Assembly: GCA_026702745.1 (NCBI GenBank)
Contig: JAPPBT010000060.1
Location: 1 to 64,000 of the forward strand
Direction of reading: 5' to 3'
DNA from: Gemmatimonadota bacterium
GTDB taxonomy: Bacteria; JAAXHH01
DNA: 64,000 nt
This document shows, piece after piece, positions 1 to 64,000 of this stretch. Numbering within the stretch: the stretch's first letter is position 1; the number at the start of each line of letters is the position of its first letter. The notes under the pieces were generated by a model. It was not told the origin of the DNA and ran no database searches. It was given only the letters and a program-made list of their open reading frames with translations. The translations under genes were made by a program, and so were the position numbers.

Positions 1-214
1 TCCCGGTCGTGCCGGTTGCGCCGGCCGTCCCGGTCGCGCCGGTTTCCCCGGTCTCCTCGTCGACGATATCGTCACAGTAGCGCATGAAGGCGTAGACCGC
101 ACACATGGCCCGCCTTCGTTCGGCCGGCAGGACGAGGAAGGAATAGTAGAAGTTCTTCGCCCTCGATTTCGCCACTGCGCGGCAGAAGTCATAGGAACGT
201 TCTAGCGAATCCAT
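1..214 (-). CDS. hpnD: Presqualene diphosphate synthase HpnD, N-terminal part (runs off window)
   Basis: Squalene/phytoene synthase family. In the HpnC/D/E route HpnD condenses two farnesyl diphosphates to presqualene diphosphate in the cytoplasm. Only the first 71 codons are present. The ATG at 214-212 gives the family's usual N-terminus (MDSLERSYDFCRAVAK), and the first Asp-rich diphosphate/Mg motif, DDIVDE, is at residues 48-53. Right after it come Gly-containing triplets (TGETGATGTAG, residues 55-65 and on), a collagen-like stretch unusual for this family, which continues past the edge. The start overlaps the end of hpnC by 13 nt, so translational coupling is likely. The symbol rests on the pairing with hpnC; a CrtB-type phytoene synthase is the alternative. 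Confidence 0.8.
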   Translation of the reverse strand, partial: MDSLERSYDFCRAVAKSRAKNFYYSFLVLPAERRRAMCAVYAFMRYCDDIVDEETGETGATGTAGATGTTG

Positions 215-1140
215 AGTCGTTTCAGTGCGTATTTCATGAACAGGCCGGTCTTCCGTGCGGTTGACAGGGTGGGCCGCCGGGTCAGCACGTCGAAACGCCG
301 TCTTTCGATCTGGTCCAGCAGGGCGGAACCGCACCGGTTGAACAGTTCGATGTCCAGTCCGACCCTCGCGTCCACCATTCCGCACAATCCGAGCCCCTCA
401 TCGAACAGCTTGCGCGTTCGGTTCACCTGGTACGCCATCAGTCCCCTGAATCGATCGTCGACGACCCCGGCCTCCAGGTCCTCTTCGGTGTAATGGTACC
501 GGTCCAGATCCTCCATAGGCAGGTAGATCCGGCCCTTTTCCAGGTCTACTCGCACATCCTGCCAGAAGTTGGCCAGCTGGAGCGCGGTGCACGTGGCGTC
601 GGACAGCAACTGGCGTTCCCTGTCCCGGTAGCCGCACAGGTAGAGCACGAGACGGCCCACGGGATTGGCGGAATAACGGCAGTAATCGAGCACGTCAGCG
701 TAGGTCCGGTAACGCGTCACGACCTGGTCCTGTCGGAACGCGGTCAGCAGGTCCCGGAACGGGGCAATCGGTATGTCGAACCGGTCGATCGTTTCCCGCA
801 GGGCGATGAAGACCGGATGACGGAATTCGTTGTCGTAACAGGCCTGTAATTCGGCATCCCACCAGTCGAGCAGCTCGAGGGACAGGTCCGTGTCTCCGGT
901 TTCGTCGGCGAGGTCGTCGGACCACCGGCAGTAGGCGTAGACATGGTAGAAGTGCCGCCGGAGCGCGCTGGGCAGAAAGGGGGAAACGACGATGAAGTTC
1001 TCGTAGTGCCGGCGCGCGAGGTGCCTGCAGTACCGGTGAGCGGACTCCAGGGAGGCGTCCCCGGCGCCGGGCAGCGCGTCGAGCGCGAGATCATTGAACC
1101 GGAGTACGGCTTCCGGCAAATAGTCAGGTAACTGAGACAT
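202..1140 (-). CDS. hpnC: Squalene synthase-family protein HpnC (hydroxysqualene synthase)
   Basis: 312 residues, squalene/phytoene synthase fold. In the bacterial HpnCDE pathway HpnC converts presqualene diphosphate to hydroxysqualene, feeding hopanoid or squalene synthesis. The first Asp-rich motif is CRWSDDLADE (residues 71-80); the second, NFWQDVRVDLEKGR, is near residues 190-200 and is followed by IYLP, typical of the family. The chosen ATG at 1140 starts MSQLPDYLPEAV. The frame stays open upstream to 1524, but that extension is only Arg/Gln/Ser translated from a 9-bp repeat and is rejected. The downstream hpnD overlaps by 13 nt. An hpnE (oxidoreductase) would be expected beyond the window edge. 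Confidence 0.88.
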   Translation of the reverse strand: MSQLPDYLPEAVLRFNDLALDALPGAGDASLESAHRYCRHLARRHYENFIVVSPFLPSALRRHFYHVYAYCRWSDDLADETGDTDLSLELLDWWDAELQACYDNEFRHPVFIALRETIDRFDIPIAPFRDLLTAFRQDQVVTRYRTYADVLDYCRYSANPVGRLVLYLCGYRDRERQLLSDATCTALQLANFWQDVRVDLEKGRIYLPMEDLDRYHYTEEDLEAGVVDDRFRGLMAYQVNRTRKLFDEGLGLCGMVDARVGLDIELFNRCGSALLDQIERRRFDVLTRRPTLSTARKTGLFMKYALKRLWIR

Positions 1141-1171
1141 GAATAAGACGCGGAAAGACCGTCTCCCGGTC

Positions 1172-1225
1172 CGCCTGGACTGCCTGGACTGCCTGGACTG
1201 CCTGGACTGCCTGGACTGCCTGGCT
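1172..1225. repeat. 9-bp tandem repeat, six copies, upstream of hpnC
   Basis: Six head-to-tail copies of a 9-bp unit (TGCCTGGAC, first and last copies slightly diverged) lie 32-85 bp upstream of the hpnC start, in the hpnC-ribB gap (1141-1367). No gene is visible in the gap. Copy number could alter the hpnC leader. This is one of several such arrays in the window. Confidence 0.9.
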
Positions 1226-1367
1226 CGCCTGCCCCGCCTGGTCGACCTCCCAGACTGAACGCTGGGATCGTCTGACCAGGCGTCGGGCTTACCCGCAGGC
1301 GGCCGGCGGCAGGATGCCGGTACGTGTACTACTCGCTCCGGCCGTGGTTCAGCCGGGTTCCGCTGCC

Positions 1368-2015
1368 TTACCCACCGCTGCAGGCGAATTCCAGTACGAG
1401 TTCCTCTTCGAGGCGGTACTCGATGAGGTCCTTGATGGTTGCGATTTTCAGATGATGCTCGTCGGCGATTTCGACCAGGCGGGGAAGACGGGCCATGGAG
1501 CCGTCCTCGTCCAGCACCTCGCACAGGACACCCGCCGGGTAGAGACCGGCCAGCCGCATCAGGTCGACCGTGGCCTCGGTGTGCCCGTCCCTTTCCAGCA
1601 CGCCGCCGTCGCGTGCCTGCAACGGAAAGAGGTGACCCGGCCGTTCGAAGTCCTCCGGTGTCGTATTCGGGTTCACGAACAGTTGAGCGCTTACCGCCCG
1701 GTCATGGGCGGAAATGCCGGACGTCACGCCGTTTATCGCATCCACGGATACCGTGAATGGCGTGTCCGCCGTCGACGTTTTCCCATCGACCATGATGGGG
1801 ATGTCCAGCTCGGCGAGCCGCTGTTTCGTGGTGGGCAGGCAGATCAACCCCCGTCCGTGCCTCGACATGAAGTTGATGATTTCGGGCGTGACCTTTTCGG
1901 CGGCTACCATGAAGTCGCCTTCGTTCTCGCGGTTCTCGTCATCGATGACGATCAGCACCCGTCCTGCTCTTATTTCTTCCACGGCCTCGGGAATGGTGCA
2001 GAAATGGGATAACAT
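1368..2015 (-). CDS. ribB: 3,4-dihydroxy-2-butanone-4-phosphate synthase
   Basis: Makes 3,4-dihydroxy-2-butanone 4-phosphate and formate from ribulose 5-phosphate, a cytoplasmic Mg-dependent step of riboflavin synthesis. 215 residues, the usual length of the monofunctional enzyme. Motifs: acidic metal site DDENRENEGD (25-34), RHGRGLICL (52-60), GVTSGISAHDR (96-106), RPGHLFPL (125-132), GHTEATVDL (144-152). The ATG at 2015 is chosen because it follows a strong SD (AAGGGGGT) and begins exactly at the family N-terminus; a longer frame to 2141 adds 42 unrelated residues. No fused GTP cyclohydrolase II domain. No FMN riboswitch motif is visible in the 5' region. Divergent from the STAND regulator at 2262. 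Confidence 0.95.
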   Translation of the reverse strand: MLSHFCTIPEAVEEIRAGRVLIVIDDENRENEGDFMVAAEKVTPEIINFMSRHGRGLICLPTTKQRLAELDIPIMVDGKTSTADTPFTVSVDAINGVTSGISAHDRAVSAQLFVNPNTTPEDFERPGHLFPLQARDGGVLERDGHTEATVDLMRLAGLYPAGVLCEVLDEDGSMARLPRLVEIADEHHLKIATIKDLIEYRLEEELVLEFACSGG

Positions 2016-2160
2016 CTCGCTTACCCCCTTTTCTAAGGTGTAATTAAACACGAGCGGCGCGCGCTCACAATCGGATTCGCAAGTGAATGGATTTTCAGGA
2101 AGAACGCTCTGGCCGCCGTGCCTCGGTGGAAAATTAGACATATGTTCATAAGGGGATTAT

Positions 2161-2179
2161 ATTCATACCGAATATGAAT
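2161..2179. promoter_or_regulatory. Inverted repeat, candidate operator between ribB and STAND regulator
   Basis: ATTCATA-CCGAA-TATGAAT: perfect 7-bp arms, 5-bp spacer, in the 246-bp divergent intergenic region. It sits 83 bp before the start of a protein carrying a winged-helix DNA-binding domain, so autoregulation is plausible. That is inference; only the symmetry is seen. Confidence 0.4.
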
Positions 2180-2261
2180 TGCATGAGGTCCCCGTGAGTA
2201 TTCTGTGAGGAACGTATGAATCCGTCATTTTTTTCGTCGGAATCCGCAAATTGAGTCCCGA

Positions 2262-5024
2262 ATGACGCAACAGACCGCCGCCAAAGGCTTCCGTTTCGAC
2301 GATTTCGTGCTGGACATCCAGAACCGCCAGGTTCGCCGGAAACACGCCGTGCTGCCTTTGAGTTCCAGGTATTTCGACGTACTGGTGCTGCTGGTATCCA
2401 ATGCGGGACAGCTTGTAGAGAAGAACCGCATCTTCGACGAAGTCTGGGAGCACGTGATCGTCAGCGATACGGCGCTGACCCAGTGTATCAAGTCGATCCG
2501 GAAGCAGCTGGAGGATGACGCGTCGAATCCCCGTTACGTCAAAACGGTGCCGAAGCATGGGTACGTCTTCATCGGCGAAGCGGTGGAGATCGTGGATGAA
2601 CCGTCCCCGCAGGCGACCAAAGACGAGCCGACCCGTCCGTACAAGTTCCTCGACTACTACACCGAAAACGACCAGGGCCTGTTCTTCGGCCGCGAAGAGG
2701 AGATCGAGAACATCTGCTCCCGCATTCTTGCCCGGCGCTCGTTCCTCCTCTACGGCCGTTCCGGCGTCGGCAAGAGTTCGATCCTCCGGGCTGGCGTCAT
2801 CCCGAGGTTGCAGGACCAGGGTCACCTGACGTGTATCATCCGGAGTTTCACCGATCCGCTGCAGCACATGCAGCGGATGGTCCGCCGGCTCGTAACGGAT
2901 AACGGTGCGGGCGGCTTCGATCCGGACGGCGTTTCTCTGCAGGATCTGCTGCACCGGCACTGGTCCGGCCCCGCATCCCGGATCGTCGTCATGCTGGACC
3001 AGTTCGAAGAGTTCTTTCTCCTGCTCGATGAACAGGGCCGGAAGGCGTTCATCGATGAACTCGCCGTGATCATGGAGGACGATGCGCTTCCCCTGCAGTT
3101 CGTCTTCGTAATGCGGGAGGACATGCTCGCGGAGATGAGCCGGCTCAAACCGGCGGTCCCGGAGATCTTCCACCATGAATACCGTCTCGGCCGTCTGACC
3201 TCCGAACAGGCCGCACAGGCCATCACGGGTCCCGCCTGGCGGGTCGGCTGCCGGTTCGAAGACGCACTCGTCGACCGCCTGCTGGAGGATCTCTCCGACG
3301 AGAACTCCGTCGATCCACCTCACCTGCAGATCGTGTGCGATACGCTATACGATCAGCGCAATACGAAAAACCTCATCACGGAATCGGCCTACGACCAGCT
3401 GGGCGGCGCTTCGCAGATCCTGGCCGACTATCTCGCCAGGGTCCTCCGCCGGTTTTCGGCGGCCGACCTGTCCGTGGTACAGCAGGTGCTGCTGGCGCTC
3501 ATCTCTGCGGAGGAGCGGCTCATCGTCGTGCGGGAGGCCGATCTGGCTGCGCGGATCCAGACCGGCGACCGTTACGACGCCGACACCCTCGGCACGCTGC
3601 TCGGGGAACTGGTCGACGCCCGTATCGTCCGGCGCAGAAACCAGGAAGGGGAAGGGTGGCTGGAACTCGCCCACGAATGCATGATTCCGGAGGTGTCCCG
3701 CTGGCTGACCGGCAGCGTTTACGAAGCGAAGCAGGCACGGAGCCTGCTCGAACGTTCGGTGGAGAATTACAGGACCTACCAGCTCATCATGGACCGCGAA
3801 AGCCTGGACCTGCTCGCGCCGTACCTGGAGGAAATCGGCGTCTCTGGCGACGAAGCGTACCTGCTCTGTATCAGCCTGCTCAACCGGGACCGGCCCGTTC
3901 CGGCCTGGCTGGTTGAAAAGGTCCCGGATGCGGTGAACGTGATTCTGGAGGCCATGTACAATGATCGCCGGGAAGTCCGCAAGCGGGCGGTGGAGTCATC
4001 CCGGCCCGTGCGCTGCGCGGCGCTGAACAACCGGCTCCGGAACCTTGCGTTGCGGGATCCCATGCTGAGCGTGCGCCGGGCGGCAAGTATCGAGCTGGCG
4101 GACTGGTTCGGTTCGGCCGTGGAATCGATACTGACCCGACCCACGGGAAACGAGTCCGTAAGCCGCCTCCAGCGCGCGGTCAGCCTGGCCTTTCTGCGGG
4201 AACAGAACCGGTCGGTCAAGCTTTCCCGGCTGTACCGCGTCATGGTGATGGTAGGTTTCATACTGATGCGCCTGCAACAGGGCGGGATCGACATCATGCA
4301 GCAAGGCATAGGAGGTACGTTCGGCGGTGCCGTGTCCGGCCTGTTCGGCGGGCTGCTCCTCGGAACCGCCCTGGCCGCCGTTAGTTCCGGCCTGTCGTCG
4401 GAGGCGCTTACGCCCATTTTCGTCCTGGCCGGCCTGGGCCTGTTCGGCGGGGCATTCGGCGGTGCGGGCGTGTCCTTCGGCATGGTCGCGCTCCGGCGCG
4501 TATCCGGAAAATACGGCCGGTGGCTCGGTGTACTGGGCGGCGCGCTGGGCGGCGGCATGGTGGGCGCCGCGTTCAGCCTGTACAGTGCCGATACCATACA
4601 GACCCTGTTCGGCCGGCAACCCGCGAGCCTGACCGGCGGTCTCGAAGGCGCCTTCATCGGCGCGGGCGTGGCTCTCGGACCGGTCGTCACCTACTATCTG
4701 GCAAGGCGGCCCGGGCAGTGGCGAAGCCTGCTCTATATCGTCTTCGGCGCACTGGGCGGCATGATCGCCAGCATCCTCCTGACTGTGATGGGCGGTAACA
4801 TGTTCACGGCCAGCCTGGAAACCCTGCGGCAGTCTTTCGATGCGTCGCAGATACGGCTTGAAACCATCGCGACGATCTTCGGGGAAGGAGAGTTCGGCCG
4901 TACTACCCAGGTCGCCCTGGGCGCCCTGGAGGGGTTGCTCTTCGGTGGGGGCGTTACGGCTGGCATTGAAATATTCACGCGCTCGAGGGAGCGGGTCGAA
5001 GGGCGGTTCGGCAAGGGCGGGTAG
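2262..5024 (+). CDS. Winged-helix / nSTAND ATPase / multi-pass membrane regulator
   Basis: 920 residues. An OmpR/CadC-type winged helix (residues 8-107, ending in the typical YVKTVPKHGYVF) is followed by a STAND-type P-loop ATPase: GREEEI at 143-148, Walker A GRSGVGKS (165-172), Walker B-like IVVMLDQFEEFF (241-252). Residues about 560-650 are Arg/Ala-rich helical, HEAT-like. From about 655 to 905 lie six or seven hydrophobic, very Gly-rich segments that look membrane-embedded. There is no signal peptide, so the DNA-binding domain is cytoplasmic. The likely role is a membrane-tethered transcription factor controlled by NTP binding; the ligand and targets are unknown. The SD is weak. It is divergent from ribB and followed by thiL, but no functional link is shown. 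Confidence 0.75.
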   Translation: MTQQTAAKGFRFDDFVLDIQNRQVRRKHAVLPLSSRYFDVLVLLVSNAGQLVEKNRIFDEVWEHVIVSDTALTQCIKSIRKQLEDDASNPRYVKTVPKHGYVFIGEAVEIVDEPSPQATKDEPTRPYKFLDYYTENDQGLFFGREEEIENICSRILARRSFLLYGRSGVGKSSILRAGVIPRLQDQGHLTCIIRSFTDPLQHMQRMVRRLVTDNGAGGFDPDGVSLQDLLHRHWSGPASRIVVMLDQFEEFFLLLDEQGRKAFIDELAVIMEDDALPLQFVFVMREDMLAEMSRLKPAVPEIFHHEYRLGRLTSEQAAQAITGPAWRVGCRFEDALVDRLLEDLSDENSVDPPHLQIVCDTLYDQRNTKNLITESAYDQLGGASQILADYLARVLRRFSAADLSVVQQVLLALISAEERLIVVREADLAARIQTGDRYDADTLGTLLGELVDARIVRRRNQEGEGWLELAHECMIPEVSRWLTGSVYEAKQARSLLERSVENYRTYQLIMDRESLDLLAPYLEEIGVSGDEAYLLCISLLNRDRPVPAWLVEKVPDAVNVILEAMYNDRREVRKRAVESSRPVRCAALNNRLRNLALRDPMLSVRRAASIELADWFGSAVESILTRPTGNESVSRLQRAVSLAFLREQNRSVKLSRLYRVMVMVGFILMRLQQGGIDIMQQGIGGTFGGAVSGLFGGLLLGTALAAVSSGLSSEALTPIFVLAGLGLFGGAFGGAGVSFGMVALRRVSGKYGRWLGVLGGALGGGMVGAAFSLYSADTIQTLFGRQPASLTGGLEGAFIGAGVALGPVVTYYLARRPGQWRSLLYIVFGALGGMIASILLTVMGGNMFTASLETLRQSFDASQIRLETIATIFGEGEFGRTTQVALGALEGLLFGGGVTAGIEIFTRSRERVEGRFGKGG

Positions 5025-5040
5025 GTACGCGTGCAAGGCC

Positions 5041-5116
5041 GCGCGGCAGTTATGAATTAGGCGCGGGGATGCGTGCTTGCGCGGCAGTTTTGAACCAAGC
5101 GCAGGGATGCGCGCAT
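5041..5116. repeat. 38-bp imperfect tandem duplication between STAND gene and thiL
   Basis: Two 38-bp units (5041-5078, 5079-5116), both starting GCGCGGCAGTT and carrying GGGATGCG near the end. The start of a third copy (GCGCGGC) follows at 5117. The unit is not a multiple of three and lies wholly between genes, ending 35 bp before the thiL start. Confidence 0.8.
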
Positions 5117-5151
5117 GCGCGGCCGGCCGCGCGAGAAGGGGAAGATGAACC

Positions 5152-6303
5152 GTGGAGCATCGTAAGGAAGGCGCGGGACTTCCGGGCGAATTCGAGGTGA
5201 TCCGGCGTATCGGGCACGCGGTGCCCGAGGCGAATCCGAGCGTCCTGATGGGGATCGGCGATGACGCCGCGGCCGTAGTGCCCGCACCCGGCATGACGAC
5301 CCTGCTGACGACCGACACCTTCGTGGAAGGCGTGGACTTCGACCTGGCCTTCTCGTCCTGGCGGCAGATCGGATGGAAGTGCATGGCCGCCAATTACAGC
5401 GATATTGCGGCCATGGGCGGCGTGCCCCGGCACGCACTGACCACCCTCTGCCTTCCTGCCCATCGGTCCATGGAGGACGTGGAGGCGTTGTACGCGGGGT
5501 TTCAAGACCTGGCCGGACACGCCGGCCATCCCGTGTCCATCGTCGGAGGCGATCTGAGTTCGGTGGTCGGTCTGGACGGGCCGACCGTCATCTCCATCAC
5601 GGTGAGCGGAGAAGCCGCGGAGGAACACATCACGCGGCGCAGCGGCGCCCGGGTGGGTGACATCCTGTGCGTGACCGGACACCTGGGCGCGAGCGAGACC
5701 GGCCTGCGCCTGCTGCGTTCGGCACGGGAACAGTCGACCGCAGGGAGCCCGGCCGCGGGAAGGCCGGCAACACAAGGGCCGGCAACACAAGGGACGACGG
5801 AGCGGTCGGCGACGCCACGGACGGCGGTGCGTCCGGATTCGGAGCAGCCGGCGGACCGGTTCGAAGGCGTACTATGCCGCCACCGCACCCCCGTTCCGCG
5901 GGTCCGAGAGGGTGTTCTTCTGTCAAACAGCGGGTGGGTCCGCGCCATGATCGACGTGAGCGATGGGCTGAGTTCAGACGCCCTTCACGTGGCGCACGGT
6001 AGCGAGGTAGGGTTGAACCTGGATGGGAACGCCCTGCCTATCGCAGAGGAAACCAGGCGGGCCATGGAGGAGCTTCGGCTGGATCCCGTTGGGACGGCCC
6101 TGGAGAGCGGCGAGGAATTCGAACTGCTGTGCGCTATTGCGCCGGAAGGGGTGGAGCAACTGGCGAACGAGCTTGCGGATCATACCGGAACGATGCTGAC
6201 CCCCATTGGAGAATGCGTCTCCGCCGACAGGGGATGCACCATTACGGATCACTCCGGACCCCGGCCCCTGCGGCCGCAGGGGTACGAACATTTCAGTGGC
6301 TGA
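5152..6303 (+). CDS. thiL: Thiamine-monophosphate kinase
   Basis: Phosphorylates thiamine monophosphate to thiamine diphosphate with ATP, the last step of thiamine cofactor synthesis. 383 residues against about 320-340 usual. Family motifs: GIGDDAA (34-40), TTDTFVEGVDF (53-63), YSDIAAMGG (82-90), GGDLS (132-136), IDVSDGLSSD (267-276); these hold the Asp residues that bind Mg and phosphate. Starts at GTG 5152 after the SD AGGGGAAG; the nearby ATG at 5145 runs into a stop after six codons. Residues about 195-238 are a low-complexity insertion (Gly/Pro/Ala/Thr/Arg) in a loop, containing an exact 15-bp tandem duplication (5762-5776, 5777-5791). No TPP riboswitch motif is seen upstream. A 13-bp repeat spans the stop codon. 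Confidence 0.93.
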   Translation: MEHRKEGAGLPGEFEVIRRIGHAVPEANPSVLMGIGDDAAAVVPAPGMTTLLTTDTFVEGVDFDLAFSSWRQIGWKCMAANYSDIAAMGGVPRHALTTLCLPAHRSMEDVEALYAGFQDLAGHAGHPVSIVGGDLSSVVGLDGPTVISITVSGEAAEEHITRRSGARVGDILCVTGHLGASETGLRLLRSAREQSTAGSPAAGRPATQGPATQGTTERSATPRTAVRPDSEQPADRFEGVLCRHRTPVPRVREGVLLSNSGWVRAMIDVSDGLSSDALHVAHGSEVGLNLDGNALPIAEETRRAMEELRLDPVGTALESGEEFELLCAIAPEGVEQLANELADHTGTMLTPIGECVSADRGCTITDHSGPRPLRPQGYEHFSG

Positions 6304-6332
6304 CGTCAATGGCTGACGTCAACGGCTGATGG

Positions 6333-6638
6333 CTAAATTTCTATTTCCACGGCGTCGCCGGTCACCCGGACCGGGAAGCAGGTGAGGTTTTCGTAGGCAG
6401 GAGGCGACAGGACGTCGCCGGTGGTCACATCGAAAGACGCGCCGTGGAACGGACACCAGAGGTCGGTGCCGTCCAATTCCCCTTCGCTCAGGGGCGCGCC
6501 CATGTGGGGGCAGAAATTGTCGGCGGCATAGTACTTCCCGTCCACGTTGCAGAGGACGATCTCCTTCCCGCTGATCGAGACCATCTTCATCTGGCCCGGA
6601 CTCAACTCATCCAGTTCCGCCGCCTTGACATATCCCAT
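6333..6638 (-). CDS. Rieske-type [2Fe-2S] ferredoxin (NirD/BphF-like)
   Basis: 101 residues, a single Rieske domain. The cluster ligands fit C-x-H-x16-C-x2-H exactly: C43, H45, C62, H65 (CPHMG and CPFHG). There is no signal peptide or membrane anchor, so it is a soluble cytoplasmic electron carrier, like ring-hydroxylating dioxygenase ferredoxins or the small nitrite reductase subunit. No partner oxygenase or reductase is adjacent; it is convergent with thiL and upstream of mltD on the same strand. The redox partner cannot be named from context. Confidence 0.9.
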   Translation of the reverse strand: MGYVKAAELDELSPGQMKMVSISGKEIVLCNVDGKYYAADNFCPHMGAPLSEGELDGTDLWCPFHGASFDVTTGDVLSPPAYENLTCFPVRVTGDAVEIEI

Positions 6639-6699
6639 TACGCTTGCTCCTCTATCGGTCCCGCGTGATCCGGGTACTGCGTGACCCCGGAACGACGGG

Positions 6700-8442
6700 T
6701 CAACCCGGTATGACGATCCGCTGACCGATTTGCAGCCGCCTGGCCTGCACGTCGGGGTTTGCCCGCATCAGGGCCGCGAGGGTAACCTTGAAGGCCCGGG
6801 CGATCCGCGCCAGCGTGTCCCCCGACCTGATGTTGTAGGTCACCGCACCGCCTGTTCCCCTTCCGCCTCCGTTTCCGGACAGGCGAAGCACCTGGCCGGG
6901 GTGGATGAGGTCTCCACGCAACCCGTTGGCCAGCTTCAGCGCGACGACGGACGTCCCGTAGTACCGGGCGATGCGGGTCAGCGAGTCGCCGCGTCGGACG
7001 GTGTGCGTGGCGGCGTCCCTCGACGTACCGTACGAAGCCGCCTGCCCGGCCCATAGACCTCCATTGTAGTTCCTTCCGGGTACGCGGAGGACCTGGCCGA
7101 TGCGGATCAGGCTGCCCCGGATCCGGTTCATGCTCCGGAGTCTGCTGACCGAAGTCCGGAATCTGCGGGCGATGTGGCCCAGTGTATCACCCCGCCGCAC
7201 GCGGTACCTGCGTACCTCGGGAGGGGGCTTGAAATCCGACTCCGGTAGCTCGTGGAGACTGCCGAGAAGGGTCGAACCCGCGCCCAGGGGTACGCGCAGC
7301 GAATACCCGGTGGGCGGTGTCACGCCATACCGGATATCGGTGTTCAGCGCCTTGAGATCGTCCTGCGACATGGCGAGCAGTTCGGCGACATGCTGCAACG
7401 CGACGGACTTGTCGATGCGGACCTCTTCGATAAGATGGGGTTCGTAGGTATCCGGCAGTTCAACGCCGTATTTCTCCGGGTTCTCTAGAATATGCAGCAC
7501 CGCGAGGAACTTGGGCACGTAGTTCCGGGTCTCCCTGGGCAGCCGCATTTTCCAGTAATCCCGGTTCCCCGTCCGGTTGATCTCGCGGAGCACCCGGTAC
7601 TCCCCGCAGTTGTATGCCGCCATGGCGAGAAACCAGTCGTCGAACATGGTGTACAGGTCGCCCAGGTAGGCAAGGGCCGCCGGGGTGGCCTTGATGGGGT
7701 CAAAGCGGTCGTCTACCCAGCCGGACCGCTGGAGTCCGTACCGTTTTCCCGTATCGTAGATGAACTGCCACATGCCCGCCGCGGACGCCCACGAGAACGC
7801 CCTGGGCTTGAAGCCGCTTTCGACGATGGGAAGCCATTGAAGCTCCGGCGGCATTCCCCTGGCGGCCAGTTCTTCGCGGATCATCGGGGTGTAGCGCCCG
7901 GACCGCTGGTACGCGGTCTTGAGTATGTTCAGGCTTCGGTCTTTGAGAAACAGATTGATCTGTTGGGTGACGCGGCGGTTGAGTACCCTGGGGATCGAAC
8001 CCCGGACTTCGGCGGCGGCGCGGCGCCTGTTCTGGATACGGTCCACCAGCGGTCCAAGCCTCGTGAGGAGTTCGGCCTGCTCGGGTGTGGCCGCGTGCTT
8101 CTGGTCGTCGCTCAGCAACACGAGCAGTTCAAGCACTTCATCGACCGCGGCGCGCGCGGCCGTTGTGTCGGATCGCTCCAGCGCCGAGAGGGCCGCGTCA
8201 TATCGCAGCCTGGCGTCGGCAAGCAGGCTGGCCGGATCCTTCATCGCCAGGGAATCGGACGGGGTGACGTGATCGAGGGTAAGATTCGGGTCCGGCAGTT
8301 CCTCCACCGCGACGGTATTCCCGGCGGTATCCGCCGTACCGGCCGGGGGCGTCGTGCGCGCGACCGGTTCAAGGGTCCGGGGGGCGGCGCAACCGACGAG
8401 GATCACAAGGCCTATGAGCGGGAGGTGTCTAATCATATCCAT
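6700..8442 (-). CDS. mltD: MltD-type lytic murein transglycosylase with three LysM domains
   Basis: Cleaves the glycan strands of peptidoglycan in the periplasm, forming 1,6-anhydro ends. 580 residues. An N-terminal lipoprotein signal (lipobox LVGC, Cys18) is followed by a helical region and a family-1 SLT domain with catalytic Glu208 in LPIVESGF, then SAAGMWQF and MAAYNCGE motifs. Three LysM peptidoglycan-binding domains are at about 413-458, 475-520 and 535-579, each with a V-R-x-G-D-(S/T)-L type core. E. coli MltD has two LysM copies, so three is a slightly extended form. Flanked by the Rieske ferredoxin and queG on the same strand, with 148 bp to queG. Confidence 0.92.
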   Translation of the reverse strand: MDMIRHLPLIGLVILVGCAAPRTLEPVARTTPPAGTADTAGNTVAVEELPDPNLTLDHVTPSDSLAMKDPASLLADARLRYDAALSALERSDTTAARAAVDEVLELLVLLSDDQKHAATPEQAELLTRLGPLVDRIQNRRRAAAEVRGSIPRVLNRRVTQQINLFLKDRSLNILKTAYQRSGRYTPMIREELAARGMPPELQWLPIVESGFKPRAFSWASAAGMWQFIYDTGKRYGLQRSGWVDDRFDPIKATPAALAYLGDLYTMFDDWFLAMAAYNCGEYRVLREINRTGNRDYWKMRLPRETRNYVPKFLAVLHILENPEKYGVELPDTYEPHLIEEVRIDKSVALQHVAELLAMSQDDLKALNTDIRYGVTPPTGYSLRVPLGAGSTLLGSLHELPESDFKPPPEVRRYRVRRGDTLGHIARRFRTSVSRLRSMNRIRGSLIRIGQVLRVPGRNYNGGLWAGQAASYGTSRDAATHTVRRGDSLTRIARYYGTSVVALKLANGLRGDLIHPGQVLRLSGNGGGRGTGGAVTYNIRSGDTLARIARAFKVTLAALMRANPDVQARRLQIGQRIVIPG

Positions 8443-8591
8443 GCCTGCGATTCAGATACCGAACAAGCCGCCGGACGTCGATCCACCGCCCGGCAACTGC
8501 CTCCAAAGCCACCTGAAATATATGGTCAACCTCCGGGGAGGCAAGGGCTTTTAGAAAAAAGTATGTACCATCAGGACGCCTCGCGACGCGC

Positions 8592-9791
8592 TCATGACGC
8601 CTCGCACTCGGCAAGCGCCCGGTCTATTTCCGCGACAACCCACGGATCTTCCTCGGTCTTCCGCGCCTTCTTCAGTTCCGCCAGCGCCGTTGTGCCACCC
8701 ACGTTCCCCAGCGCCCAGGCCGCATGGCCCCGGACCAGCGGTTCGTCGTCGCCCAGCGAATCGGCGAGGGCGGAAACCACTCCAGGGTCCTTCGTGTTGC
8801 CCAGGGCCACGGCGGCGTTCCGCAGCAGGCCGCGCCGCTTCGTCCGTTTGATGGGACTGCCCTTGAACCGGGTCCTGAACGTCTCCGACGTCATCCCCAA
8901 CATTTCGACGAGGTCCGGCAATTCGTTCCAGGGACGGGCAGCGAAGGCCGGATGACCGGTTTCGGGCGCGCGGCGGTTCCATGGACAGACATCCTGGCAG
9001 TCGTCGCACCCGAACACGCGGTCTCCCATTGCCGCGCGGTACTCCAGGGGAATGGCGCCTTTCAGTTCTATGGTATGGTAGGAGATGCAGCGGCGCGAAT
9101 CGACCACGTAGGGTTCGACGATGGCGTCCGTGGGACAGGCTTCGAGGCACAGGGTGCACGTGCCGCAGTGATCGGCCTCGGGCCCGTCCGGGTCCAGTTC
9201 GATGTCGAGGAGGATCTCCCCGATCAACAGCCACGATCCCACGCGCTTGTGGATGAGGTTGGTATGCTTCCCGAACCACCCCAGGCCGGCGCGGACGGCG
9301 AATTCCCGTTCCAGCACGGGCCCCGTGTCCACGTATACCTTCCCTTCCACGGGACGGTCGGCCCGGTCCTGCACGAATCGAAGCAGCGCCAGCAGCTTCT
9401 CTTTCATCACGTCATGGTAATCGTCGCCCCGGGCGTACCGGGCGATTTTGCCGCGAGGGGTACTTTCGGACGTACCTTCGTGCGAGCCACCGAGCGTGTG
9501 CCCCGGCATGAGGTCCGGTGTGTTTTCGGGCGTATTTTCGGAGACGGGGTCCGGGTCCGGACACCGGTAATTCATGGCGACCACGACGAGGGACCGGGCG
9601 TGCGGCAGGATTTTCCGCGGATCCTGCCGCTTCTCGATCTGGCGTTCCAGGTAGGCCATCTCGCCGGCCAGGCCCTGCTCGACCCATTCGGCGTAGTAAC
9701 CCCCGTGGCGGGGTGGATCGGCCGTCGTTACGCCGGCAAGATCGAATCCGAGCGACGCGGCATGGGCCTTGATTTCTTCGGTAAGAGACAC
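8592..9791 (-). CDS. queG: Epoxyqueuosine reductase QueG
   Basis: Reduces epoxyqueuosine to queuosine at the tRNA wobble position using cobalamin and two [4Fe-4S] clusters. 399 residues. Catalytic Asp155 lies in VYVDTGPVLE. Cluster Cys are C209, C212, C215, C219 (CGTCTLCLEACP) and C235, C262, C265, C269 (CDDCQDVCP). The C-terminal quarter forms HEAT-like repeats (ALGN...LVRGHAAWALGN), as in longer QueG proteins. Residues 82-112 are a Ser/Thr/Pro/Glu/Gly-rich insertion in an otherwise conserved N-terminal domain. Located 22 bp after rny on the same strand, so co-transcription with rny is likely. No preQ1 element was noticed nearby. Confidence 0.95.
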   Translation of the reverse strand: MSLTEEIKAHAASLGFDLAGVTTADPPRHGGYYAEWVEQGLAGEMAYLERQIEKRQDPRKILPHARSLVVVAMNYRCPDPDPVSENTPENTPDLMPGHTLGGSHEGTSESTPRGKIARYARGDDYHDVMKEKLLALLRFVQDRADRPVEGKVYVDTGPVLEREFAVRAGLGWFGKHTNLIHKRVGSWLLIGEILLDIELDPDGPEADHCGTCTLCLEACPTDAIVEPYVVDSRRCISYHTIELKGAIPLEYRAAMGDRVFGCDDCQDVCPWNRRAPETGHPAFAARPWNELPDLVEMLGMTSETFRTRFKGSPIKRTKRRGLLRNAAVALGNTKDPGVVSALADSLGDDEPLVRGHAAWALGNVGGTTALAELKKARKTEEDPWVVAEIDRALAECEAS

Positions 9792-9813
9792 GGGAATCCG
9801 CTGCGCGGCGTGG

Positions 9814-11493
9814 CTATCCCGCCGCCTGTCCGCTGGACGCCGCAGCTTGTCGCCGGTTCCGGTTTCGTCCGTACGACCTTCGACGTCCGCTATGCTGCTG
9901 GTCGTCCCGCTTGTTCGTCATCCTGTGGGCGATCTTTTCGCGGATGACGGTCACCTTGATGTGTCCGGGATAGGTCAGGTCGTTGCGGATCTTCTGGGAG
10001 ATCTCGGAAGCCAGCGTGTGCGTCCGGTCGTCGTCCACCTGGTCCGGCCGGACCATGACCCGGATCTCACGGCCGGCGTTGATGGCGTAGGCGTCGGCCA
10101 CCCCGTCGAAGGAACGGGCGAGTTCTTCCAGTTCCACCACTCTGCGGACATAGTCTTCCGGATCATTCCTGCGAGCGCCGGGCCTGGCGCCGGAAATGGC
10201 GTCCGCCGCGGCGACCAGAAAGGTGATCGGCGAGGTGATTTCCTCGTTCTCGTCGTTGTGATGGGCGATGATGGCGTTCTTGACTTCCTCGGGTTCGCCG
10301 TACTTTTCCGCGAAGGCCAGGCCGATTTCCGGGTGGGATCCCTCCATCTCGTGGTCCAGGGCCTTGCCCACGTCATGCAGGAGTCCGCAGCGCCGGGCGA
10401 GTATTTCGTCCAGGCCGATCTCGACGGCCATCATCCCGGTGAGGAACGCCACCTCCTTCGAGTGATCCAGGGCGTTCTGGCCGTAACTGGAACGGAACCG
10501 CAACCGGCCGACCAGTTTCATCATCTCGGGGTGCATAGATTTCAGTTTGAGCTCGTTGACGGCCTGCTGACCCTCCGAGAGCAGGCGGCTGTCGATCTGT
10601 TCCCGCGCCCGTCCGATGATCTCCTCAATGCGGCTCTGGGTGATCTTCCCGTTGGATACGAGATCCGCCATGGCCGTCCGTGCGATTTCCCGGCGAATGG
10701 GATCGAAACAGGAGATGACCACGGCTTCGGGCGTATCGTCCACCATCACCTTGACTTCGCTGGCCGCCTCGAAAGTCCGTATGTTGCGGCCGTCTTTCCC
10801 GATGATACGGGCTTTTATCTGGTCGTTGGGCAGAGGAACCACCGCGACGCTGGTCTGCGTGGACTGATCCACCGCGCACCGGCTGATCGCCAGCGTGACA
10901 ATCTGTCTCGCTTCCCGGTTGGCATTGGTCTGCGCGGTTTTCAGTATGTCCCTTACCTGGTGCTCGGCTTCCTGCTTCACATCTCGGATGAGTTCGTTAT
11001 TGAGCTGCTGCTTGGCTTCCTCGGAGGTCAGCCTGGCCAGGGATTCCAGCCGGTTGCGGTATACCGAGGCCGATTCCTTCAGGCGGACTTCCTGCGCGTT
11101 CAGCCGCTCTTCCGACTTTTCCAGTTCGTCTTCCCGCAGGCTGGTCTGGTCCTCGCGGTCCTTCAGGCTGTCATTCCGCTGCTCGCACTCTTTCTCCCGG
11201 TCCATCATATCCTGCTCCTGGCTCACCAGGGCGGACTGCCTTCTGTTGATTTCCTCCTCCTGGGCCTCCCTAGCGTCGTGCCATTTCCGCTTCTCCTCCA
11301 GCATCTCCGCCCGCCGCTGCACTTCCATTTCCTTGAAAAGGCGCTGGGCGCGCTTCTGGGCCTTTTCCTCCATTTCGCCGGCTTTGCTGCGCCGCCAGAG
11401 CATGCCGATGACCAGCCCGACGAGACCGGAAAACACGGTCAGCGCGGCCAGAGGCAGCAATAACCCGTTCAGGTTTTCCAATGGGAATTCCAT
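9814..11493 (-). CDS. rny: Ribonuclease Y
   Basis: Membrane-anchored endoribonuclease that starts mRNA decay. 559 residues against about 520 usual. Order: N-terminal transmembrane helix (about 10-33), long charged coiled coil (about 40-215), KH RNA-binding domain (IIGKDGRNIRTFE), then HD domain with CGLLHDVGKALDHE (His/Asp near 372-373) and a second conserved IIAHHNDE segment. The conserved family end (HIKVTVIRE) is followed by an extra tail of about 35 residues rich in Arg, Asn and Gln (RRRSYGRNRNRR), possibly binding RNA or partners. The ATG at 11493 is the only start giving the anchor helix. Likely first gene of an rny-queG unit. Confidence 0.95.
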   Translation of the reverse strand: MEFPLENLNGLLLPLAALTVFSGLVGLVIGMLWRRSKAGEMEEKAQKRAQRLFKEMEVQRRAEMLEEKRKWHDAREAQEEEINRRQSALVSQEQDMMDREKECEQRNDSLKDREDQTSLREDELEKSEERLNAQEVRLKESASVYRNRLESLARLTSEEAKQQLNNELIRDVKQEAEHQVRDILKTAQTNANREARQIVTLAISRCAVDQSTQTSVAVVPLPNDQIKARIIGKDGRNIRTFEAASEVKVMVDDTPEAVVISCFDPIRREIARTAMADLVSNGKITQSRIEEIIGRAREQIDSRLLSEGQQAVNELKLKSMHPEMMKLVGRLRFRSSYGQNALDHSKEVAFLTGMMAVEIGLDEILARRCGLLHDVGKALDHEMEGSHPEIGLAFAEKYGEPEEVKNAIIAHHNDENEEITSPITFLVAAADAISGARPGARRNDPEDYVRRVVELEELARSFDGVADAYAINAGREIRVMVRPDQVDDDRTHTLASEISQKIRNDLTYPGHIKVTVIREKIAHRMTNKRDDQQHSGRRRSYGRNRNRRQAAASSGQAAG

Positions 11494-12021
11494 ACAACAC
11501 CCCCTGCGATAGAGCAGCTTATCCCTTTAGTGGTATCGAGCGCAGTGGCATTGAACAGTTGCGTCGAGCCCGGGATTATGTTCGATAAGCTGGCCGCCGG
11601 ACCGGAGTGTGACCGGGACGGCTTTCGCCGGCAGGGGCGTTTTGCTTACGGGCGAGGAAGGGATGGCACCCGTATCTTTCGAACCGTTCCGCCGAAGGGG
11701 CGTTTATGCGCGTATTCCCGACGATCTGCCGTCAAGCGTTTGCAATGTTTTCCGCTTAAGAAAGTGCCTTCGCCTTCCGGCGCCGGGAAAGTGCGTGCAT
11801 AATTCAGCAAAGTAAAATCTGAAGTTGAACTGAATCTGATTCCACCTGTTCGCCAGGAACGGTGTCGATCTTGCGTTTTGCTTGTGAAATCCGTGTTCCG
11901 ATGCGCCCGTTCTTCCTTAAGGAGCGCCCCCATCCTGCTTATCGAGTTACCCAATCAAGTCGTACAATATGCAGTTTCCGGTGGCATCATCCGGGTTGTC
12001 GTACTTTAAACTGCGACGCGG
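11494..12021. other. 528-bp intergenic region between ccmF and rny
   Basis: No convincing coding region. Short open frames exist on both strands but have no ribosome site or recognisable protein. I looked for tmRNA, RNase P RNA and SRP RNA core motifs and saw none. It presumably holds the rny promoter; a heptamer GTCGTAC occurs twice near 11970-12005 as a direct repeat. The part from about 11800 to 12010 is A+T-richer than the flanking genes. Confidence 0.5.
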
Positions 12022-13989
12022 TTATGCGGACCGCTCGCGTGCGCCTGGTTTCCTTCCGAATCGATCCGGCAGGAACAGGATGATCGTTCCCAGCATGAGC
12101 AGCGCCGTACCGACCCAGACCCAGTTTACTAATGGATTAATGTAGACCTTAAATGTAGCTACGTCAAGCGTTTCGTTCAGTTCCGCCAGGACCACGTACA
12201 GGTCCTCATTCACTGTCGACCAGATGGAAACTTCCGAAGTCACCTGGTCCTGAATGGGGTAGAGCCGCTTCTCAGGGGCCATCATCACGACGGGCTCGCC
12301 GTCCACGGAAAGGCGCAGCAGGCCGGCGTAGGACACGTACTCGCCCATGTTGGTCTCGGTGAGGGAATCGAAGTCCAGCGTGTAGTTCTTGATCTGGAAG
12401 GACTCGCCCTCCCGGACCGCGAAGTTCTCCTCCCGGTCGAACGCCTTTCCCGTGAAGCCCACGAAGAGGAGCACGATGGCGATGTGGACGACGTAACCGC
12501 CGTACCGGCGCTTGTAGCTCATGACCAGGCGGTAGAAGGCCGCGGGCCAGGATTCTTCGTTCGTCGACCGGCGCGCGCGAGCGCCGCGGTAGAACTCCAG
12601 ACCGATTGCGCCGACCACGAAGGCGCACATGCTGAAGGAAAGCACGGCATAGACGTGCCGGATGCCGAAGGCGAGCAGGATGGCGGCCACGGCGAGGAAG
12701 CAGGCGATGGGTATGGAGAAATGCCGCTTCAGGCTCTGCACGGACGTCTTGCGCCAGGCGAAGAGCGGGCCCGCGCCGGTGAGAAAGAGCAGGAAGAGGC
12801 CCAGGGGCACGTTGATCTGGTTGAAATACGGCGCGCTCACCGTGATCTTCTCCCCGCTGACCGCCTCGGAGAGCACGGGGAATATGGTCCCCCACAGGAT
12901 GGCGAAGCACACGCCGACGAGGGCCAGGTTGTTCAGCAGGAAGCTGCTTTCTCTCGAGACGAAGGAGTCGAGTTCGCTGCGTGCCTTCAGGGCGCGGCGC
13001 CTGCTGATCAGGAGAGCGAAGGACAACACCATCGAGACGATGACGAATCCCAGGAACATGGGGCCGATGCCCGAGGTGGTGAAGGAATGGACCGATGAGA
13101 CGACCCCGCTCCGCGTGAGAAAGGTGCCGAAGTAGACCAGGCCGAACGTCAGGATGATCAGGATGAAGTTCCAGATCTTCAGCATGCCCTTCTTCTCCTG
13201 GATCATCACGGAATGGAGAAAGGCCGTGATGGTCAGCCAGGGCATGAGCGCCGCGTTCTCCACCGGGTCCCAGGCCCAGTATCCGCCCCATCCCAGCTCG
13301 ACGTAGGCCCACCGGCCGCCCAGCATCAGGCCGAAACCGAGGAAGAACCAGGCGTAGAGGGTCCATCGGCGGATCGTCCGGATCCACGTGTCGCCCAGTT
13401 CCCCCGTGATCAGCGCGGCCATAGCGAAAGCGAAGGGGACCACGGTCCCCACGTAGCCCTGGTACAGGATGGGCGGGTGGATGATCATGAGCGGCATCTG
13501 CAGCACCGGGTTCAGGCCGCGGCCCTCGGCGGGCACGAAGGGAAGCAGCTCGAAGGGGTCGGCCATGAAGATGAGCAGGGCGATGAAGAACAGGACCACC
13601 GACATCATCACCGCGTGGACGTAGGGGATCAGCGTCTGGTTCCGGTCCCGGTTCGTCAGGTGCACCACCAGCGCGAACAGGGCCAGGGTCCATACCCACA
13701 GGAGCAGGGAGCCCTTCTGCCCGGCCCACATCGCGGTGACGCGGTAGAAATCGGGCAGGGTGCTGCTGGTGTAGGAGGCGACGTACTCCACCTGGAAGTT
13801 GCCCGTGTACAGGTGGTATATCAGCACGATGGACGACAGGGTCAGCAGGCCGAAGGTGGCGAGGACGCCGTGGGCCCCGCTGGCGATCATCTGCGGGTTC
13901 CGCGCCCGGGCGCCGACCACGCTGGTCACGCCGCCGTAGGCCGCGGTCATGAAGGCGAGCAGGAGGCTGAAGTATCCGATATCGTTCAT
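12022..13989 (-). CDS. ccmF: Cytochrome c-type biogenesis protein CcmF (haem lyase)
   Basis: Integral inner-membrane haem lyase of the System I cytochrome c maturation pathway; ligates haem delivered by CcmE to apocytochromes in the periplasm. 655 residues with about 14 hydrophobic segments. The WWD-type haem-handling motif is WGGYWAWDPVENA at about residues 235-247; MWAGQKGSLLLW, near residue 85, is another family signature. The C-terminal region has a periplasmic domain followed by a final transmembrane helix (WVWVGTALLMLGTIILF) and a short basic tail. Other ccm genes are not in the window. Upstream rpiA is 89 bp away on the same strand, across a 14-bp direct repeat (14030-14043, 14046-14059). 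Confidence 0.94.
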   Translation of the reverse strand: MNDIGYFSLLLAFMTAAYGGVTSVVGARARNPQMIASGAHGVLATFGLLTLSSIVLIYHLYTGNFQVEYVASYTSSTLPDFYRVTAMWAGQKGSLLLWVWTLALFALVVHLTNRDRNQTLIPYVHAVMMSVVLFFIALLIFMADPFELLPFVPAEGRGLNPVLQMPLMIIHPPILYQGYVGTVVPFAFAMAALITGELGDTWIRTIRRWTLYAWFFLGFGLMLGGRWAYVELGWGGYWAWDPVENAALMPWLTITAFLHSVMIQEKKGMLKIWNFILIILTFGLVYFGTFLTRSGVVSSVHSFTTSGIGPMFLGFVIVSMVLSFALLISRRRALKARSELDSFVSRESSFLLNNLALVGVCFAILWGTIFPVLSEAVSGEKITVSAPYFNQINVPLGLFLLFLTGAGPLFAWRKTSVQSLKRHFSIPIACFLAVAAILLAFGIRHVYAVLSFSMCAFVVGAIGLEFYRGARARRSTNEESWPAAFYRLVMSYKRRYGGYVVHIAIVLLFVGFTGKAFDREENFAVREGESFQIKNYTLDFDSLTETNMGEYVSYAGLLRLSVDGEPVVMMAPEKRLYPIQDQVTSEVSIWSTVNEDLYVVLAELNETLDVATFKVYINPLVNWVWVGTALLMLGTIILFLPDRFGRKPGARERSA

Positions 13990-14078
13990 TTAATCATCTC
14001 AGTAAGTGTCGCGCGGCCATCGGACCGAATGGACGTCGGAGCGATTGGACGTCGGAGCGCGCCGGCCGGCCCCGGGTT

Positions 14079-14789
14079 TCAGGTTCGTCTTTCAATCTCG
14101 ATCCGGCCCTCGCCGGATATCCTCCCGACGAGGACCTCGGTCGCCAGTCCGACGAAGAGGCCGTTCTCCAGGATGCCGGGTACGTTGTTGAGCGTGCGCT
14201 CCATCTCACCGGGGTCGTCGATCCCGTCGAAACGGGCGTCCACCACCATGTTCCCCTGGTCCGTGATGACCGGCCCGTCCTTGTGGACCGCCATCCGCAG
14301 CACGGGTTCGCCACCCAGTGCTACGACCGTGCGCATGACGGGCTGAACGGCCATGGGCAGGACTTCCAGCGGCACGGGGCGTTTCGTGCCCAGCCGTTCG
14401 ACCAGTTTCGATTCGTCCACGATGACGACGAACCGTTCGGCCATGCCGTCCACGATCTTCTCGCGCAGGTGAGCGGCGCCCCGGCCCTTGATCAGGTTCA
14501 TCGCGGGATCGACCTCGTCCGCGCCGTCCACGGCGATGTGGACCCGGTCCACGTCGTCCAGCGTGCCCGGCGGGATGCCGTTCCCGCGGGCCAGCACCGA
14601 CGCGTCGAAGGACGTGGGGATGCCGACGATGTCCAGTTGCTCCTCCCGCACGCGGCGCCCCAGTTCCTCGATCATAAACTCCGCCGTCGATCCCGTGCCC
14701 AATCCGACCACGTCGCCCGGGCTGACCATACGGGCGGCCTCGATGCCGACGGTCCTCTTCATGTCTCGGGTCAGGTCTTCGGATGGCAT
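14079..14789 (-). CDS. rpiA: Ribose-5-phosphate isomerase A
   Basis: Interconverts ribose 5-phosphate and ribulose 5-phosphate in the non-oxidative pentose phosphate pathway; cytoplasmic. 236 residues, normal length. Motifs: GLGTGSTA (29-36, phosphate loop), DGADEVD (88-94, catalytic acidic residues) and [11 protein letters not shown] (101-111). The product pool feeds both ribB (ribulose 5-phosphate) and purines (purB) elsewhere in the window, though no shared regulation is visible. The ATG at 14789 gives the expected N-terminus. Confidence 0.96.
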
Positions 14790-14998
14790 GTACTGGTTTC
14801 CGGGTCTCGATCCGGCTATTTGACAGCGTCCAAAGATAAGCCGGTTTATCGGTTCAAGTCAACTGATTCCGGGACCTCAAGCGCATGTATCATCATAGTC
14901 AGCGCGGGCTGCAAGGGTTGGGGCAGGTGTGGGACCGGTCCAGTGGAACGACCGGCCCGGCAGAAGGATACGGACGCCGGCGTGGAATGGCCCGTACT

Positions 14999-15595
14999 TC
15001 AACGGGAACTGCGGCGGAAGGTCATCTGGTTTCCGCTGGGGAAGAAGATGGTCAGGAGATCATCTTCTATGGTGATGGTGCAGGGTTCGGCAGGCGCGTC
15101 TTCGGCGTCCGCCGGCCTCACCCTCATCGACAGCTCGCTGGCCTCGAAACCGTCGACGGCGTGGCCGCCGGAGAGGTTGTACAGGTGGCGGAAGGTCAGC
15201 TTGTCCCCTTCCAGCGTGTAGGTGCCCCCCTCGCCGGATCCCCTCCGGGGGCCCTCGTCGGTCACGATGAAGAAGAGGACCGACCAGTCCTTTTCGGTGA
15301 AGGAGATCAGCCCGGTCACCTCGTGGACCGGACCGGATTTGAGCCGGTACGCTTCCGGTTTCCAGGCGCCCCGGATATCGAGCGACCCGGATTCGGACTG
15401 CGGATTGGCGGTCGCGGATGATGTGTCCGTGCCTGGGTTGGCGATCGCGGCCGGTATAGCGGAGCTCGGGATAGCGACCGGTGCGGCTGCAACAGCGATC
15501 GGTACGGCCGCGGCGGTGCCTGGCCCGGCAGCACCCAGCATGACGGCGCCCGGTATCAGGAACACAGCAAGGATGATGGATGTTTTCCAGTGCAT
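14999..15595 (-). CDS. Secreted lipocalin-like domain protein, function unknown
   Basis: 198 residues. An N-terminal signal peptide (MHWKTSIILAVFLIPGAVML) is followed by a low-complexity Ala/Pro/Ser/Thr linker (about 25-72). Then comes one beta-rich domain (about 73-198): GAWKPEAYRL, ISFTEKDWSVLFF, GTYTLEGDKLTF and a closing NQMTFRR. The pattern of a strand-initial GxW and alternating beta strands resembles small bacterial lipocalin-like domains, which may bind hydrophobic ligands in the periplasm. This is fold-level inference. The stop of this gene leaves a 209-bp gap before rpiA, in which nothing is recognised. The gene just downstream starts transcription separately or is part of the same minus-strand run. 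Confidence 0.6.
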   Translation of the reverse strand: MHWKTSIILAVFLIPGAVMLGAAGPGTAAAVPIAVAAAPVAIPSSAIPAAIANPGTDTSSATANPQSESGSLDIRGAWKPEAYRLKSGPVHEVTGLISFTEKDWSVLFFIVTDEGPRRGSGEGGTYTLEGDKLTFRHLYNLSGGHAVDGFEASELSMRVRPADAEDAPAEPCTITIEDDLLTIFFPSGNQMTFRRSSR

Positions 15596-15603
15596 GGTTT
15601 ACC

Positions 15604-16509
15604 TCACGGTTTTCCGGATGGGTCGACGCCCGTGACGCCCGCGACGCCCGCCCGTTTCAGGTAATCTCCGATGTACTCCAGAATGTCGGCCTGTGCGTTT
15701 CCCCGGTCCTGGTAACGCCTCAGGAGGTCCTCAACCATAGGGGCGATTTCCAACGGGACGTCGAGCGACCTGCCGAGCTCCACGCCCAGGTGCATGTCCT
15801 TGACCCCGAGGTCGACGGCGGAATACAGGGACTGGTCGTCCAGGAAGCGGGTCAGGCACCGCTCCATCATCCGGCTTTGGCCCATGCTCGGTCGGATGGC
15901 TTCGATTAACTCACGCGGATCGATGCCGGCCCGAGCGCCGATGGCCATCCCTTCGCAGGCGCCGATAAAATTGGTGAACATCATGAGATTGTTCACCAGC
16001 TTGGTCGCTACGCCGCTGCCGGTATCCCCCATGCGGACGACCGTTTCGCCCATATCGCGCAAAAGGGGTGCGTACCGGTCGAACACCGCCTGAGGCCCGC
16101 CGACGAAGACGGTAAGGGTGGCGTCCCTGGCGCCGAATACTCCGCCGCTGATCGGCGCGTCGAGCACGTCGATGCCTCGCGCCGCACCTTCATGGGCGAT
16201 GCGCCGGATGAGTCCCGGTTCGCCCGTGCTCGTGTCGATATAGGCGGTCCCGCGTCCGAGACCTTCGAACACGCCGTCCTCGCCCAGAACGACCGTCTCC
16301 ACCACGGCGGGACCGGGCAGCGATGTAAGGACCGCATCGGCGCCTACGGCCGTCTCGCGGGGGGACGAAGCCCAGGTAGCCCCGGCCTCCAGCAGGTTCG
16401 AGGCCTTTTCCTCGTCCAGGTCGTGGACGCGCAGGGCGTGTCCGGCGCGCAGGAGGCTGGCGGCCATGGGGTTCCCCATGTTGCCCAGCCCGATGAATCC
16501 AACTCTCAT
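15604..16509 (-). CDS. 3-hydroxyisobutyrate dehydrogenase-family oxidoreductase
   Basis: 301 residues; beta-hydroxyacid dehydrogenase family using NAD(P)(H) to oxidise short 3-hydroxyacids such as 3-hydroxyisobutyrate, tartronate semialdehyde or relatives. Rossmann motif GLGNMG (7-12), substrate motif DAPISGG (117-123), catalytic Lys170 with Asn174 in GVATKLVNN. The C-terminus ends in a small Ala/Gly/Val repeat (GVAGVTGV) encoded by a 9-bp-like repeat. It lies 8 bp downstream of the cupin gene, so the two are probably co-transcribed. The substrate cannot be decided from sequence. Confidence 0.88.
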   Translation of the reverse strand: MRVGFIGLGNMGNPMAASLLRAGHALRVHDLDEEKASNLLEAGATWASSPRETAVGADAVLTSLPGPAVVETVVLGEDGVFEGLGRGTAYIDTSTGEPGLIRRIAHEGAARGIDVLDAPISGGVFGARDATLTVFVGGPQAVFDRYAPLLRDMGETVVRMGDTGSGVATKLVNNLMMFTNFIGACEGMAIGARAGIDPRELIEAIRPSMGQSRMMERCLTRFLDDQSLYSAVDLGVKDMHLGVELGRSLDVPLEIAPMVEDLLRRYQDRGNAQADILEYIGDYLKRAGVAGVTGVDPSGKP

Positions 16510-16517
16510 GCCTTTTC

Positions 16518-16904
16518 CTAACGCGTTTCGTCGATGGTCGGGAAGTCACCCGGAATGGTGATCTCGATGACTTCGAAATCGTCGGAGTACTCCATGAGTT
16601 CATGGGCGACGCCGGGCGCCTGGTACCACGCGTCGCCCGCGGTCACCTCGATCTCGCCCACGTCCGCCAGGTCGATGCGCGCCCAGCCCTTCAGCAGGTA
16701 GTTCATCTGAAACTCGAGTTCGTGGGAATGATAGCCCATGGGGCCGTCGCAGGACTGGGCGGCCCGGATGACGTGGGCCATCACCCGGCCTTCGGTGGCG
16801 GACTTCATGCCCAGGTCGCGGTACACGAAATAGGGCCGCAGGCCCTTGACCCAGTCCGCGCCGTCCGCATGCGCCGCGAAGGACCTGGAGGTGTTCTCAG
16901 CCAT
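16518..16904 (-). CDS. Small cupin-domain protein
   Basis: 128 residues, a single cupin barrel. Metal ligands are visible as H59 and H61 with E64 (GYHSHELEF) and H101 in the second motif (APGVAHELMEY). Such proteins act as isomerases, dioxygenases or sensors of sugar acids and aromatic compounds; no specific reaction can be assigned. It is directly upstream of the hydroxyisobutyrate-dehydrogenase-like gene (8 bp), consistent with a shared catabolic role. The 145-bp gap to the SDR gene holds small G+C-rich near-repeats. Confidence 0.85.
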   Translation of the reverse strand: MAENTSRSFAAHADGADWVKGLRPYFVYRDLGMKSATEGRVMAHVIRAAQSCDGPMGYHSHELEFQMNYLLKGWARIDLADVGEIEVTAGDAWYQAPGVAHELMEYSDDFEVIEITIPGDFPTIDETR

Positions 16905-17049
16905 GATGATTCTCCTTTTTTATTGGAAATGACCAATGTAGACGATCGATGTAAACGACCGATGAAGCCGACAGAGGCGAGCGCCAGTTGAAACGGTGCT
17001 CGCCCGAACGGCTTCAGGGCGTGCCCCGGCATAGGGTTGTGTGCCGGCA

Positions 17050-17838
17050 TCAGGGCGTGCCCCGCCGCTCGCCGCCATCCATGTAGACGGCGGTGCCGAA
17101 GACATACGAACAGGGTTCGGACGCGAGAAAAGTCGCCACGGTAGCGATCTCCTCCGGTTCCGCGATGCGGCCGGCGGGAATCCGCTCGCCGGCTTCGCGA
17201 AGCAGGTCCACGACGTCGCGCCCCTGCCGGTCGGCCTCCACCTGCTGCAGGTCCCGGGCACGCTTGGTGTTTGTCATGCCGGGACATATGGCATTGACCA
17301 GGATGCCGTCGCCGGAAACCGCGTCTGTCAGGGCCCGCGTACTGTTCAGGACGGCGATGTTGGCCACGCTCAACGGGATGTTGCCGCGGCCGGGGCTCGT
17401 ACCCGCGCTGCCGGCGATATGGACGATGCGCCCCCAACGGTTCTCCTGCATATGCGGGATCACCAGTTGTGACATCCTCAGGTATCCGTGGGCCTTGAGC
17501 GCCAACCCCTCGTCGATCTGTTCCGTGGGAAGCTCCAGGATGTCGCCTCCCCGGGCCGCCCCGGCACAGTTGACGAGGATGTCGATACCACCGAAGGCGT
17601 CGGCGGCCTCACGGACCACCCTGCGGCAGTCGTCCAGCGAGGTCAGGTCGGCGGTGACCGCGTGTCCCTCGCCACCCGCCGCTTCGATTTCCCGGACCAC
17701 CTCGTCCAGCAGGTCCCGGTTTCGGGCCGTACCGCACACGCGGGCGCCTTCACGGGCCAGGGCCAGCGCGCAGCAACGTCCGATGCCCCGGCTGGCGCCG
17801 GTGACGATTGCTCTTTTGCCACGGAGTTTCAGGTCCAT
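17050..17838 (-). CDS. Short-chain dehydrogenase/reductase with altered active site
   Basis: 262 residues, classical SDR length. Cofactor motif TGASRGIG (13-20), NCAG (90-93), structural PG (186-187, ICPGMTN). Ser144 is in place, but where nearly all SDRs have Y-x-x-x-K this protein reads L156-S-V-A-N160, so both the catalytic Tyr and Lys are replaced. The reading frame is intact and the flanks align, so a sequencing slip is unlikely. It may be a non-catalytic or mechanistically different member. Same strand as the amidohydrolase (100 bp) and the cupin gene, so perhaps part of a catabolic run. Confidence 0.85.
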   Translation of the reverse strand: MDLKLRGKRAIVTGASRGIGRCCALALAREGARVCGTARNRDLLDEVVREIEAAGGEGHAVTADLTSLDDCRRVVREAADAFGGIDILVNCAGAARGGDILELPTEQIDEGLALKAHGYLRMSQLVIPHMQENRWGRIVHIAGSAGTSPGRGNIPLSVANIAVLNSTRALTDAVSGDGILVNAICPGMTNTKRARDLQQVEADRQGRDVVDLLREAGERIPAGRIAEPEEIATVATFLASEPCSYVFGTAVYMDGGERRGTP

Positions 17839-17938
17839 GGATCTAACACTCCGATCTCGAAGGCTGGAACGTTGAACCGGTGTCGTCGCCCATCGGGACC
17901 GGGTTGCTCTGGACGCGGTCCGGCCGGCGGTGGATCGA

Positions 17939-18922
17939 TCACAACCCCAGCAGGCGGACGGTGTTCCCTCCCAGAATGGCTTTGCGGTCTTCTTCGGTCA
18001 GGTCCATCGCGTTGATGCTCTCGATCATCTTCGGCATGCTGCCGATCTGGTGGGGATAGTCGCTTCCGGCCAGGATACGATCGACCCCGGCGAATCCCAG
18101 GGCAAAATGCAGCGCGTCCACGTCGAAATTTACCGTGTCGTAGTAGAACTGGTTCTTCAGGTAGACCGTGGGATGGTGCTCCAGGTTGGCGCGGCACTGC
18201 GGAAAGGCCTCGTAGCACCGGTCGAAGCGCTCGGCGAGGTAGGGCACGGCGCCGCCCAGGTGGCCCAGCACCCAGCGTATGTTCGGAAAGCGCTCCACCA
18301 CGCCGCTGAAGAGCAGGCTGGCCGTGGCCAGGGTCGTATCCATGAGAAATCCCACCGCGGGCATGAGCATGTAGTCCTGCATGGCCTCCACGCCCAGGGG
18401 GAAGGTGGGATGGATAAAGACGGCCATTCCACGATCGTCCGCGATCTCGTACATGGGCCAGAAGCACGGATCGCTGAGCGCCACGCCGTTGGCGTTGCTG
18501 TACACGCACGCCCCTTTGAGGCCCAGCGAACCGACGGCCCGTTCCAGTTCGGCGGCGCAGGCCTCCGGCTTGTTCAGCGGAAGCGTGGCCAGGGCCGGCA
18601 GACGGTCCGGATGGGCCTGCTGAATCTCGGCGAAAAGATCATTGACCCTGCTGCTGAGTTCGGCGGACCGGTCCGGCGTCTCGATGAGCGTACCGGGCGC
18701 CGTGAAGGTGATGACGTGCGTGTCTACGCCGGCCGCGTCCATGACCTCCAGGCGCACGTCCATGAGCCGGTGACCGGGCACCAGGATGTTGTAGTCGCCG
18801 GGAGAGTGCAGGACCGGGTTGCCGTCTTCGTCATCGGTCACGGTGTACGCGCTGGGACCCTTCCGGATCTCCTCGACGTACCGGGGCGGATAGACGTGGT
18901 TGTGAAAATCGACGATGGGCAT
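17939..18922 (-). CDS. Amidohydrolase-family metal enzyme (ACMSD-like, Amidohydrolase 2)
   Basis: 327 residues, TIM-barrel metal-dependent hydrolase or decarboxylase. Metal and catalytic positions are all present: H7 and H9 (DFHNHV), H171 (FIHP), H221 (GHLGG) and D288 (GSDYPH). This layout matches the family of 2-amino-3-carboxymuconate semialdehyde decarboxylase and related decarboxylases of aromatic acids. No signal peptide, so cytoplasmic. It lies 33 bp downstream of the M14 peptidase gene and upstream of the SDR, consistent with a degradation operon. The substrate is unknown. Confidence 0.9.
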   Translation of the reverse strand: MPIVDFHNHVYPPRYVEEIRKGPSAYTVTDDEDGNPVLHSPGDYNILVPGHRLMDVRLEVMDAAGVDTHVITFTAPGTLIETPDRSAELSSRVNDLFAEIQQAHPDRLPALATLPLNKPEACAAELERAVGSLGLKGACVYSNANGVALSDPCFWPMYEIADDRGMAVFIHPTFPLGVEAMQDYMLMPAVGFLMDTTLATASLLFSGVVERFPNIRWVLGHLGGAVPYLAERFDRCYEAFPQCRANLEHHPTVYLKNQFYYDTVNFDVDALHFALGFAGVDRILAGSDYPHQIGSMPKMIESINAMDLTEEDRKAILGGNTVRLLGL

Positions 18923-18955
18923 GGGGTGGGCCTGTCCTCTCCGCTCGCTTGCCCG

Positions 18956-21511
18956 TCAGCTCCCGTACAACGCGTTGAAGAGCAGCTTGAAGGTGCCGTG
19001 GGTCTGGTTGCGGAAATTGACCTGGAACCCGTAGAGTACGATGCGGCCTTCTCCGTGGCGCACGCTGATCATGGCGGGCTTGCCGGCGATGTGTTCCTCG
19101 CCGATCAGCCACCCGCTCTCGAGCACGTCCTTCTCGGGATAGGCGGCAACCACCTCGTACCGGTCGTTGAAGTGCGATGGGTTGATCGAATACACGGGAC
19201 TGCCGCGGTGCATGGCCAGGGCCCGCTCCGGCATGCCGTATCCCAGCCGGTGGGTGTTGTCGACCCGGATCCGCAGCGTGGAACCGGGGCAGAAGAACGC
19301 GCTTTCCGGCAGTCCGGCCGTTACGTCGGTGATGTGGAGGCCGAACTTCTCGATGGGAAGCTGGCACGCGCGGCCGACGGCCACGAGCGTGCCGCCTTTC
19401 TCCACGAAGGCGCCGATGGCCTCGATTTCCGATTCGCCCAGGGCGCTGCGGTACTTTTCGGGCTGGGGCACGGTCTTCAGGCGTCTTTCGATCTCCTGTT
19501 CCGTGCCGGCCATCATGTCCATCGTGTCGTCGGGCAGGATGAACGCGTCGCAGAGGTTGCTGAGGCCGTCCCGGATATCGGCGTCCCGTACGGAGCGGTA
19601 GGAAAAACCCGACTGCTCCAGCGTCATGCGGGTCCAGCCTTCGGGCATGTTGCCGCCCCAGTACCGCTGGTACATGGCGATGCGCGGCGGCCCGACGGGT
19701 TCGCCTTCCACCGGATCTTCGAGGCGGTAGCCCGCGGCGCCGGCATCCCGGACGATCTCCTCGGACCTCGCCTGGTCGATCCCGCTGACGATAAAGGCGC
19801 CGGGCGGCATGGGCGACATGCCTTGGCCGCCCACGGATACGGGGCCGGTGGCACGGCAGACATCCGCGCCCGCAACGAGCGCCGCATTGACTGCGGCGAA
19901 GGCGGCGTTAAAACGGGGGTCGATGGCCATGCCGTGCGCGCCGTCGCCGGTCACCGCACCGTTCGCCGACGCCGGTTCGGTCACGGCATCCAGGTTCAGG
20001 GCTTCCACGTCCAGGGCTGCGTGGGGCACTTCCGCGGGTTCTGCGCAGACGCCCATCATCTCCGCCAGCGTGTCCGTCGTCGTGTCGAAGATCCTGGTGG
20101 GGGAGCCGTCGGCCTTGCGCGCCCAGGCGTCGTCCGGCCAGAAGGTCCGCTCCAGCAGCGTCTTGACCACGCCGCGCTTGGGCTGGGCATTGGGAATGAA
20201 CCAGGTACCGGCGGGATAGACCCGGCTTCCCACCGTCGCCCGAGTCCGGGTTCGCTGCACGTCGATGCCTTGGCGAAGCAGGGCGTTCACGAGGAGGGTC
20301 ACGACCGCCGGATCGTGCTGGTCAGGGCGGATGAAGAAACCCGCGGAATCGTCTTCCCGGCCCCTCTGGGTCTGATGCAGGGCCTTCTGCACGGCGTTCC
20401 GCAGCACCGTTTCCCGGCACCGTGCCGCGATATCCATGATTCCGGTGGCGGCGACGAGCTGCTGGTCCACCATGTCGCGCAACCGCCACCAGCCCCCCGG
20501 CCATGGATTCGGGAAATTGGTCTGCGGCTTGTAATGGGGCAGCGTGTGCAGGGTGTTTCCGTCCTCGCCCCTGAGCTGATGGGGATGCACGTAGAGGGGA
20601 CTGGCCAGTTTCGCCTGGGCCGTTTCGGAAAGCAGGCTCGCGATGTTGTGGTAGTTGCCGAGCCAGTGAAACCCCATATGGTACCAGGCCGGGAACATGG
20701 CGCCGCTGATAACGCCCTGGTGGCCCGCTTCCTCCAGCTTGTAGACCATGTGGGCCCCGTACCAGTTGATCTCGCGCCATACGAGCGGGTCGGCGTGGGG
20801 ATGAATGGGTTCGCAATAGGGGCAGACGAACAGGCGGGGCTGATAGCCGCCCATTTCGTGGTGGTCCTGGAATACGTGGGGATGCCAGTCCTGGAACATG
20901 ATCCGGGCCATGTACTTCGATTCCACCAGGTTCAGCATGAAGGCGTCCCGGTTGTTGTCGTGGCCGCAGTACCGGTGATACAGCCAGGGCAGGTCGCATC
21001 CCTCGTAGTCCGTGCCCAGGTGCTCGTTGTACCAGTCGGTCACCATGAGTTGCCCGTCGGGATTGAAGCAGGGCACCATCAGGAAGATCACGTTTTCCAG
21101 AATTTGCTTCGTGGCCTCGTCTTCGCCCGTCACCAGGTTGTAGGCAAGCTGAGGCGCCATCTGCGTCGCGGCGATTTCATTGGCGTGGAGGCTCATGGAC
21201 TGGCAGACGATGACCTTGCCTTCCTGCACCAGGCCGTCGATCTCGGTATCGGAAAGGCCCCTCGGATCGGCGATCCGCCCGTTGACCTCCCGAAGCTCCT
21301 CCAGCCTGGCCTGGTTCTCCGCGGAGGTGATGATGGCCATCAGGAAGGGGTTGCCCTCCGTCGTGGGACCCAGGTTGACCACCCGGATGTCCTTGCTCTG
21401 CTGGTTCAGCAGGTAGAAATACTCCGCGATGCGGTCCCAGCGGGCCATCTTGCGGTCGTCGCCGAGCCGGAAGCCGAAAAAGGATTCCGGCCGCTCAACG
21501 CGATCGGCCAT
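18956..21511 (-). CDS. M14-family zinc carboxypeptidase-like protein, 851 residues
   Basis: Metallocarboxypeptidase domain at about residues 25-330. Zinc ligands are H109 and E112 (SLHANE) and a third His at 217 or 218 (FQDHHEMGG). FNPDG (149-153) and HDNNRD (184-189) are further family marks. The C-terminal half contains a Rossmann-like, glutamine-amidotransferase-like region (AFVEKGGTLVAVG), as seen in other large bacterial M14 proteins. Unlike those, no signal peptide is visible: the first residues MADRVERPES are polar, so it is predicted cytoplasmic unless the start is misassigned. Followed after 33 bp by the amidohydrolase. Substrate unknown. Confidence 0.88.
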   Translation of the reverse strand: MADRVERPESFFGFRLGDDRKMARWDRIAEYFYLLNQQSKDIRVVNLGPTTEGNPFLMAIITSAENQARLEELREVNGRIADPRGLSDTEIDGLVQEGKVIVCQSMSLHANEIAATQMAPQLAYNLVTGEDEATKQILENVIFLMVPCFNPDGQLMVTDWYNEHLGTDYEGCDLPWLYHRYCGHDNNRDAFMLNLVESKYMARIMFQDWHPHVFQDHHEMGGYQPRLFVCPYCEPIHPHADPLVWREINWYGAHMVYKLEEAGHQGVISGAMFPAWYHMGFHWLGNYHNIASLLSETAQAKLASPLYVHPHQLRGEDGNTLHTLPHYKPQTNFPNPWPGGWWRLRDMVDQQLVAATGIMDIAARCRETVLRNAVQKALHQTQRGREDDSAGFFIRPDQHDPAVVTLLVNALLRQGIDVQRTRTRATVGSRVYPAGTWFIPNAQPKRGVVKTLLERTFWPDDAWARKADGSPTRIFDTTTDTLAEMMGVCAEPAEVPHAALDVEALNLDAVTEPASANGAVTGDGAHGMAIDPRFNAAFAAVNAALVAGADVCRATGPVSVGGQGMSPMPPGAFIVSGIDQARSEEIVRDAGAAGYRLEDPVEGEPVGPPRIAMYQRYWGGNMPEGWTRMTLEQSGFSYRSVRDADIRDGLSNLCDAFILPDDTMDMMAGTEQEIERRLKTVPQPEKYRSALGESEIEAIGAFVEKGGTLVAVGRACQLPIEKFGLHITDVTAGLPESAFFCPGSTLRIRVDNTHRLGYGMPERALAMHRGSPVYSINPSHFNDRYEVVAAYPEKDVLESGWLIGEEHIAGKPAMISVRHGEGRIVLYGFQVNFRNQTHGTFKLLFNALYGS

Positions 21512-21566
21512 GAAGCGCTCCTCCTGTCCGAGGTTGCCCCGTCCGTGGTTGTCCTGTCGGTGCTGA

Positions 21567-22256
21567 CTACCTGGTCATTCTTTCCACTTTGGTGATCACG
21601 ACCGGCGGCGTGAGACGCTGGTTTTCGCGGGAGGACATCTGGATCTTCCGGATCACGTCCATGCCCCGGGTCACGCGGCCGAATGCGGCGAATCCCTGCC
21701 CGTCCGGGTTGCGTTTGCCGCCGAAATCCAGTTCGGGCTGGTCGCCGATGCAGAAGAAGAACCCGGAGGTTGCCGTGTCGGGCCCCATGCGCGCCATGGA
21801 GATGGCCCCGTCGACATGCTTCAGTCCGGTCGTGGAGGTCCGTTCGAGGGGAATCGGATCGAATCCGCTGTTGGGCGGATAGCTGTCGTCCCGGTAATCG
21901 GGGTTTACGGCGCCCTGTATCACCTCGATCTTCACATCGTTGTTCGGCTGGTTGTCCATGGTCACCGTCCGGTGGAACACCCCGCCGTTGTACTGTCCGG
22001 CGTCCACGTACCGCAGGAAATTCGCCACGGTAACGGGCGCCCGGACCGGATCGAGCACGATCTCGATGGTCCCCGCTTCCGTGGTCATCTCCAGGGTGAT
22101 TCCCTCTTCCTGGGCGTGGACCTGGCCGTCTGGTCCGCCGGGGACGCCCAGGATGGCAAGGCCACCCGGTCCGCCCGGTCCGCCCGGTCCGCCGAAGAGA
22201 CCGCAGAGCAGCAGGCCGGCCATGACGCGTTTCATTCCAGTCGTCGGAACGCTCAT
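21567..22256 (-). CDS. Secreted cyclophilin-type peptidyl-prolyl isomerase
   Basis: Catalyses cis-trans isomerisation of Xaa-Pro bonds, here probably in the periplasm. The cyclophilin domain covers the C-terminal 160 residues (APVTVANFLRYVD, GVFHRTV, ISMARMGPDTATSGFFFCIGD, FAAFGRV). The N-terminus has a hydrophobic signal (MKRVMAGLLLCGLF) followed by collagen-like Gly-Gly-Pro triplets made by a 9-bp repeat. The ATG at 22256 is preferred because GGGG lies 9 nt upstream; ATG 22262 and 22235 are alternatives in the same frame. Separated by 55 bp from the M14 gene on the same strand, so possibly co-transcribed. Confidence 0.85.
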   Translation of the reverse strand: MSVPTTGMKRVMAGLLLCGLFGGPGGPGGPGGLAILGVPGGPDGQVHAQEEGITLEMTTEAGTIEIVLDPVRAPVTVANFLRYVDAGQYNGGVFHRTVTMDNQPNNDVKIEVIQGAVNPDYRDDSYPPNSGFDPIPLERTSTTGLKHVDGAISMARMGPDTATSGFFFCIGDQPELDFGGKRNPDGQGFAAFGRVTRGMDVIRKIQMSSRENQRLTPPVVITKVERMTR

Positions 22257-22589
22257 GAGCATGATCCCCGTCCGGTAAACGGCATCACGGCCACCCGTGA
22301 CGCCCGGTCCGGATGACCGTGGGATGAACACCGTCGTGAATACGTGGAAACAGCAGCGGATACCGGTTCACCCGGCAAGGCGGAACGAACCTTAAAACGT
22401 AAGGCATGATGAAACCGGGGTGGGTCCCTGTCAAGCGTTTTATGGTTGCAGTCAGTGGGGTTCCGGCACCCAGTCGACACGGGCAAAAACCTTGACAGTA
22501 CGACTGGCGCGGTGGAACTTATGGGCATAAACCGAGCCGTCAGTTTTCTCCCGTCGGGCCTTCGTGGCCGGCCCCCGAGATGACCTCCC
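22257..22589. promoter_or_regulatory. Divergent promoter region between cyclophilin and TonB-like gene
   Basis: A 333-bp non-coding stretch. Exact -35-like TTGACA hexamers occur on both strands: plus strand at 22492-22497, with a weak -10 (AACTTA) 18 nt later, and minus strand at 22434-22429. They point away from each other toward the two flanking genes. The -10 boxes are poor, so assignment is tentative. Confidence 0.35.
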
Positions 22590-23501
22590 ATGAACAGGCG
22601 ATTTGAGCGGTCAGCACGGTCCGAACGGACCGCATGGTTCGCGTGGTCCGCACAATACGCAAACCGGATCGGACGGTACCTGGATCGGTACGAGGTCGAG
22701 GATCTGGTTCCCCACCCGCTAAAGCGGTTCTCGCGCCGGTTTCTCGGCGCCGGAGTCTGGTTCGCCGCCTTCCTGCATTTCTTCGCCGCAGGCGGCATCT
22801 ACGTCTACAGCCAGATCGACTTCGAGCCCATGGTGGAGCTTGAGATCCTGCCCTATCCCGATCATCTGATCGACCTCATCGATCCGGCCAGGCTGCTCAC
22901 GTCGGAGCAGGGCGGCGGCCGGCCAGGCCGGCTCGAGCCACCGGAAGATCCCGGTGACGACATCATGAGCCAGGGCGTGCCCGTCCCCGTGGTCGTGGGG
23001 ATACCCGAACCGATCGACGACAGCCTGATCGCCGAGGAACATGAGATCGCTTCCCAGGAGGAAATGGAAAGGGCCGTGGCCGTCGCCATGGAATCCGAGA
23101 GTGAACCCGGCGACGAGGCCGGCATGGCGGGATCGGGCGTCGCGGGAGGCGTCGAAGGGGGAAGCGGGAGCGGCGGTACGGGCGGCCTCGGCGATGGGGG
23201 CGACGGCACCTGGAAATACGACACGCCGCCCATTCCGCGCCGTCTCAACATGAGCATCTCCCGGAGGGAAATCCCGCGGAATCTGCGCCACGTGAAAGAC
23301 AGCATCGTCCGGTTCGAACTGCTGATTGATGAACAAGGGGAGGTCGTGGACGCCACTATGATCGAATCGACCGGATACGCCGAGATCGACGATCTGCTGC
23401 TTCAGAAGATCTTCGCTTCCAGATATCATCCCGCCACCTTGAGGCAGCAGCCGGTCAAGGCGTGGATCGCCGTAGGCTACGGCTACAAGGTCGGCAGATA
23501 G
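22590..23501 (+). CDS. TonB-like energy-transducer protein
   Basis: 303 residues. A cytoplasmic N-terminus rich in Arg is followed by one transmembrane helix (about 50-73, FLGAGVWFAAFLHFFAAGG). Then comes an acidic, Gly/Pro-rich periplasmic linker (about 100-215) with a Gly/Ser tract, and a TonB C-terminal domain (about 220-303: EIPRNLRHVKDSIVRFELLIDEQGEVVDA ... KAWIAVGY, spanned loosely). It probably links proton motive force to an outer-membrane receptor or serves a related envelope task. No exbB, exbD or receptor gene is adjacent. The N-terminal 45 residues are encoded by repetitive CGGACCG-like sequence and may not be conserved. Confidence 0.78.
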   Translation: MNRRFERSARSERTAWFAWSAQYANRIGRYLDRYEVEDLVPHPLKRFSRRFLGAGVWFAAFLHFFAAGGIYVYSQIDFEPMVELEILPYPDHLIDLIDPARLLTSEQGGGRPGRLEPPEDPGDDIMSQGVPVPVVVGIPEPIDDSLIAEEHEIASQEEMERAVAVAMESESEPGDEAGMAGSGVAGGVEGGSGSGGTGGLGDGGDGTWKYDTPPIPRRLNMSISRREIPRNLRHVKDSIVRFELLIDEQGEVVDATMIESTGYAEIDDLLLQKIFASRYHPATLRQQPVKAWIAVGYGYKVGR

Positions 23502-23596
23502 TCCCGGTGTCCGCCAGCCGCGTCCCGGTCGGCCATCTGACCCCGGCGGCACCGGTAAACCAGGCGGCCCGGACCGGCCCATAGAACCAGGATTCC

Positions 23597-24811
23597 ATGT
23601 CCCCATCCCTTTGTCTCATGATGTTCCTCCAGTTCTTCATCTGGGGGGCCTGGTTCACGACGATCGCCGTCTACATGAGCGCCCACGGGATGGGAGACCT
23701 GACCCACTGGCCCTACACGGTAAATCCGGTGGCCGCGATCATCTCTCCCTTCTTCCTGGGCCTGGTGGCGGACCGCTATTTCGCTCCGGAACGGATCCTC
23801 GGCTGGCTGCACATCCTGGCAGGCGGCGTCATGCTGCTCGTTCCCGGGGCCGTGGATTCGCCGCTCCTCTTCATCCTCCTCCTGCTGGCCTACAACATCT
23901 GCTACATGCCGACCCTGGGCCTGGTGAACGCCATCACGTTTCACCGGATCGAGGACCGGGAAGCGCAGTATCCGCTGATCCGGGTGTTCGGCACGGTCGG
24001 CTGGATCGCCGCGGGCCTCTTCATCAGTTTCGTCCTGGGGCTGTTCACGGGCGGGGTCATCCCCGAAGAGACGGCCTGGCCACTCTACACGACCGGAGCG
24101 GCGGGCCTGGTCATGGGGCTGTACAGCTTCACACTCGGCCGGACGCCGCCGGCCGCCGCGGGAAGGAAGGCATCGCTGCGGTCCGTGATCGGGCTGGACG
24201 CCCTGCAGGAACTGGGAAGCCGGTCGTTCTACCTGTTCATCCTGAGCGCCCTGCTCCTCTGCATCCCGCTGGCCTTCTACTACAACTTCACGCAGATCTA
24301 CCTCGGCGCGACGGGATTCACGAACATCGCCGGCACGCAGACCCTGGGCCAGTTTTCCGAGGTGTTCCTGATGCTGTGCATGCCCTTCTTCTTCCGGCGA
24401 CTCGGCGTGAAGCGCATGTTGCTGATCGCCATGGCCGCCTGGATCATCCGGTACGGGCTGTTCTCCCTCGGTGCGCCGGACGCGCTGTGGACCCTGATCG
24501 TTACGGGGATCATCCTCCACGGCATCTGCTACGACTTCTTCTTCGTGACCGCCCACGTCTACATGGACCAGCAGGCGACATCTGCGAACCGCGGACAGGC
24601 CCAGGGGCTGTTCGTCCTCGTTTCCAGCGGACTGGGCATGCTGATCGGCGCCCAGATCGCCGGCCGGGTCTACAATGCCTTTCTCGGTTCGTCGGGGAGT
24701 CTCAGCCTGTCGGACTGGCAGGTATTCTGGAGCCTGCCCGCCGTCCTGGTCATACTGGTTATGATCCTCTTCGCGGCGGGATTTAAAGCGGAAAAAAGCC
24801 CATCGGGGTAG
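23597..24811 (+). CDS. MFS transporter, nucleoside:H+ symporter (NupG/XapB-like)
   Basis: 404 residues with 12 hydrophobic segments. The N-terminus FLQFFIWGAWFTTIAVYM is characteristic of the NHS family; further family-like stretches are PFFLGLVADRYFAPERILG and YDFFFVTAHVYMDQQA. Expected role: uptake of nucleosides across the inner membrane. The preceding 95 bp is repetitive G+C-rich sequence without a clear promoter, so it may be transcribed with the TonB-like gene. Convergent with the APC permease. Specificity is inferred from family likeness only. Confidence 0.85.
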   Translation: MSPSLCLMMFLQFFIWGAWFTTIAVYMSAHGMGDLTHWPYTVNPVAAIISPFFLGLVADRYFAPERILGWLHILAGGVMLLVPGAVDSPLLFILLLLAYNICYMPTLGLVNAITFHRIEDREAQYPLIRVFGTVGWIAAGLFISFVLGLFTGGVIPEETAWPLYTTGAAGLVMGLYSFTLGRTPPAAAGRKASLRSVIGLDALQELGSRSFYLFILSALLLCIPLAFYYNFTQIYLGATGFTNIAGTQTLGQFSEVFLMLCMPFFFRRLGVKRMLLIAMAAWIIRYGLFSLGAPDALWTLIVTGIILHGICYDFFFVTAHVYMDQQATSANRGQAQGLFVLVSSGLGMLIGAQIAGRVYNAFLGSSGSLSLSDWQVFWSLPAVLVILVMILFAAGFKAEKSPSG

Positions 24812-24900
24812 GAGAGGAAGCGGGGTGCGACAGGTCCTGTACTGCGTCAGGCAGATGGACCGGAATACCGCGGTGCAGGGACGACGTGAGACCTATCGCG

Positions 24901-26277
24901 TTAAGCTTTCCGGAACCAGACCAGGTATACCACGGCCCCCAGGCCCAGGCATCCCAGTCCGGGCAGCGCCTGCAGGAAGTTCTGCGTGACGACCGTCACC
25001 ACGACCCAGGCCACCACCACCAGGAACAGCACCGGCACGTAGGGATAGCCGGGGACTTTGTAGGGCCTGTGGGCGTTCGGATGCTTGCGCCGGAGCACGA
25101 TGAGGGCGAGGACGTTGAGCCCGTAGTACAGGTAGACGATGTAGACGAAGGCGTTGATGATGTCCTGGAAGCCGCCCAGGAAGGTCCACACGAAACCCAT
25201 GATCGACATGGCCACGACGGCGCGGGACGGCGTCCGGTACCGGGGGTGCACATGGGTGAACCACTTGAAGAACAGGCCCGCTCTCGCCATGGCGTAGGGG
25301 ATCCGGGGGGTGATGATCATGGTGCCGTTCATGGTGCCGAAGGTCGAGATCATGACGGCCGCCGAGATCAGCGACGCGCCCACGGGGCCGATCAGCCGGC
25401 TTGCCGCGTCGGCCGCAACGCGCTCGGAAGCCGCGATTTCGTCGATGCTCAGGATGTACAGGTAGGACCAGTTGACCGCGAGGTACACGAGCGTGCAAAG
25501 GCCCAGGCCGAAGAAGATCACCCGGGGCAGGATACGCTGGGGGTCCTTCACTTCGCCCACGACCATGTTGGTGTTGACCCAGCCCTGGTAGGCGAAGAGA
25601 CCGCCGATCATCGCCGGACCGAGCACGGCCAGGATGCTGAAGTCCATGTCCGGCGGCACCAGCGGCACGAAATGCTCGCTGTTCCCGCCGATCCAGGCGG
25701 CCAGCAGCGCCAGGCCGACCAGGGCCGTAACCTTGGCGAAGGTCGTCAGGTTCATCACCAGTCCGCCGAATCGGACGCCGACGTAATTGACATAGCAGAG
25801 GAACAGGATCAGCGCCCAGACGGCGACCTGCTGGGAAGAGATGCTCAGGGGACCGAGTTCCAGCACGGTGATCTGGGGCGAGATCGCCGGGATGAAATAC
25901 CCCATGTAGCTGGTGCATATGGCGCCGATGGCGGCCATGCCGGCGCTCTGGAGCAGCACGAACTCCACCCATCCGTAGAGGAAGGCGATGATGGGCGGGA
26001 AGGCCTCGTTCAGGTAGACGAACTGCCCGCCGCTCCGGGGCATCATGGTGCCGAGTTCGGCGAAGCACAGGGCTCCGGCGAAGCCCAGCGCCCCGCCCAG
26101 GATCCACACCAGGAGGAACAGGCCGGGATTGCCGAGCTGCTGGGCGATGCCCGCCGGCGCGCCGAAGATGCCGGAACCGATAATGCCGCCGACGATGATG
26201 GTCGTGGCGGATACCACGCCCAGATCGCGTCTGAGTTCGGTTTCGAGCTGGAAGGGACTGGATGAATCGGGTTTCAC
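24901..26277 (-). CDS. APC-family amino acid permease
   Basis: 458 residues, 12 predicted membrane helices. The first helix carries the APC hallmark GGIIGSGIFGAPAGIA; helix 6 region GPAMIGGLFAYQGW and a conserved SLISAAVMISTFGTMNG segment follow. Most like basic/neutral amino acid or L-type exchangers. Starts at GTG 26277; no good SD is visible and no later start keeps helix 1. Divergent from the LacI cluster with about 300 bp between. Substrate unknown. Confidence 0.88.
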   Translation of the reverse strand: MKPDSSSPFQLETELRRDLGVVSATTIIVGGIIGSGIFGAPAGIAQQLGNPGLFLLVWILGGALGFAGALCFAELGTMMPRSGGQFVYLNEAFPPIIAFLYGWVEFVLLQSAGMAAIGAICTSYMGYFIPAISPQITVLELGPLSISSQQVAVWALILFLCYVNYVGVRFGGLVMNLTTFAKVTALVGLALLAAWIGGNSEHFVPLVPPDMDFSILAVLGPAMIGGLFAYQGWVNTNMVVGEVKDPQRILPRVIFFGLGLCTLVYLAVNWSYLYILSIDEIAASERVAADAASRLIGPVGASLISAAVMISTFGTMNGTMIITPRIPYAMARAGLFFKWFTHVHPRYRTPSRAVVAMSIMGFVWTFLGGFQDIINAFVYIVYLYYGLNVLALIVLRRKHPNAHRPYKVPGYPYVPVLFLVVVAWVVVTVVTQNFLQALPGLGCLGLGAVVYLVWFRKA

Positions 26278-26586
26278 GGAGAAGAAGATACCATCCGGTA
26301 GGAAAGGTACGCCATAGTTTTATTCCCGCCAGGCAACGGGAAGGACGACCGGGCGCTTGAGCCACCTTGCCGCTTGACAATCCTCACGGCAAAGACCTAC
26401 CTTTCGCAGGATACCCACACCGCTTACCCACGCCTCAAGATCCGGATCACCGCAAATGCAATCGAGATACCCTATTCATGAACCAGCGTGTTGTCACGAC
26501 CGTCTATACACACGTGTGCGCTGGATGGCAATGGCATGGATCCTACCCGCCGTCGTGAACCGCGCACAGTCACGGGAGCCAGACCC
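26278..26586. promoter_or_regulatory. Intergenic region with promoter-like and palindromic elements upstream of LacI-1
   Basis: No gene seen. A TTGACA at 26374-26379 is followed 18 nt later by a weak TACCTT (26398-26403). A perfect 10-bp palindrome CACACGTGTG lies at 26509-26518, centred on CG as LacI-family operators usually are. It falls between this promoter and the GTG start of LacI-1 (26587). Confidence 0.4.
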
Positions 26587-27699
26587 GTGAGGAACAGGCC
26601 GGTCACGATCAAGGACATCGCCAGGCGGCTGGGCATTTCGTACTCCACGGTCTCCCGGGCGCTGTCTCCCCGCATGTCCCACCTCGTAAAGGAACAGACG
26701 CGTCTGCTTGTGAGACGGACCGCGGCGGAGATGGACTATTCGCCCAATCTCATGGCCCAGGCTTTCGTACAGGGAACGGAAGGCGTCCTGGGGCTGGTGA
26801 CCAACCGGATCGGCCAGGAATTCACCGGCCGGCAGATCAGCCACCTGGTGCGGGCCGCCGCTCGAGAAGGTTACCAGGTGCTGGTCGCGGCGGTCTCGAG
26901 CCGGACCGCAACATCCGCGGCGGTCTCGAGCCGGACCGCACCTTTCGGGAAAATCGACAGTGCCGAACAGCCAGGAAAGGCCAAAAGGTCTGAACAGGCT
27001 GAACGATCCGATCAGGCTGAGCAGTTCATGCATCTGAAGGCCCGTGACGTAGACGGCATACTGGTCCAGGCACTCGGTGACGAAAGCGAGTCGGCCCGGA
27101 TCGTCCATGCCGCGAGAGGAAAACTGCCCGTCGCGGCCTTTGGATACGCCGTGGACGATGTATCGAGCGTTCTCCTGAACCCGGCCCCGGGCATGCAGGC
27201 GGTCACCGAGCACCTCATCGGTCTCGGGCATGAACGGATCTGTTTCCTGGGCGAAGACCCGATCGGATCGGACGGTCCTCGTTCACATGTAATGGGTTAT
27301 CGCACCGCGATGCGCAGACACGGACTGACACCCCGCATCGTTCCGGTCGAAGCCGGAAGCGCCCGTTCCGGATACAACCTGGGCAGGGCGCTGCGCGGCC
27401 GGTATACGGCCCTTGCATGTTGCTCTGATTACACGGCCCTCGGCGTCTGCAGGGGACTGATCGAATCCGGCGTGCGGGTTCCCGATGACATGGCGGTAAC
27501 CGGTTTCGGAGACAGCGAAGTCTCGGCCTACGTCAGGCCATCCCTGACTACGCTAGCCATCCCCTTCGAAGATATGGCCGCCCAGGTTATACAGGACATC
27601 ATTCACCAGATCCACGACCGCACCGCCCCGCGGCGGAGTGTATTCAGCCCCGATCTTATCGTCCGGGAATCCTGCGGCGCGGATAAGATCACACCATAG
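26587..27699 (+). CDS. LacI-family transcriptional regulator 1
   Basis: Helix-turn-helix VTIKDIARRLGISYSTVSRAL at the N-terminus (spanned loosely), then a periplasmic-binding-protein-like effector domain ending in DLIVRESCG. The GTG at 26587 is chosen because GGGAG lies about 10 nt upstream and the HTH begins five residues in; ATG 26536 would add 17 residues. Compared with its two neighbours, a loop before the FMHLKARDVDGILVQ segment is enlarged by about 25 residues (Ser/Glu/Gln/Lys-rich) and carries an exact 25-bp repeat in a 30-bp period (26886-26910, 26916-26940). First of three tandem paralogs; the effector is probably a sugar or nucleoside, unknown. Confidence 0.9.
   Translation: MRNRPVTIKDIARRLGISYSTVSRALSPRMSHLVKEQTRLLVRRTAAEMDYSPNLMAQAFVQGTEGVLGLVTNRIGQEFTGRQISHLVRAAAREGYQVLVAAVSSRTATSAAVSSRTAPFGKIDSAEQPGKAKRSEQAERSDQAEQFMHLKARDVDGILVQALGDESESARIVHAARGKLPVAAFGYAVDDVSSVLLNPAPGMQAVTEHLIGLGHERICFLGEDPIGSDGPRSHVMGYRTAMRRHGLTPRIVPVEAGSARSGYNLGRALRGRYTALACCSDYTALGVCRGLIESGVRVPDDMAVTGFGDSEVSAYVRPSLTTLAIPFEDMAAQVIQDIIHQIHDRTAPRRSVFSPDLIVRESCGADKITP
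26886..26940 (+). repeat. In-frame direct repeat (25 bp, 30-bp period) inside LacI-1
   Basis: Two identical 25-bp copies at 26886-26910 and 26916-26940, encoding AAVSSRTA twice. The period equals ten codons, so the frame is kept. It lies in a loop of the effector domain where the two paralogs have no such sequence. Confidence 0.95.
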
Positions 27700-27709
27700 A
27701 AAAAACCGA

Positions 27710-27759
27710 TTGACACGCGCACCGGGCCTGATCAAATTCGTTTTTGCAAACGTGTGTAA
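27710..27759 (+). promoter_or_regulatory. Promoter-like TTGACA and LacI-type pseudo-palindrome upstream of LacI-2
   Basis: TTGACA at 27710-27715, just after LacI-1 ends; the -10 is weak (TCAAAT, 16 nt later). It is followed by TTGCAAACGTGTGTAA at 27744-27759. The 16-mer is symmetric at six of eight positions around a central CG, the geometry of LacI-family operators, and would sit at the transcription start. It shares ACGTGTG with the palindrome before LacI-1. Confidence 0.45.
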
Positions 27760-27856
27760 TTCGCAGCGAAAATCTGAAAAACGGGTACCGGTCCTGGCCT
27801 TCAGGCGGATAACCAGCCGCCGGGGACGCGTCCGTGAAACCGGTGCGGAAGGGACG

Positions 27857-28900
27857 ATGAGAAAGAAGCGGGTGACGATCAAGGACATCGCGAAAACGCT
27901 GGGCATCTCCCACACCACGGTCTCTCGCGCCTTGTCCCGGAACAAGTCGCACATGGTAAGCGAGGATACCCGCAGGCGGGTGGAACGGGTTGCCGAGGAG
28001 TTTTCCTACCGGCCCAACCTCCTGGCCAAGGGATTCGCCACCGGGAAAACGGGCACGCTGGGCCTGCTGACCGGCGAAAGCTACCAGGAGCAGGCCGGCA
28101 CGCAGATCGAGAGCTTCCTGAGAGCCGCGGACGAACGGAACTTCCGGCTCCTGGTGGGCATGTCCGCCGAATGGGACTCCTCGTCCCCTGAGACCGGCCA
28201 GGCCGTGCAGATGGAGCAGTTCATATCAAGCGGCATTGACGGACTCCTGGTCCAGACCATGGGCGACGAGGAAGAGTCGGAGCGTATCCTGGCCACTGTC
28301 GAAGACCGGGTACCCGTAGTGACTTTTCACCATCCCGCCCGGGGCTTCCCCGGCGTGGTACTGGATTTCGCGGCAGGGTTCCACCGGGCGACGGAGCACC
28401 TTATCGCGCTGGGTCACCGGCGCATAGGGTTTCTCGGTGAGAACTGGGAAGGCGCCGGTCATGACACCGCCCGCGGAACGGGGTATTTCAAGGCCATGAC
28501 CGAACACGGCCTCCACCCCGTTTGCCTGCCCGTCGGCCGCCAGCAGACGGAATCCGGCTATCGGCTATCCCGGGAGGTAAAGGACCGGTTCACCGCCCTC
28601 CTGTGCTGCAGCGACTACACGGCCATCGGCGTATACCGCGGCCTGGACGAATTGGGGATCCTCGTACCGGACGACGTGGCCATCGTGGGCAGCGGCGATT
28701 CGGACGTATCGGCTTTCGTGACGCCTGCGCTTACGACGCAGTCGACGCCCTCCAGGGGCATCGCACGTGCGGCGATGGAACTGATGGTGAAGATTCTCGA
28801 GGGCCGGGAGGTGGGATGCCAGATCGTGCTGGCGTCCAATCTGATTGTAAGGGAATCCTGTGGTTCCGGCGCCGTGGATCCAACCACGATGCCGTGGTGA
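27857..28900 (+). CDS. LacI-family transcriptional regulator 2
   Basis: 347 residues, normal for the family. HTH at residues about 5-25 (VTIKDIAKTLGISHTTVSRA), hinge YRPNLLAKGFATGKTGTLGLL, effector domain with LIALGHRRIGFLG, FTALLCCSDYTAIGVYRGL and LIVRESCG. The ATG at 27857 follows GGAAGG by 5 nt; the frame is open upstream but runs back into the end of LacI-1. Closely related to regulators 1 and 3 throughout, indicating tandem duplication. No target operon lies between them, so each may control genes elsewhere or itself. Confidence 0.93.
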   Translation: MRKKRVTIKDIAKTLGISHTTVSRALSRNKSHMVSEDTRRRVERVAEEFSYRPNLLAKGFATGKTGTLGLLTGESYQEQAGTQIESFLRAADERNFRLLVGMSAEWDSSSPETGQAVQMEQFISSGIDGLLVQTMGDEEESERILATVEDRVPVVTFHHPARGFPGVVLDFAAGFHRATEHLIALGHRRIGFLGENWEGAGHDTARGTGYFKAMTEHGLHPVCLPVGRQQTESGYRLSREVKDRFTALLCCSDYTAIGVYRGLDELGILVPDDVAIVGSGDSDVSAFVTPALTTQSTPSRGIARAAMELMVKILEGREVGCQIVLASNLIVRESCGSGAVDPTTMPW

Positions 28901-28919
28901 CCCGCGCGGGGTCCCGCCC

Positions 28920-28991
28920 CTGCCCGGGGTTCCGGCACTGCCCGGGGTTCCGCCGCTGCCCGTCCTTCCGGAGTCGCCCGTCCTTCCGACG
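28920..28991. repeat. Four 18-bp tandem repeats downstream of LacI-2
   Basis: Units 28920-28937, 28938-28955, 28956-28973 and 28974-28991 share the frame CTGCCC(G)...TTCCG. Copies 1 and 2 differ only at the 3' end. They lie 20 bp after the LacI-2 stop and end just before the promoter-like TTGACA of LacI-3. Confidence 0.85.
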
Positions 28992-29006
28992 GCGATTTCA
29001 ACGTCC

Positions 29007-29082
29007 TTGACACGGAACCGCCCCATTTTATCTTTATGGGTGGTGTCATTCTCCGCTATCGTACTGATTCGAAAACGCGTTT
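29007..29082 (+). promoter_or_regulatory. Candidate promoter and palindrome upstream of LacI-3
   Basis: TTGACA (29007-29012), 16-nt spacer, TATCTT (29029-29034): the best sigma-70-like pair in this cluster. Forty bases downstream is the perfect palindrome AAACGCGTTT (29073-29082), a LacI-family-like operator with a CG-containing centre, different in sequence from those before LacI-1 and LacI-2. Confidence 0.45.
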
Positions 29083-29220
29083 CGTCATTCCAACCCGTGC
29101 GTTCACGTCCTAACTCGACCTTTCTGGAATCCTGCACGGTCACGGGCCGTTCCGTCCGCCCGTTCCGGCGCGGGACTGCAGTCGAAGCCAGATCGGCCCT
29201 CGGTTAGATCGGATCGGTCC

Positions 29221-30243
29221 ATGAGAGTCAAGCAGGTCACCATAAAGGACATTGCGCAGAGACTGGGAATCTCCCACTCCACGGTCTCGCGGGCCTTGTC
29301 CCGCAGCGCGGCCTATCTCGTCAGCGAAAAGACCCGGATGCTCGTGAAGCAGACCGCGGACGAGATGCAGTATACGCCCAATCTGATGGCGCAGGGATTC
29401 GTAACGGGCAAGACGGGCACGCTGGGCCTGCTCACCTACCAGATCTCCCTTGAAACGTACGGAAACCAGACGGAACAGATTCTCAGGGCGGCCGAGCGAG
29501 AGCACTATCAGCTGCTGATGGGCATGGCCGTGAACCGGACTTCCCGGTCTTCGCAGGACGACCAGGGCATGCAGATCCGGCAGTTGATCTCAAGGGGCGT
29601 GGACGGGCTACTGATCAACACGCGGGGCGACCGGGGGGAATCGGATCGAATACGGGACATGGTGCGGAACCACATTCCCGTGGTGACGTACTACTATCCC
29701 ACGGAGCATATCAGCGGTGTCGTGCTGGACCTCGAGGCCGACTTCTATCACGCGACAAACCACCTGATCGAACTGGGTCACCGGCGGATCGGGTACATCG
29801 GCCGGAACCTGGATCTCGATAGCCCGGTTTCGTCCAAGGGAAGAGGTTACTGCAGGGCGATGGGGGACAACGACCTGGCCCATGAGATCATCCCTCCTCT
29901 GGGCAGCCGCGGCGAAGGCGGCTATATCCAGGGACTCAACCTGCGGGACCGGTTCACCGCCTTGCTCTGCAGGGATGACTACACGGCGATCGGCGTATGC
30001 CGCGGCTTGCGCGACGGGGGGCTACGCATACCGGAAGACGTGGCCGTGGTGGGTTTCGGAGATATAGACGTGTCGGCCTACCTGTCGCCTGCGCTGACCA
30101 CGATGGCCGTCCCTTACCAGGAAATAGCCGGGACGGCGATTGACCTGTTGCTGCGCAAGATCGGCGGAGAAGACACGACCGAACAGGTCACGCTCCGCTC
30201 CCGCCTCATCGTCCGGGAGTCCTGCGGCGGGAACAAGGATTAG
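29221..30243 (+). CDS. LacI-family transcriptional regulator 3
   Basis: 340 residues. HTH near residues 6-26 (VTIKDIAQRLGISHSTVSRA), hinge YTPNLMAQGFVTGKTGTLGLL, then a type-1 periplasmic-binding fold with LIELGHRRIGYIGRN, DDYTAIGVCRGL and LIVRESCGGN. Its effector-pocket residues differ from the paralogs (for instance YYYPTEHISGVVLDLEADF against FHHPARGFPGVVLDF), suggesting different ligands. The ATG start gives the HTH directly. Convergent with the PhyH gene, 93 bp apart. Confidence 0.93.
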   Translation: MRVKQVTIKDIAQRLGISHSTVSRALSRSAAYLVSEKTRMLVKQTADEMQYTPNLMAQGFVTGKTGTLGLLTYQISLETYGNQTEQILRAAEREHYQLLMGMAVNRTSRSSQDDQGMQIRQLISRGVDGLLINTRGDRGESDRIRDMVRNHIPVVTYYYPTEHISGVVLDLEADFYHATNHLIELGHRRIGYIGRNLDLDSPVSSKGRGYCRAMGDNDLAHEIIPPLGSRGEGGYIQGLNLRDRFTALLCRDDYTAIGVCRGLRDGGLRIPEDVAVVGFGDIDVSAYLSPALTTMAVPYQEIAGTAIDLLLRKIGGEDTTEQVTLRSRLIVRESCGGNKD

Positions 30244-30336
30244 GTCCCGGCGCACGGCCTCCTGGCGTGCCCTCCCCACGGATTCTCGTTCCGGTCCCGG
30301 CCTGCCGAATACATCTCCTCTCAGCGCACGGCCGTT

Positions 30337-31158
30337 TTACGCCCAGCGGTCCAGGCCCAGCAGCCTTCGTCCCAGCGCGGTGAGGCGCGCGGGTTCGCCT
30401 CTGCGCTCGACGCCGCGCGGATCGCCCGGGAAGGCGTCCGGGTTCTTGCGGTTCCTCCAGAGCGAGACGCGGTGTTGCCGGAGGTTCTCGTCATCCTCCG
30501 CGCTCGGGCTCGCGGAAATGTACTGGCTCCAGCGGGGCCGGTCGGAGGTGTTTCGGCTGTTCCCGTGGGGCAGCAGGCTGTGCCAGATGAGCAAGTCGCC
30601 GGCCTTGCCGGGGATGGCGACTGGTTCCAGGCCCGTCATGTCCGGCTGCATGGGATTACGGTCGGGAGGCTGGGTCTTCACCCATTCGAAGAACCGCCTG
30701 TGGAACCCCGGTACGCACTGGAAGCCGCCCTGGTCGGCGTCCGTATCGGTCAGGTACAGCACGCCCTGTACCTTGAACGCCTCGGGATCGACCGCCGTGT
30801 CCGTATCCCAGTGAATCAGTGACTCGTTGAACCCGTGCGGCCGGTCTTCCCGTTCCGGCGGCGTCATGTTCGCACGGTCGATGCTCACCCAGAGCTTCTC
30901 CTCGTTCCACAGGGTCTTGAACGCCTCGTAGACCCGCGCATGCTGCCGGTTGTCCCACATCGCCTGGTGATGGTACATTTCGACGAATCCGAGACGGCGG
31001 GGCGGATCGGCGTACCAGGTCTCTGGATCGCGGGGGTCCAGTTCCAGGAATCCAGCGATGGCCGAAATCGTGGCTTCCAGGTGAGCGGCGGGTACGGCCT
31101 CGGGTATGATCACGTAGCCGTTTTCGTCCCAGCAGGACCACTGATCGTCGGTGAACAA
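30337..31158 (-). CDS. Phytanoyl-CoA dioxygenase (PhyH)-family oxygenase
   Basis: 273 residues; Fe(II)/2-oxoglutarate-dependent oxygenase of the double-stranded beta-helix type. Iron ligands H116 and D118 (IHWDTD) and H198 (LLPHGNSRN), with R202 placed to bind 2-oxoglutarate. Family members hydroxylate diverse small molecules, so the substrate is open. The gene is 78 bp downstream of a Gfo/Idh/MocA dehydrogenase on the same strand and next to the LacI trio, consistent with use of a sugar-like or methylated compound. Confidence 0.9.
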   Translation of the reverse strand: MFTDDQWSCWDENGYVIIPEAVPAAHLEATISAIAGFLELDPRDPETWYADPPRRLGFVEMYHHQAMWDNRQHARVYEAFKTLWNEEKLWVSIDRANMTPPEREDRPHGFNESLIHWDTDTAVDPEAFKVQGVLYLTDTDADQGGFQCVPGFHRRFFEWVKTQPPDRNPMQPDMTGLEPVAIPGKAGDLLIWHSLLPHGNSRNTSDRPRWSQYISASPSAEDDENLRQHRVSLWRNRKNPDAFPGDPRGVERRGEPARLTALGRRLLGLDRWA

Positions 31159-31236
31159 CGCATTTCCTCCCGGCTTGTCGAAGTGTCAAGCGATCGGCGT
31201 GACGGTCCGCCCGGTTCGCCCGTTCTTTCCCGCGGC

Positions 31237-32286
31237 TCAGACCAGGGTTGTTATGGGCACTTCACGGCCCGTTTCGGCGGACCGGTAGATGCCGTTCAAG
31301 ATCTGCTGCACGAGGAGTCCGTGCTCGCCCGGCGCCTCGGACGGTTTCCGGGTCCGCACGCAGTCGATGAAATGTTCCATCTTGAAGCGGAAACCATCCA
31401 TATCGGGTAGATAGTCCGGCTTGATGTTGATCATGGTGCCGGACTGGTCCTTGAAGACGCGGGGCGGACTGAACTGGCCGCCGGCCTTTTCGCCCATCAG
31501 CGAGAAAGTCCATTCTCCCTTTCCGATATGCGCCGCGAAGGAAGCCTCCACGGAGAGCGTGGCGCCGTTGTCGAACCGGATCATCCCCACTGCCAGGTCC
31601 TCGACCGAGTACGTTTCGTGATCCCAGTCGGGCCACATGGATACCGTGTCGCTGGGCCGGTCTCCCAGGTAGGTGTAGGCGCTCCCGAAGGCGCTTACGG
31701 GCTGAGGGGAGCCCATGAGATAGTGGGCCGCTTCGATCATATGCACGCCGATATCGATCAACGCGCCCCCGCCCTGCAGGTCTTTGCGGCCGAAAACGCC
31801 CCAGTTCGGAATCCCGCGGCGGCGGAGGGCCAGGCATCGTCCGTACAGGATCTTTCCGAATTCTCCCCGGTCGATGAAGCGTTTGAGCATCCGGGCCTCC
31901 GGCGCGAACCGGTGCTGAAAACCGATCACCAGGATGCGGCCCGTTTCCCGGCTCGCTTTGACCATATCTGCGGCTTCTTCCGCCGTGATGGCCATGGGTT
32001 TCTCCACCAGGACGTCCTTGCCGGCCCGGAGCGCGTCTATGGTCGGCTCGCAATGGGCGCTGTTCGGGGTGCCCACGGTGACCGCGTCGATCGAATCCAT
32101 CGCCAGCAGTTCCCGGTAGTCCTCGAAACAGTGGGGGATGCCGTACGTTTCCCGGCAGGTATCCAGGGCGGCGCCGCTGATGTCGGCGACCGCCGTCAGT
32201 TCCACGTCGTCCATACCGGACAGGTGCTGCATGTGTTCACGGGCGATGCCGCCCCCACCGATAAAACCGACCTTCGTCTTAGGCAC
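31237..32286 (-). CDS. Gfo/Idh/MocA-family dehydrogenase 1
   Basis: 349 residues; NAD(P)-dependent sugar or inositol dehydrogenase family. N-terminal Rossmann motif GFIGGGGIAREHMQ, canonical VEKPMAIT (the EKP motif with catalytic Lys, about residues 95-97), and the C-terminal alpha/beta domain with GVHMIEAAHYLMGSP. Cytoplasmic, no signal. Upstream of the PhyH gene and likely transcribed with it. The substrate is unknown. Confidence 0.92.
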   Translation of the reverse strand: MPKTKVGFIGGGGIAREHMQHLSGMDDVELTAVADISGAALDTCRETYGIPHCFEDYRELLAMDSIDAVTVGTPNSAHCEPTIDALRAGKDVLVEKPMAITAEEAADMVKASRETGRILVIGFQHRFAPEARMLKRFIDRGEFGKILYGRCLALRRRGIPNWGVFGRKDLQGGGALIDIGVHMIEAAHYLMGSPQPVSAFGSAYTYLGDRPSDTVSMWPDWDHETYSVEDLAVGMIRFDNGATLSVEASFAAHIGKGEWTFSLMGEKAGGQFSPPRVFKDQSGTMINIKPDYLPDMDGFRFKMEHFIDCVRTRKPSEAPGEHGLLVQQILNGIYRSAETGREVPITTLV

Positions 32287-32623
32287 ACTGCCTTCCTTTC
32301 TTCATGCTGCGGATCAGGGTTTCTTCTGAACCGTCACGTCCGATTCGCCGCCTGTTTCGCCGCCCGTTTCGCCGAGGGGCGAGTCGATACGGGGAACTGA
32401 ATCGATGCATTTGTATTCAATACTATGTAGGAACAATCGTGCGTATGCGCGTCGCGCGCGAACGCAAATAATACTTTTGCCGGTCGACGAAATGCAAATA
32501 TATTGCAAGGTAAACCCCGACACAACTCTATCAAGGCACCAGGGAAGGCGCTTTGGCGGGCGTTTGCGATCGAGGTCCGCGCCGGCAAGGCCGCGCGCCT
32601 CTTTTACGCGCAGTGGAGTTTCG
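32287..32623. promoter_or_regulatory. Divergent intergenic region with A+T-rich inverted repeat
   Basis: 337 bp without a gene, between Gfo/Idh/MocA-1 (minus) and the GWxTD gene (plus). Unusually A+T-rich around 32400-32515. TGCAA-ATATA-TTGCA at 32493-32507 is an inverted repeat overlapping a possible -10, and GTATT-C-AATAC is another at 32413-32423. Near 32320-32370 short CGCC(T/C)GTTTCGCC repeats occur. Possible operator and promoters; not proven. Confidence 0.3.
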
Positions 32624-34012
32624 ATGTTCGACGCTGGAAGGTGGATCAAGGTGTTTTCAGGGCTTGCGATGCCGGCCGTAGCGATGCTGCTCGCGGTGCC
32701 GGCCATAACCGTGCTCGCGGCTCCGGCGGCTCCGGCGGCGGTGGCGACACCGGACGCTCCCGCTCCGGCGGACCGCGTTCCCGATCAATCGGGCAGGATC
32801 AACCCGAGTCTAGCCGTGGTGGACATCGTCACCTCGCGCGGCGATACCGTGGACAGCACGCGTGTAGACTGCTACTACCGCCTTTCGAACGAACTGTTCA
32901 GTTTCGTACGGGCCGGGGACCGCTACGCCGCCCGTTTCGAACTTTCGCTGATCGTGATCGACGATGACGACTACCAGGTTACCGCCGAGACCATCCGGGA
33001 TTCGGTCCTGGTGGATTCCGAAGCCGAGATGCGGGTGATGGACCATTCCCGCGCAAAGCTGTACACTACCTACCTTCCCCCGGGCGAGTACGACCTGGAG
33101 ATCAAGCTCTACGACCAGGATACCGGCAGCCAGCATGACATGGCCCGGCCTTTTGAAGTGCCCGATTACTACAAGGACCGGCTGAGCGTAAGTGACATCC
33201 AGTTCGCCGGACTGGTCCTGGAAGGGTCGTCCAACGTCGGCCTGGAACGCAGGGGCATCCGGATAGTTCCCAACCTGACCCGCGCCTTCGGCGAAGACCA
33301 TACCGACATGTACATCTACTACGAGGTGTATTCGGACGCGGCCGGCGAGGCGCAACAGCCGCTGTCTGTGGTGTACAAGATCAAATCACCATCGGGCAAG
33401 GTGATGCTGGACCTTGAGGAACCCCTGGAACGGCAGGGTCATATCGGCGCGTACAGCGGCCGGTTCGATACCAGCGACCTGCCCCAGGGGGTGTACACCC
33501 TCGAGATCGAAGTTGATGACCGCGCCGTTCGAAACCGGGCGAAAGCCGAATCGGAATTCCAAATCACCTGGCAGTTCCTGCTGCCTCTGACGACGGCGAA
33601 GAACTTCAGGGAGATCACCGAGCAGCTCCGGTATATCGCCAAGAACGACGAGCTGGATACGCTGAAGAAATACAGGGACGCGCCCGCGGGAGAACAGAAA
33701 GTCGCCCTGGAAGCGTTCTGGAAACGCCGGGACCCCACGCCCGGAACGGACCGGAACGAGCATATGATCACCTATTACCGGCGGATCGCGTACGCGAACG
33801 AACATTTCGACGACGGACTCCGGAAGGGCTGGCGCAGCGACCAGGGCCGGGTCTATATCGTCTACGGTCCGCCGGACGAGATAGAACGGCATACCTGGGA
33901 CCGGTCCTTCTCCCATCCGTACCAGGTATGGCACTACAACAACATAAGCCGTAGTTTCGTCTTCATCGACTTCGACGGCTATGGCAGGTACCAGCTCTAT
34001 CGGGTGTATTGA
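32624..34012 (+). CDS. GWxTD-domain secreted protein
   Basis: 462 residues. An N-terminal signal (GLAMPAVAMLLAVPAITVLA) is followed by Ala/Pro linker sequence; the middle part (about 55-300) is beta-rich, Ig-like. The C-terminus carries the GWxTD-type domain: KGWRSDQGRVYIVYGPPDE, then YQVWHYNN and a terminal FVFIDFDGYGRYQL. The namesake motif reads GWRSD here. GWxTD proteins are known mainly from FCB-group and Acidobacteria genomes and their role is unclear. The ATG at 32624 follows GGAG by 7 nt and precedes the signal; a longer open frame upstream is rejected. priA begins within 20 bp of its stop. Confidence 0.85.
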   Translation: MFDAGRWIKVFSGLAMPAVAMLLAVPAITVLAAPAAPAAVATPDAPAPADRVPDQSGRINPSLAVVDIVTSRGDTVDSTRVDCYYRLSNELFSFVRAGDRYAARFELSLIVIDDDDYQVTAETIRDSVLVDSEAEMRVMDHSRAKLYTTYLPPGEYDLEIKLYDQDTGSQHDMARPFEVPDYYKDRLSVSDIQFAGLVLEGSSNVGLERRGIRIVPNLTRAFGEDHTDMYIYYEVYSDAAGEAQQPLSVVYKIKSPSGKVMLDLEEPLERQGHIGAYSGRFDTSDLPQGVYTLEIEVDDRAVRNRAKAESEFQITWQFLLPLTTAKNFREITEQLRYIAKNDELDTLKKYRDAPAGEQKVALEAFWKRRDPTPGTDRNEHMITYYRRIAYANEHFDDGLRKGWRSDQGRVYIVYGPPDEIERHTWDRSFSHPYQVWHYNNISRSFVFIDFDGYGRYQLYRVY

Positions 34013-34029
34013 AACGGCGGTCACAGCCT

Positions 34030-36489
34030 ATGACGGCTTCCGTCCGGTTTGCCGAAATAGTCCTCCCTCTACCGGTCGACCAGGTATTCTCCTACAGTAT
34101 TCCGGACAATCTCCTCGAAACGGCCCTGCCGGGACGGAGGGTGTCGGTCGCCTTCACGAACCGCAGGATGACCGGTGTCATCACGGCGCTATCGGACACC
34201 TGTCCCGTACCGCGGTACAGGCCGCTGTTGGACGTCCTCGACAGCGAAGCGGTCCTGGACGCCTCGCTGCTCGACCTCACGCGGTGGATCGGCCGGTACT
34301 ATCTCTGCCCGTGGGGCGAAGCGATCAAGGCCGCCCTGCCCGCGGGCATGCTGTCGGAAAGCGAACAGATCGTCAGCCGGGACGAACCTTGTCCTCCCGA
34401 GTGCATGGACCGGCTTCGCCGCGCCGCGCCCCGGCAGGCCGAACTGCTCGCCCAGGTTCCGGAACAGGGCGCTGTCACGTTGACGAGCCTCCGGCGTAAG
34501 ACCCGCATCTGGCAACCCTTCGCGGCCCTTCGCGGCCTCGAGGCGAAGGGCCTGGTCACGATTTCGATCGGAGAAACCGGCACCGGTCCGGGCATCCGGT
34601 ACGAGACCTGGGTCGAACTGGTCCCGCCGAAGGAGGAGGCGGACCGGATCGTGACCAGGCTGATCCCCCGGGCGACCCGGCAGGCCAGCTGCATCAACCT
34701 CCTGGCGCGGCACGGCGGCCGGCTGACCACGGAGCAGCTCCGGCACCTGGGGCGGATCGAACGGGCCGTGGTGCGGAGACTGGAGAAGAAGGGCCTGGTT
34801 TCGCTCCATGAGGTGGAGACGATACGTGATCCCTACCGGGACGCCGAACTGCCCGTACCGGACGAGGTCGATCCCACGGAGGAGCAGGCCGAGGCACTGC
34901 AGGCGATCCACGGCGCCATCGGCCAGGGCGCCTTCAAGTCCCTGCTGCTTTACGGCGTCACCGGCAGCGGAAAGACGCACGTCTACGTGAAATCCATAGA
35001 AAAGACCCTGGAAGCGGGCCGGTCGGCCATCGTGCTCGTGCCGGAACTCGCCCTGACTCCGCAGGCCGTGCGGCAGTTCCGCGCCCATTTCGGCGATCTC
35101 GTGACCGTTCTGCACAGCGGCCTGTCCCCGGGGGAGCGGTACGACTCCTGGCGGCGGACCCGCGCCGGGGACTACCGCATCGTCGTCGGCGCCCGGTCCG
35201 CCGTGTTCGCACCGCTTTCCGATCTCGGCCTGATCGTCATCGACGAGGAACACGAACCGTCCTACAAGCAGTTCGACGACCCCCCGCTCTATCACGCGCG
35301 GGACGTGGCGGTCATCCGGGCGCGCACGGTGAACGCCGTGACGGTCATGGGCAGCGCGACACCTTCCCTGGAGACCTACGCCAATACGCAGACCGGCAAA
35401 TTCGAATGCTGCCGCCTGACCGAGCGAGTGGACCGGCGCCCCCTGCCGGGCGTGCGGATCGTGGACATGCGGGAGGAGCGCAGGCTGGGGCGCTTTTCGA
35501 TCTTCTCCGCTCCCCTGTCCGACCGGATCAAGGACCGTCTCGACCGGAAGGAGCAGATCATCCTCTTCCTGAACCGGCGCGGATTCTCTCCCTTCGTCCA
35601 GTGCTACGACTGCGGGCACTCCGTGTCCTGTCCCCATTGCAGCGTGACGATGACCTACCACGCCGACAGCCTGTTCATGCGGTGCCACTACTGCGACCAC
35701 AGGGACCAGGCGCCGGAGATTTGCCCCAAGTGCCGTTCCAGGTCGATCGGATACCGGGGCGTCGGCACCCAGCGCGTCGAGGAGGAACTGAAGGAGCGGT
35801 TTCCGGACGCCCGGATCGTCCGCATGGACATGGACACCACGTCGCGGAAGGGTTCCCACCAGGATATATTCCACCGCGTGCTGAACCGCGAGGCGGACAT
35901 CCTGCTCGGCACGCAGATGGTGGCCAAGGGGTTCGATTTCCCGAACGTGACGCTCGTGGGCGTCATCTCGGCCGACACGTCGCTTAACCTCCCGGATTTC
36001 AGGGCCAGCGAGCGGACCTTTCAGTTGCTGACGCAGGTGGCCGGCCGGACCGGGCGGGGCAAGCTGGGCGGCGAGGTGATCGTCCAGACCTATTCGCAAG
36101 GGCATCACAGCGTCGCAAGCGCGCAGGCGCACGACTACGAGTCCTTTTACGCCCGGGAAATCAACGACCGCAAGGCACTCGGCTATCCACCCTTCGGGCG
36201 CATGGTGGGGATCCTGTTCCAGGGGGAACGGGACGAATACGTGATGCGGGAGGCGCGCCGGTTCGCCGAGCTCATGGGGAAACAGCCGGGGGGGTTGAAT
36301 ATACTGGGGCCTGCGCCGCCGGTGATCGCCCGGGTGCGCAACCAGTACCGCTGGCAGATCATCGCGCGGAGCAGCCATTCCGGGCGTCTGCGTGACGCCG
36401 TGCGGCAGGCCCGGCTGCAATGGGAGCGCAACGCCGACAGCCGGCGTGTTCATCTGAAAGTCGACGTGGATCCCGTGGGGCTGATGTGA
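34030..36489 (+). CDS. priA: Primosomal protein N' / replication restart helicase PriA
   Basis: 819 residues. Recognises stalled forks and reloads the replicative helicase; 3'-5' superfamily 2 helicase. N-terminal 3'BD domain (FAEIVLPLPVDQVFSYSIPD), Walker A GVTGSGKT (about 308-315), DEEH box (about 403-406), zinc-binding Cys pairs at about 527-570 (CYDCGH, CPHC, CHYC, CPKC), helicase motif V/VI region TQVAGRTGRG and a C-terminal WQIIARS. The ATG at 34030 is preferred; an in-frame TTG at 34009 overlapping the GWxTD stop would add seven residues. The downstream radical SAM gene overlaps it by 4 nt. Confidence 0.95.
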   Translation: MTASVRFAEIVLPLPVDQVFSYSIPDNLLETALPGRRVSVAFTNRRMTGVITALSDTCPVPRYRPLLDVLDSEAVLDASLLDLTRWIGRYYLCPWGEAIKAALPAGMLSESEQIVSRDEPCPPECMDRLRRAAPRQAELLAQVPEQGAVTLTSLRRKTRIWQPFAALRGLEAKGLVTISIGETGTGPGIRYETWVELVPPKEEADRIVTRLIPRATRQASCINLLARHGGRLTTEQLRHLGRIERAVVRRLEKKGLVSLHEVETIRDPYRDAELPVPDEVDPTEEQAEALQAIHGAIGQGAFKSLLLYGVTGSGKTHVYVKSIEKTLEAGRSAIVLVPELALTPQAVRQFRAHFGDLVTVLHSGLSPGERYDSWRRTRAGDYRIVVGARSAVFAPLSDLGLIVIDEEHEPSYKQFDDPPLYHARDVAVIRARTVNAVTVMGSATPSLETYANTQTGKFECCRLTERVDRRPLPGVRIVDMREERRLGRFSIFSAPLSDRIKDRLDRKEQIILFLNRRGFSPFVQCYDCGHSVSCPHCSVTMTYHADSLFMRCHYCDHRDQAPEICPKCRSRSIGYRGVGTQRVEEELKERFPDARIVRMDMDTTSRKGSHQDIFHRVLNREADILLGTQMVAKGFDFPNVTLVGVISADTSLNLPDFRASERTFQLLTQVAGRTGRGKLGGEVIVQTYSQGHHSVASAQAHDYESFYAREINDRKALGYPPFGRMVGILFQGERDEYVMREARRFAELMGKQPGGLNILGPAPPVIARVRNQYRWQIIARSSHSGRLRDAVRQARLQWERNADSRRVHLKVDVDPVGLM

Positions 36490-37325
36490 AAACGGAAATA
36501 CGCGAAACTACCTGCAAGACGATCCTGACGCGCACGGGCGGGTTCCTGGAAGACTACACCCATACCCTGCAGCCCTATGTCGGCTGCGTGTACCGGTGCC
36601 CCTACTGCTATGTGCAGGCTCTGCCCGTCCACCTCTACCACGGCGGGGCCTGGGGCGACTACGTGGACGTCAAGATCAACGCGCCCGAACGGCTCGAGGC
36701 CGAGATGGCCCGTCTGAAGAAGCGGGACAAGCCGGTGCGGGTATTCCTGAGTTCCGCCACGGACCCCTACCAGGGCGCCGAGTCGAAATACCGGATCACG
36801 CGCAAGTGCCTGGAGGTGTTCGCCAGCCTGCAACCGGAACGGCTCGTCGTGCAGACCCGCAGCCCCATGGTCCGCCGGGACTTCGACGTGCTGAAGCGCA
36901 TCGAAGCAGTCGAGCTGAACATGACGCTCGAAACTCACGACGAGACCGTCCGCCGCAATCTCACGCCCCATGCCCCCTCCGTCGCCTGGCGGCTCAAGAC
37001 CCTCGACGCCGCCATGGAAACCGGCCTTCCGGTCCGGGTCACGATCAGTCCCATGCTGCCCAACGACCCCGACACCTTCGTGGAAACGCTCCGGGATCGC
37101 TGCCACTCGGTGGTCGTGGATACGTATTTCGACGGGGACGGATCGGGCGGCATGCGGACCGAACGCCTCCAGGTTCGGGCGATGTACGAGCGGTTCGGTT
37201 ACGGGGAGTGGTACCGGCTCGGCGCCCATCACGCACTGGTGGACGCGCTGACGGCTTCCCTCGGCTCCGAACGCGTCGCGTACAGCAAGGAAGGGTTCAA
37301 CCGGTCGGCCCGATCCATATTGTGA
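36486..37325 (+). CDS. SplB-like radical SAM protein
   Basis: 279 residues; radical S-adenosylmethionine enzyme of the spore-photoproduct-lyase-like type. The [4Fe-4S] motif C-x3-C-x2-C is C34, C38, C41 (CVYRCPYCYV); further conserved runs are FLSSATDPYQGAE and LVVQTRSPMVRRD. Starts at GTG 36486, overlapping the priA stop (ATGTGA), so translation is probably coupled. True SplB repairs UV-induced spore photoproduct; relatives in non-spore-formers have no settled role. Coupling to a replication-restart helicase suggests, but does not show, a DNA-repair link. Shorter than SplB (about 340 residues). Confidence 0.85.
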   Translation: MKTEIRETTCKTILTRTGGFLEDYTHTLQPYVGCVYRCPYCYVQALPVHLYHGGAWGDYVDVKINAPERLEAEMARLKKRDKPVRVFLSSATDPYQGAESKYRITRKCLEVFASLQPERLVVQTRSPMVRRDFDVLKRIEAVELNMTLETHDETVRRNLTPHAPSVAWRLKTLDAAMETGLPVRVTISPMLPNDPDTFVETLRDRCHSVVVDTYFDGDGSGGMRTERLQVRAMYERFGYGEWYRLGAHHALVDALTASLGSERVAYSKEGFNRSARSIL

Positions 37326-37416
37326 TGGACAGGCGAGGGCGTTCTGGTTATCATCCGACGTGCAATTTCGACCTCGTCGGGTTCCCGCAGGAAGCTAAAG
37401 CAGGCCACACCTTCAT

Positions 37417-37839
37417 ATGCCCAGGGTAACCGTAGCCGAATTGCAGGACTTCATAGATGGCGTGCCATTCGTCCACGATCTCGGACTGCGGATCGTCGAG
37501 GTGGAGGACGGGATCTGCCGCGGCCGGTTGCCCTATCAGCCCCGGTTCGCCCAGTCCTACAACCTCGTGCACGGCGGGGTGACGGCCTCCCTGGCCGATA
37601 CCATGGCGTACATGGCCCACGCCACGCTGAACGGGATCACGCGGGACACGGTGACCACCAACCTGACGGTCACCTACCTCTATGCCGCCAGCGAAGAGGC
37701 CCTCAACGCCGAGGCCCGGGTCATCAAGAATGGCCGAAAGGTCCTTTACGGCGAAGTGGTGATCACCAACGACGCCGGTACCCGGGTCGCCCACGCCACG
37801 GTCACCTATCTCAGACTGGACTACCAGCCGCGGGGGTAG
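37417..37839 (+). CDS. PaaI-like hotdog thioesterase
   Basis: 140 residues, one hotdog domain. The phenylacetyl-CoA-thioesterase-type signature NLVHGGVTASLADTMAYMA (18 of its residues around His-Gly-Gly) and a TTNLTVTYLYAA strand are clear. Expected to hydrolyse acyl-CoA thioesters in the cytoplasm; the acyl group is unknown. It follows the radical SAM gene by 91 bp on the same strand and is convergent with the sarcosine-oxidase-like gene. Confidence 0.88.
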   Translation: MPRVTVAELQDFIDGVPFVHDLGLRIVEVEDGICRGRLPYQPRFAQSYNLVHGGVTASLADTMAYMAHATLNGITRDTVTTNLTVTYLYAASEEALNAEARVIKNGRKVLYGEVVITNDAGTRVAHATVTYLRLDYQPRG

Positions 37840-37940
37840 GCGCCGCAGCCCGGCTGAACTCCGTACGTCCTGCCGCCATGTGGTCCTTTGGATCTTGTTC
37901 GTTTTCTAGGGTTAGAGCCGGGCGTCGAAGGACCAATGCC

Positions 37941-39080
37941 TTATCCGAACCGCGCCAGCCCGTGCAGGGCGATGTCGTGCGAGGTTTTGCCTGTTGTGGC
38001 CAGATCGGCCATGACCTCTCCGATGACACTGCAGAACTTGAACCCGTGGCCGGAGCAGGGGGAGGCGACGAATACGTTCGCATACTCCGGATGGGCGTCC
38101 AGGATGAAGTGGCCGTCGGCGGTGTTGGTGAAGGTGCAGACCTGCAGGCTCGTGGTGGGCCCTGAACCATCGGGAAAGTAGCGTTCGGCGAATGCCCGGA
38201 GCACGGCCTCGTCGCGGGGATGGGCGGATCGGTCGATCCGGTCCATATCGACCTGCTCGTCCAGGTGATGGTAACGGCCGATCTTGAATCCCGGCACCCC
38301 GTGCACGGGAAGTCCATAGTACCGGCCCTCGGCCACCCGGAGATTGAACACCGGGAACCGGTCCGGCTGGAAAATCTCCAGTCGCTTCGGCTGAAACCAG
38401 CCCAGCACCTGTCGTTCCGGCTGCACCAGTCCATCAAGGGATTTCACCACTTTGCCGATCCAGGCGCCCGCGGTGATGACGATCCGGCCGGCCGTGTAGG
38501 TCGATTTTCCGGTCTTTACCGTGACGCCGCGCCCGTCGGAATCCCAGTCCAGCACCGGTTCGCATCCGTGGATTTCAGCGCCTTCCCGCTGCGCCGCCTC
38601 CACGTGGGCGACAATGCAACGCTCGGGCAGTAGATACCCGCCGTCCGTCTGAAAAACGGCCATGATGTCCTCCGGCAACCGGTAGCCTGGGAAACGCCCG
38701 TTCACCTCCGTGCCCGTAAGGACCTCGTGGGGCAGGCCGTGCTCCTCGCAGGACGCCTTCGAGCCTTGAAAGACCCAATCGTCCGCGGGGCCGGCGTCCA
38801 GCGCCCCCGTGATATGCAGCAGCTGCTCGCCTGCCCGCTCCTCGATATCCCTCCACAGCGCGTAGGCGCGCCGGAGCAGCGGTACGTAGGACGGGTGTTC
38901 TGAGTAAGCTAGGCGGATAATGCGCGTCTGACCGTGGGAAGATCCGAGATCGTGGGGGATGTTAAACTGTTCGAGACCCAGCACACGGAAACCGCGGCGG
39001 GCAAGGTGCCAGGCCGCGGCGCTGCCCATGCCGCCCACACCGATCACGATGACGTCGTATGAGGAGGTTGGACGGCTCAC
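37941..39080 (-). CDS. Sarcosine oxidase / N-methyltryptophan oxidase-like FAD enzyme
   Basis: 379 residues, DadA/MSOX-type flavoprotein that oxidises N-methyl or other secondary amino acids with O2. N-terminal FAD motif GVGGMGSAAAWHLARRG; the C-terminal motif SGHGFKFCSVIGE is typical of monomeric sarcosine oxidases. The segment QVCTFTNTADGHF holds a Cys at the place where these enzymes bind FAD covalently (inference by alignment in mind). No signal. Divergent from purB with 325 bp between; no other methylamine or glycine-betaine genes are adjacent. Confidence 0.87.
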   Translation of the reverse strand: MSRPTSSYDVIVIGVGGMGSAAAWHLARRGFRVLGLEQFNIPHDLGSSHGQTRIIRLAYSEHPSYVPLLRRAYALWRDIEERAGEQLLHITGALDAGPADDWVFQGSKASCEEHGLPHEVLTGTEVNGRFPGYRLPEDIMAVFQTDGGYLLPERCIVAHVEAAQREGAEIHGCEPVLDWDSDGRGVTVKTGKSTYTAGRIVITAGAWIGKVVKSLDGLVQPERQVLGWFQPKRLEIFQPDRFPVFNLRVAEGRYYGLPVHGVPGFKIGRYHHLDEQVDMDRIDRSAHPRDEAVLRAFAERYFPDGSGPTTSLQVCTFTNTADGHFILDAHPEYANVFVASPCSGHGFKFCSVIGEVMADLATTGKTSHDIALHGLARFG

Positions 39081-39405
39081 GGATCAGATGCTCCAGGGAA
39101 CAAGCGCGGAGCCTAGAGCACATGTGGTGCTCAGAGCACATGCGCGGTGTCACAAAGTATACACGTACGGAGTCAGAAAGTTGGCCTGAATATAGAGGTC
39201 TGAGCGTACCGAATCAAGCAGATCAGATCTCTCGAAACCGGCGTTTTGGCGGACGCCGGGATAAAGAACCTTGCCGATTCCCGTGGTCGGAAGGTATACT
39301 GAAACCGCGGGAGCACGAAGGGAGCGCGAAGGGAACGCGAAGGGAACGCAAAGGGAACGCGAAGGGAACGCGAGAAGCAGGCAGGTTCCGGAATCGGGGC
39401 GACTC
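39081..39405. promoter_or_regulatory. Divergent region between sarcosine-oxidase-like gene and purB: hairpin and 11-bp repeats
   Basis: No gene. GAGCAC-ATGTG-GTGCTC (39116-39132) is a perfect 6-bp hairpin or operator. AGAGCACATG recurs directly after it (39133-39142 region). Five 11-bp units CGAAGGGAACG run from 39316 to 39370, ending 35 bp before the purB ATG. The unit is purine-rich and about one helical turn long. Confidence 0.6.
39316..39370 (+). repeat. Five 11-bp tandem repeats in the purB leader
   Basis: Copies at 39316-39326, 39327-39337, 39338-39348, 39349-39359 and 39360-39370; copies 2, 3 and 5 are identical, and copies 1 and 4 differ by one base each. The period is not a multiple of three, which supports a non-coding position and the purB start at 39406 rather than a longer frame. 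Confidence 0.95.
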
Positions 39406-40842
39406 ATGTCTCTACGATCGCTATCTCCCCTGGACGGCCGATACGGCGACCGGCTACAGGGCCTTTCCTCCTATTTCTCCGAATGGGCACTGATCAAGTA
39501 CCGGCTGCACGTGGAGATCGAATGGCTGATCACCATGGCGGAGCGGCCCGAGATCGAACACGTACGCGTCTTTTCCGAGGAAGAGACCGGTTTCCTGCGG
39601 TCGCTGGTCCTTGATTTCACCGACGCGCAGGCTGCGCGGATCAAGGAAATCGAGGAGGAGACCCGCCATGACGTCAAGGCGGTGGAATACTACGTAAGGG
39701 AAGCCATTGCCGGGACCTCCGTGGAGGACGTCACCGAATCGGTCCATTTCTGTTGTACTTCCGAAGACATCAACAACCTTGCCTACGCCCTCATGCTCAG
39801 GGACGGGATCCAGCAGGAGTGGCTTCCCGGAAGCCAGGACCTGATTTCCGTCGCGGCCGCCCTCGCCGGCGATACGGCGGACATCCCGATGCTCAGCCAC
39901 ACCCACGGGCAATCCGCCACGCCCACCACCGTAGGCAAGGAAATCGCCGTGTTCGTCGCCCGTTGGCGGCGCCAGCTCGACCAGGTCTTCCACAGTGAAT
40001 ACCTCGGCAAGTTTAACGGGGCGGTGGGCAACTACAACGCTCACCTCGTCGTGTATCCCGATGTGCCGTGGGAGGCCGTCGCCCGGCACTTCGTCGAGGA
40101 CCGCCTCGGACTGACCTTCAATCCGATCACCATACAAATCGAGCCCCACGACTACCTGGCGGAGCTTTTTCATCGGCTGATGCGATTCAATACCGTGCTG
40201 CTCGATTTCGACCGGGACATGTGGTCGTATATTTCCCTGGGCTACTTTCGCCAGAAAGTGGTGGGGACCGAGACGGGTTCCTCGGTCATGCCCCACAAGG
40301 TGAACCCCATCGATTTCGAGAATTCCGAGGCCAACGTGGGCGTCAGCAACGCACTGCTCGAACACCTGGCCGGAAAGCTGCAGATCTCGCGGCAGCAGCG
40401 CGACCTGAGCGACTCCTCCGCCCTGCGGAACGTCGGCGTAGCCATCGGCCACTCGCTGCTGGCGATCCATTCGGCCATCCAGGGCATGGCCCGGGTGGAC
40501 GTGGATCGGGACGTGGTGAGCGCCGACCTCGACGGGGCCTGGGAGGTGCTGGCGGAAGCGGTGCAGATGGTCATGCGCAAGGCCGGCCACGAGAACCCCT
40601 ACGAGCGGATGAAGGCGCTGACCCGGGGACAGGTCATTACGCAAGAGATCATGGAGGACCTGATCCGCGACCTGGACCTGCCGGACGACGACAAGCTTCG
40701 CCTGCTCGCCCTGACGCCTCCGGACTACGTCGGTCTCGCGCCGGTACTGGCCCGGCACATCGCCCGGGAGGGCGAGGACATCGTACCGGAAGGCGCGGCA
40801 GGCAAACAGGATTCGCCGGGCGCCGACGGAGAAGACGCCTGA
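39406..40842 (+). CDS. purB: Adenylosuccinate lyase
   Basis: 478 residues, E. coli-type PurB. Cleaves adenylosuccinate to AMP and SAICAR to AICAR, two steps of purine synthesis; cytoplasmic tetramer. N-terminus SLSPLDGRYGDRLQGL is diagnostic; CTSEDINNLAYALML, LSHTHGQSATPTTVGKE (active-site His) and the fumarase-superfamily signature SSVMPHKVNPIDFEN (about 294-308) follow. The ATG at 39406 is chosen from the conserved N-terminus; the open frame upstream only translates the 11-bp repeats. The last 15 residues are low-complexity. A purB regulatory role for the leader repeats is possible. Confidence 0.96.
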   Translation: MSLRSLSPLDGRYGDRLQGLSSYFSEWALIKYRLHVEIEWLITMAERPEIEHVRVFSEEETGFLRSLVLDFTDAQAARIKEIEEETRHDVKAVEYYVREAIAGTSVEDVTESVHFCCTSEDINNLAYALMLRDGIQQEWLPGSQDLISVAAALAGDTADIPMLSHTHGQSATPTTVGKEIAVFVARWRRQLDQVFHSEYLGKFNGAVGNYNAHLVVYPDVPWEAVARHFVEDRLGLTFNPITIQIEPHDYLAELFHRLMRFNTVLLDFDRDMWSYISLGYFRQKVVGTETGSSVMPHKVNPIDFENSEANVGVSNALLEHLAGKLQISRQQRDLSDSSALRNVGVAIGHSLLAIHSAIQGMARVDVDRDVVSADLDGAWEVLAEAVQMVMRKAGHENPYERMKALTRGQVITQEIMEDLIRDLDLPDDDKLRLLALTPPDYVGLAPVLARHIAREGEDIVPEGAAGKQDSPGADGEDA

Positions 40843-40939
40843 TCCCGATGCGCGCCTGCGAGACGCGCGCCCGCGTAATGCGCGCCTGCGAAGACGATTC
40901 CTCCAGGTAATCCAGAACCCATCTCGGCTCCACCAATCC

Positions 40940-42562
40940 ATGCCGTCTCTCCCTACGAATTTCGGTACCCTGGACTGGCTGATCGTCGCCGTATACATGA
41001 CGGCCACCGTAGGCGTGGGCCTGTACATGAACCGGTACATCCGGGACATGGGGGACTACATCGTGGCGGGCCGGTCGCTCAAGTCGCGCCTGGCCGTGGC
41101 GACCATGATCGGGAGCGAGCTCGGGCTGGTGACGGTCATGTACTCGGCCCAGAAGGGGTTCACGGGCGGGTTCGCGGCCTTCCATATCGCGGTCATCGCC
41201 GGCGTCGTGACCTTCATCGTCGGCATGACCGGTTTCATCGTGGTGCCCCTGCGCCGCCTCGGCGTGATGACGATCCCCGAGTTCTACGAGAAGCGGTTCA
41301 GCCGCGGCGTGCGTATCTTTGGGGGCCTGCTCCTCGCCTTCGCCGGCATTCTGAACATGGGCCTGTTCCTGAAGGCGGGCGCCCTTTTCGTAACAGGCCT
41401 GACCGGGCTGACCGATCCCAACGCCGTCGCCGTGGTCATGACCGTCATGCTCGCGCTGGTGATCGCCTACACCATCATGGGCGGCATGGTCTCGGTAGTG
41501 ATCACCGACTACATCCAGTTCGTGGTCCTCTCCTTCGGAATGATCCTCACCTGCGGCATGGCGGTGTACGCTCTCGGCTGGCCGACCATCGTTGAGACCG
41601 TGGCTTCCGTCCACGGCGAGTCCGGCTTCAACCCCCTGCTCGAGGGCAGCGGCTTCGGCCCCTCCTACATCATGTGGATGATCTTCACGGCAGGCCTCGT
41701 GTCCTGCGCCGTATGGCAGACCTCGGTCATGCGCGCATGCGCCGCCGAAAGCGTGGAAGTGGTCCGCAGGCTGTACCGGTGGTCCTCCATCGGCTTTTTG
41801 ATCCGGTTCATGATCCCCCAGTTCCTCGGCATCTGCGCCCTCACGTTTTTCTTCAACAATCCCGAGTTCCGCGGGTTCTTCTTCGATGAAACCGGGTCGC
41901 CGACCCCCGATCCCACGATGACACTGCAGGCCATGCCCCTCTTCCTGTCCCAGGTCCTGCCCACCGGCATCATCGGCCTCGTCGGCGCGGGGCTCCTCGC
42001 CGCCTTCATGTCGACCCACGACAGCTACCTGCTCTGCTGGGCGTCGGTGCTCACCCACGACGTCGTGGCGCCGGCCACGAACGAGCGCCTGACCACACGG
42101 TGGCGCCTGGCGCTGTCGCGCGTCTTCATCCTGGTGATCGGCCTGTTTCTGCTGGTATGGGGGCTCTGGTACGACCTGGGGCAGGACCTGTGGGACTACA
42201 TGGCCGTGAGCGGCGCCATCTACTTCACCGGCGCCTTCACGCTGCTGCTGGCGGGGCTGTACTGGAAGCGGGCGAGCACCGTGGGGGCCTACCTGGCGCT
42301 CACCGCGGGCATCGGCGCCGTGGCGGGCCTGGGACCCGTGAACCAGGCGCTGGGACTGGGCATGTATAAAAGTGACGAGATCGGGCTGGCCATCACCGCG
42401 CTGGCCCTGGTCCTCATGTTTGCCGGATCGCTGGTGTTCCCGGACCGTGTGGAGAGTCAGAAGCGCTCGGACCGTGTGGACCATCTTGAGCGCCAGGCCC
42501 GTGCGGACAGTCCGGCCATCACGGATCGCTTGGACAGTCCGGGCCGGAAGGAGGAGGCGTGA
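40940..42562 (+). CDS. Sodium:solute symporter family protein
   Basis: 540 residues, SSS family with about 13 membrane helices. Near the N-terminus: DWLIVAVYMTATVGVGLYM and a GDYIVAGRSL motif; later GLVGAGLLAAFMSTHDSYLL, the sodium-site region. Transports an organic solute with Na+ across the inner membrane; the substrate is not evident. The C-terminal 35 residues are a hydrophilic Arg/Asp/Ser-rich tail containing CGGACCGTGTGGA repeats. The stop codon overlaps the start of a 48-residue membrane protein. About 97 bp after purB across GCGCGCCTGCGA near-repeats. Confidence 0.92.
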   Translation: MPSLPTNFGTLDWLIVAVYMTATVGVGLYMNRYIRDMGDYIVAGRSLKSRLAVATMIGSELGLVTVMYSAQKGFTGGFAAFHIAVIAGVVTFIVGMTGFIVVPLRRLGVMTIPEFYEKRFSRGVRIFGGLLLAFAGILNMGLFLKAGALFVTGLTGLTDPNAVAVVMTVMLALVIAYTIMGGMVSVVITDYIQFVVLSFGMILTCGMAVYALGWPTIVETVASVHGESGFNPLLEGSGFGPSYIMWMIFTAGLVSCAVWQTSVMRACAAESVEVVRRLYRWSSIGFLIRFMIPQFLGICALTFFFNNPEFRGFFFDETGSPTPDPTMTLQAMPLFLSQVLPTGIIGLVGAGLLAAFMSTHDSYLLCWASVLTHDVVAPATNERLTTRWRLALSRVFILVIGLFLLVWGLWYDLGQDLWDYMAVSGAIYFTGAFTLLLAGLYWKRASTVGAYLALTAGIGAVAGLGPVNQALGLGMYKSDEIGLAITALALVLMFAGSLVFPDRVESQKRSDRVDHLERQARADSPAITDRLDSPGRKEEA

Positions 42563-42708
42563 TGGAGTTCTGGAGTACGCTCTGGGCGGTGGTTTTTGTG
42601 CTTTGCCTGCTGCTGTTTGCGGTTGTGGCCGTGTATGTCAGCGTAGGCGCGCTTGGAGATATCAGGGCGTTATTCAGGAGGATGGGGAGACGGGATGGGG
42701 AGGCGTAG
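42562..42708 (+). CDS. 48-residue single-pass membrane protein coupled to the symporter
   Basis: ATG at 42562-42564 overlaps the symporter TGA (ATGA), with GGAGG at 42550-42554 upstream. The protein begins MEFWSTLWAVVFVLCLLLFA, continues hydrophobic to about residue 30, then ends in a basic amphipathic tail (IRALFRRMGRR). One transmembrane helix is predicted with the tail in the cytoplasm. Small membrane partners of SSS carriers are known (YhdT with PanF, YjcH with ActP), so an accessory subunit is likely. The sequence itself matches no family I can name. Confidence 0.72.
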   Translation: MEFWSTLWAVVFVLCLLLFAVVAVYVSVGALGDIRALFRRMGRRDGEA

Positions 42709-42747
42709 ACCATCCCGCCAGGCTGGTCATTATCGAAGTAACTCGTT

Positions 42748-43143
42748 CTATCCGCAGCCGCAGACGAGTGCCTTGCCCTCGGTCGCCTGCAGGCCTTCAG
42801 TTTCGTAGCCGTCTCTCATCCACCAGTCCAGACCGCCCATGAGTTCCTTCACGTTGAAACCCAGCCGGGCCATGTTGAGCGCGCCTTTGGTCGACGCGTT
42901 GCACCCTATGCCGTCGCAATAGGTCACGTAAAGGGTGTTTTTGTCCAGGTGACCTGTGGTTTCCGGATCCATGGTCCGGTGAGGTATATTGACGGCACCG
43001 GGGATATGGCGTTCAGCGAAGGCTTCCTCGGACCGCGCGTCCACGACTACGACGTCCTTGCCCAGGGTGATGGATTCCCAGAGGTCATAGGAATCGGTCT
43101 CGTATTTCAGTTTGTTCTCATAGTGTGCGATCTGGTCTTTCAT
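42748..43143 (-). CDS. Rhodanese-like domain protein
   Basis: 131 residues, a single rhodanese domain: VVVVDARSEEAFAERHIPGAVN, active-site loop YCDGIGCNAS with Cys76 as the persulfide-forming residue and a second Cys81, then GFNVKELMGGLDWW. Ends in a Cys-rich tail (LVCGCG) that may bind metal or sulfur. Likely role: cytoplasmic sulfur transfer or detoxification. Starts at ATG 43143, preceded by a strong GGAGG; a longer frame to 43182 is rejected. Convergent with the symporter pair. Confidence 0.92.
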   Translation of the reverse strand: MKDQIAHYENKLKYETDSYDLWESITLGKDVVVVDARSEEAFAERHIPGAVNIPHRTMDPETTGHLDKNTLYVTYCDGIGCNASTKGALNMARLGFNVKELMGGLDWWMRDGYETEGLQATEGKALVCGCG

Positions 43144-43435
43144 GGGTCCTCCGGTAGGTTTGGGCCTGTTGGTTTGAACCAATGGGGCCGATTTACTGTC
43201 TTTCCAAAAACAGGGATATCAAAATAGTCCCGGCACTACCTGTCTGCAAGCATTATCGCCTGCCGCCATGGTCTGGCGGACCGGTCGTTCCAGCACGTCT
43301 TATTTCTTGACTAATCACCGTAATCGTTCCTTTAGTAACCCATACTTGCCGTGCAGGCCGGTCAGTTCTTTCGGTGTGCCCGCTCCATCGATTCCTTAGT
43401 CGTTCAAGTTCAATTTCAAATGGAGGCGGTCTCAC

Positions 43436-45034
43436 ATTTCGACGAATCCCCAAAGCCTCAAAACCACCATCCAGTGGATCGGGCTGATCGCGGGTCCGCT
43501 GCTCGCAGTCCTGCTCTACAGCCTGCTGCCCCACGCGTATCCGATCAGCACGGGCGAGACGGTGAAATTCTCGAACGCGGGCCGGGCCACGACGGCCCTG
43601 GCGGTGTGGATGGCGGTCTGGTGGATGACGGAGGCCGTTGAACTATACGCCACGGCGCTCCTGCCCCTGGTCGCCCTTCCCATGACCGGCGCGGCCTCGG
43701 TGCGCGCGGCGGCCGCGCCTTACGCCCACGAACTGATCTTCCTCTTCATGGGCGGCTTTCTCATTGCCCTCGCCATGCAGCGTTGGGGCCTTCATCGGCG
43801 CATGGCCCTCAGAGCGCTGCGCGCGGCCGGCGACCACCCGGCGGGCATCGTGGCCTGCTTCATGGGGGTGACGGCCTTCTTCAGCATGTGGGTGTCCAAC
43901 ACGGCCACCGCGGTCATGATGTTGCCCATCGCGCTGAGCATCATCGCCCTGGTCGAGCAGGTGGAGCCCGGAAGCGTGGGAGGCGGCGGGAGCGGCGGGT
44001 CGGAAGACGACGGCGGTGTGACGGCCGGCGGTGTGGCGGCAGGCGTCGAAAACGCCGGTCCCGGTTCGAAGACCCGTCCTCATTTCGCCCTGTGCCTGCT
44101 CCTGGGTATCGCCTACGCGGCGTCCATCGGCGGCATCGGTACGATCATCGGTACACCTCCCAACGTCTTCCTCGCTTCCTTCATCCAGTCCAGCCTCGGC
44201 CAGGAGATCAGCTTCGTGCGGTGGATGGGCGTGGGGCTTCCCCTGGTGGCCGTCTTCCTGCCGCTGGCCTGGCTGATGCTGACCCGGGTCCTCTATCCCC
44301 TGCGGGGCGAGCGCATCGAGGGGAGCAGGGAAGTGACGGAAAGGGCCTACCGGGAACTGGGCGTGATGTCGCGGGGGGAAAGGGTCGTCCTGGCGGTGTT
44401 CCTGCTTGCGGCCGTGTCGTGGATCGCGAGGCCGCTGCTGGTGCGCTTCCAGATCGGAGACATGCACCCGCTGGCGGGCCTGTCTGATCCGGTCATCGCC
44501 ATGGTCGCGGCGCTGGTCCTCTTCGTCGTGCCGGTGGACGTGAAGCGGCGGGTGTTCGTCATGAACTGGGAAACGGCCCTGAAGATTCCCTGGGGGATCC
44601 TCCTGCTTTTCGGAGGCGGGCTCAGCCTGGCGGCGGCCATCCGGGTCAACGGCGTGGGGGAGTACATCGGGCACCAGCTTGGGATCCTGTCCGGCATCCC
44701 TGTTTTTTTGCTCGTCATGGCTGTCATCGCTTTGGTGATCTTCCTCACGGAACTGACCAGCAACACGGCCACCACGGCCACGTTCATCCCCATCCTGGCC
44801 GCCCTGGCGCCGGTTTTCGAACTGCACCCCTTCATGCTGATCGTACCGGCCGCCATCGCCGCAAGCTGCGCCTTCATGCTGCCGGTCGCCACGCCGCCCA
44901 ACGCCATCGTTTTCGGGTCCGGCCACGTCACCATCCAGCAGATGATCCGCGCCGGGTTCTGGCTGAACCTGGCCGGCGTCGTCCTGATTACCGTGCTCGC
45001 ATATACGGTGATGATGCGGATGCTGGGCGTTTAG
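43436..45034 (+). CDS. SLC13/DASS-family sodium:dicarboxylate or anion permease, probable ATT start
   Basis: About 532 residues. Typical DASS features: WMAVWWMTEAVELYATALLPL, the two SNT motifs MWVSNTATAVMM and ELTSNTATTATF, and IGGIGTIIGTPPNVFLASF. Moves di- or tricarboxylates, or sulfate, with Na+. The GTG at 43562 would remove the first membrane helix (IQWIGLIAGPLLAVLLYSLLP), which is encoded in the same frame. Upstream in that frame there is no ATG, GTG or TTG before the stop at 43397, but ATT at 43436 lies 9 nt after a perfect GGAGG (43422-43426). A Gly/Ser/Val-rich low-complexity insertion sits after IIALVEQVEPG. Confidence 0.82.
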   Translation: MSTNPQSLKTTIQWIGLIAGPLLAVLLYSLLPHAYPISTGETVKFSNAGRATTALAVWMAVWWMTEAVELYATALLPLVALPMTGAASVRAAAAPYAHELIFLFMGGFLIALAMQRWGLHRRMALRALRAAGDHPAGIVACFMGVTAFFSMWVSNTATAVMMLPIALSIIALVEQVEPGSVGGGGSGGSEDDGGVTAGGVAAGVENAGPGSKTRPHFALCLLLGIAYAASIGGIGTIIGTPPNVFLASFIQSSLGQEISFVRWMGVGLPLVAVFLPLAWLMLTRVLYPLRGERIEGSREVTERAYRELGVMSRGERVVLAVFLLAAVSWIARPLLVRFQIGDMHPLAGLSDPVIAMVAALVLFVVPVDVKRRVFVMNWETALKIPWGILLLFGGGLSLAAAIRVNGVGEYIGHQLGILSGIPVFLLVMAVIALVIFLTELTSNTATTATFIPILAALAPVFELHPFMLIVPAAIAASCAFMLPVATPPNAIVFGSGHVTIQQMIRAGFWLNLAGVVLITVLAYTVMMRMLGV

Positions 45035-45149
45035 TGCACCTGCTTCGCCGCATTGCCGACGGAAGGGCCGCCGGCATCGTCGCCGACGGGGCGAATTCCC
45101 ACTGAGTATCCAACAGGTGTAACGCACCCCGCGTCCCGCGGAGTCGGAC

Positions 45150-47600
45150 ATGCTTATCAGCGACCTGGTCTTCGCACTACGGCACTTAAGCCGCAACAAG
45201 GGCTACACCCTGGTCAACGTCCTGGGCCTGGCAGTCGGCATGGCTTGCGCCATCCTGATCTTCCTCTATGTCGGGCACGAACTGAGCTATGACCGCTACC
45301 ACGAGCACTCCGACCGGATGTACCGGGTCGTGCTCAACGACAACGCAAAAACACCCCGCAGCGTGGGGCCGGCGCTACAGGCCGACTTCCCTGAGGTACA
45401 GGACCTGCTGCGTTTGCACCCCACGACCGGCACCTGGGTCATGAAGTACGAAGACCGGATTTACTACGAAAGAGCGGTCTACTGGGCGGAAAGCTCACTG
45501 TTCGACTTCTTCGCGCTGCCCCTGGTCCAGGGAGATCCGGATCGCGCGCTCGAAGCGCCGTACACCCTGGTCATCAGCGAAGATACGGCCCGCAAGTATT
45601 TCGGCGACGAAGATCCCATGGGCAAGACGATCGTCGCCGACAACGGCTTCATGCTGTTGACCGTCACCGGGGTCATGGAAAACATGCCGGCGAACACCCA
45701 TTTCCAGGCCGATTTCTTTATTTCGCTGGCATCGGGGTACGAGGAGTACGGTCGTTGGTCCCGGGAGAACTGGGATTCCTTCTTCTTCTACACCTACATC
45801 ATGCTGGAACAAGGGGTTTCACCGACGGACCTGGCCGCGAAGCTTCCCGGCTTCGTGGACCGGCACGTGGGAGAGCAGCTTCAGCGGCGCGGCGGCCGCT
45901 ACGAGTTCTCCCTTCAACCGGTCACCGACATCCACCTGCATTCCCACCTCGAGAACGAGCCCGGCGCCAACACCGACGTCAGCTATGTCTATATCCTGTC
46001 GGCCATGGGGCTGTTCATCCTGGTGATCGTCAGCATCAACTACGTGAACCTGTCCACCGCGCAGTTCGTCCACCGGGTGCGGGAGATCGGCATGCGGAAG
46101 GTACTCGGCGCGTCAAGGTTGCACCTGGTCCGGCAGTACCTGGGAGAGTCCGTCCTGCTGGCTTTTGCGGCCCTGCTGATCGCCCTGCTGGCGGTATGGC
46201 TCGTATTTCCCTGGTTCGATGGGCTGACGGGCGTGCCGGCATCGGCCCGGTTCATGGGACATTTCATGTGGTGGGTAGCCCTGCCGGCCGTTGCGATCTT
46301 CACCGGCCTGTTGTCCGGAGGCTATCCGGCCATCCGGCTCTCCGCCTTCGGGACAATTCCAGGGCTGAAGGAGGGCCGATCAGGCCGGCCAGGCCGATCA
46401 GGGCGCCCTGGCCAATCAGGCCGGCCAGGCCAATCAGGCCGGCCGTACGAAACGGACCGGGCCATTATCAGGAAGCTGCTCGTGGTCGTCCAGTTCGCCA
46501 TCTCCATCACGCTGATCATCGGCACGGGGGTCCTGTTCAGCCAGATCAGCTACATTCAGAACAGGCACCTGGGTTTCGACAAGGAGCAGGTAATCGCCAT
46601 TCCCTCGATCGCCGAGGTGGCCTACAAGTACCAGCCCTGGAAGGACGAACTGCTCGGGCACAGCGGGGTGGTTGACGCGAGTCAGGGCGTATACCTGCCC
46701 GGACTGGAGGGGAACATCGGGTGGGTGACCTCAGAAACGGCCTGGCGCGTTGATGATCCGGACCAGGTCAAGCACGACCTCCAGGGCATTATCGTCTCGG
46801 CGGGTTACGCGGAGACACTGGGCCTCGAACTGCTGGCGGGAAGGTCGTTCAGCGGTCCGTTGGACAGCCAGGCCGAATCCGACAAGATCCTGCTCAACGA
46901 GTCCGCCCTCCGGGTCCTGGGCTGGGATACTCCGGAAGAGGCCCTGGGCCGCCAGGTCCGGTTCGGCATCGGCATGACGCAGACGGTCATCGGCGTCGTC
47001 CGGGATTTTCACCTTCGCTCGCTACACCTGCCCATCGAACCCCTCGTGATCCTTTACGGCCGTGGACAACTCATCGCCGTCAGGTTCCAACCCGGGGACA
47101 CGACGGGCACGCTGGAATTTATGGAACAGGCCTGGGCCCGCCATTTTCCCGATTTCCCCTTCGCCTTCTCTTTTATCGACGAGGATATCGACAGGCTCTA
47201 CCGGGCCGAACAGCGCATCGGGTACCTCTTCGCGGTCTTCGCCCTGGTGGGGGTGCTGCTCGCCTGTCTGGGCCTCTTCGCGCTGGTCTCCTACACGGTC
47301 GAGCGCCGGGTCCGGGAGATCGGCATCCGAAAAGCGCTAGGCGCCACCGTGCGCCGCATGCTCGCCCTGCTGTCCGCCGAATTCGTGGGCCTCGTGCTCC
47401 TCGCCAACGCCCTCGCCTGGCCGGCCGCATGGCTGATCATGAGCCGCTGGCTCGAGTCCTTCGCATACCGGATCGACTTGGGATGGGGGCTCTTCTTCGC
47501 CGCCTGTGGCGTGGCCCTGCTGATCACGGTGCTGACCATCGGATACCACGTGACCCGGACCGCGCTGGCCAATCCGGCCGAAGTGCTGCGCGGCGAGTGA
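45150..47600 (+). CDS. Large FtsX/MacB-like ABC permease 1
   Basis: 816 residues: transmembrane helix (about 20-42, VNVLGLAVGMACAILIFLYV), periplasmic MacB-type domain, FtsX helices with VREIGMRKVLGASRLHLVRQ, a second periplasmic domain, and final FtsX helices with VREIGIRKALGATVRRML. Ends ANPAEVLRGE. This double FtsX arrangement is typical of MacB-type efflux or lipoprotein-export permeases, yet no ATPase gene is nearby. In the linker before the second half (residues about 408-435) lies a collagen-like Gly-Arg-Pro-Gly-Gln/Arg-Ser repeat encoded by 18-bp units (46378-46444), absent in permeases 2 and 3. About 115 bp after the DASS gene. Confidence 0.9.
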   Translation: MLISDLVFALRHLSRNKGYTLVNVLGLAVGMACAILIFLYVGHELSYDRYHEHSDRMYRVVLNDNAKTPRSVGPALQADFPEVQDLLRLHPTTGTWVMKYEDRIYYERAVYWAESSLFDFFALPLVQGDPDRALEAPYTLVISEDTARKYFGDEDPMGKTIVADNGFMLLTVTGVMENMPANTHFQADFFISLASGYEEYGRWSRENWDSFFFYTYIMLEQGVSPTDLAAKLPGFVDRHVGEQLQRRGGRYEFSLQPVTDIHLHSHLENEPGANTDVSYVYILSAMGLFILVIVSINYVNLSTAQFVHRVREIGMRKVLGASRLHLVRQYLGESVLLAFAALLIALLAVWLVFPWFDGLTGVPASARFMGHFMWWVALPAVAIFTGLLSGGYPAIRLSAFGTIPGLKEGRSGRPGRSGRPGQSGRPGQSGRPYETDRAIIRKLLVVVQFAISITLIIGTGVLFSQISYIQNRHLGFDKEQVIAIPSIAEVAYKYQPWKDELLGHSGVVDASQGVYLPGLEGNIGWVTSETAWRVDDPDQVKHDLQGIIVSAGYAETLGLELLAGRSFSGPLDSQAESDKILLNESALRVLGWDTPEEALGRQVRFGIGMTQTVIGVVRDFHLRSLHLPIEPLVILYGRGQLIAVRFQPGDTTGTLEFMEQAWARHFPDFPFAFSFIDEDIDRLYRAEQRIGYLFAVFALVGVLLACLGLFALVSYTVERRVREIGIRKALGATVRRMLALLSAEFVGLVLLANALAWPAAWLIMSRWLESFAYRIDLGWGLFFAACGVALLITVLTIGYHVTRTALANPAEVLRGE
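46378..46444 (+). repeat. 18-bp tandem repeats coding a collagen-like linker in permease 1
   Basis: Units 46378-46395, 46396-46413 and 46414-46431 plus a partial unit to 46444, each like (G/A)ATCAGGCCGGCCAGGCC. Six codons per unit (Q/R-S-G-R-P-G), so copy-number change keeps the frame. Confidence 0.9.
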
Positions 47601-47669
47601 TACGTGGAATAGTAAAGGCAGGGAGGTACAATCCGACCGAAATGGCGCGCAGGGAGTAGGGCCGGGCCG

Positions 47670-48674
47670 CTACTGTCCCAGCACGAGGTCCCGCCCCGCC
47701 ACCAGGCTGGCCATCTTGCGGTCCGCCACGCTTCGGGGGAGCATCCAGAACCCGCAGTCGGGGTGCACCCAGCGCACGCGCTTCGGTCCGAGCACGTCGA
47801 CGGCATGTTCGATGCGGCGGGCAACCTCGTCCGGTGATTCCACGCCGTTGTCCTTGATGTCGACCACGCCCACACCCAGCGCGATGTCTTCGCGCAGATC
47901 CCTGAACATCGGCAGTTCGTCGTAACCCCTGCGGGCGAACTCCAGGACGAGATGGTCGACATCCAGGTTGTTCAGGAATACCATCAGGTCATTCCACAGG
48001 CCGGACTGGATGCTCTGCCCGCCGTAGTTGCCGAAGCAGAGGTGCAATCCCTTCTCTCCCTGCACCGCACCGAGCACGTGGTTGACGGGTTCGTGGGCCC
48101 AGTCCGCGTCCTCGGGATGGCCGGTCAGGTTGGCCTCGTCCACCTGCAGGACCGGCGCGTCGATCTCGGCGACCTGCCTGCGCAACACCTCGGCGATGTC
48201 CATCGACATGGCGCGCAGATCGCCGTAATGCTCGTCCAGGAGCGTCTTGGCCAGCATGTAGGGTGAGGTGACCGTGAACTTGAGCGTGCGGTCGGTGAGC
48301 GTTCGCATTGACTGCCACGCGGCCGGCAGGTTGAGTGCGCCTTCCCCGATCTTGCCGCGCACGATGCCGCCGGGCGTGCTGCGGAAAGCCATTCCCTCGC
48401 GCTTCCGAAAATCGGCGAGGATCTCGCGGGAGACCTCCGTCGTGATCCCGGACATGGGCCGGATGAAGTACTCGATCATCCCGTTGGTCTCCGGGTGGCC
48501 GACATCGAAGCGCGACAGCTCCCCGTCGGTGAGGACGTCGATCCCGGCCAGTTCCTGGGTCTTCAGGATCACCTTGGCCGCGTCGATCAGGTTGGGCGTG
48601 GTGGGATAGGCCGCCAGCCAGTCCGGGATGGGATAGCTGCCGACCACGGTGGTCTTGATTGCGGGTTTTGACAT
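47670..48674 (-). CDS. Cobalamin-independent methionine synthase core-like protein
   Basis: 334 residues corresponding to the C-terminal catalytic barrel of MetE; the N-terminal MetE barrel is missing. Zinc ligands fit: H211 and C213 (HLCFGN), E245 (HLVLEF) and C307 (HPDCGFW). Such single-domain proteins include the core methionine synthases (MesA-D type) and epoxyalkane:CoM transferases, which transfer methyl or alkyl groups to a thiol. The ATG at 48674 follows GGGAG by 8 nt; an 8-residue longer frame is less likely. It lies on the opposite strand between FtsX-like permeases 1 and 2. The methyl donor is unknown. Confidence 0.85.
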   Translation of the reverse strand: MSKPAIKTTVVGSYPIPDWLAAYPTTPNLIDAAKVILKTQELAGIDVLTDGELSRFDVGHPETNGMIEYFIRPMSGITTEVSREILADFRKREGMAFRSTPGGIVRGKIGEGALNLPAAWQSMRTLTDRTLKFTVTSPYMLAKTLLDEHYGDLRAMSMDIAEVLRRQVAEIDAPVLQVDEANLTGHPEDADWAHEPVNHVLGAVQGEKGLHLCFGNYGGQSIQSGLWNDLMVFLNNLDVDHLVLEFARRGYDELPMFRDLREDIALGVGVVDIKDNGVESPDEVARRIEHAVDVLGPKRVRWVHPDCGFWMLPRSVADRKMASLVAGRDLVLGQ

Positions 48675-48930
48675 TACGGAAACTCCCTGGATAAGCAAGA
48701 ACCTGCTTCAGGATCGATCCGGTCGCAGGGCTTTTCAAATAACATGACGATGAAGAGAAATATACATTATGCATCTCGGCGTCGGTATTAATACAGACGC
48801 GTTGGCGTCAATTCCGAATGCAAGCGCAAATCAACAGTGTATCGCCGTCGCTGCGTTGTAAAGTACCGAATGTTCCTCCTGCACCTGTGAACGCTACAGA
48901 TCCACACGATCCGATTTCCGAATTCCTTAT

Positions 48931-51306
48931 ATGCTCAAGAGCTATATAACCATAGCGATTCGCCATATGGCCAGGGAAAAGGGCTATACGGCCATCAACG
49001 TCCTCGGCCTGGCCGTCGGGATGATCTGCGCCATGCTGATCTTCCTCTATGTCAGTTTCGAACTCAGTTACGACCGCTATCACGAGAAGGCGGACCGCCT
49101 GTACAGAGTGGCGGTCAACAACGACGCCAGGACGCCTCCGGCCCTGGCCTCGGCGCTTCAGGGGGACTTCCCCGAGATTTCGGGTTTCGTCCGGTTGCTC
49201 CCGACGACCGGTACCTGGATCATGAAACACGAAGAAAATATCTATTATGAGAACCGGGTCTACTGGGCGGACAGCGCCCTGCTGGAACTCTTTACCTTCC
49301 CGCTGATCCGCGGCGATTCCCGAACGGCCCTGGAAGCGCCCTACGCCGTCGTGATCAGCGAAGACACGGCCCGGAAATACTTCGGCGAAGAAGATCCGAT
49401 GGGCAAAACGATTATCGCCGACAACGGCTTCATGATGCTGACCGTTACCGGGGTCATGGAAAATACACCGCAAAATACCCACTTTCAGGCCGACTTCTTC
49501 ATTTCGCTGACCTCCGCGTCTCAGGAGGATCTCGGATACTGGTCGTGGATCAATTTCTACACGTACATCGCGCTGCCGGAGGGTCATTCGCACGCGGCCA
49601 TTGAGGAGCGGCTTCCCGCTTTCGTCAACAGGCACATCGGGGAAGGGCTCAGGGAACGGGGCGGCAGTTTCGAACTCTTTCTGCAGCCGGTGACGGACAT
49701 CCATCTTCATTCCAATCTCGAACACGAGACCGGCGCCAACAGCGATATCACCTATGTCTACATCCTTTCGGCCATAGCGCTCTTCATCCTGTCCGTCGCC
49801 TGTATCAATTTCATCAATCTGTCCATCGCCCGGTTTGCCGGCCGGACCAGAGAAGTGGGCTTGCGCAAGATGTTTGGCGCGTATCGTTTCCAGTTGATCC
49901 GGCAGTTCCTGGGAGAATCGGTCCTGGTAACCGCCATGGCGCTGGTGATCGCACTGGCGGCCATTTCATTGATCTCCCCGTATTTCGACAGCTTTGCGGG
50001 AAAACCGGTAACGACGGAATTCGCAGGCTCCGGTTTCTGGTGGCTCGTCCTTCCCGCCGGTGCACTGCTCGTGGGTTTGCTGTCCGGAAGCTACCCGGCG
50101 ATGCTGCTTTCCACCCTGCAGCCGGTTCAAAGCGTGAAGGGAGGGCCGCAACTCGCTGCGGCCGGAGGACTTTCGCGGAAGATCCTGGTGGTTATCCAGT
50201 TTACGATTTCCATCGTGATGATCATCAGCACGGGCATTCTGTTCAATCAGATGGCATACCTCCAGAGCAAGCATCCGGGTTTCGAAAAAGACCACGTGAT
50301 CGTGATACCGACTTTTAATGACGTCCTGGATAACTTTCAGCCATGGAAAGAAGCCTTGCTGCAACACACCGGCGTGGCCGCGGTGACCCATAGCAATTCC
50401 TTGCCGGGGCTGGCCGGCAACATAGGCCAGGTATCGACCGGCACGATACAGCGCGTCGATGATCCGGGCAATATCCGACATGACGTGCAGGGCCTGAACG
50501 TCGCGCTGGATTTCGTGGAGACCCTGGGCATGGAATTGCTCGCCGGCCGGTCGCATAGCGGTGCGATGTCCAGGGATTCCGAAGCGTTGAACATCGTAAT
50601 CAACAAGACCGCGCAGCGGGTGTTGGGTTGGAACACGCCGGAGGAGGCCATTGGCCAGGAAGTCCTTTTCGGTAGAGGCTGGACGGGAACGGTTATCGGT
50701 GTGGTCAGGGATTTTCATTTTCGATCGATGCATCTGAAGATAGAGCCGCTCGTGCTGTTTCTGGGCGGCGGTCTCCATCTGGCCGTCCGGCTACACCCAG
50801 GGGATCCGGGACGAGCACTGGATTACATTGAAAACCAGTGGTTGCGGATGTTCCCGGACTTTCCTTTTGCGTATACGTTTCTCGACGAGAACATCGAACG
50901 CCTGTACCGGTCGGAAGTACGGATCGGTTACGTATTCGGCGTATTCGCCCTGGTGGCTGTTTTCCTTGCCTGCCTGGGCCTGTTCGCGTTGGTTTCCTTC
51001 ACGATGGAACGAAGAACCAGGGAGATCGGCGTACGCAAAGCGTTGGGCGCTTCCGTCCAACAGGTGTTGGCGTTGCTGTCGGGTGAATTCGTGGGGCTCG
51101 TGCTCATCGCCAATGTCTTGGCCTGGCCGGCGGCCTGGCTGACCATGCAGCGCTGGCTGGAGTCCTTCGCCTACCGAACGGTGATCGGCTGGGAGATCTT
51201 TTTTCTTTCCGGCGTCACCGCCCTGCTGATCACGCTGGTCACCATCGGCTATCGCGTGGTTCGGACCGCACTCGCCAATCCGGCTGACGTGCTGAGGAAC
51301 GAGTGA
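48931..51306 (+). CDS. Large FtsX/MacB-like ABC permease 2
   Basis: 791 residues, same architecture as permease 1: first helix in GYTAINVLGLAVGMICAMLI, periplasmic domain starting FELSYDRYHEKADRLYRV, FtsX motif VGLRKMFGAYRFQLIRQ, second periplasmic domain, final FtsX motif REIGVRKALGASVQQVL and end ANPADVLRNE. The linker at about 405-420 is a short KGGPQLAAAGG. It shares an exact 32-bp stretch with permease 3 (48988-49019 and 52764-52795). The stop is 3 bp before ndh, so they are probably one transcript. The 256-bp upstream region holds nothing else recognisable. Confidence 0.9.
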   Translation: MLKSYITIAIRHMAREKGYTAINVLGLAVGMICAMLIFLYVSFELSYDRYHEKADRLYRVAVNNDARTPPALASALQGDFPEISGFVRLLPTTGTWIMKHEENIYYENRVYWADSALLELFTFPLIRGDSRTALEAPYAVVISEDTARKYFGEEDPMGKTIIADNGFMMLTVTGVMENTPQNTHFQADFFISLTSASQEDLGYWSWINFYTYIALPEGHSHAAIEERLPAFVNRHIGEGLRERGGSFELFLQPVTDIHLHSNLEHETGANSDITYVYILSAIALFILSVACINFINLSIARFAGRTREVGLRKMFGAYRFQLIRQFLGESVLVTAMALVIALAAISLISPYFDSFAGKPVTTEFAGSGFWWLVLPAGALLVGLLSGSYPAMLLSTLQPVQSVKGGPQLAAAGGLSRKILVVIQFTISIVMIISTGILFNQMAYLQSKHPGFEKDHVIVIPTFNDVLDNFQPWKEALLQHTGVAAVTHSNSLPGLAGNIGQVSTGTIQRVDDPGNIRHDVQGLNVALDFVETLGMELLAGRSHSGAMSRDSEALNIVINKTAQRVLGWNTPEEAIGQEVLFGRGWTGTVIGVVRDFHFRSMHLKIEPLVLFLGGGLHLAVRLHPGDPGRALDYIENQWLRMFPDFPFAYTFLDENIERLYRSEVRIGYVFGVFALVAVFLACLGLFALVSFTMERRTREIGVRKALGASVQQVLALLSGEFVGLVLIANVLAWPAAWLTMQRWLESFAYRTVIGWEIFFLSGVTALLITLVTIGYRVVRTALANPADVLRNE

Positions 51307-51309
51307 CTC

Positions 51310-52707
51310 ATGAAGCACGTCGTCATCGTCGGAGGGGGCTTCGCCGGTCTTAACGCGGCCAAGAAACTGGGCGGCTTGCGCGACGTCCGCGTCACCCTGG
51401 TCGACCGGCAGAACTACCATCTGTTCCAGCCGCTGCTCTACCAGGTCGCCATGGCCGGCCTGTCGCCCGCCGACATCGCCACGCCCATCCGAAGCGTGCT
51501 CGCACGCTGCCGAAACATCTCGGTGCTGCAGGGATCAGTCGAGGGGGTTGGCCTGCAGGCGGGGACCGTATCGGCGGATTTCGGCCGGCTGGCGTTCGAT
51601 TACCTGCTGCTCTGCTGCGGGTCGATGCCAAGTTACTTCGGCCACGGAGACTGGGAGGAGCACGCACCCAGCCTGAAGACGATTCCGCAGGCCACCGAGA
51701 TCCGGCGGCGCCTGCTGAGCGCTTTCGAGGCGGCGGAACGGACCGAAGATCTCGATACACGCCGCCGGCTCTTGACTTTCGTCGTCATAGGCGGCGGTCC
51801 GACCGGCGTCGAGCTGGCGGGCGCCATCGGGGAAATGAGCCGGTTCACACTCGCTCGGGACTTCCGCAACATCGACACCCGGCTTACGCGGGTCATCCTG
51901 ATCGAGTCCGGTCCGCGCATCCTCTCCATGTTCTCCGAGCAGCAGGCGGCCCGGGCGGCCCGGGACCTGGAAAAACTCGGCGTGCAGGTCTGGCCGAACA
52001 CCCTGGCGACGGGGATCGACGAACACGGCGTGCAGGCGGGCCCGGAGCGTATTGCGTCCTCCACGGTACTCTGGGCGGCCGGGGTACGGGGGGTTGAAGT
52101 CGCGGTTTCGGGGTCCGCGCAGGGCGATGAACTGGATGGGCGGCATGAGGAGGGCGGCGTCGAGACGGACCGCGGGGGCCGCGCAGAGCCGGATCCGATT
52201 GGCCGCGTGACGTTAGACCGCGGCGGTCGCGTGGTGGTCGACGAAGACTTGAGCATACCCGGCCACCCGAATGTGTTTGTCGCGGGCGACCAGGCCTGTT
52301 TCACCCACCAGACCGGCGCGCCGCTTCCCGGCACGGCGCCCGTGGCGATCCAGCAGGGCCGGTTCGTGGCGCGGACGATTTGTCGCGATCTCGTGGGCAA
52401 GCAGCGCGAGCCCTTCCGGTTCGTCGACCGGGGCCAGATGGCGACCATCGGACGCAGCCGCGCCGTGGCGGAAATCGGAAGGCTCAGGTTCTCCGGCTGG
52501 TTCGCGTGGATCACGTGGCTGGTGGTCCACGTCTACTTCCTCGTGGGATTCAGGAACCGGTTGCTCGTCGTGCTGCACTGGGCCTGGTCCTACGTGACAT
52601 TCCGGCGCGGCGCCCGGCTGATCGTCGAGCGCGAGTGGCGGTTCGGCAGGCGCAAGGACAAGACCGTGCCCGCCCGGGACGAAATCAGGACGGACGGGGA
52701 GGTATGA
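51310..52707 (+). CDS. ndh: Type II NADH dehydrogenase (NDH-2)
   Basis: 465 residues. Single-subunit FAD enzyme on the cytoplasmic face of the membrane passing electrons from NADH to quinone without proton pumping. FAD motif VIVGGGFAGLNAAKKLG (about 5-21), QNYHLFQPLLYQVAMAGL, NADH motif VVIGGGPTGVELAGAI (about 157-172), second FAD site HPNVFVAGDQA. Toward the C-terminus a hydrophobic anchor WFAWITWLVVHVYFLVGF. Residues about 260-300 are a Gly/Asp/Arg-rich insertion (DRGGR twice). Tightly placed: 3 bp after permease 2, and the permease 3 ATG overlaps its TGA. Confidence 0.93.
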   Translation: MKHVVIVGGGFAGLNAAKKLGGLRDVRVTLVDRQNYHLFQPLLYQVAMAGLSPADIATPIRSVLARCRNISVLQGSVEGVGLQAGTVSADFGRLAFDYLLLCCGSMPSYFGHGDWEEHAPSLKTIPQATEIRRRLLSAFEAAERTEDLDTRRRLLTFVVIGGGPTGVELAGAIGEMSRFTLARDFRNIDTRLTRVILIESGPRILSMFSEQQAARAARDLEKLGVQVWPNTLATGIDEHGVQAGPERIASSTVLWAAGVRGVEVAVSGSAQGDELDGRHEEGGVETDRGGRAEPDPIGRVTLDRGGRVVVDEDLSIPGHPNVFVAGDQACFTHQTGAPLPGTAPVAIQQGRFVARTICRDLVGKQREPFRFVDRGQMATIGRSRAVAEIGRLRFSGWFAWITWLVVHVYFLVGFRNRLLVVLHWAWSYVTFRRGARLIVEREWRFGRRKDKTVPARDEIRTDGEV

Positions 52708-55091
52708 TGCCAGGGAGCCACATTGCCTTAGCCCTGCGGCACATGGGCCGGTACAGGGGTTACACGGCCATCAACGTCCTCGGCCTGGCCGTCGGCATGA
52801 TATGCGCCATCCTGATTTTCCTGTACGTGAGCTACGAACTGAGCTACGACCGCTACCACGACAAGGCCGACCGCATCTACCGGATAGCGCTCAACGACAG
52901 TGCCCGGTCGCCCCGTGAACTGGGTCCGATGCTCCAGGCCGACTTCCCCGAAATCCAGCACTTCGCCCGAATGCTTCCCACGATCGGCACCTGGATCATG
53001 AAGCACGAAGACCGGATCTACTACGAGAAGAGCGTGTACTGGGTCAACAATGCACTGTTCGACGTCTTTACCTTTCCCCTCGTGAGAGGCGATCCGGATC
53101 ACGCCCTCGAAGCGCCGTACATGGTGGTCATCAGCGAAGACATCGCCCGGAAGTACTTCGGCGATGAAGATCCCATGGGCAAAACGATCATCGCCGATAA
53201 CGGATACATGCTGCTGACCGTCACCGGAGTCATGGAGAACATCCCGGAAAACGCCCACTTCCACGCCGACTTCCTCATATCCCTGGCTTCGGCATACGAC
53301 AAGTTCGAATGGAACAGGGCCGCGGGGATCTGGTTCTCCACGCTGTTCTACAACTACATCGTCTTGCAGGAAGGCCATCCGCCGGAGGAGACCCAGCGGA
53401 AACTGCCCGGTTTCGTGGAGAGACACGTCGACGCGAGTTACCTGGAAGACCTCGACCGTTACGAATTGTCGCTGCAGCCCGTCACCGACATTCACCTTTA
53501 TTCCCATCTCGAGAACGAGCACACCGCCAATACCGATGTGGCCTACGTGTACATCCTGATCGCCATCGGGCTGTTCATCCTGGTCATCGCCTCGGTGAAT
53601 TATGTAAACCTGTCCACTGCACAGTTCGTGCACCGCGCCCGCGAGATCGGCATGCGCAAGGTCCTCGGGGCGTCCCGGGGGCAGTTGATACGGCAGTGCC
53701 TGGGGGAGTCGGTCCTGATGACCATTATGGCCCTGTCGGTTGCCCTGGCGGCCGTCTATTTCATCGCACCGTATTTCGACGCACTGTTGGGCCAGCCGAT
53801 CGCCTCGGCCCATGGGCTGCACCCCCTGTGGTGGCTCGCCCTGCCGGTCACCGCGGTCCTCATCGGGCTCCTGTCGGGCGCATACCCGGCCCTCGTGTTT
53901 TCCTCCGTGCGGGCCATTCCGGGGCTCAAGGAAGGACGGCCGTACCTGCCCGGCGGCGCGTGGTCCCGAAAGATCCTGGTCGTTTTTCAATTTGCCATTT
54001 CCACCGCACTCATCATCGGCACCGGCATCCTGTTCAGCCAGTTGAACTTCATTCAGCACAAGAAGCTGGGCTTCGAAAAGGACCAGGTGATCGTGATTCC
54101 AACGGTCGAGCAAGTGGCGACAAACTACCAGCCGTGGAAAGATGCCCTGTTGCAGCACCCCCGTGTGGAGGGTGTGAGCCAGGCCATCACCCTGCCCGGC
54201 CTGTTCGGCACCGTCGGCCGACCGTCGACGGGCACGATGCAGCGTGTAGAGGACCCGGACCACGTCAGGCATGCCGTCCATGGTTTCCAGGCTTCCGTGG
54301 ACTTCGTGGAGACGATGGGCATGGAACTGCTCGCGGGCCGCTCCCATCGCGGGGCATTCAGGAACGACACGGAGTGGAAGTACATCGTGATTAACGAGAC
54401 GGCGGCGCGCGTCCTGGGCTGGGTATCGCCCGTAGAGGCCGTCGGGCAGCAGATCCGGTTTGCCAGTGGATACACGCACGCGGTGGCCGGCGTGGTCCGG
54501 GACTTCCACTTTCGGACGCTGCACCAGGAAATCGAACCGCTGGTACTCTTTCACGGCACCGGGCTTCACCTGGTGGTCCGGATCCGGCCGGAAGATATCA
54601 GGAGCACGCTGGCGAACATCGAAGCGGCATGGTCGGATTTCTTCCCCGATTTCCCCTTCGCCTTTACATTTCTCGACGAGGACATCGACCGCCAGTACCG
54701 GAACGAAATGCGAATCGGCTACTTCTTCGGCGTGTTCGCCCTGGTGGCGGTTTTCCTGACCGGCCTGGGTCTCGTCGCCCTGGTCTCGTTCACGGCCGAG
54801 CGGCGCACCCGGGAGATCGGCGTTCGAAAGGCGCTGGGCGCTTCCGTGCAACGCCTGCTCGGCATGCTGTCCGCCGAATTCGTCGTTCTCGTGGCCAACG
54901 TCATTGCCTGGCCGGCGGCCTGGCTGATCATGGGGCGCTGGCTGGAGAACTTCGCCTACCGCATCGAGATGGGATGGGGGATTTTCTTTGCGTCCGCCGG
55001 CGCCGCACTGTTGATTTCGGTGGCTACCATCGGCTATCACGTAATCAGGGCCGCGCTGGCTAATCCCGCGGAAGTGCTGCGCAACGAGTGA
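52704..55091 (+). CDS. Large FtsX/MacB-like ABC permease 3
   Basis: 795 residues from ATG 52704, which overlaps the ndh stop (ATGA); a second ATG follows at once. The frame is open farther back inside ndh but that part is rejected. Order as in permeases 1 and 2: GYTAINVLGLAVGMICAILI helix, YELSYDRYHDKADRIYRI, VHRAREIGMRKVLGASRGQL, second periplasmic part, REIGVRKALGASVQRLLG, end ANPAEVLRNE. The linker is KEGRPYLPGGAWSRK, without the repeat of permease 1. The downstream methyltransferase frame touches its stop. No ATPase partner gene nearby. Confidence 0.9.
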   Translation: MMPGSHIALALRHMGRYRGYTAINVLGLAVGMICAILIFLYVSYELSYDRYHDKADRIYRIALNDSARSPRELGPMLQADFPEIQHFARMLPTIGTWIMKHEDRIYYEKSVYWVNNALFDVFTFPLVRGDPDHALEAPYMVVISEDIARKYFGDEDPMGKTIIADNGYMLLTVTGVMENIPENAHFHADFLISLASAYDKFEWNRAAGIWFSTLFYNYIVLQEGHPPEETQRKLPGFVERHVDASYLEDLDRYELSLQPVTDIHLYSHLENEHTANTDVAYVYILIAIGLFILVIASVNYVNLSTAQFVHRAREIGMRKVLGASRGQLIRQCLGESVLMTIMALSVALAAVYFIAPYFDALLGQPIASAHGLHPLWWLALPVTAVLIGLLSGAYPALVFSSVRAIPGLKEGRPYLPGGAWSRKILVVFQFAISTALIIGTGILFSQLNFIQHKKLGFEKDQVIVIPTVEQVATNYQPWKDALLQHPRVEGVSQAITLPGLFGTVGRPSTGTMQRVEDPDHVRHAVHGFQASVDFVETMGMELLAGRSHRGAFRNDTEWKYIVINETAARVLGWVSPVEAVGQQIRFASGYTHAVAGVVRDFHFRTLHQEIEPLVLFHGTGLHLVVRIRPEDIRSTLANIEAAWSDFFPDFPFAFTFLDEDIDRQYRNEMRIGYFFGVFALVAVFLTGLGLVALVSFTAERRTREIGVRKALGASVQRLLGMLSAEFVVLVANVIAWPAAWLIMGRWLENFAYRIEMGWGIFFASAGAALLISVATIGYHVIRAALANPAEVLRNE

Positions 55092-55093
55092 AA

Positions 55094-55132
55094 ATGGAGG
55101 ACCGGATGGAGGACCGGATGGAAGACCGGGTG
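55094..55132 (+). repeat. 12-bp repeat array of start codon plus SD at the methyltransferase start
   Basis: Units at 55094-55105 and 55106-55117 are identical, 55118-55129 has one change, and a degenerate unit begins with GTG at 55130. Within the array the spacing from GGAGG to the next ATG is 5 nt. Confidence 0.95.
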
Positions 55133-55897
55133 GAAGGCCCGATTAAATCTGCACAATCCTGGGACCCGGAACGCTACGCCCGCAACGCCCGGTTCGTCGC
55201 GGACCTGGGCATGCCCGTGGTCGAGCTGCTGGATCCGCAGCCCGGAGAACGCATTCTGGACCTGGGATGTGGCGACGGGGCGCTGACGGCGAAACTGGTG
55301 GATATGGGCTGCAGCGTCGTCGGCGTGGACAGCAGTGCGGAGCAAATCGAGGCGGCGCGGAAGCTCGGTCTCGACGCCCACGTCACGGACGGGCACGCGC
55401 TGGATTTCGAAGGTGAATTCGACGCGGTATTCAGCAACGCCGCCCTGCACTGGATGGGCCATCCCGACGAGGTGATCGCGGGCGTGCGCCGCGCGTTGAA
55501 ACCCGATGGACGATTCGTGGCCGAATGCGGTGGGCACGGGTGCGTGGATACCATCGTCAAGGCGCTTACCGGAGCGCTCAAACGGCGCGGACTGTGGGAG
55601 GATGGAATCAATCCCTGGTATTTCCCCACCGACGAAGAGTACCGGGACCGGCTTGCCCGGCAGGGGTTCGACGTGCAGTACATCGCGCTGATTCCCCGGC
55701 CTACCCCGCTGCCCGGAGATATCGGCGGCTGGCTCGAGACCTTCGCCGAAAGCTTCACGTCCCGGGTGCCTGTTGCGGATCGACCGGGGTTTCTCGAAGA
55801 AGTCCGGGAAACCATGCGGCCCAGCCTGTGTGATGCGGACGGCGCGTGGACGGCGGACTACATCCGGTTACGGTTCGCGGCGGTGAAGGAGGGGTGA
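55094..55897 (+). CDS. Class I SAM-dependent methyltransferase (Tam/UbiE-like)
   Basis: About 267 residues. SAM-binding motif I ILDLGCGDGALTAKL, acidic end VVGVDSSAEQI, motif DAVFSNAALHWM, post-motif LKPDGRFVAECGG: closest in style to trans-aconitate methyltransferase, but the substrate is unproven. The start is ambiguous. ATG occurs in frame at 55094, 55106 and 55118 and GTG at 55130, inside a 12-bp repeat (ATGGAGGACCGG); each unit carries both a start codon and the SD GGAGG for the next. A GTG at 55088 overlaps the permease 3 stop. A GTGAAGGAGG-type repeat spans its own stop. Confidence 0.88.
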   Translation: MEDRMEDRMEDRVEGPIKSAQSWDPERYARNARFVADLGMPVVELLDPQPGERILDLGCGDGALTAKLVDMGCSVVGVDSSAEQIEAARKLGLDAHVTDGHALDFEGEFDAVFSNAALHWMGHPDEVIAGVRRALKPDGRFVAECGGHGCVDTIVKALTGALKRRGLWEDGINPWYFPTDEEYRDRLARQGFDVQYIALIPRPTPLPGDIGGWLETFAESFTSRVPVADRPGFLEEVRETMRPSLCDADGAWTADYIRLRFAAVKEG

Positions 55898-55988
55898 AGG
55901 AGGAGTGAAGTGAAACAAGGTATGTAGACATTGTGCGGGTGAACGATCCGTCTTACGATTCCGACAAAATGAGAAAGGATACAAGCAT

Positions 55989-56399
55989 ATGGCTCCCAAG
56001 AAGTCAGCATTAGATTCGGAAATGGTACATCGATTCGTGTACGACGCCCACAGCGATTTCGAGAGCGTCAAGGCATTGCTGGACAAAGAGCCTGCACTGG
56101 TCAATGCCTGTTGGGACTGGGGCGGAGGCGACTGGGAAACCGGGCTCGGGGCGGCCGCGCATATGGGGCGCAGGGATATCGCGGAATATCTGCTTCAGCA
56201 TGGGGCGCGCATCGACCTCTATGCCGCGGCCATGTTGGGGAAACTGAGCATCGTGCAGGCCGTTCTCGTCGACAATCTGTCTGAAAAGGACAAGCCGGGT
56301 CCCCACGGGATTTCGCTCATGGCCCACGCAAGAAAGGGAGGCAAGGAAGCCGCGGAAGTCGTGAAACTGCTGAGGTCCCTGGATAAGAAGCCGAAGTGA
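55989..56399 (+). CDS. Small ankyrin-repeat protein
   Basis: 136 residues, soluble, no signal peptide. Ankyrin-type helices: DFESVKALLDKEPALVNACW, ETGLGAAAHMGRRDIAEYLLQHGARIDLY-like pattern (A-A-x-x-G-R-x-x-I-A-E-Y-L-L-x-x-G-A) and LYAAAMLGKLSIVQAVL. Probably a protein-protein interaction module; partner unknown. Similar short proteins occur as stand-alone genes in many environmental bacteria. Upstream sequence 55898-55988 is A+T-richer and could hold a promoter. Convergent with the giant lipoprotein gene, 74 bp apart. Confidence 0.82.
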   Translation: MAPKKSALDSEMVHRFVYDAHSDFESVKALLDKEPALVNACWDWGGGDWETGLGAAAHMGRRDIAEYLLQHGARIDLYAAAMLGKLSIVQAVLVDNLSEKDKPGPHGISLMAHARKGGKEAAEVVKLLRSLDKKPK

Positions 56400-56473
56400 A
56401 TGGAGAAATAGCCGGCTGGCAAATCCAGGCCGGAATAGGTAAGTTACAAGTACCGTTACGATTCCCCTGCCGC

Positions 56474-59400
56474 TCAATCGGGCACACCACGGCTGATCAC
56501 GATCTCAAGACCGGTATCGGGAAGCGATGACCGATTGATTGCCGCATCCTGGGATGCATTGATCCAATCCGTGAGAATGCCTCGCACTCTGCCCGTCGCC
56601 CTGTCCAGCAGCAGCGCGCCGGGTTGACTCGTCCTGCGATCGATCGAAACAGCACCTTCCGGACCTTCCAGGGTAATAAGTTCCAGCCGAGGTAGCCATC
56701 CCGCTTCCATCGGCAATGTAAAGGCAAAAACTCCGCCTTCACCGTCTGCTATCTTTACCGTATCGAAGTCCAGTGTGAACAAGGTACCGCCGGCCGCGCT
56801 GTTTCCCGTCAGGCGATAAGGACCGGTCTCGGCAGGCAGAGACACCGGCGCATCGACCATGAAGGCCGGCTTGAGGCTGATCTCCCCGCTTCCGTCCACG
56901 AACCCCCACAGTAGAAGGCTTCTGGACGAATTCGACCGGGCCATTGGTATTTGTTGCGATTCTATGTAATGACGATAGTTCAAGGCCTTAATGAAGCTGT
57001 AGTCGCTGATCCACTGTGGTGAGCAATAGCCCATCAAATCCTTCGTATCCGGAGGTACAAGAAGATCGTTTCGGGTATCGTAACCCCAGACACCGATAGA
57101 TCCATCGGCATAAGGATAGCTGGCATCGACGGTAAACAGATTGGGACTCCCGCATGGAGTATGGCCAAGATTCATGTTGTGTCCCAGTTCGTGAGCGATC
57201 GTGTATCCAGCGAGACCCGATACGAAGGTCCTGCCTCCCGTTAACGCCGCACCCCCTCCTGTACTTAAGACGCCCATGTAGTGACCCTGATCACCATCCA
57301 GTATATGGATCGCCCGGGTCTCGCTCAGAATGGCCGGATAGTTGTCGAATACAGGATCAACCGAAGTAAACACCTCATCTCGAATCGAGATACTGAGGTC
57401 TCCGATCGGAAGCAGGTTGCGCGTCTGCCAGAACAGTTCGTCATCAGACGATAACCCTTCGATTTCGGACAGAATCGACCGGTCCGGGTTTTCAATCCAC
57501 AGCAGTGGAACAAGGGTCAGGTCAAGGGGAGGTACGTCTCTGACGTCGACCGGCATCCGGCCCGTTGGAGGTATACGCACGGGCATGTTTGAGTTCGATG
57601 AGCTTGCACCGTCAGGGTCGATCTCCACGACCAATTCCAGTTCCGGCATGATCAACGACCCCGGTACTGACGCGTTTATGGAAGCCGACAATGATCCTTC
57701 GTCGGCCTCTTCAGGGGGCGGTATTGGCTCCCCGGGTATGTCCTCCACGTGCACGGTCGTGTTGTTGTGGTAAAAAGTAGCGCGTACAGGAGGCAAACTC
57801 GGATACTGGTCGTCTTCATTCGCCAGGAATACGCGCAGCAGTGCGTCCTCTCCGGCAACCAGGGGTACGGGATGGTCCAACGACTGTACGGCTTGCGTCA
57901 GATACATAGCCGGACCGGCGGACCTGATGCAATCCGGGACGCGGCCGAACGCAAGGTTATTCAGCCATTCCTGGAATCCGTGGTCCGGAGGGGCGCAGAG
58001 TTCTGTGCCGAAGACATTGAGGTTTGCAATGTTGAGCGCGGAGAAAGACAGGGGCAGCGGTCCGGCGAGACCGGGATTGTCACCTAAGTTGAGTGTTCCA
58101 AGCAAGCTCAGGTTCCCCAATTCGGAAGGGACGGTGCCGGACAACTGATTCTCTTGTAGAAACAGTTCCCTGAGTCTGCCCAATTGACCGAGTTCGGGGG
58201 GTATCGATCCGGAAATCCGGTTGCTGTCAACCCGCAGGCTGATCAGTAAGTGCAGGTTGCTGAGTTCGGGGGGAATCGGACCGGTAAGCCGGTTGTTGCT
58301 GAGTGTAATACCAATCAGATTATTCAACTGCCCTAACTGCGGTGGAATACTTCCTGTCAACTGGTTGTCCCAAACGGACAGGTGGTCGAGACTCTTCATG
58401 TCGCCGATTTCCGGCGGTATCGGCCCCGTTATACGGTTCCGGAACATGACCAAACTCCTCATGTTCTTCAACCGTCCGAATTCGGGTGGGATTGAACCGG
58501 TCAAGGCATTGTTACTCAGAAACATGCGATCAAGGTTCTTCAGGTTTCCCAGCTCCGGCGGTATAGCCCCCGTCAAATCGTTGGCGCTGAGGTTCAGAGT
58601 GATGAGATTGGTCAACTGTCCCATTTCAGGTGGTATGCTGCCTGACAACGAGTTACCGCTGACGGACAGGTGGACGAGTTCGTTGAGCTGTCCGAGTTCG
58701 GAGGGGATTCTTCCGTGTAGAAAACACCCGTCGAGGTTCAACGATCTCAGCTTTCCCAGGTCCCCAAGTTCCGGCGGTATCGATCCGGACAGGCGGTTTC
58801 CGTAAAGACTGAGACCGACCAGGTGTCGCAGTTGTCCGATTTCAGGTGGCAGCCGGCCCGTAAGGTTGTTTTCCGACAATGAGATGCCCGTTACCCTTCC
58901 TTCGGCGTCGGTAAGAACACCGTGCCACATGTGTAACGGCTCATCGCTCAACCAGTTCGTGCTTACGTTCCAATTCGGACCGTTCGTTTCCTGGTAGAAG
59001 GCAACCAGCGCTTCCCTATTCTGACTGGCCCCCGCACAGATCGACACCTCGGCATCTGATATCCCGCGCACCCATGACTGAAACTCGGTATCGGACGGAG
59101 CACAAAGATCCGTACCGGCCAGATGGAGGACTTCGAGATTCAGTTTCAGCATCGACCGCGGCAGCGGTCCTGTCAATGCGTCGTTGCCGCTGAGATTCAA
59201 TGATCGCATTGCTGATAGTATGGACAGAATCGGTGGTAGAGACCCATTCAGGTTGTTGTCGGCAAGATCCAGCCCGGTAACCTGTCCGGTGTCGTCGGTG
59301 GATACGCCATACCAGTCACCCGGCGGCTGTGTGCTCAGCCAGTTTTCACTGTTTGACCAATTAGACCCGTCCGTCCCGTTGTATAGCGAAGTAAGCGCGG

Positions 59401-61345
59401 CAACCGTTGGATCGCCACAACGAGTAACGTGACGGTCGGGGATTCCGCTTAGCCAGTTCTCGAAATCATCGTCCAGCGGTACGCATAACTGTGTACCGCG
59501 CAGATCAAGTCCGCCGATGGACAATTTGAGGAAAGACCGCGGGACCGGCCCGTTCAGTGCTCGATTGTTGGAGAGATTCAGCCGCCTGAGTATTGACAGG
59601 CTGCCCAATTCGGACGGCAAAGAACCGGTTAACAGGTTGTCCTGAAGTCTCAGTTCCTCGAGGTTATTCAGTTGTCCCAGTTCTGGTGGTATGGGCCCGG
59701 TCAGTCGGTTTCCATTTAACAACAACAGCCTGACGGTTCTGATGTTGCCTAATTCAGGAGGAATAGGCCCGGTGAGCAGGTTTCTGCTTAAAGTGATACT
59801 ATCCAGGTTTTTAAACCGCTCCAGCTCGGACGGAATGGGTCCGGATAGTCTGTTGGATCCCAGTGACAGATTACGAAGCCGTTCTATTTGTGCCAACTCT
59901 ACGGGGATGGGTCCGGACAACCTGTTCACGCTGAGATACAAGCCACTCAGGGACGTCAACCCGCCAAGTTCAGGAGGTATGTAACCGGACAGCTTGTTAC
60001 CTGAGATGCTTAAAAACCATAGTTTCTTGAGTTGTCCCAACTCGGCGGGTATAGGTCCGAAAAGGTCATTTCCATTCAATCGTAGAATCTGCAGGTGGCT
60101 GAGTTGGCCGATTTCCGGCGGGATCATTCCACTTACATTATTGTTGTTGAGGGTCAGTTCGATGACGGCCCCGAACTCATTGGTCTCTACCCCGTGCCAG
60201 GTGCCTAATGGTGCATTCGACAGCCAGTTTGTACCGTCTGTCCAGTTCGGTCCGTTAGTCTGGTGATAAAATGCAACCAGTGCTTCTATTTCATCCGGGA
60301 TGTTGATGCAAGTCGAGACCCTGGCATCTGAAATCGTCTCCAGCCATAACCGGAATGCAACATCAGAAGGTGCGCACAGTCCGGTTCCGTCAGCATGCAG
60401 TTCGTTGAGGGCAAGATCGGCAAGCGCCTGGGGTAAAGGTCCTGCAAGGTCAGCATTATCGTTGAGGACCAGGCTGCGCAGGTGAACGAGTTCCGCCAGC
60501 ACGGGCGGCAGTTGTCCCTTGAGGTTGTTTCCCTTTAAATTGAGACCGATCACTCTCTCCTGGCCGTCGATAGCTACACCGTACCAATCGCCTACGGGCA
60601 GGCTGCTCAGCCAGTTTTCGTTATTGGTCCAGTTCGGTCCGTCCAGTGTATTGAACAGCGTTACCAAAGCGTCTCTGTCCGGGCTGGGTATCGTTACCGT
60701 GACCTGCGAAGCAGCTGAAATGGTTCCGTACGTCGCGGTGATCAAGACGCTGCCGCTTTTCACCGCAGTGACCAACCCTTCCGGACTGACCGTTGCCACT
60801 GTTTCGTTGCCGCTCGTCCAGGTTACCGTAGCATCGGCTACCGGGTTTTCATTGCGATCGAGGACCTGTGCTGTAAGCTGGACCGTTTGGCCGATGGATG
60901 TCAATGTGGGCATAGCTGGTTCGATCACGATACTACTTGCCGTCTGCGACACCGTGATGTTGGCTGTAGCAGAAACGTTGCCCGATCGGGCGGTGATGAC
61001 GACAGTCCCATTCTTTACGGCAACAACCAGGCCCTGATTGCTTACAGTCGCCACGCCCGAGTCGCCACTCGTCCATGTAACTGTGGCATTGATGATGGCC
61101 GTGCCATTCTGATCAAGGACCCTTGTCGACAACTGGATTGTCTGGCCGATGGAATACAGCGTAGCAGTAGCGGGAGTGATTTCTATACGGGTGGGTACAG
61201 GTACTACAGGAGGCGGTGGTTCCTGTGGTTCCGGTGTCGTCGGCCTGGTGGGGCTGTCTTTACCGCAGCTTGAGAACGCCACCGACGCCAGAAGAGCGAA
61301 CACAGGCAGTATACGAAGGCTCAAACAGCGCTTACGAAAATACAC
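56474..61345 (-). CDS. Giant lipoprotein: BIG2 domains, leucine-rich repeats and metzincin-type protease
   Basis: 1623 residues. A lipoprotein signal ends in SVAFSSC (lipobox Cys27 or so), followed by a Pro-rich linker. Two bacterial Ig-like BIG2 domains (about 50-133, 134-217). Four blocks of plant-type LRRs (consensus LxxNxLxGxIPxELG), each opened by a cap like ALVAFY..TNGPNW..NWLS (about 218, 349, 641, 772) and three closed by Cys-containing segments. A metalloprotease domain (about 1146-1450) has HELGHNMNLGH at 1385-1395 and a Met-turn-like DLMGY about 50 residues later. The domain after that (1450-1623) is beta-rich. Likely exported to the cell surface. G+C content is lower than its neighbours, suggesting transfer. 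Confidence 0.88.
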   Translation of the reverse strand: MYFRKRCLSLRILPVFALLASVAFSSCGKDSPTRPTTPEPQEPPPPVVPVPTRIEITPATATLYSIGQTIQLSTRVLDQNGTAIINATVTWTSGDSGVATVSNQGLVVAVKNGTVVITARSGNVSATANITVSQTASSIVIEPAMPTLTSIGQTVQLTAQVLDRNENPVADATVTWTSGNETVATVSPEGLVTAVKSGSVLITATYGTISAASQVTVTIPSPDRDALVTLFNTLDGPNWTNNENWLSSLPVGDWYGVAIDGQERVIGLNLKGNNLKGQLPPVLAELVHLRSLVLNDNADLAGPLPQALADLALNELHADGTGLCAPSDVAFRLWLETISDARVSTCINIPDEIEALVAFYHQTNGPNWTDGTNWLSNAPLGTWHGVETNEFGAVIELTLNNNNVSGMIPPEIGQLSHLQILRLNGNDLFGPIPAELGQLKKLWFLSISGNKLSGYIPPELGGLTSLSGLYLSVNRLSGPIPVELAQIERLRNLSLGSNRLSGPIPSELERFKNLDSITLSRNLLTGPIPPELGNIRTVRLLLLNGNRLTGPIPPELGQLNNLEELRLQDNLLTGSLPSELGSLSILRRLNLSNNRALNGPVPRSFLKLSIGGLDLRGTQLCVPLDDDFENWLSGIPDRHVTRCGDPTVAALTSLYNGTDGSNWSNSENWLSTQPPGDWYGVSTDDTGQVTGLDLADNNLNGSLPPILSILSAMRSLNLSGNDALTGPLPRSMLKLNLEVLHLAGTDLCAPSDTEFQSWVRGISDAEVSICAGASQNREALVAFYQETNGPNWNVSTNWLSDEPLHMWHGVLTDAEGRVTGISLSENNLTGRLPPEIGQLRHLVGLSLYGNRLSGSIPPELGDLGKLRSLNLDGCFLHGRIPSELGQLNELVHLSVSGNSLSGSIPPEMGQLTNLITLNLSANDLTGAIPPELGNLKNLDRMFLSNNALTGSIPPEFGRLKNMRSLVMFRNRITGPIPPEIGDMKSLDHLSVWDNQLTGSIPPQLGQLNNLIGITLSNNRLTGPIPPELSNLHLLISLRVDSNRISGSIPPELGQLGRLRELFLQENQLSGTVPSELGNLSLLGTLNLGDNPGLAGPLPLSFSALNIANLNVFGTELCAPPDHGFQEWLNNLAFGRVPDCIRSAGPAMYLTQAVQSLDHPVPLVAGEDALLRVFLANEDDQYPSLPPVRATFYHNNTTVHVEDIPGEPIPPPEEADEGSLSASINASVPGSLIMPELELVVEIDPDGASSSNSNMPVRIPPTGRMPVDVRDVPPLDLTLVPLLWIENPDRSILSEIEGLSSDDELFWQTRNLLPIGDLSISIRDEVFTSVDPVFDNYPAILSETRAIHILDGDQGHYMGVLSTGGGAALTGGRTFVSGLAGYTIAHELGHNMNLGHTPCGSPNLFTVDASYPYADGSIGVWGYDTRNDLLVPPDTKDLMGYCSPQWISDYSFIKALNYRHYIESQQIPMARSNSSRSLLLWGFVDGSGEISLKPAFMVDAPVSLPAETGPYRLTGNSAAGGTLFTLDFDTVKIADGEGGVFAFTLPMEAGWLPRLELITLEGPEGAVSIDRRTSQPGALLLDRATGRVRGILTDWINASQDAAINRSSLPDTGLEIVISRGVPD

Positions 61346-61664
61346 GGGACTGCAACCTGGGCATATTGTACTCAGTGCGACACAGCCTGTCGCATCCCTT
61401 CAAGACCGTGAAAGGTTCGGCTGCCATACACTTCAGTAACATTCAGAAAATGCCGATTAGAAAACAATAATTCAGAATTAACCAACTGGAAATGGACCAA
61501 TCTGGCAAGCGTATTATACTGTGTCAGAGTCGTAAATGTTGTCTAAGGTTGTTTTGAGGCGACAGGGTAAGGTTGTTCGGTAAAGGATATCCACCACATA
61601 CAGGCACTATCCTGTCATTCCCTGCCGATCGGTTCACGATGATATGCGCACTTGAGTCAATTAA
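61346..61664. promoter_or_regulatory. 319-bp A+T-rich intergenic region upstream of the giant lipoprotein
   Basis: No gene or RNA recognised. It lies between the divergent lipoprotein gene and the ParB-like gene and should hold both promoters. Base composition is clearly more A+T-rich than the window average. Confidence 0.4.
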
Positions 61665-62048
61665 ATGCTAAGCGGAGGTTCTATTCTGAACAGACCCATC
61701 CAAACCCATTCGACAGAGCGCGACGGCAAGCGGTACATCTGGTACACCGAACGGCTCTGGGAGCTGGCGAAGGATCTACCGGTATACGTTGCTGAAGTCG
61801 AACGTTTTGCGGAGCTGGACCGCGACTGCTGGTTCGGCGAGGGTAGGACGCCGACCATACGAGAGGTGGCCGATCATTGCCGACGAATCAACGAGACCGA
61901 TACTCGCTACCCCTTGATCATAAACGACAACGGTCAACTGATGGACGGTGGTCATCGGCTGGCCCGGGCATTGCTTGAAGGACGAAAGACCGTCAAAGCG
62001 GTGCGGTTTGAAGAGATGCCGGAGCCGGATGAGATCGAGGAGTTGTAA
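61665..62048 (+). CDS. Small ParB/nuclease-domain-like protein
   Basis: 127 residues. The core PLIINDNGQLMDGGHRLARAL resembles the ParB N-terminal/sulfiredoxin-like fold (xVDGxHRxxA pattern, here DGGHRLARA), preceded by an N-terminal stretch with aromatic residues (RYIWYTERLWELAKDLP). Members of this fold are CTP-binding or nucleotide-handling; no chromosome-segregation context (ParA) is present, so this is not called ParB. The annotated ATG at 61665 has no SD, whereas GGAGG lies at 61674-61678 just downstream of it, so the true start may be a non-ATG codon (ATT or CTG near 61683-61688). Function unknown. Confidence 0.65.
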   Translation: MLSGGSILNRPIQTHSTERDGKRYIWYTERLWELAKDLPVYVAEVERFAELDRDCWFGEGRTPTIREVADHCRRINETDTRYPLIINDNGQLMDGGHRLARALLEGRKTVKAVRFEEMPEPDEIEEL

Positions 62049-62077
62049 TCACAAGTCTTTAGTGCTTCGCACAGCAC

Positions 62078-63160
62078 TTACCCCATCCGCAGGCACCGGT
62101 CCTCAAGCGGCAAATCGACCCGCACGTTGCCCCGGCGGTGGGATTCCCTCAGGGCAATGGCGATTTCGAGGGCTTCGCGGCCGAACTCGCCCGGACAAGT
62201 CGTCTCCCATCCCGCTTCTATGGAACGGCAGACGCCCTCTATCGCATCGACCATGGAACTCCGGGGATGCCACGGTCCGGGCAGGTGGGTCTGGGCAGGC
62301 GCGCCGGTCACTGGATGAGGCGCCCACAACTCGAACTGTGCGTGGGAGTTTCGGGAAACGATACGGCCGGTTTCGCCGATGAACTCGAGGGACCAGGAGT
62401 AGACGTGCGATTCGGACCGGGAGTTCAGGATCGTGCGAATCCCGTTTTCGTACACGACGATCCCCGTTCCCGGGATATCGGCATCGGATCGCGCCTGCTC
62501 GTCCGTGTCGATCAGGCCGACGACCCACTGCGCGGGCGCACCGGCGAAGAGCCGCAGCAGGGCCAGGGTGTGGCTTTGGATGTTGGACAGCGTCGACGGG
62601 CTGTGGCAGACCATGGTCTTCAAAGGGCCGATGGCGCCTTCGGCGATGAGCCTGCGTGCCGTCGTATAGTAGCCGTACCAGTTGAGATGGCAGGCCATGG
62701 CGAGGATGACGCCGTGCCTGGCGCAGGCTTCGATCATGGCATCGGCCTCGGCCAGCGTCCGGCACATGGGTTTCGTGGCGAAGATGGCCTTCACGCCCAG
62801 TTCGGCCAGGCCCACCGTGATCTCCGCGCGCGGCTCGGGCCGGGTGGTCATGCAGACCACGTCGATCGCTTCCTTCTCAACCATCTCCTTGTAGTCGGTG
62901 TACAGGGCCGCACAGCCCCAGCGCCGCCTGAAATCCGCGAGTTTGGCGGGGTCCTCGTCCGCGGCGGCCACGAGATCGATCCCCCGGGCTTCGATCATGG
63001 CCGGGGCGTGCGCCCATGGCCACGGGTAGTGGGGCTGACCGACGTGCTCGTCGTCGATGGTGCTGCCCATCCTCCCGCAACCGACCACGGCGCCGCGATA
63101 GGTATGCTCCGGTCCGGTGGCTCGCACGGTTTGAAAGGCCTTGAGTCCGGATTCTGGCAT
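62078..63160 (-). CDS. Gfo/Idh/MocA-family dehydrogenase 2
   Basis: 360 residues. Rossmann motif VVGCGRMGSTIDDEHVG near residue 26; the usual EKP motif reads ATKPM here, keeping the Lys-Pro but not the Glu. The C-terminal domain has SGx-type beta strands and LNWYGYYTTARRLIAEGAIG. Predicted NAD(P)-dependent sugar dehydrogenase or epimerase-type enzyme, substrate unknown. Convergent with the ParB-like gene (30 bp) and on the same strand as the partial phosphotransferase, 33 bp downstream of its stop, so possibly co-transcribed. Confidence 0.9.
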   Translation of the reverse strand: MPESGLKAFQTVRATGPEHTYRGAVVGCGRMGSTIDDEHVGQPHYPWPWAHAPAMIEARGIDLVAAADEDPAKLADFRRRWGCAALYTDYKEMVEKEAIDVVCMTTRPEPRAEITVGLAELGVKAIFATKPMCRTLAEADAMIEACARHGVILAMACHLNWYGYYTTARRLIAEGAIGPLKTMVCHSPSTLSNIQSHTLALLRLFAGAPAQWVVGLIDTDEQARSDADIPGTGIVVYENGIRTILNSRSESHVYSWSLEFIGETGRIVSRNSHAQFELWAPHPVTGAPAQTHLPGPWHPRSSMVDAIEGVCRSIEAGWETTCPGEFGREALEIAIALRESHRRGNVRVDLPLEDRCLRMG

Positions 63161-63193
63161 CGAGTGCTCTATATCGAATCTGACGGAATCAGC

Positions 63194-64000
63194 TTACGCC
63201 TCGTTTAAACGCAAATCAATAACAGCAGCAATAAACCGTTCGGAAACTGCCCGTGCTAGTCTGTTTTCTCGGAGATTTTCTGGATTTAAAGAAGCTACCA
63301 TAAGTACTGCTTGAACAAAATAACGCCTGATGGCGAGGCGATAGTCATTCCAGCATACATTCATGGTGTATCCAGTAACTCCATTTGCCACCAGAGTTTC
63401 ATGGTAGGTTTTTAAGAGTTGTCGTTCTTCTCTTTGTCGATTTGGGGTATTTTTGAGGCATCCACCGATAAACCATGCGACATCCGAAACACCCTCTCCA
63501 CGCGATATATCCTGCCAGTCAATCACGGCAAGGCCCGATTCACCAAGAGAATCACCAAAAAACACGTTCTCCAAGCGAAAATCTCCGTGGATTATGGTTC
63601 TCGGCAGTTCACCCAATTGGTTTTTACCCGTTAACCTCTCAGGCAATTGTTCTCCGAATGTCTTGACTGAATCTGTCAACGAAGTTCCAAGTTTACCAAC
63701 AAAGACAGGAAACGCTTCTCGATACTGATTAAGGATCCAATCCGTAGTGGTTTTGGAGTCCATTTGCGAATTCGCCAGCCAATCAAAAGTTCCAAGTCTT
63801 TTGTTTTTCCACCAATAAGCGTGAAAACCGGCTATTTCGCGGAGAGCAGATGCAGTTTCCTGCATTGTACTTCCGTCGATTTGGTTTCCTACTTTAGCGG
63901 GAGCAAGGTCTTCGAGAATCCTGATGTACTTACCAAGGCTGACATTCATAGCACTGAAATAACAGTGGGGAGTACGAAGAGGTATCTCGCCGGCAAGTTG
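63194..64000 (-). CDS. Ecdysteroid kinase-like / aminoglycoside phosphotransferase-fold protein, 5' end outside window
   Basis: The frame reads without a stop to the window edge; 17 further codons (ending ...PHCYFSA) before the internal Met at 63949 match the family, so the real start lies beyond the edge. Kinase-like motifs, numbered from that Met: LLED-like ILEDLAP (11-17), catalytic loop HGDFRLEN (121-128) and metal-binding DWQD (144-147). Members phosphorylate small alcohols or choline-like substrates; none is named here. Base composition is markedly more A+T-rich than in the genes before 55 kb, suggesting recent acquisition. Confidence 0.8.
   Translation of the reverse strand, partial: QLAGEIPLRTPHCYFSAMNVSLGKYIRILEDLAPAKVGNQIDGSTMQETASALREIAGFHAYWWKNKRLGTFDWLANSQMDSKTTTDWILNQYREAFPVFVGKLGTSLTDSVKTFGEQLPERLTGKNQLGELPRTIIHGDFRLENVFFGDSLGESGLAVIDWQDISRGEGVSDVAWFIGGCLKNTPNRQREERQLLKTYHETLVANGVTGYTMNVCWNDYRLAIRRYFVQAVLMVASLNPENLRENRLARAVSERFIAAVIDLRLNEA

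Follow-up and report, generated by a model that had tools for sequence, protein, structure and literature searches.

What kind of protein joins an OmpR-type DNA-binding domain, a STAND-type NTPase, and a set of glycine-rich membrane helices in a single chain, and what might it sense? The question is raised by a gene near the beginning of the window, that is, the whole stretch of 64,000 nucleotides analyzed here (contig JAPPBT010000060.1, assembly GCA_026702745.1). An earlier note, written from the letters of the DNA, had proposed a membrane-tethered one-component regulator with the membrane domain as sensor. The present analysis arrives, with a probability of about 0.62, at an autoregulated, STAND-gated transmembrane transcription regulator that would read the (isoprenoid-lipid) state of the membrane and act on an array of TGAG repeats as well as on divergently transcribed lipid genes. 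Through this regulator, the membrane of the cell would probably exert direct control over genes.

Domain organization of the regulator

The features of the locus are collected in Table 1. The N-terminal part of the protein matches the Pfam family Trans_reg_C above the cut-off (aa 31-103, E 1e-17), and a PDB comparison ranks the ToxR and CadC DNA-binding domains as the nearest solved chains, which bears out the OmpR-type domain seen before. This winged helix shares 46-56% identity with the short forms and the second-phylum protein described below. The adjacent nSTAND1 match (aa 126-489, E 1e-60) is far above the Pfam cut-off, and the regulator is the only protein in the window's genome that exceeds it. 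The P-loop and the DQFEEFF box recognized in the earlier note proved to be strictly conserved, as neither GRSGVGKSS nor DQFEEFF (aa 246-252) varies across 12 orthologues; with the profile match, the Walker A, and the Walker B motif, the protein carries the defining features of an nSTAND1 NTPase.

All three parts of the previously described layout were recovered, but a HEAT-like region at aa ~546-655 had been missed. In the orthologue P0003, HEAT_2 is found with an E value of 2e-5, just under the curated cut-off, and from the alignment to P0003 we infer that a HEAT-like region is present in the window protein too. No Pfam family matches the C-terminal third of the 920-aa protein. With dN/dS values of 0.03-0.16, every structured domain of the regulator is under purifying selection, unlike the linker (aa 109-124) and the C-tail, which drift; the gene is therefore no chance open reading frame. 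The full-length AlphaFold2 model was too poor to use (pLDDT 47), and a search of the whole window with Rfam gave nothing at gathering scores.

Table 1. Features of the regulator locus, in positions of the window.
Feature	Position	Strand	Evidence
hpnC, squalene synthesis, hydroxysqualene-forming step	202..1131	-	TIGR03464 over cut-off
ribB, divergent neighbor in the window's genus	1368..2012	-	TIGR00506 over cut-off
Sigma-70-like promoter TAGACA-N17-TATATT, upstream of the operator	2135..2163	+	consensus match only
Predicted operator, tandem 11-bp repeats ATGAG-N6-GTGAG-N6-GTGAG-N6-ATGAA	2183..2220	+	score reached by 0/500 dinucleotide shuffles
wHTH-nSTAND1-membrane transcription regulator, 920 aa	2262..5024	+	intact 920-codon ORF, profiles, orthologue alignment
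OmpR/CadC-type winged helix, aa 8-108	2283..2585	+	Pfam Trans_reg_C; CadC/ToxR chains top PDB matches
nSTAND1 NTPase, aa 126-489	2637..3728	+	Pfam PF20703, E 1e-60
Walker A, GRSGVGKSS, aa 165-173	2754..2780	+	invariant among 12 orthologues (alignment A1)
Walker B, IVVMLDQFEEFF	2982..3017	+	V243-F252 invariant in A1
HEAT-like helical region, aa ~546-655	3897..4226	+	transferred by alignment from orthologue P0003
TM0, weak hydrophobic helix, long forms only	4227..4301	+	hydropathy, alignment
Gly-rich six-helix membrane domain, aa 681-905	4302..4976	+	hydropathy, AlphaFold2, alignment
thiL, downstream neighbor	5152..6303	+	TIGR01379 over cut-off

The glycine-rich membrane domain

Glycine accounts for 21% of aa 661-905 versus 4.8% of the preceding sequence. 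Hydropathy analysis delivers six strong segments and one weaker leading segment at 660-678. Of the six or seven glycine-rich segments counted in the earlier note, six stand as core helices, but the seventh is one in-plane or extra segment. The domain is modeled by AlphaFold2 as all-helical with modest confidence (mean pLDDT 66.5); the hydropathy segments and the helical model both predict that the C-terminal part is a membrane rather than a soluble domain, as had been proposed. Arg and Lys are abundant in the C-tail and in the loops that follow TM2 and TM4, and the remaining loops are neutral or acidic, a pattern consistent with a cytoplasmic N-terminus.

TM3-4 and TM5-6 form an internal repeat (hhalign probability 88%), and the TM5-6 loop is highly conserved. 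In an alignment of 13 divergent members, Glu795 at the start of TM4 and the preceding Asp are invariant, Glu890 in TM6 is near-invariant, and the glycine framework is kept. When the membrane-domain model was compared with PDB folds, nothing was found below an E value of 0.1. G365 and G371 gave weak profile matches to the membrane domain that were discarded, one being antisense to another ORF and the other lying in an unrelated channel-like protein. We regard it as very probable that the protein is a DNA-binding regulator located in the membrane, and the membrane domain may plausibly be its sensor.

Distribution and short forms

The same domain order was sought in other genomes, as the earlier note had suggested. 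Eleven orthologues from other genomes align over nearly their full length at 56-96% identity, and exactly one copy is present in each of the 16 species examined in the window's uncultured phylum, whose MAG records carry a mixture of labels (Latescibacterota, Gemmatimonadetes, and Zixibacteria). A set of 368 further genomes contributed one more carrier with a closed 4.98-Mb genome, which belongs to a second phylum, probably Calditrichota, where the same architecture occurs in 9 of 40 genomes.

In a search of plasmid proteins, sphingomonad proteins matched the two ends of the query only. These short forms include P0002 (382 aa; Swit_5304 on Rhizorhabdus wittichii pSWIT01, annotated as "transcriptional regulator, CadC"), of which near-identical copies exist, and P0005 (345 aa; Sphingomonas sp. 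R1). In both, the winged helix is joined straight to the same membrane domain without a STAND part, and the membrane domain is therefore a genuine regulator module. Their divergent neighbors are homologous small membrane proteins with 36% identity to each other, and no isoprenoid genes adjoin the sphingomonad short forms. The small membrane protein is unnamed, has no Pfam family over cut-off, and is found on two different sphingomonad plasmids (L039:3315-3905 and L075:2303-2854). The annotation of Sphingobium xenophagum splits the short-form gene into two ORFs (L040:4004-5151), and the gene is thus probably frameshifted there.

A predicted operator of tandem TGAG repeats

When intergenic regions were compared, the pattern TGAG-N7-TGAG-N7-TGAG was observed shortly before the regulator's start codon, in long forms of the two phyla as well as in the two short forms. 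PhoB boxes are 11-bp direct repeats that are bound by an OmpR-fold winged helix; the TGAG array likewise consists of direct repeats with an 11-bp period located upstream of its target, as in a PhoB-like tandem operator. In 11 of the 16 regions, not one of 500 dinucleotide shuffles attained the best three-unit score, and in the other 5 no more than 12 of 500 did, with array units and threshold picked after the motif had been seen. Across 34 whole genomes, an exact scan for DTGAG-N6-DTGAG-N6-DTGAG gave 26 matches, 14 of them at the regulator gene, and a reversed control pattern gave 5 matches in all. The exact three-unit pattern has no site in 11 second-phylum genomes without the regulator. It occurs once in the window's genome, at the regulator, and in most carriers the upstream region of the regulator is the sole exact site in the genome. 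The second-phylum genus with the closed genome is missed by this pattern because it has only two clear TGAG units.

We are confident, on the strength of these sequence patterns, in predicting that the TGAG array is the regulator's own operator, autoregulatory and of the PhoB type. Its geometry would imply that several winged helices bind head-to-tail. The array is situated between the -10 element and the start codon, at a distance of 3-117 bases from the latter, and in the second phylum it is close to the ribosome-binding site; the location 3' of the -10 element most simply suggests autorepression. An operator predicted for long and STAND-less short forms alike, together with the direct junction of winged helix and membrane domain in the latter, gives the strongest support to the membrane-tethered one-component regulator that had been proposed.

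The wider regulon was sought by pattern searches only. Within the window's genus, an exact array is located before an operon of CP-ATP-grasp, alpha-E, and transglutaminase genes in G004, G006, G009, and G011; in G008 it has one mismatch and in G005 one spacing is one base short. The window's own genome has an eroded version of this site, and in G002, G003, and G010 a deletion has left a single unit. Arrays were also found at a TonB-receptor locus in G003, G008, G009, and G011, and a further one adjoins DoxX in G011. Since the ATP-grasp site is intact, eroded, or deleted depending on the species, the array appears to be gained or lost at secondary targets and kept at the regulator's gene.

Two side observations were made at these loci. 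The ATP-grasp array (L136; L134, L135, L137) makes the turnover of a regulatory site visible across species. Furthermore, an unnamed 58-aa protein (MAKDRSFAAKLAKGADKG...; L132:4505-4678, also L121 and L117) is encoded beside the TonB receptor and the TGAG array in several species of the genus, and it matches no Pfam family.

Gene neighborhood and isoprenoid lipids

The gene neighbors, which the earlier note had recommended for inspection, point to isoprenoid lipids: hpnC-hpnD-hpnE in the window's phylum and uppS in the second phylum are divergent from the regulator. Within the window's genus, the order of genes on the divergent strand is ribB, hpnC, hpnD, and hpnE; hpnD follows hpnC at the window edge, and hpnE is seen by synteny in relatives. 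HpnC, HpnD, and HpnE are all above the NCBIfam cut-offs (HpnD and HpnE scored on L045). In the other genera whose contigs are long enough, an alcohol dehydrogenase takes the place of ribB and the hpn genes come next, and thiL adjoins the regulator in the window's genus only. A TGAG array directly before hpnC was not found. Squalene-hopene cyclase is absent from 11 of 12 genomes tested in the window's phylum and present in G014, so that the hpn pathway probably ends in squalene, a derivative of it, or another product and not in hopanoids.

In the second phylum, an extra uppS of a second type is directly divergent from the regulator in all nine carriers (in G384 taken from coordinates), and it was found in 1 of 19 non-carriers tested, G417 (Fisher p 1.4e-6, uncorrected for shared ancestry). 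A housekeeping uppS was also detected in most of the nine carriers, whereas G389, G396, and the non-carrier G417 yielded the second type only.

The regulator-free G417 deserves a separate remark. There, uppS2 is located behind a gene for a multi-helix membrane protein and one for an HTH_34/ArsR-like winged-helix protein (L084:3994-5935). In this single case, one membrane-plus-HTH regulator has possibly been swapped for a non-homologous other.

The gene neighborhood thus suggests a link of the regulator to isoprenoid lipids. That an isoprenoid lipid is the very signal that is read can be put forward tentatively, as something short of probable.

Proposed mechanism and alternative readings

According to the mechanism we propose, the membrane domain would sit in the inner membrane and read its state or that of its isoprenoid lipids. 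The signal would then pass via the HEAT/STAND part and change the nucleotide state and oligomerization of the protein, whereupon neighboring winged helices could line up head-to-tail along one face of the DNA, each on a TGAG unit of the tandem array, in the manner of PhoB. The bound array would control the regulator's own promoter, most simply by repression, and the bound regulator may also control the divergent lipid genes (uppS2 and hpn) and ribB. The short forms, which have no ATPase gate, would signal directly from the membrane. A stronger version, in which the glycine-rich polytopic domain directly senses polyprenyl phosphate or squalene, the STAND part switches the polymerization of winged helices on the TGAG array, and the protein represents a new regulator class that is core to one phylum, is doubtful.

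Several observations weigh against the proposed mechanism. Its lipid link comes only from the gene neighborhood, there is no array directly before hpnC, and the short forms have no isoprenoid neighbors. The extra array sites are near envelope-type genes and not lipid synthesis genes, and one of them is eroded or deleted in several species. Moreover, the full-length model has a pLDDT of 47, the membrane domain has no significant PDB fold match, and a role at the RNA level is conceivable given the location of the array in the presumed 5' leader.

In an alternative reading, the protein is an ordinary membrane-tethered regulator that responds to something other than isoprenoids, such as envelope stress, ions, or membrane tension, and the hpn and uppS neighbors are historical accidents. 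The neighbors indeed differ by phylum, ribB or an alcohol dehydrogenase separates the regulator from hpnC, and thiL lies downstream; the extra sites belong to a TonB receptor, a transglutaminase operon, and DoxX; and the short forms adjoin an uncharacterized membrane protein. However, isoprenoid synthesis genes are divergent from the regulator in two independent phyla, the extra uppS tracks the carriage of the regulator, and G417 has a new membrane protein and an HTH protein before uppS2, as if the regulation of this gene mattered. An ordinary regulator with such a signal is a serious possibility, although we would not call it probable.

It is rather improbable that the membrane domain is the working part of the protein, namely a channel, flippase, or transporter, with a winged helix that only autoregulates and a STAND part that assembles or gates the pore. 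The conserved Glu residues in TM4 and TM6 together with the internal hairpin repeat are transporter-like, the TM5-6 loop is highly conserved, and in most genomes the operator is essentially found at the regulator's own gene only. On the other hand, the extra orthologous array sites in the genus imply other targets, and a fusion of winged helix and membrane domain without STAND is typical of one-component sensors.

Still less credible is a TGAG array that acts as an RNA leader element (e.g., a translational control site) instead of a DNA operator. Its position between the -10 element and the start codon, near the ribosome-binding site in the second phylum, would allow this, but a period of one helical turn, the direct orientation, and the PhoB-like geometry expected of an OmpR-type protein fit DNA binding better, and the same array is found near other genes.

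Glycine-rich membrane segments can make pores, and the regulator might in principle be a STAND-type protein of immunity or conflict, in which the glycine-rich domain is a membrane-killing effector and the winged helix an autorepressor. This reading, which draws on the definition of nSTAND1 in conflict systems (PMC8195603), was dropped as very unlikely because no family of the PADLOC defense-system models matches the regulator and it is absent from the viral contigs and phages searched; moreover, all 16 species examined in the window's phylum have it as a core gene in single copy, with vertical inheritance and conserved synteny.

Comparison with known systems

By combining a DNA-binding domain and membrane segments in one polypeptide, the regulator falls among the transmembrane transcription regulators. 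MalT is a soluble STAND transcription activator. Like MalT, AfsR, and XssQ, the regulator combines a STAND NTPase switch with a DNA-binding domain, but those proteins are cytoplasmic and sense via TPR-like repeats, whereas its C-terminus is a predicted membrane domain. Activators of the MalT/AfsR type use superstructure-forming repeats at the C-terminus as sensor; in the regulator, the one candidate for such repeats is the HEAT-like region, which scores near the cut-off in an orthologue, and the predicted membrane helices occupy the very end. XssQ, which carries its HTH at the N-terminus, is presented in PMC8205485 as a STAND protein of a new type, and AfsR consists of a SARP domain, a NOD, and TPRs (PMC10936776). 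Like ToxR and CadC, the regulator begins with an OmpR-type winged helix and has membrane segments in the same chain. However, those proteins have one membrane helix, a periplasmic sensor, and no NTPase, in contrast to the six or more glycine-rich helices, short loops only, and inserted STAND part found here.

Transmembrane transcription regulators are common, and 27% of them have more than two membrane regions, with a maximum of 22, as stated in the survey by Demey et al. (2023, PMC10269533); STAND architectures are not mentioned in its text. No paper on a STAND regulator with a membrane domain was found among the open-access literature searched, and the libraries and papers searched contain no characterized family with this combination. 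As the protein has the marks of a transmembrane regulator and of an nSTAND1 NTPase and lacks both the single helix of ToxR/CadC and the soluble nature of MalT/AfsR, it is a new combination of known kinds: transmembrane regulators and soluble STAND activators are already known, and their combination is new.

If the proposed mechanism is true, a type of switch familiar mainly from immunity and soluble regulators, the STAND NTPase, would here connect a membrane domain to a defined operator. The lipid state of the membrane could then act on transcription with no kinase, protease, or second messenger in between. The mechanism would also supply a regulator for squalene or polyprenyl lipid provision, none being named in the papers searched. 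Owing to the predicted operator, the short forms in genetically accessible sphingomonads, and the closed second-phylum genome, these ideas are directly testable.

The predicted operator resembles those of PhoB and OmpR in being built from 11-bp direct repeats for an OmpR-fold winged helix, but the word is TGAG, and the regulator has no receiver domain and would be controlled by NTPase and membrane instead of phosphorylation. Finally, eukaryotic SREBP is, by analogy only, likewise a membrane-held transcription regulator associated with isoprenoid and sterol synthesis; it differs in that there is neither homology nor a sign of proteolytic release and that the lipid signal is here inferred. The regulator may prove to be a bacterial functional counterpart of membrane-lipid-controlled transcription.
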